From contig JAEEPV010000058.1 in NCBI GenBank assembly GCA_016284975.1, forward strand, positions 1 to 10,926: DNA of 10,926 bases, in the 5' to 3' direction. The position numbers were made by a program, and so were the translations under genes. Below are positions 1 through 10,926 of the stretch, one piece after another. The notes under the pieces are model-generated. The model did no database searches and had not been told where the DNA came from. It was given only the letters and a program-made list of their open reading frames with translations. Position 1 is the first letter of the stretch. Each line of letters opens with the position of its first letter. The stretch is from Solobacterium sp. GTDB lineage: Bacteria; Bacillota_I; Bacilli_A; Erysipelotrichales; Erysipelotrichaceae.

Positions 1-41
1 AGCGAACCGTCTCTTCTGGGCAGAATAAAAGGAAAGAGAGC

Positions 42-65
42 AGAGAGGCAGAACGCCTCTTTTGT
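42..65 (+). terminator. Probable intrinsic terminator of an upstream gene
   Basis: AGAGGC at 44-49 pairs with GCCTCT at 55-60 around the loop AGAAC. The stem can extend outward by a G-U and an A-T pair into a short T stretch (60-63). It lies before the GRE promoter and probably closes a gene left of the window. The T-tract is short, so this is a moderate call. No coding region is visible in 1-41. Confidence 0.5.
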
Positions 66-76
66 TCTGTCTGAAT

Positions 77-101
77 ATGAACAAAAATGAACAAAAATGA
101 A
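77..101 (+). promoter_or_regulatory. Tandem 10-bp repeat, candidate operator for the DeoR-type regulator
   Basis: ATGAACAAAA occurs at 77-86 and again at 87-96, followed by a partial third copy ATGAA at 97-101. The period is about one helical turn, so bound subunits would sit on the same DNA face. DeoR-family repressors (for example AgaR and DeoR) often bind short tandem A/T-rich repeats, and a DeoR-family gene lies in the operon just downstream. The repeat lies just upstream of the predicted -35 element. Seen: the repeat and its position. Inferred: that the regulator binds it. Confidence 0.5.
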
Positions 102-110
102 TCATTGTGG

Positions 111-138
111 TTGTTTTTTGAGAGAGCTGGATTATACT
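111..138 (+). promoter_or_regulatory. Predicted sigma-A-type promoter of the GRE operon
   Basis: A good -10 element, TATACT, lies at 133-138. A weak -35, TTGTTT, lies at 111-116 with a 16-bp spacer. Transcription would start near 145, giving a very short leader that begins close to the ribosome binding site GAGAGG (148-153), 8 bases before the start codon at 162. The weak -35 next to the tandem repeat at 77-101 would suit a regulated promoter. Confidence 0.5.
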
Positions 139-161
139 GAAAATGAAGAGAGGTAGCGGAA

Positions 162-2435
162 ATGGCGCGAATCAATATTGAAGGAGCACAGAACGTAAAC
201 GTATCCAAACGGCTCCCATCGGAAAAGACACTCGATGAGCAGCTTGAGATCATGGAGGCTTATACCCGGGCTCATCAGGAAAGTTTGAATCTGAACAAGG
301 CAGAGCGTGAACTGAATTGTCTGAAGGTTCTTTTTCCGACCATGTTCCGCAGTATTGAACGACAGGACCGGATCGCCGGAAGACTGGATTTCCTGCCGAT
401 CGGATTTGGATCGGTGACGTCGATCGGCGGCGTCGGTCATTACTGCGTCTTTCATGAACTGCGCGCATTTTCCGAACGGTTTGAAGATCCGGCGAAAAAA
501 GCCAGAGCCATGGCACTGTATGACTACTGGCAGGACCATGACGTCAAGGCATTGTATTGCAATGACGTTTTGAACGATACCACGACCGGCCGTTTTATTG
601 ACTGTAAATATCCGTTTATGGCGACCGCCCGTCTTTCCGGCATGATGCTGGATTATGAAAAGCTGGTGAATCTTGGAATCGAAGGGATCTGCGAGGAGCT
701 GAAGCGTGCGGAAGATAATGAATTCATTCGGGCATGTATCGGAGCGATGGATCTGTTCAGGGATGTCATTTTGAAACAGATTCAATTGACAGAGAACGCC
801 ATGGCAGATGCCGATTCGGAGCGGATGAAGGAACTGGTACAGATGAAAGCGGACCTGGTGTACCTGCTCGATCATAAACCGGAAACCTTCCGTCAGGCAC
901 TGCAGCTGATGTGGCTGTTTGCCCTGTGTGCCGGCTGTATCAATTACGGAAGACTGGATATCGTGCTGGGACCGTTTCTGAAGAAGGATCTGGAGAATGG
1001 AACCCTGAACTGGGAAGAGGCGCGGGAAATCGTGCGTTCCCTCTGGACCCTGATTGAAAACCGAAGGACAACCGTAAACGGGCGGATTATTGTCGGCGGG
1101 CAGGGAAGAAAAGACCCGGAGGCCTGTGATCTGTTTGCGCGGCTTTGTCTTGAGGTCTGCCGAAGTACAAAATATGTTGAGCCGCAGTTTACCCTGCGGT
1201 TTGATTCCACAACACCAAAGGAACTTCTTGATCTGGCCTATGAATGTCTTGCGTCCGGGCATACCTATCCGACCCTGTATAACGATGATGTCAATGTTCC
1301 TGCCGTTATGTGGGGCATGCGGGCAGACCGGAAGATCGCAGAACAGTATGTGCCGTTTGGCTGTACGGAATATGTCATACAGGGGAAAAGCACCGGTACA
1401 CCCAATACGCTGCTGAATCTGTTGAAGATCCTGCAGATGGCACTGAATGAAGGAATCGATCCGATGGACGGGATTTATAAAGCCGGCCCGGTTCATGTAA
1501 AGAAGCTGGAGGAATTCCAGACGTTTGAACAGTTCTTCGATCAGTATAAGGAACTGCTGGATTACTATTTTGATCTAAGCGTACAGGCACAGAAATACAG
1601 TTATGAAGTAATGAACCGTGAGGTGAGCTTCCTGTTTACTTCGATCCTGATGGATGACTGTATTGCCAGAGGAAAAGCATTGCTCGACGGCGGTGTGGAG
1701 ATCCTTGGAGGAACGAATGAGACGTATGGAAATATCAATACATCCGATGCACTCTATGCGATCAGAAAGCTGGTATTTGAAGAACGGAAGTATACGCTGC
1801 GGCAGCTGAATGACGCTGCCCTGGCGAATTTTGAAGGAAGAGAGAACGCACTTATTCAGAAAGACCTGCTTGCCCAGGGAAAATACGGCAATGATATCGA
1901 AGACGTCGATGCGCTGGCAAACGAACTCTATGAATATGTCGCAAAAGGTATCCGTGACCGCGGAATCGAAGCAGGTCTTGGTTACTATCTCATCGTCATT
2001 TCCAATAATCAGACCAACAGCGACTGGGGACTTCAGACCGATGCAAGTCTTGACGGAAGAAAGAAAGGCATGTACATGAACCCGGCGAATAATCCGGTCG
2101 GAGGTGCCGCCAAGAACGGACCAACTGCCTGTATGAATTCCCTCGCGAAGTTTGATGCGAAGTATCATGCGGGAAGCGTTCAGAACATGAAATTCACCCC
2201 CAGGATGATGAAAGAAGATGAAGCGAAGGTCCGGGCGATGTGGAAGACGTATTTCAAAAAGGGCGGCTGTCAGCTGATGGTCACCTGCGTGGATCCGGGT
2301 GAGCTGGAAGATGCGATGATCCATCCAGAGAACCATCAGGATCTCATTGTCCGGGTAGCCGGCTACAGCGCGGTATTCGTTAATCTTGACCGTCATGTGC
2401 AGGAAGAACTGCTGAGCAGAGAACTCTATGATTAG
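162..2435 (+). CDS. Glycyl radical enzyme of unknown substrate (PFL-like fold, dehydratase/lyase type active site)
   Basis: This is a 757-residue glycyl radical enzyme. The C-terminal motif VRVAGYSA places the radical glycine at Gly734. The mid-protein loop PFGCTEY gives the thiyl cysteine Cys401 and a Cys-X-Glu partner, Glu403. Cys-X-Glu is typical of the eliminase/lyase GREs (choline TMA-lyase, diol dehydratases, hydroxyproline dehydratase, E. coli YbiW/PflD). True pyruvate formate-lyase instead has two adjacent cysteines, so automatic 'formate acetyltransferase' labels would be wrong. Several usual family motifs are altered: the common GR(M/F)DQ reads GRLDI at 263-267, and the late SP..G.D..GPTA stretch reads NNPVGGAAKNGPTA. 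This places it away from the GREs I can recall in detail. The start has the ribosome binding site GAGAGG at 148-153. The activase gene overlaps it by 8 bp, and a DeoR regulator and NanE-like epimerase follow, so a sugar- or amino-sugar-derived substrate is likely but unproven. The enzyme should be cytoplasmic and oxygen-sensitive. Confidence 0.93.
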   Translation: MARINIEGAQNVNVSKRLPSEKTLDEQLEIMEAYTRAHQESLNLNKAERELNCLKVLFPTMFRSIERQDRIAGRLDFLPIGFGSVTSIGGVGHYCVFHELRAFSERFEDPAKKARAMALYDYWQDHDVKALYCNDVLNDTTTGRFIDCKYPFMATARLSGMMLDYEKLVNLGIEGICEELKRAEDNEFIRACIGAMDLFRDVILKQIQLTENAMADADSERMKELVQMKADLVYLLDHKPETFRQALQLMWLFALCAGCINYGRLDIVLGPFLKKDLENGTLNWEEAREIVRSLWTLIENRRTTVNGRIIVGGQGRKDPEACDLFARLCLEVCRSTKYVEPQFTLRFDSTTPKELLDLAYECLASGHTYPTLYNDDVNVPAVMWGMRADRKIAEQYVPFGCTEYVIQGKSTGTPNTLLNLLKILQMALNEGIDPMDGIYKAGPVHVKKLEEFQTFEQFFDQYKELLDYYFDLSVQAQKYSYEVMNREVSFLFTSILMDDCIARGKALLDGGVEILGGTNETYGNINTSDALYAIRKLVFEERKYTLRQLNDAALANFEGRENALIQKDLLAQGKYGNDIEDVDALANELYEYVAKGIRDRGIEAGLGYYLIVISNNQTNSDWGLQTDASLDGRKKGMYMNPANNPVGGAAKNGPTACMNSLAKFDAKYHAGSVQNMKFTPRMMKEDEAKVRAMWKTYFKKGGCQLMVTCVDPGELEDAMIHPENHQDLIVRVAGYSAVFVNLDRHVQEELLSRELYD

Positions 2436-3303
2436 TGTTTCGAATATTGAACGGTTTGCGACCAAAGACGGACCGGGAATCCGTACAACCGTATTTCTGA
2501 AGGGATGTCCGCTTCATTGTCCGTGGTGTGCAAATCCTGAGACCTGGCAGAAAGAACCGGTGCTGATGCATATGGAAAACAAATGCGTTCATTGCCGGGT
2601 CTGTGAATCGGTTTGTCCCATGCATGCGATTCACTTTGAAAAACAGACGTTTCAGATGGATCGCGGTCAGTGTGACCGTTGCGGACAATGTGTTGATCAC
2701 TGTCTGAACAATGCGCTTTCCATAAACGGAACATACATGGAAAATGATGCGATCCTGAAGGAAGTGCTTAAGGATCTCGATTACTATCAGGAAAGCGGCG
2801 GGGGAGTGACATTCTCCGGCGGAGAACCGCTGTTTCAGAAAGAAGCCGCAGTCGCTCTGATCAAGCAGGCAAAGGAATCCGGTCTGCATGTGGCGATTGA
2901 AACGACCGGTGTCTGTGAACCGTCGCTGTTCCATCAGGCAGAACCGTATATCGATCTCTTTCTGTTTGATATCAAGCATGTGAATGCGGCAAAACTGTAT
3001 GAGGTGACCGGAGCACCGTTTGAAATGGTCAGGAAAAACTTTGAATACCTGTGTGAGAAGCGGGGAAAGGATGTAATCGCAAGAGTTCCGGTCATTCCCG
3101 GATTCAACCGCGGGAATCTTGATGAGATCCTGTCGTTTATCAAAGCGCATCCGGTTCAGGCGGTGAATCTTCTGCCGTTTCATAACCTTGGAAAGACCAA
3201 GTGGCACCAGCTTCAGAGAGACTATGCATATGAAGCGGAGCCATCCATATCCGCAAAGGATCTGGAACAATACCGGGATGAACTCGTAACGATTGGGGGA
3301 TAG
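2428..3303 (+). CDS. Glycyl radical enzyme activating protein (radical SAM)
   Basis: This 291-residue activase should abstract hydrogen from Gly734 of the upstream GRE using S-adenosylmethionine. The radical SAM motif CPLHCPWC supplies Cys27, Cys31 and Cys34 for the catalytic 4Fe-4S cluster. A ferredoxin-like insert follows with two four-cysteine sets (Cys53, 56, 59, 63 and Cys82, 85, 88, 92), as in activases of the non-PFL GREs; the PFL activase itself lacks this insert. GGGVTFSGGEP at 124-134 is the family's SAM-binding motif. The start codon lies inside the end of the GRE gene (8-bp overlap), which indicates translational coupling and supports a dedicated enzyme-activase pair. Identification as an activase is firm; the partner is inferred from adjacency. 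Confidence 0.95.
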   Translation: MISVSNIERFATKDGPGIRTTVFLKGCPLHCPWCANPETWQKEPVLMHMENKCVHCRVCESVCPMHAIHFEKQTFQMDRGQCDRCGQCVDHCLNNALSINGTYMENDAILKEVLKDLDYYQESGGGVTFSGGEPLFQKEAAVALIKQAKESGLHVAIETTGVCEPSLFHQAEPYIDLFLFDIKHVNAAKLYEVTGAPFEMVRKNFEYLCEKRGKDVIARVPVIPGFNRGNLDEILSFIKAHPVQAVNLLPFHNLGKTKWHQLQRDYAYEAEPSISAKDLEQYRDELVTIGG

Positions 3304-3306
3304 AGA

Positions 3307-4071
3307 ATGCTGGAAAAAGAACGTCATGTCCTGATCATGGAAAAGATCCGGGGAAACGGATTCGTCCATGTGAGGGATCTGATGAACGAACTGAATACCT
3401 CTCGCTCCAGTATCATGCGTGACCTTTGTACACTGGAGGAGGAAGGCCTGCTGGTGCGGGAACATGGCGGAGCGACGCTGCCGGAAATTCAGGAACGGCT
3501 GGTTAAGAAAGCAGAACCGGCAGTATCCGAAAAAGGAGCGGTTCATGTACGGGAAAAGAAACGAATCGCGCATCGGGCTGCCCGTGAAATCCGTGACGGA
3601 TCCCGGATCTTTCTGGACTCCGGTACAACGACCGCGTTTCTGATCGATGAACTTGCGGAACGGGAGGTAATGATCGTTACACCTTCCGTATATCTTCTGA
3701 AGCGCTTCCCCAAAAACGCCAAGTGCACTTTATACTTGCTGGGAGGACAGTATGACCCGAAATATGACATGAATGGCGGGGAATATGCCGCAGAAATGCT
3801 GGAGTATTATCATTTTGACGCCGCATTCATGAGTGCTAACGGCGTTGATCTTGAAACCGGAGAAGTCATGGTGGCAGACTTCGCTCTGGCCTGTCAGAAA
3901 AAAGCGGCCATGAAACGGAGTGAAATCTGTTATCTGCTGATTGACGGAAGTAAATTTGATCAGAAAGCGGCATGTACGTATGCGGGGATTACCGATTTTA
4001 AAACAGTCTTTACGAGTGAAACCGGACATCGGAAACTGCCGAAGAATATCATGATAGTGGAGGAAAAATAA
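3307..4071 (+). CDS. DeoR-family transcriptional regulator (sugar-phosphate sensing)
   Basis: The protein has 254 residues, a normal length for the family. The N-terminal winged helix-turn-helix spans about residues 5-57, with a recognition helix around TSRSSIMRDL (31-40) and the wing LLVREHGGA (48-56). The C-terminal part is the DeoR effector domain, related to sugar-phosphate isomerases: FLDSGTTT at 102-109 is the usual phosphate-sugar loop, followed by VTPS and LLGG strands. DeoR-family members are usually repressors released by a phosphorylated sugar or amino-sugar intermediate, which fits the neighbouring epimerase. A GGGGGA ribosome binding site precedes the ATG, and the gene starts 3 bp after the activase stop. 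It probably controls its own operon, perhaps through the tandem repeat at 77-101. The effector is unknown. Confidence 0.92.
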   Translation: MLEKERHVLIMEKIRGNGFVHVRDLMNELNTSRSSIMRDLCTLEEEGLLVREHGGATLPEIQERLVKKAEPAVSEKGAVHVREKKRIAHRAAREIRDGSRIFLDSGTTTAFLIDELAEREVMIVTPSVYLLKRFPKNAKCTLYLLGGQYDPKYDMNGGEYAAEMLEYYHFDAAFMSANGVDLETGEVMVADFALACQKKAAMKRSEICYLLIDGSKFDQKAACTYAGITDFKTVFTSETGHRKLPKNIMIVEEK

Positions 4072-4073
4072 CA

Positions 4074-4841
4074 ATGATTACAACTGATCCGAAAAAGAAA
4101 GCACTGCTTGAGAGTCTGAAAGGCGGCCTGATCGTATCCTGCCAGACCCAGAAGGACGAGCCGATCTATACCGAAGACATGGTTGTCAAAATGGCCGAGT
4201 GTGCAAAATGGGCAGGCGCCGTCGGACTGCGCCTGAATTCTCCGGAACAGATCCGTAAGGTCAAGAAGGCGATTCCGGATCTTCCGGTCATCGGACTGTA
4301 CAAAGTATGGCATGACGATACGGATGTATTCATTACACCGACCATGAAGGAAGTGGATGCCATTGTTGAAGCCGGCTGCGATATTATCGCGCTGGACTGT
4401 ACGGCACAGATCACCCACGAAGGAACACAGGCGTGGGATCTCATCAAAGAGGTACGGGTCAAGTATCCGGATCATCTGATCTTTGCGGATGTTTCAAATA
4501 TTGAAGAAGCCAAACGTGCTTCCGATAACGGTGCGGAGATCGTAGCGCCGACGCTGTACGGCTATACGAAGGAAACCGCAAATATTGAAGGCGCAGACTA
4601 CCGCATGGTCGCAGAGATGTGCCGGGAAATGGAAGGCAAAGCGGTTGTGATCATGGAAGGCCATCTGTATACACCGGAAGATGCGATGAAGTGCATTTTC
4701 GTCGGCTGTCATGCCGTCGTGGTGGGAAGTGCGATTACGCGTCCGCATTATGTCGCAAAACGGTTCGTCGATGCGCTGAGCGGCTATCGTGATGACTGGC
4801 GCAAGGCGGAAAAGGCAAAACATACCAACGAACTGAAATGA
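4074..4841 (+). CDS. nanE: Divergent N-acetylmannosamine-6-phosphate 2-epimerase (NanE family)
   Basis: This 255-residue TIM-barrel protein belongs to the NanE family, which converts ManNAc-6-phosphate to GlcNAc-6-phosphate by proton exchange at C2. Family motifs are clear: GGLIVSCQ (17-24), FITPTMKEVDAIVEAGCDII (86-105) and AVVVGSAITRP (214-224). Aligned by eye to the Clostridium perfringens enzyme as I remember it, the catalytic and substrate residues are kept: Arg53, Lys77, Asp139, Glu195 and Arg223. Two loops are not typical. The usual IKRDY after the catalytic lysine position reads YKVWH, and the usual LDAT.R.RP loop reads LDCTAQITHEG. The substrate may therefore differ from ManNAc-6-phosphate. 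The start has the ribosome binding site GGAGG (4059-4063) and lies 2 bases after the regulator stop, so it is the last gene of the operon. No other sialic-acid gene (nanA, nanK, a transporter) is present, so its role here seems tied to the GRE. Confidence 0.85.
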   Translation: MITTDPKKKALLESLKGGLIVSCQTQKDEPIYTEDMVVKMAECAKWAGAVGLRLNSPEQIRKVKKAIPDLPVIGLYKVWHDDTDVFITPTMKEVDAIVEAGCDIIALDCTAQITHEGTQAWDLIKEVRVKYPDHLIFADVSNIEEAKRASDNGAEIVAPTLYGYTKETANIEGADYRMVAEMCREMEGKAVVIMEGHLYTPEDAMKCIFVGCHAVVVGSAITRPHYVAKRFVDALSGYRDDWRKAEKAKHTNELK

Positions 4842-4879
4842 ACGAAACAATGACGGTATGCGGATATCCCTGTAAGATC

Positions 4880-4951
4880 CTTCGCCTGTCTGATCAAGGC
4901 AGGGACGGGTATTCCTGTCTTGCGGAATACGGGGAATGCAGGTCGTTTTGA
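4880..4951 (+). other. Structured stretch between nanE and its terminator
   Basis: The 110 bases after nanE hold no gene I can support but can fold locally. GTATTCC at 4909-4915 pairs perfectly with GGAATAC at 4924-4930 (8-base loop), and a weaker CCTGT/GCAGG pairing lies just before it. It could be 3' UTR structure protecting the operon mRNA, a decayed terminator or a small RNA. No known riboswitch or ncRNA family was recognised. Confidence 0.3.
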
Positions 4952-4982
4952 AACGGTACTCCCGGATGGGTGCCGTTTTTTT
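4952..4982 (+). terminator. Rho-independent terminator of the GRE operon
   Basis: AACGGTACTC (4952-4961) pairs with GGGTGCCGTT (4968-4977) over 10 bp, including two G-U pairs, around the loop CCGGAT. An uninterrupted T run follows to 4982. This marks a clear end to the GRE-activase-regulator-epimerase transcript and separates it from the phosphatase gene. Confidence 0.88.
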
Positions 4983-5023
4983 CTGTATGCACACATTCGC
5001 AGAGTGCTTCTGAAAATGATTTT

Positions 5024-5032
5024 TGGTATGAT
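5024..5032 (+). promoter_or_regulatory. Extended -10 promoter of the phosphatase gene
   Basis: TGG followed by TATGAT (5027-5032) forms an extended -10 element, and no convincing -35 is visible at 16-18 bp spacing. Only the six bases GCAGTC separate it from the ATG at 5039, so transcription would begin at or next to the start codon. No Shine-Dalgarno sequence precedes that ATG. Together these suggest a leaderless mRNA. Confidence 0.5.
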
Positions 5033-5038
5033 GCAGTC

Positions 5039-6904
5039 ATGGATAATTCGAGCGAAAAAAAGAAATCCAAAACCGGTATTATCCTGCAGATTTATCTGAT
5101 GGTAATGGTTGGAATGGTGGTGATCGGTATTATCACCTATTTTTCGCAGTCCCATCTGGCGGAGAAATCCAAAAAGAATGAAGCAGCCCGTTTTGCGACC
5201 GAGATCGCAGGAGAAGCTTCGCTTTCAATCAAAGAGTATCCGGCTTACAGCTGGCTGCTGAAGTACTGGTATGAACACTGTGATGACATGGATATTGAGT
5301 ATGATGTCGATTTTACAGACAGTGTAAAAACAAAAGAAAAAGAACAGTTGCTGGAAGAGCACCAGCCGGATCTTCAGATCCGCTATGCCTCCGAAGAAGA
5401 AATAAAGGCTTTATCGGAAGAGGATCAGAAACTGTATGCAGAAATTGCCTATTCCTGGCTGATCACAAGGCTGAATGAAATCAAGCAGAACTATAAAGTG
5501 AATTATCTGTACTGTTTCGTGACCGATACCGAAACGGGAAAGGAACCGTATCAGAAGCAGACCTTCCTGCTGTCTGCTGCGGATCAGGATTCCGTCCGCG
5601 GAACCAACTATCACGAGGTGTATCCGCTTGGCAATGTCATATCCGCGGAAGGCCGGCCGGAGATGCAGGAAGCGATGCGGGATGCGGTGGAAAAATCGAG
5701 GCAGGATAAAACCGCGGGTTATGAAAACGGGAATTACGATTACAGCGGAAATTACGCGGATTATTACCGGATGCTGTATGAATTTGATAGCCATGCGGTT
5801 CTGGTCGGTGTTTCCTATAAGATCACATCCATGAATGCGGATATCAAGGATTCCGCAAGGTTCGGAACCGGATATGCGGTCTTTTACCAGTTCATTCTGG
5901 TACAGCTCATCATGGGCTTTCTGTACTTCTTCGGCATCCGTCCACTGGAACAGATCCTGAAAAATATTAACCTGTATACCGAAACCAAAAACAGCGGAGA
6001 GGTCAACCGAAACCTGAACAGGATCCTTTCCGAAAGAGGTGCGGCTGCGATCCGCCAGAACGAAATTGGACAGCTGTCCGAGGACTTTATCGAGCTGACC
6101 AGTGAGATCGATCACTATATCGACAGTATTGAGCAGATCACCAAGGAGAATGAGCGTATCACTGCGGAACTGGAACTGGCTTCCAAGATCCAGAGCAGTA
6201 TGTTGCCAAGTATTTTCCCGGCATTCCCGGAACGAGGCGATGTGGATATCTATGCCGTTATGGATCCGGCCCGGGAGGTCGGAGGAGATTTCTATGACTT
6301 CTTCTTTATTGATCAGGATCATCTGGGAATTGTGATTGCGGATGTGTCCGGTAAGGGCATACCCGGTGCCCTGTTTATGATGATTTCCAAGGTGATTCTT
6401 CAGAACTGCGCTTCGATCGGCGGCAGCCCTGCGGAAATCATGAAGCGGACGAACAAAATGATCTGTGCCAACAACAAGGAAGAGATGTTTGTTACGATCT
6501 GGTTTGGAATACTGGATGTCTCCAGCGGACAGATGAAAGCCGTTAATTCCGGTCATGAATATCCTGCATTCCGAAAGAAGGACGGAAAGTTTGAACTGAT
6601 GAAGGGGAAGCACAATATTGCGACCGGTATTATGGAAGGAGTATCGTATTCCGAATATGAAATCCAGATGGATCCCGGCGACAAGATCTTCTTATACACG
6701 GACGGTGTTCCGGAGGCAACCAGTAAGGAAATGGAGCTTTACGGTACCGACCGTCTGATAGATGCGCTGAATCAGAAAGGTGATGGTACGCCGTATGAAA
6801 TTCTCATGGAAGTACGGCACAGTGTGAATGAATTTGTAAAAGACGCAGAGCAGTTTGATGACCTCACGATGATGTGCGTGGAATACCGGGGAACCGGTTC
6901 TTGA
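5039..6904 (+). CDS. Membrane-anchored SpoIIE/RsbU-type PP2C serine phosphatase with extracytoplasmic sensor
   Basis: The protein has 621 residues from the ATG at 5039. An earlier in-frame ATG at 4970 lies inside the preceding terminator and was rejected. A membrane helix at about 13-35 and a second at about 280-300 flank an extracytoplasmic region of about 245 residues, probably a ligand sensor of no family I recognise. A HAMP-like linker and helix follow (about 301-380), then the segment LASKIQSSMLPSIFP (380-394) that usually precedes RsbU-type domains. The phosphatase domain carries REVGGDFYD with Asp417, IADVSGKGIPGA with Asp435, NSGHEYPA (503-510), LYTDGVPEA with Asp555 and FDDLT with Asp607/608, so the metal-binding acidic residues are intact. 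Such proteins usually dephosphorylate a STAS-domain anti-sigma antagonist in partner-switching cascades. No STAS or anti-sigma kinase gene is nearby, so the target is unknown. The gene has its own terminator at 6923-6954. Confidence 0.92.
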   Translation: MDNSSEKKKSKTGIILQIYLMVMVGMVVIGIITYFSQSHLAEKSKKNEAARFATEIAGEASLSIKEYPAYSWLLKYWYEHCDDMDIEYDVDFTDSVKTKEKEQLLEEHQPDLQIRYASEEEIKALSEEDQKLYAEIAYSWLITRLNEIKQNYKVNYLYCFVTDTETGKEPYQKQTFLLSAADQDSVRGTNYHEVYPLGNVISAEGRPEMQEAMRDAVEKSRQDKTAGYENGNYDYSGNYADYYRMLYEFDSHAVLVGVSYKITSMNADIKDSARFGTGYAVFYQFILVQLIMGFLYFFGIRPLEQILKNINLYTETKNSGEVNRNLNRILSERGAAAIRQNEIGQLSEDFIELTSEIDHYIDSIEQITKENERITAELELASKIQSSMLPSIFPAFPERGDVDIYAVMDPAREVGGDFYDFFFIDQDHLGIVIADVSGKGIPGALFMMISKVILQNCASIGGSPAEIMKRTNKMICANNKEEMFVTIWFGILDVSSGQMKAVNSGHEYPAFRKKDGKFELMKGKHNIATGIMEGVSYSEYEIQMDPGDKIFLYTDGVPEATSKEMELYGTDRLIDALNQKGDGTPYEILMEVRHSVNEFVKDAEQFDDLTMMCVEYRGTGS

Positions 6905-6922
6905 CAGGAATCAAGGAAACAC

Positions 6923-6954
6923 AGCAGGATATCCGAAAAATATCCTGTTTTTTT
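6923..6954 (+). terminator. Rho-independent terminator after the phosphatase gene
   Basis: CAGGATAT (6925-6932) pairs perfectly with ATATCCTG (6940-6947) around the loop CCGAAAA, followed by seven T residues at 6948-6954. It separates the phosphatase from the next gene, which has its own promoter. Confidence 0.9.
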
Positions 6955-6974
6955 CATGTCGGGGAATCGGAATA

Positions 6975-7003
6975 TTGAAACGAAAACAATCAGGGAATAC
7001 GAT
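6975..7003 (+). promoter_or_regulatory. Predicted sigma-A-type promoter of the small membrane protein gene
   Basis: A near-consensus -35 TTGAAA (6975-6980) and a -10 TACGAT (6998-7003) are separated by the optimal 17 bp. Transcription from about 7010 leaves a leader of nearly 40 bases containing the ribosome binding site AGGGG at 7034-7038. Confidence 0.6.
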
Positions 7004-7046
7004 AGTACAGTGTAAACGAAACAGTTGTTATGCAGGGGAACGAACG

Positions 7047-7616
7047 ATGAAACAGAATGCGAGTATCGAGAGCGAATTCCTGGATCTGGATCCGGAGAAT
7101 AAAATCGCGTTTATCCGGATGAAATATGAAAAGCCTAGTGATATTTTTCGTGAGAACACGGTAACGAAGATTCCGTTCATCGATGAATCGTTTTTTGGCG
7201 AAATCTTTCATGCGTTTGACCTGACGCCAAAACATTACAAAGTTGATCTGGAGATTCTGTTTTCGGATCTGGAAGAATACAATGAACAGGAACTGGAAGA
7301 GATCTTCCGGAAAAATGTGCTGATGGAATCCGCCGTGAAAAAACGGCAGAAGAAAGATCAGAATAGTCTTGCCCTGCTGTTGTGCGGAATCGGTCTGGTA
7401 TTCATTCTGGTCTCCATCGGGCTGGAATACGTTCCGTTCGCAAATGAAACACTGAAGAGTATCATTGCCTATATTCTCGATATCATGGCAACCGTTCCGT
7501 TCTGGGGCGCCATGGAGATCTATCTCATCAGCAACAACGAAGAGAGAAAATACCTTACGGGGAAGCTGCTGCAGTTCCATAAGATATCCTTCCGCAAAGC
7601 TCCCGGGAATTCATAA
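7047..7616 (+). CDS. Hypothetical membrane protein with two C-terminal helices
   Basis: I do not recognise this 189-residue protein. The start at 7047 has AGGGG at 7034-7038 with good spacing; an in-frame ATG at 6975 overlaps the -35 element and has no ribosome binding site. The first ~105 residues are soluble and acidic, with a charged helix-prone segment (LEEYNEQELEEIFRK, 75-89) and a basic patch KKRQKK at 98-103. Hydrophobic segments at about 107-127 and 137-162 would form a helical hairpin, with a basic tail. The positive patch before the first helix suggests a cytoplasmic N-terminus. It has its own promoter after the phosphatase terminator, so it is not in that operon. The IS element begins shortly downstream, and no convincing terminator follows. 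Confidence 0.8.
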   Translation: MKQNASIESEFLDLDPENKIAFIRMKYEKPSDIFRENTVTKIPFIDESFFGEIFHAFDLTPKHYKVDLEILFSDLEEYNEQELEEIFRKNVLMESAVKKRQKKDQNSLALLLCGIGLVFILVSIGLEYVPFANETLKSIIAYILDIMATVPFWGAMEIYLISNNEERKYLTGKLLQFHKISFRKAPGNS

Positions 7617-7677
7617 AAAACGGATGAAACTGAGTCCGGCCGGAACGCATAGACCGGATATCAATATAGAAGTCATG

Positions 7678-7698
7678 ACCACCAGTCCTGCTGGTGGT
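7678..7698. repeat. Subterminal hairpin at the transposase-distal (right) end of the IS
   Basis: ACCACCAG (7678-7685) and CTGGTGGT (7691-7698) form a perfect 8-bp stem with the loop TCCTG. Y1 transposases recognise such hairpins as single-stranded DNA, and its place downstream of the transposase stop fits the right end. Read as RNA on the + strand it might also weakly terminate the preceding gene, but only three T residues lie at its foot. Confidence 0.6.
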
Positions 7699-7793
7699 TT
7701 GCGGAATGCCCTCCGGGCAGTTTGTCGTTTCGCCTAAAGGCGAGGCCTAGCGACCGCTTTCTCTCGCTATCCTTCTATCCTATCGCCGTCTTC

Positions 7794-8177
7794 TTATTCC
7801 TTGATATAGTTCTTGATTGTTTCTTCGTTCACTTGGCCTATTGTCTCTACGTAGTATCCCCGAGCCCAGAAATGGCGACCATTTTTGTCTCGGTATCGAG
7901 GATATTTATCGAATATCATTAGCGCACTTTTTCCTTTCAGTTTCGACATTGCTGTAGATATACTCATCTTCGGTGGAATTGCCATGTAGATGTGAACGTG
8001 ATCCGCACATACTGCACCTTCTATCAGCTGGATTCCTTCTATATCGCATACTTTCTTCAAAATATCCCTGACATCTGTACGCAGAGATCCATACATTGTT
8101 TTCCTTCGATATTTTGGGATAAAAACTACATGGTACGTGCAATTGTACTTTGTATGAGATAAACTTTGATTGTCCAT
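7794..8177 (-). CDS. tnpA: IS200/IS605-family Y1 transposase TnpA, probably truncated
   Basis: This 127-residue protein begins with the family signature YNCTYHVVFIPKYRR (11-25). The HUH metal motif is His60-Val-His62 within ADHVHIYMAIPPK, followed by LKGKSALMIFD (80-90) and HFWARGYYV (102-110). Spacing from the HUH motif identifies Tyr124, in IKNYIKE, as the nucleophile (Tyr127 in IS608 TnpA). Family members continue as Y-x-x-x-Q, the glutamine completing the metal site, and are usually somewhat longer. Here residue 128 is a TAA stop (7794-7796) where a CAA glutamine codon would be expected; the frame continues as EDGDRIEG before a second stop. The copy is therefore probably catalytically dead, perhaps recently. 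The start is supported by GAGGT upstream of the ATG with 7-base spacing. Confidence 0.9.
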   Translation of the reverse strand: MDNQSLSHTKYNCTYHVVFIPKYRRKTMYGSLRTDVRDILKKVCDIEGIQLIEGAVCADHVHIYMAIPPKMSISTAMSKLKGKSALMIFDKYPRYRDKNGRHFWARGYYVETIGQVNEETIKNYIKE

Positions 8178-8184
8178 GTGGATT

Positions 8185-8239
8185 ACCTCGACTTTCTATG
8201 TAGCGGTTTGCTAGACATGCTTCCATATTAAGCCGAGGT
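8185..8239 (-). promoter_or_regulatory. Hairpin that would mask the tnpA ribosome binding site
   Basis: On the minus strand the leader segment ACCTCG (complement of 8234-8239) pairs with CGAGGT (complement of 8185-8190), which contains the Shine-Dalgarno sequence of tnpA. Three further pairs follow after one mismatch (8192-8194 with 8230-8232). Sequestration of the ribosome binding site by a leader hairpin is an established control of IS200 transposase expression. The pairing is seen; its function here is inferred. Confidence 0.5.
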
Positions 8240-8285
8240 TTTTCTATTTTGGTACTCTGTTCAACGCTACTGCTTACTCCGTTCG

Positions 8286-8302
8286 CCCCAACTCCGTTGG
8301 GG
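8286..8302. repeat. Subterminal hairpin at the transposase-proximal (left) end of the IS
   Basis: CCCCAAC (8286-8292) and GTTGGGG (8296-8302) form a perfect 7-bp stem with the 3-base loop TCC. It lies upstream of tnpA near the expected left end of the element. The sequence turns A/T-rich at about 8303-8345, which probably includes the element boundary. Confidence 0.55.
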
Positions 8303-8357
8303 GTTTAATCGTTGGTCAATTACTAATAATCACTTAAGAAAAAACTGGAGGTAAAGT

Positions 8358-8594
8358 ATGGAAAACAGAGAAATTTTTGAAAAGCTGGAACTGGAAGCTC
8401 AGGAACTGGAAAAAGTCAGCGGCGGTATGTCCGGATCACGCAAAGCCCTGCTCAGAGACTATGTGGCTTTCTTTAAGCGTAAGAACTACAGTGTTGGTGA
8501 TATCAAGTACTGGTGGTCTGTCCGCTGCGACAACGCTGATATCAGTGCTGCAGAGCTGGAAGAAGACTATCAGTTCATTGAGTCGATCTACTAA
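8358..8594 (+). CDS. Small protein with double-glycine leader (candidate secreted peptide precursor)
   Basis: The 78-residue product has a strong ribosome binding site, GGAGGT (8347-8352), 5 bases before the ATG. The N-terminus MENREIFEKLELEAQ leads to ELEKVSGG (16-23), which matches the ELxx(I/V)xGG double-glycine leader cleaved by C39-peptidase ABC exporters of class II bacteriocins and peptide pheromones. Cleavage after Gly23 would release a 55-residue peptide starting MSGSRKALL, with KYWWSVRC in the middle and an acidic tail (AAELEEDYQFIESIY). The mature part has one cysteine and no Ser/Thr/Cys-rich core, and its charge is roughly balanced, so a lanthipeptide or typical pediocin is unlikely. 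No immunity, exporter or modification gene is in the window. It follows the IS directly, so its promoter is uncertain. A strong terminator follows. Role unknown: bacteriocin-like or signalling are options. Confidence 0.75.
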   Translation: MENREIFEKLELEAQELEKVSGGMSGSRKALLRDYVAFFKRKNYSVGDIKYWWSVRCDNADISAAELEEDYQFIESIY

Positions 8595-8617
8595 GCAGAT
8601 CCAAACACTTCGAAGTA

Positions 8618-8655
8618 AAGGATGCCCTTTTCCCAAGGGCATCCTTCTTTCTTAC
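8618..8655 (+). terminator. Strong hairpin terminator after the double-glycine peptide gene
   Basis: AAGGATGCCCTT (8618-8629) pairs perfectly with AAGGGCATCCTT (8635-8646) over 12 bp with the loop TTCCC, followed by the T-rich CTTTCTT. It ends the small gene's transcript. The same stem could also help stop transcription arriving from the convergent diguanylate cyclase gene. Confidence 0.8.
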
Positions 8656-8664
8656 ATTTCCATG

Positions 8665-8697
8665 CAGAAGCACGCACTGTGCTTCTGTTTTATTTTT
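8665..8697 (+). terminator. Second hairpin terminator facing the convergent gene
   Basis: CAGAAGCAC (8665-8673) and GTGCTTCTG (8679-8687) form a perfect 9-bp stem with the loop GCACT, followed by TTTTATTTTT at 8688-8697. The T tract runs into the stop codon of the minus-strand diguanylate cyclase gene. Oriented for + strand transcripts, it is a backup that protects the convergent gene from read-through. On the minus strand it lacks a following T run. Confidence 0.7.
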
Positions 8698-10339
8698 AGC
8701 GTGATTCCGATGATTTCGATCCTGCAAGTGTCTTTTTGTAATTCCATTTATTCTCGTACATCAGACGGTCTGCACGCCGTACGACATCATATACCGTGTC
8801 ATCTTCCTTCGGGTCATAGGCAGCCATACCGCGGGCTACACTTACCTTTTCCCAGGCATTGGTTTTCTGTTTCTGTTTTTCCGCACATCTTCTGTCAAAC
8901 TCGTTCAGGAGTGCATCCCGGTTTTCATAGTCACCATCTTCCAGAAGTGCCGCAAACTCGTCTCCGCCGATCCGGAATACCGGACTGTGATTAAATACAT
9001 CACAGATGATGTTCGCTGTCTCTTTCAGGTAGATATCGCCTTTATCATGCCCGTACTGATCATTTATGGCTTTCAGACTGTTGCAGTCAAACATAATGAT
9101 CGCGAATACAAGATTCTCCCGGTTCTCATTGCATTCGATCTGCAGATTATTCATGAAGATGTCGAAGGCACCCTTGTTGCGAAGAGATGTCATGGCATCC
9201 GCATAGGCAAGATCGTTAAGATCGGTAATGGTACGCTTTAAGTTCTGTGCGACCCGGCTGAAGGTGCGGGTCAGGATACCGATCTCATCATCCCCGGAGT
9301 AATCCAGTTTATGGTCATAGTTGCCGGCATCAATTTCTTCTGCCACCTTTGTGATATCCTGCAGCGGTTTTGTGATCCGCCTGGTATATCTCATGATGAA
9401 AAAAATAAATAATATCAGTAATACCGCAAACGCGATAATGATTGCTCTGACCCATCTCTGCCATACGGCATTGATCTCATTGACCGGAACCGAAACATTC
9501 AGCCAGTCTCCGTTGACCAAAGGCAGACTTACCGCCATCTTCTTTACCCCATCGAAGGTATAGTTAATGATTGTATTCCTGCTGCCCCGAAACGCTTCCG
9601 GTGTTACCGGCGGTGTTTCCATGGTCATGACATCCATGCGCGGATGGTAGATCAGCGTACCTGCCTCATCGTTAACAAATGCATAACCGTTCTCATAGAG
9701 CGTTATATTGTTTACTTCTTCTGCCATGAAGGAGTAATCCAATTCGATACCGATCACTCCGACAAACCTGCCGTTCAGATAGACCGGTGTGTTATAGGAG
9801 ATGACCCGTGCATCGAGATTATCGGTAATATACGGCGGCAGCCAGACAGATTTCCCGGTTGCCTTGGGGACGGTAAACCACACCAGCTGTGAAGTATCTT
9901 CGGTATCATAACGCGTAATATCCGTCACTTCATGTTCCTGAAAGCCTTCCCCGTCCTCATTTACAAACCAGAATCCCTTTACATTGGGGGATACGGCCGG
10001 GTCGATCCGATAGTAGTACGTGATTATGCCGTTTGTCTTATAAAGGGCCCGTTTGAAGAAATCACTGACCCGGTTAAGATGTGCAGACAGACTTTCATCA
10101 TCCAATGCGGTAAGATCCGCTTCCACATAGGCCGAGATCGTCTCAACATCCTGTTCCGCATCGAGAAGTAATACATCAAGATTCTTCGCTCCTGCTTCAC
10201 ACAGTAGCATCAGTATCTTTTCTGAGTTTTTCTGTCCGATATCACGGATCGCAGCAACGCCAAAAACCGTCGCGATAATCATTGTGATCATAATCGCGCT
10301 GATCATTACTGCCGTTATTTTTGTTCTCAGTGAATGCAT
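8696..10339 (-). CDS. Membrane diguanylate cyclase with Cache-like sensor, HAMP and GGDEF domains
   Basis: This 547-residue protein should synthesise cyclic di-GMP from two GTP. Layout: membrane helix about 10-30; extracytoplasmic double-Cache-like sensor about 35-295, with the typical FVGVIGIELDYSF (192-204) and YENGYAFVNDEAG (215-227) stretches; second helix about 297-317; HAMP linker about 318-370; GGDEF domain about 375-540. The catalytic motif is intact as RIGGDEF (456-462), with DAMTSLRNK (381-389) and NDQYGHDKGD (426-435) as expected. The product-inhibition site RxxD, normally 5 residues before GGDEF, is absent (residues 449-452 read FNHS), so feedback by c-di-GMP at this site is unlikely. 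Start: AGGGG lies 11 bases before the ATG, with a good TATAAT upstream. It is convergent with the small peptide gene and divergent from the solute-binding lipoprotein gene, whose ligand could conceivably relate to its sensor. Confidence 0.94.
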   Translation of the reverse strand: MHSLRTKITAVMISAIMITMIIATVFGVAAIRDIGQKNSEKILMLLCEAGAKNLDVLLLDAEQDVETISAYVEADLTALDDESLSAHLNRVSDFFKRALYKTNGIITYYYRIDPAVSPNVKGFWFVNEDGEGFQEHEVTDITRYDTEDTSQLVWFTVPKATGKSVWLPPYITDNLDARVISYNTPVYLNGRFVGVIGIELDYSFMAEEVNNITLYENGYAFVNDEAGTLIYHPRMDVMTMETPPVTPEAFRGSRNTIINYTFDGVKKMAVSLPLVNGDWLNVSVPVNEINAVWQRWVRAIIIAFAVLLILFIFFIMRYTRRITKPLQDITKVAEEIDAGNYDHKLDYSGDDEIGILTRTFSRVAQNLKRTITDLNDLAYADAMTSLRNKGAFDIFMNNLQIECNENRENLVFAIIMFDCNSLKAINDQYGHDKGDIYLKETANIICDVFNHSPVFRIGGDEFAALLEDGDYENRDALLNEFDRRCAEKQKQKTNAWEKVSVARGMAAYDPKEDDTVYDVVRRADRLMYENKWNYKKTLAGSKSSESR

Positions 10340-10375
10340 TGAATAATCTGCCCCTACAGATTTCGATTAAAAAAA

Positions 10376-10405
10376 ATTATAAATCAACTACCCTTCATTC
10401 TTCAA
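10376..10405 (-). promoter_or_regulatory. Predicted promoter of the diguanylate cyclase gene
   Basis: On the minus strand a perfect -10 TATAAT (complement of 10376-10381) follows TTGAAG (complement of 10400-10405) at an 18-bp spacing. The leader of about 30 bases carries the AGGGG ribosome binding site. Confidence 0.55.
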
Positions 10406-10546
10406 ACCAAATGAGAAATTGATCTTTTACAGTGTCAGTATTTACAGCTTCTGAGAGATACACATGGTTTAAAAATGGAGGATAAATTAAATTTAGGGAA
10501 CCAAGCAAGAATTCACTATTACTCGTACTTATATATTAAAAAACTG

Positions 10547-10552
10547 TATAAT
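10547..10552 (+). promoter_or_regulatory. Candidate -10 element for the solute-binding lipoprotein gene
   Basis: A perfect TATAAT preceded by TG lies 79 bases before the lipoprotein start. No convincing -35 is seen at the usual spacing. The divergent gap 10340-10631 otherwise holds A/T-rich sequence with no supportable gene. The roughly 70-base leader (about 10559-10631) contains no riboswitch I can support. Confidence 0.4.
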
Positions 10553-10631
10553 TGGCTTATCAGATCCGGTGAAACGACTGTGATCGGCCACTTGATAATC
10601 CATTTTCAAGAACATTCTGGCAGGTGCCTTT

Positions 10632-10926
10632 ATGAGAAGTTCGTTTATGACACATACCACTTTTTCCATTTCTTCGCTGCTGGCGATGACTGTATTTCTT
10701 TCGGGTTGTTCCGCACAAAATGTATTATCTGATGCGGTAGAAGAATCGGAAGAAACGGATACCTCCGGATATCTGATTGTGATTGAAGATGATCCGGATA
10801 CGCTTGATTTTCAATGTACGTCTCTATATTACACAATTGCCCAGAATGGCTTTAACCGATTGGTAGAAACGGAAATCGGTCCCGATGGAACTGCGGAGAT
10901 CGTTCCGTCGCTGGCGGAATCCTGGA
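10632..10926 (+). CDS. Family-5 extracellular solute-binding lipoprotein, N-terminal part only (OppA/DppA-like)
   Basis: The frame is open from the ATG at 10632 to the window edge, covering 98 residues. A signal peptide (basic MR start, hydrophobic FSISSLLAMTVFLSG) ends in the lipobox LSGC, with Cys26 as the lipidated residue, followed by an acidic linker. The mature start DDPDTLDFQCTSLYYTIAQN (53-72) and the later FNRLVE (74-79) and VPSLAESW (91-98) match the N-terminal signature of family-5 substrate-binding proteins of oligopeptide, nickel and related ABC transporters. An AGGTG stretch precedes the ATG; an in-frame ATG at 10647 is an alternative start with GAGAAG upstream. The remaining ~400-500 residues and probably the permease and ATPase genes lie beyond the window. 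The ligand cannot be assigned, although peptides are usual. Confidence 0.85.
   Translation, partial: MRSSFMTHTTFSISSLLAMTVFLSGCSAQNVLSDAVEESEETDTSGYLIVIEDDPDTLDFQCTSLYYTIAQNGFNRLVETEIGPDGTAEIVPSLAESW

Follow-up and report, generated by a model that had tools for sequence, protein, structure and literature searches.

Glycyl radical enzymes (GREs) lie behind several important gut transformations, among them those of trimethylamine, hydroxyproline and p-cresol. DeoR-family repressors with direct-repeat operators, such as AgaR and similar proteins, are encoded within their operons. The described GREs closest to the one considered here are the B12-independent glycerol and 1,2-propanediol dehydratases and E. 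coli YbiW and PflD, lyases of 1,5-anhydroglucitol-6-phosphate and 1,5-anhydromannitol-6-phosphate whose partner is a fructose-6-phosphate aldolase. For the epimerase NanE, work on the Staphylococcus aureus enzyme describes a Tyr and a Phe that touch the acetamide group (PMC8482478).

The window, a stretch of 10,926 nucleotides, is a whole contig (C99) from a 70%-complete MAG, so that genes 5' of its first base are unreadable. At 162–4841 it carries a four-gene unit of GRE, activase, DeoR regulator and NanE-like epimerase, after which a terminator follows (Table 1). An earlier note on this DNA had claimed both the compact order of these genes and the terminator behind them, and both claims hold: the activase gene overlaps the GRE gene by 8 nt, the DeoR gene follows after 3 nt and the NanE gene after another 2 nt, while the terminator (-15.7 kcal/mol, z -2.4) is equalled in folding by three of 200 shuffles. 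The activase scored 327 bits against TIGR02494 (cut-off 174). The host of the unit is a gut bacterium.

Table 1. Features of the GRE–NanE operon and its flanks (positions in the window).
Feature	Position	Strand	Basis
Glycyl radical enzyme (GRE), uncharacterised subfamily	162–2435	+	ORF 757 aa; PF02901 and PF01228
Radical SAM GRE-activating enzyme	2428–3303	+	ORF 291 aa; Radical_SAM with Fer4; TIGR02494
DeoR-family regulator	3307–4071	+	ORF 254 aa; HTH_DeoR PF08220 and DeoRC PF00455
NanE-family epimerase paralog (NanE-A)	4074–4841	+	ORF 255 aa; PF04131, NF002231; catalytic residues intact
Candidate DeoR operator, three head-to-tail 10-bp repeats	77–106	+	consensus rTGAAyAAAw
Candidate promoter TTGTTT-16-TATACT	111–138	+	by eye and comparison with relatives
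Intrinsic terminator	4950–4979	+	12-bp stem plus T run

The window GRE has both the PFL-like (PF02901, 380 bits) and Gly_radical (PF01228, 90 bits) domains of the superfamily, and keeps thiyl Cys401 and Glu403 of the CxE motif and radical Gly734 in RVAGYSA alongside a co-encoded radical SAM activase. These motifs predict that a glycyl radical forms on it, and the retained Cys-x-Glu makes it compatible with an elimination reaction. It matched 12 NCBIfam models, all 12 below cut-off, the highest score being 299 bits to the subfamily model TIGR01774 (cut-off 678) and the highest equivalog score 260 bits to HypD (cut-off 1100); no cut-off was exceeded among the equivalogs tested (HypD, CutC, sulfopropanediol dehydratases, PFL, and arylacetate/indoleacetate decarboxylases). 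The best 50 Foldseek matches were 18–24% identical to it, and the best of the matches listed were glycerol and propanediol dehydratases, headed by 1r8w (TM 0.84, 24% identity). Although these dehydratases share its CxE motif, the substrate-contact positions of glycerol dehydratase are replaced in the window GRE (His164 to Gly, His281 to Gly, Ser282 to Cys, Tyr339 to Asn and Asp447 to Asn). YbiW and PflD also share the CxE motif and act on a C6-phosphorylated sugar, and PTS genes adjoin pflD, but their pocket motifs, GxGH (as GQGH) or GDAH, GHS or ASS, and CTGM or GLHD, are missing from the window GRE. Three arginines, Arg157, Arg302 and Arg308, are invariant across the subfamily and are candidate substrate contacts. 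In a quick tree, built after removal of ten rows (seven near-duplicates, two fragments and L124.7), a branch with SH-aLRT 100 separates 48 window-type rows, which sit on a very long stem, from the 17 others and leaves them outside the YbiW/PflD clade; three YbiW/PflD-like paralogs (L072.4, L124.7 and L076.14) had been excluded from the subfamily rows. Given the sub-cut-off scores, the low identities and the separate, long-stemmed clade, the window GRE belongs to none of the characterised families tested, and its substrate-binding motifs, as read from the sequence, are rewritten. Close kin are confined to Erysipelotrichales in the genomes sampled, and the subfamily, with its rewritten active site, is present in the cultured type strains Holdemanella biformis DSM 3989, Faecalitalea cylindroides ATCC 27803, Faecalicoccus pleomorphus DSM 20574 and Thomasclavelia saccharogumia DSM 17460, all presumably of gut origin.

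The earlier note had proposed an uncharacterised GRE linked to NanE, and neither half of that proposal needs to be withdrawn: NCBIfam scores, motifs and tree show no tight clustering with a characterised family, and NanE is not an accidental neighbour, since 41 of 54 loci have it no more than 8 kb from the GRE, 37 of them with the two genes on the same strand, in many different gene orders, and a specialised NanE paralog (NanE-A) is found together with the GRE in 45 of the 272 genomes of the family. When NanE-A is counted at 54% identity or more, five of these 272 genomes have the GRE only, three NanE-A only and 219 neither (Fisher P = 5e-42, relatedness ignored); within the window's own genus the corresponding numbers are 13 with both, one with the GRE only, none with NanE-A only and 56 with neither. 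Of the three genomes with NanE-A only, two have a GRE that is truncated where the contig stops (L136, L134), and the third (G166) contains a partial GRE. The pair is found even where it is unlinked, being 127 kb apart in G010 and on different contigs in G095. The GRE occurs without NanE-A in G003, G064, G222, G228 and G259. The pairing is also not always one to one, because in the g56 and g27 genomes and G226 the GRE-adjacent NanE is absent or only about 48–51% identical to that of the window, and a NanE-A copy lies elsewhere, in g56 next to a YbiW-like GRE. A literature search for glycyl radical together with NanE returned no relevant paper within its coverage, which left out most subscription journals.

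The epimerase itself is a NanE family member (PF04131, 178 bits, cut-off 27; NF002231, 252 bits, cut-off 189) with its catalytic residues present, and from these residues it is predicted to act as a C2 deprotonation/reprotonation epimerase. The Gln/Arg/Lys/Asp/Glu/Arg catalytic set is retained in 63 of the 64 NanE rows, the exception being L145.23. Compared with Clostridium perfringens NanE, to which it is 39% identical over the aligned stretch, the window NanE keeps the catalytic residues but is a distinct paralog with YKxWHDDTDVF and TLYGYT segments; a second NanE in its own genome, on C63, is 42% identical. It also retains the acetamide-contact Tyr and Phe, as do most of its close kin. Elsewhere the aromatic at Phe72 is lost (L121, L066, L063 and L143), with Leu or Ile replacing it in the NanE adjoining the PTS-linked GREs of L121 and L066, and Tyr149 is lost as well in the copies of L063 and L143. 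No NanA lyase adjoins NanE in the window, as one would in a sialic-acid catabolic operon, and none of the window proteins scanned matched the NanA family.

Upstream of the GRE gene, the candidate promoter (TTGTTT at 111–116 and TATACT at 133–138) lies immediately 3' of the three repeats. Its elements score below the threshold of the promoter scan, which reported nothing on the + strand 5' of the GRE, and relatives have, by eye, TTGAxx/TATAxT at the same place. A repeat array of the same kind was found within 200 nt 5' of the GRE gene in 20 of 50 loci tested, by a consensus derived from the same loci on which it was then scanned, and was matched by none of 300 random sequences (first-order Markov chains of each stretch). 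A DeoR gene is present in 19 of these 20 loci, and the twentieth (L125) is truncated where its contig stops. In 1.81 Mb of fetched DNA there are 28 arrays (20 distinct), of which 27 precede the GRE and one precedes NanE-GRE-activase; since all of them sit 5' of this operon, the repeats look like a dedicated candidate operator of the operon-encoded DeoR, and the operon looks self-regulated. As with AgaR and similar repressors the regulator is encoded in the operon and the repeats are in tandem, whereas the putative operator differs in its consensus and 10-bp period. It may offer a route to the inducer.

We therefore favour, at roughly even odds (about 0.5), a dedicated, self-regulated anaerobic sugar-phosphate pathway whose likeliest substrate class is an N-acetylhexosamine-6-phosphate (ManNAc-6-P/GlcNAc-6-P) or a derivative. 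In such a pathway, DeoR would act at the repeats to keep the operon repressed until a sugar phosphate lifts the block; a phosphorylated aldose would enter, delivered in some relatives by a man-family PTS, and NanE would equilibrate its C2 epimers. The GRE would use one of these epimers, or a compound a single step removed, abstract H from a carbinol carbon and expel the neighbouring O- or N-linked group (a radical C–O or C–N elimination), and the resulting deoxy-keto sugar phosphate would pass to further metabolism, for which different relatives have an aldolase, a transketolase or a HAD phosphatase gene close by. With NanE as its conserved partner, the range of likely substrates shrinks to C2-epimerisable sugar phosphates and their near relatives, which reduces an orphan-enzyme question to a short assay list; the recurrence of the pairing in related bacteria points to an undescribed breakdown route for an unusual, perhaps amino-sugar, phosphate.

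That the GRE and NanE act on an amino sugar is plausible. The Tyr and Phe of the window NanE are consistent with it, as are the man-family PTS, NagA or YdjC genes near some divergent subfamily members: in L121, PTS IIA, IIB and IID (Pfam) and IIC (by position) lead directly into NanE-GRE-activase, and deacetylase genes occur in L068 (NagA) and L064 (YdjC). Against it stand the loss of acetamide contacts described above and the finding that neither NagA nor NanA exceeds its cut-off in the window's genome (70% complete). NagA is present in all 34 GRE-positive genomes checked (of 50), a sample made up of GRE-positive genomes alone. More tentatively, this could be the first GRE on an amino-sugar phosphate, NanE setting C2 of an N-acetylhexosamine-6-phosphate and a single GRE expelling the C2 or C3 substituent under its own DeoR switch, as an anaerobic alternative to NagA-NagB.

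In several lineages DeoC and/or ManA-like genes adjoin the GRE or NanE-A (L123, L075, L138, L139 and L067–L072; in L068 and L075, the two tested with that library, DeoC exceeds the TIGR00126 cut-off). They suggest another scheme, in which NanE has changed substrate to a non-amino aldose phosphate, and GRE and DeoC together make up a 2-deoxy-sugar route with acetaldehyde as a product. An RmlD-like reductase, found in 31 of the 272 genomes, 26 of them GRE-positive, and within 2 kb of DeoC in 22 of the 31 (listed positions), would fit this, as would the altered acetamide contacts of the PTS-linked L121 and L066 and the L063-type NanE. However, DeoC is present in 255 of 272 genomes, some modules include, by eye, a phosphopentomutase-like gene as in nucleoside catabolism, and the consensus scan found no GRE operator 5' of the fetched DeoC/RmlD/ManA modules; for these reasons we set the modules back from pathway genes to suggestive only. 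As the window NanE and most close kin also keep Tyr and Phe, we consider a 2-deoxy-sugar route unlikely.

We regard as rather improbable a lyase in the manner of YbiW and PflD, which would open the ring of a 1,5-anhydro-(amino)hexitol-6-phosphate and leave NanE to act on a later carbonyl product. Structures of YbiW and PflD with anhydrohexitol-6-phosphates are among the nearest to the window GRE (Foldseek), and their reaction is stated in a 2025 review (PMC12441222). The same genome even has an operon of this type on C143 (DeoR-GRE-activase-Fsa-HAD; GRE 43% identical to PflD, Fsa 33% to FsaB). But the window clade stands apart from both enzymes and lacks their pocket motifs, the operon has NanE and no Fsa, and anhydrohexitols have no carbonyl usable by NanE. 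Finally, that NanE stands there by chance and the substrate of the GRE is some unrelated small diol or amine, as the best Foldseek matches of the enzyme might suggest, is very improbable given the altered glycerol dehydratase positions and a co-occurrence that persists where gene order is shuffled or the two genes are unlinked.

Genes for corrinoid proteins and for UroD-type and RACo-type proteins are grouped in L066, L072 and L124 (Pfam hits for L124), with two of the three protein clusters shared by all three loci, and genes of these types adjoin NanE-A in L132 (by eye).

The window is one entire contig (C99) of a metagenome-assembled genome of 2.2 Mb in 378 contigs that is 70% complete. The earlier note described on it a unit of glycyl radical enzyme (GRE), activase, DeoR regulator and NanE-like epimerase, and ORFs and domain matches confirmed both the gene order and the tight spacing, with an 8-nt overlap, then a 3-nt gap and then a 2-nt gap between successive genes. 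All four proteins gave clear domain matches in Pfam/NCBIfam profile searches. Three further ORFs, the transposase-like one recognized by eye, are listed with the operon below.

Features of the window
Feature	Position	Strand	Remark
Candidate DeoR operator	77–106		5' of promoter
GRE, activase, DeoR regulator, NanE-like epimerase	162–4841	+	four ORFs in this order
GRE	162–2435	+	757 aa
NanE-like epimerase (NanE-A)	4074–4841	+	
Terminator	4950–4979		after operon
SpoIIE-type phosphatase	5039–6904	+	3' of operon
Short ORF resembling IS200/IS605-type Y1 transposase	7794–8177	−	
dCache-HAMP-GGDEF protein	8696–10339	−	3' of operon

A functional tie between an uncharacterised GRE and NanE, as the earlier note had proposed, is well supported by family scores, tree, co-occurrence and gene proximity. 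Of 272 family genomes, 50 carry the GRE (called at E <= 1e-150) and 48 carry a member of the NanE-A group, 54–100% identical to the window protein, the remaining NanE group having about 51% identity or less among the matches listed. Both occurred in 45 genomes, the GRE alone in five, NanE-A alone in three and neither in 219, counts that ignore relatedness among genomes. In two of the three NanE-A-only genomes the GRE is truncated where the contig stops (loci L134, L136), and the third (G166) has a partial GRE. Within the window's genus, where the GRE is patchily distributed (14 of 70 genomes), the corresponding numbers are 13, one, zero and 56. Moreover, a NanE gene lies within 8 kb of the GRE in 41 of 54 loci (52 genomes), on the same strand in 37, most commonly as GRE-activase-DeoR-NanE (19), NanE-GRE-activase (seven) or with NanE divergent (four). 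Seven of these 41 NanEs are just 48–53% identical to the window protein (L063, L066, L067, L068, L070, L071, L121). In genome group g56, NanE-A occupies a separate locus adjoining a YbiW-like GRE, DeoC and HPS/PHI-like genes. G010 and G095 each have both the window-type GRE and NanE-A, but unlinked, 127 kb apart in G010 and on different contigs in G095. This co-occurrence and linkage argue against a chance neighbour, and NanE is a real partner of the GRE. As the window's own genome carries another NanE (contig C63), NanE-A is a dedicated paralog.

Some loci are unusual. A window-type GRE (kin of the window enzyme) with an in-frame stop (G003:C63:2926-5258) occurs in a genome without NanE-A, which could reflect joint loss. 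Four tandem window-type GREs, each retaining its Cys, Glu and radical Gly motifs, adjoin two NanE copies and an activase in L063 (G226:C94:60000-79900), and four more, one reading as two pieces, lie in L107 (G228:C69).

The GRE falls outside every characterised family tested. Twelve NCBIfam models match it, every one below its cut-off, the highest being the broad subfamily TIGR01774 (299 bits versus 678) and, among equivalogs, HypD (260 versus 1100). A PDB sequence search returned 35 distinct sequences, the top one at 221 bits. An AlphaFold2 model (54-row alignment, mean pLDDT 84.3, pTM 0.89) was about as close to glycerol dehydratase as to propanediol dehydratase and YbiW (TM 0.83–0.84, 23–24% identity). 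In a 65-row tree, made by a quick method with long branches flagged and CutC, HypD, IslA and PFL left out, 48 window-type GREs formed one side of a branch (SH-aLRT 100) with a very long stem, the other 17 rows being glycerol-dehydratase-like, PflD-like, YbiW-like and archaeal GREs. A sample of 392 genomes drawn from the phylum yielded the GRE (E <= 1e-110) in nine, all of the same order. A pattern-limited search of a species-level contig collection gave 13 loci at 65–93% identity, titled Solobacterium, Faecalitalea, Faecalicoccus, Holdemanella, Thomasclavelia or Erysipelotrichaceae, and 12 further matches at 26–32%. A NanE-A-like protein (P0225, 73% identity) is named from an Atopobiaceae MAG.

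By alignment, Cys401, Glu403 and Gly734 of the window GRE correspond to Cys433, Glu435 and Gly763 of C. butyricum glycerol dehydratase, and because Cys-x-Glu is kept, the sequence suggests a radical elimination. Other positions, which contact glycerol in that enzyme, are changed (Asn156 to Phe152, His164 to Gly160, His281 to Gly258, Ser282 to Cys259, Tyr339 to Asn306, Asp447 to Asn415, Tyr640 to Ser614), and the small-for-large replacements suggest a substrate bigger than glycerol. Fifty-five positions, including Arg157, Arg302 and Arg308, are conserved in at least 97% of 55 window-type rows (some near-duplicates) and absent from 20 other GRE rows. Window-type GREs also carry a three-residue insertion in a GGVGHYC-like loop, where model confidence is low, and a GTPN turn in place of GWHD.

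For S. aureus NanE, PMC8482478 gives Gln11, Arg40, Lys63, Asp124, Glu180 and Arg208 as the catalytic set and locates the acetamide close to Tyr149 and to Phe72 (Tyr75 in C. perfringens). The window NanE has all eight residues. The catalytic six are complete in all of 64 NanE rows except L145.23 (Arg and Asp missing); the Tyr is missing in L063.5, L063.6, L143.5 and L143.9, and the Phe72 position lacks an aromatic in these four, L066 and L121, and is Arg in E. coli NanE. The simplest reading is that the window NanE and its close kin are N-acetylhexosamine-6-phosphate-type epimerases, less so the PTS-linked branch. An amino-sugar phosphate is the leading candidate for the substrate class, ranking above both a non-amino aldose phosphate and an anhydro-sugar phosphate.

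In L121, from another family of the order, genes for PTS IIA, IIB, IIC (by position) and IID directly precede NanE, GRE and activase, and PTS-like genes adjoin the GRE in L066 and g56. Other neighbours were each seen once or a few times: a split transketolase 3' of the activase (L058, L130), HAD phosphatase and MFS transporter genes (L059), a HAD gene between DeoR and NanE (L084, L087), a MATE transporter (L009, L011/L087, L094), YdjC (L064) and, in g56, NagA, DeoC, KDPG-type aldolase, SIS isomerase and ManA-like genes. No single conserved aldolase was found among the relatives' loci; downstream steps differ between relatives or lie elsewhere in the genome. Corrinoid-protein, UroD-type and RACo-type genes (assigned by Pfam for L124, elsewhere by cluster or eye) lie close to DeoC, to a YbiW-like GRE and to either NanE-A or a window-type GRE in L131-L135, L072, L124 and L066, possibly as a demethylation step of a sugar pathway. 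An RmlD-like reductase (L147-L161), lacking the GRE operator, is encoded by 31 of the 272 genomes, and 26 of these also carry the GRE; by listed positions it lies within 2 kb of DeoC in 22 of the 31.

The candidate operator comprises three head-to-tail 10-bp repeats (consensus rTGAAyAAAw). In 20 of 50 loci such an array lies within 200 nt before the GRE gene and scores above all 300 random sequences; a DeoR gene is present in 19 of these, the 20th ending at a contig end, and in eight of the remaining 30 loci, some of which begin the operon with another gene. Loci of members with 46–66% GRE identity had no array at threshold. A both-strand scan of 1.81 Mb of DNA (about 11% fetched twice; not whole genomes) turned up 28 arrays, of which 20 are distinct; 27 precede a GRE and one a NanE-GRE-activase operon, with none before DeoC/RmlD modules; random versions of ~35% of this DNA gave none. 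The scan is partly circular, the consensus deriving from the same loci, though absence elsewhere was not forced. This pattern fits a dedicated operator for the DeoR that the operon itself encodes.

The window's genome also contains a DeoR-GRE-activase-Fsa-HAD operon (L106, G000:C143:8011-13544) resembling the anhydrohexitol-6-phosphate pathway, its GRE being 43% identical to E. coli PflD and its Fsa 33% to FsaB.
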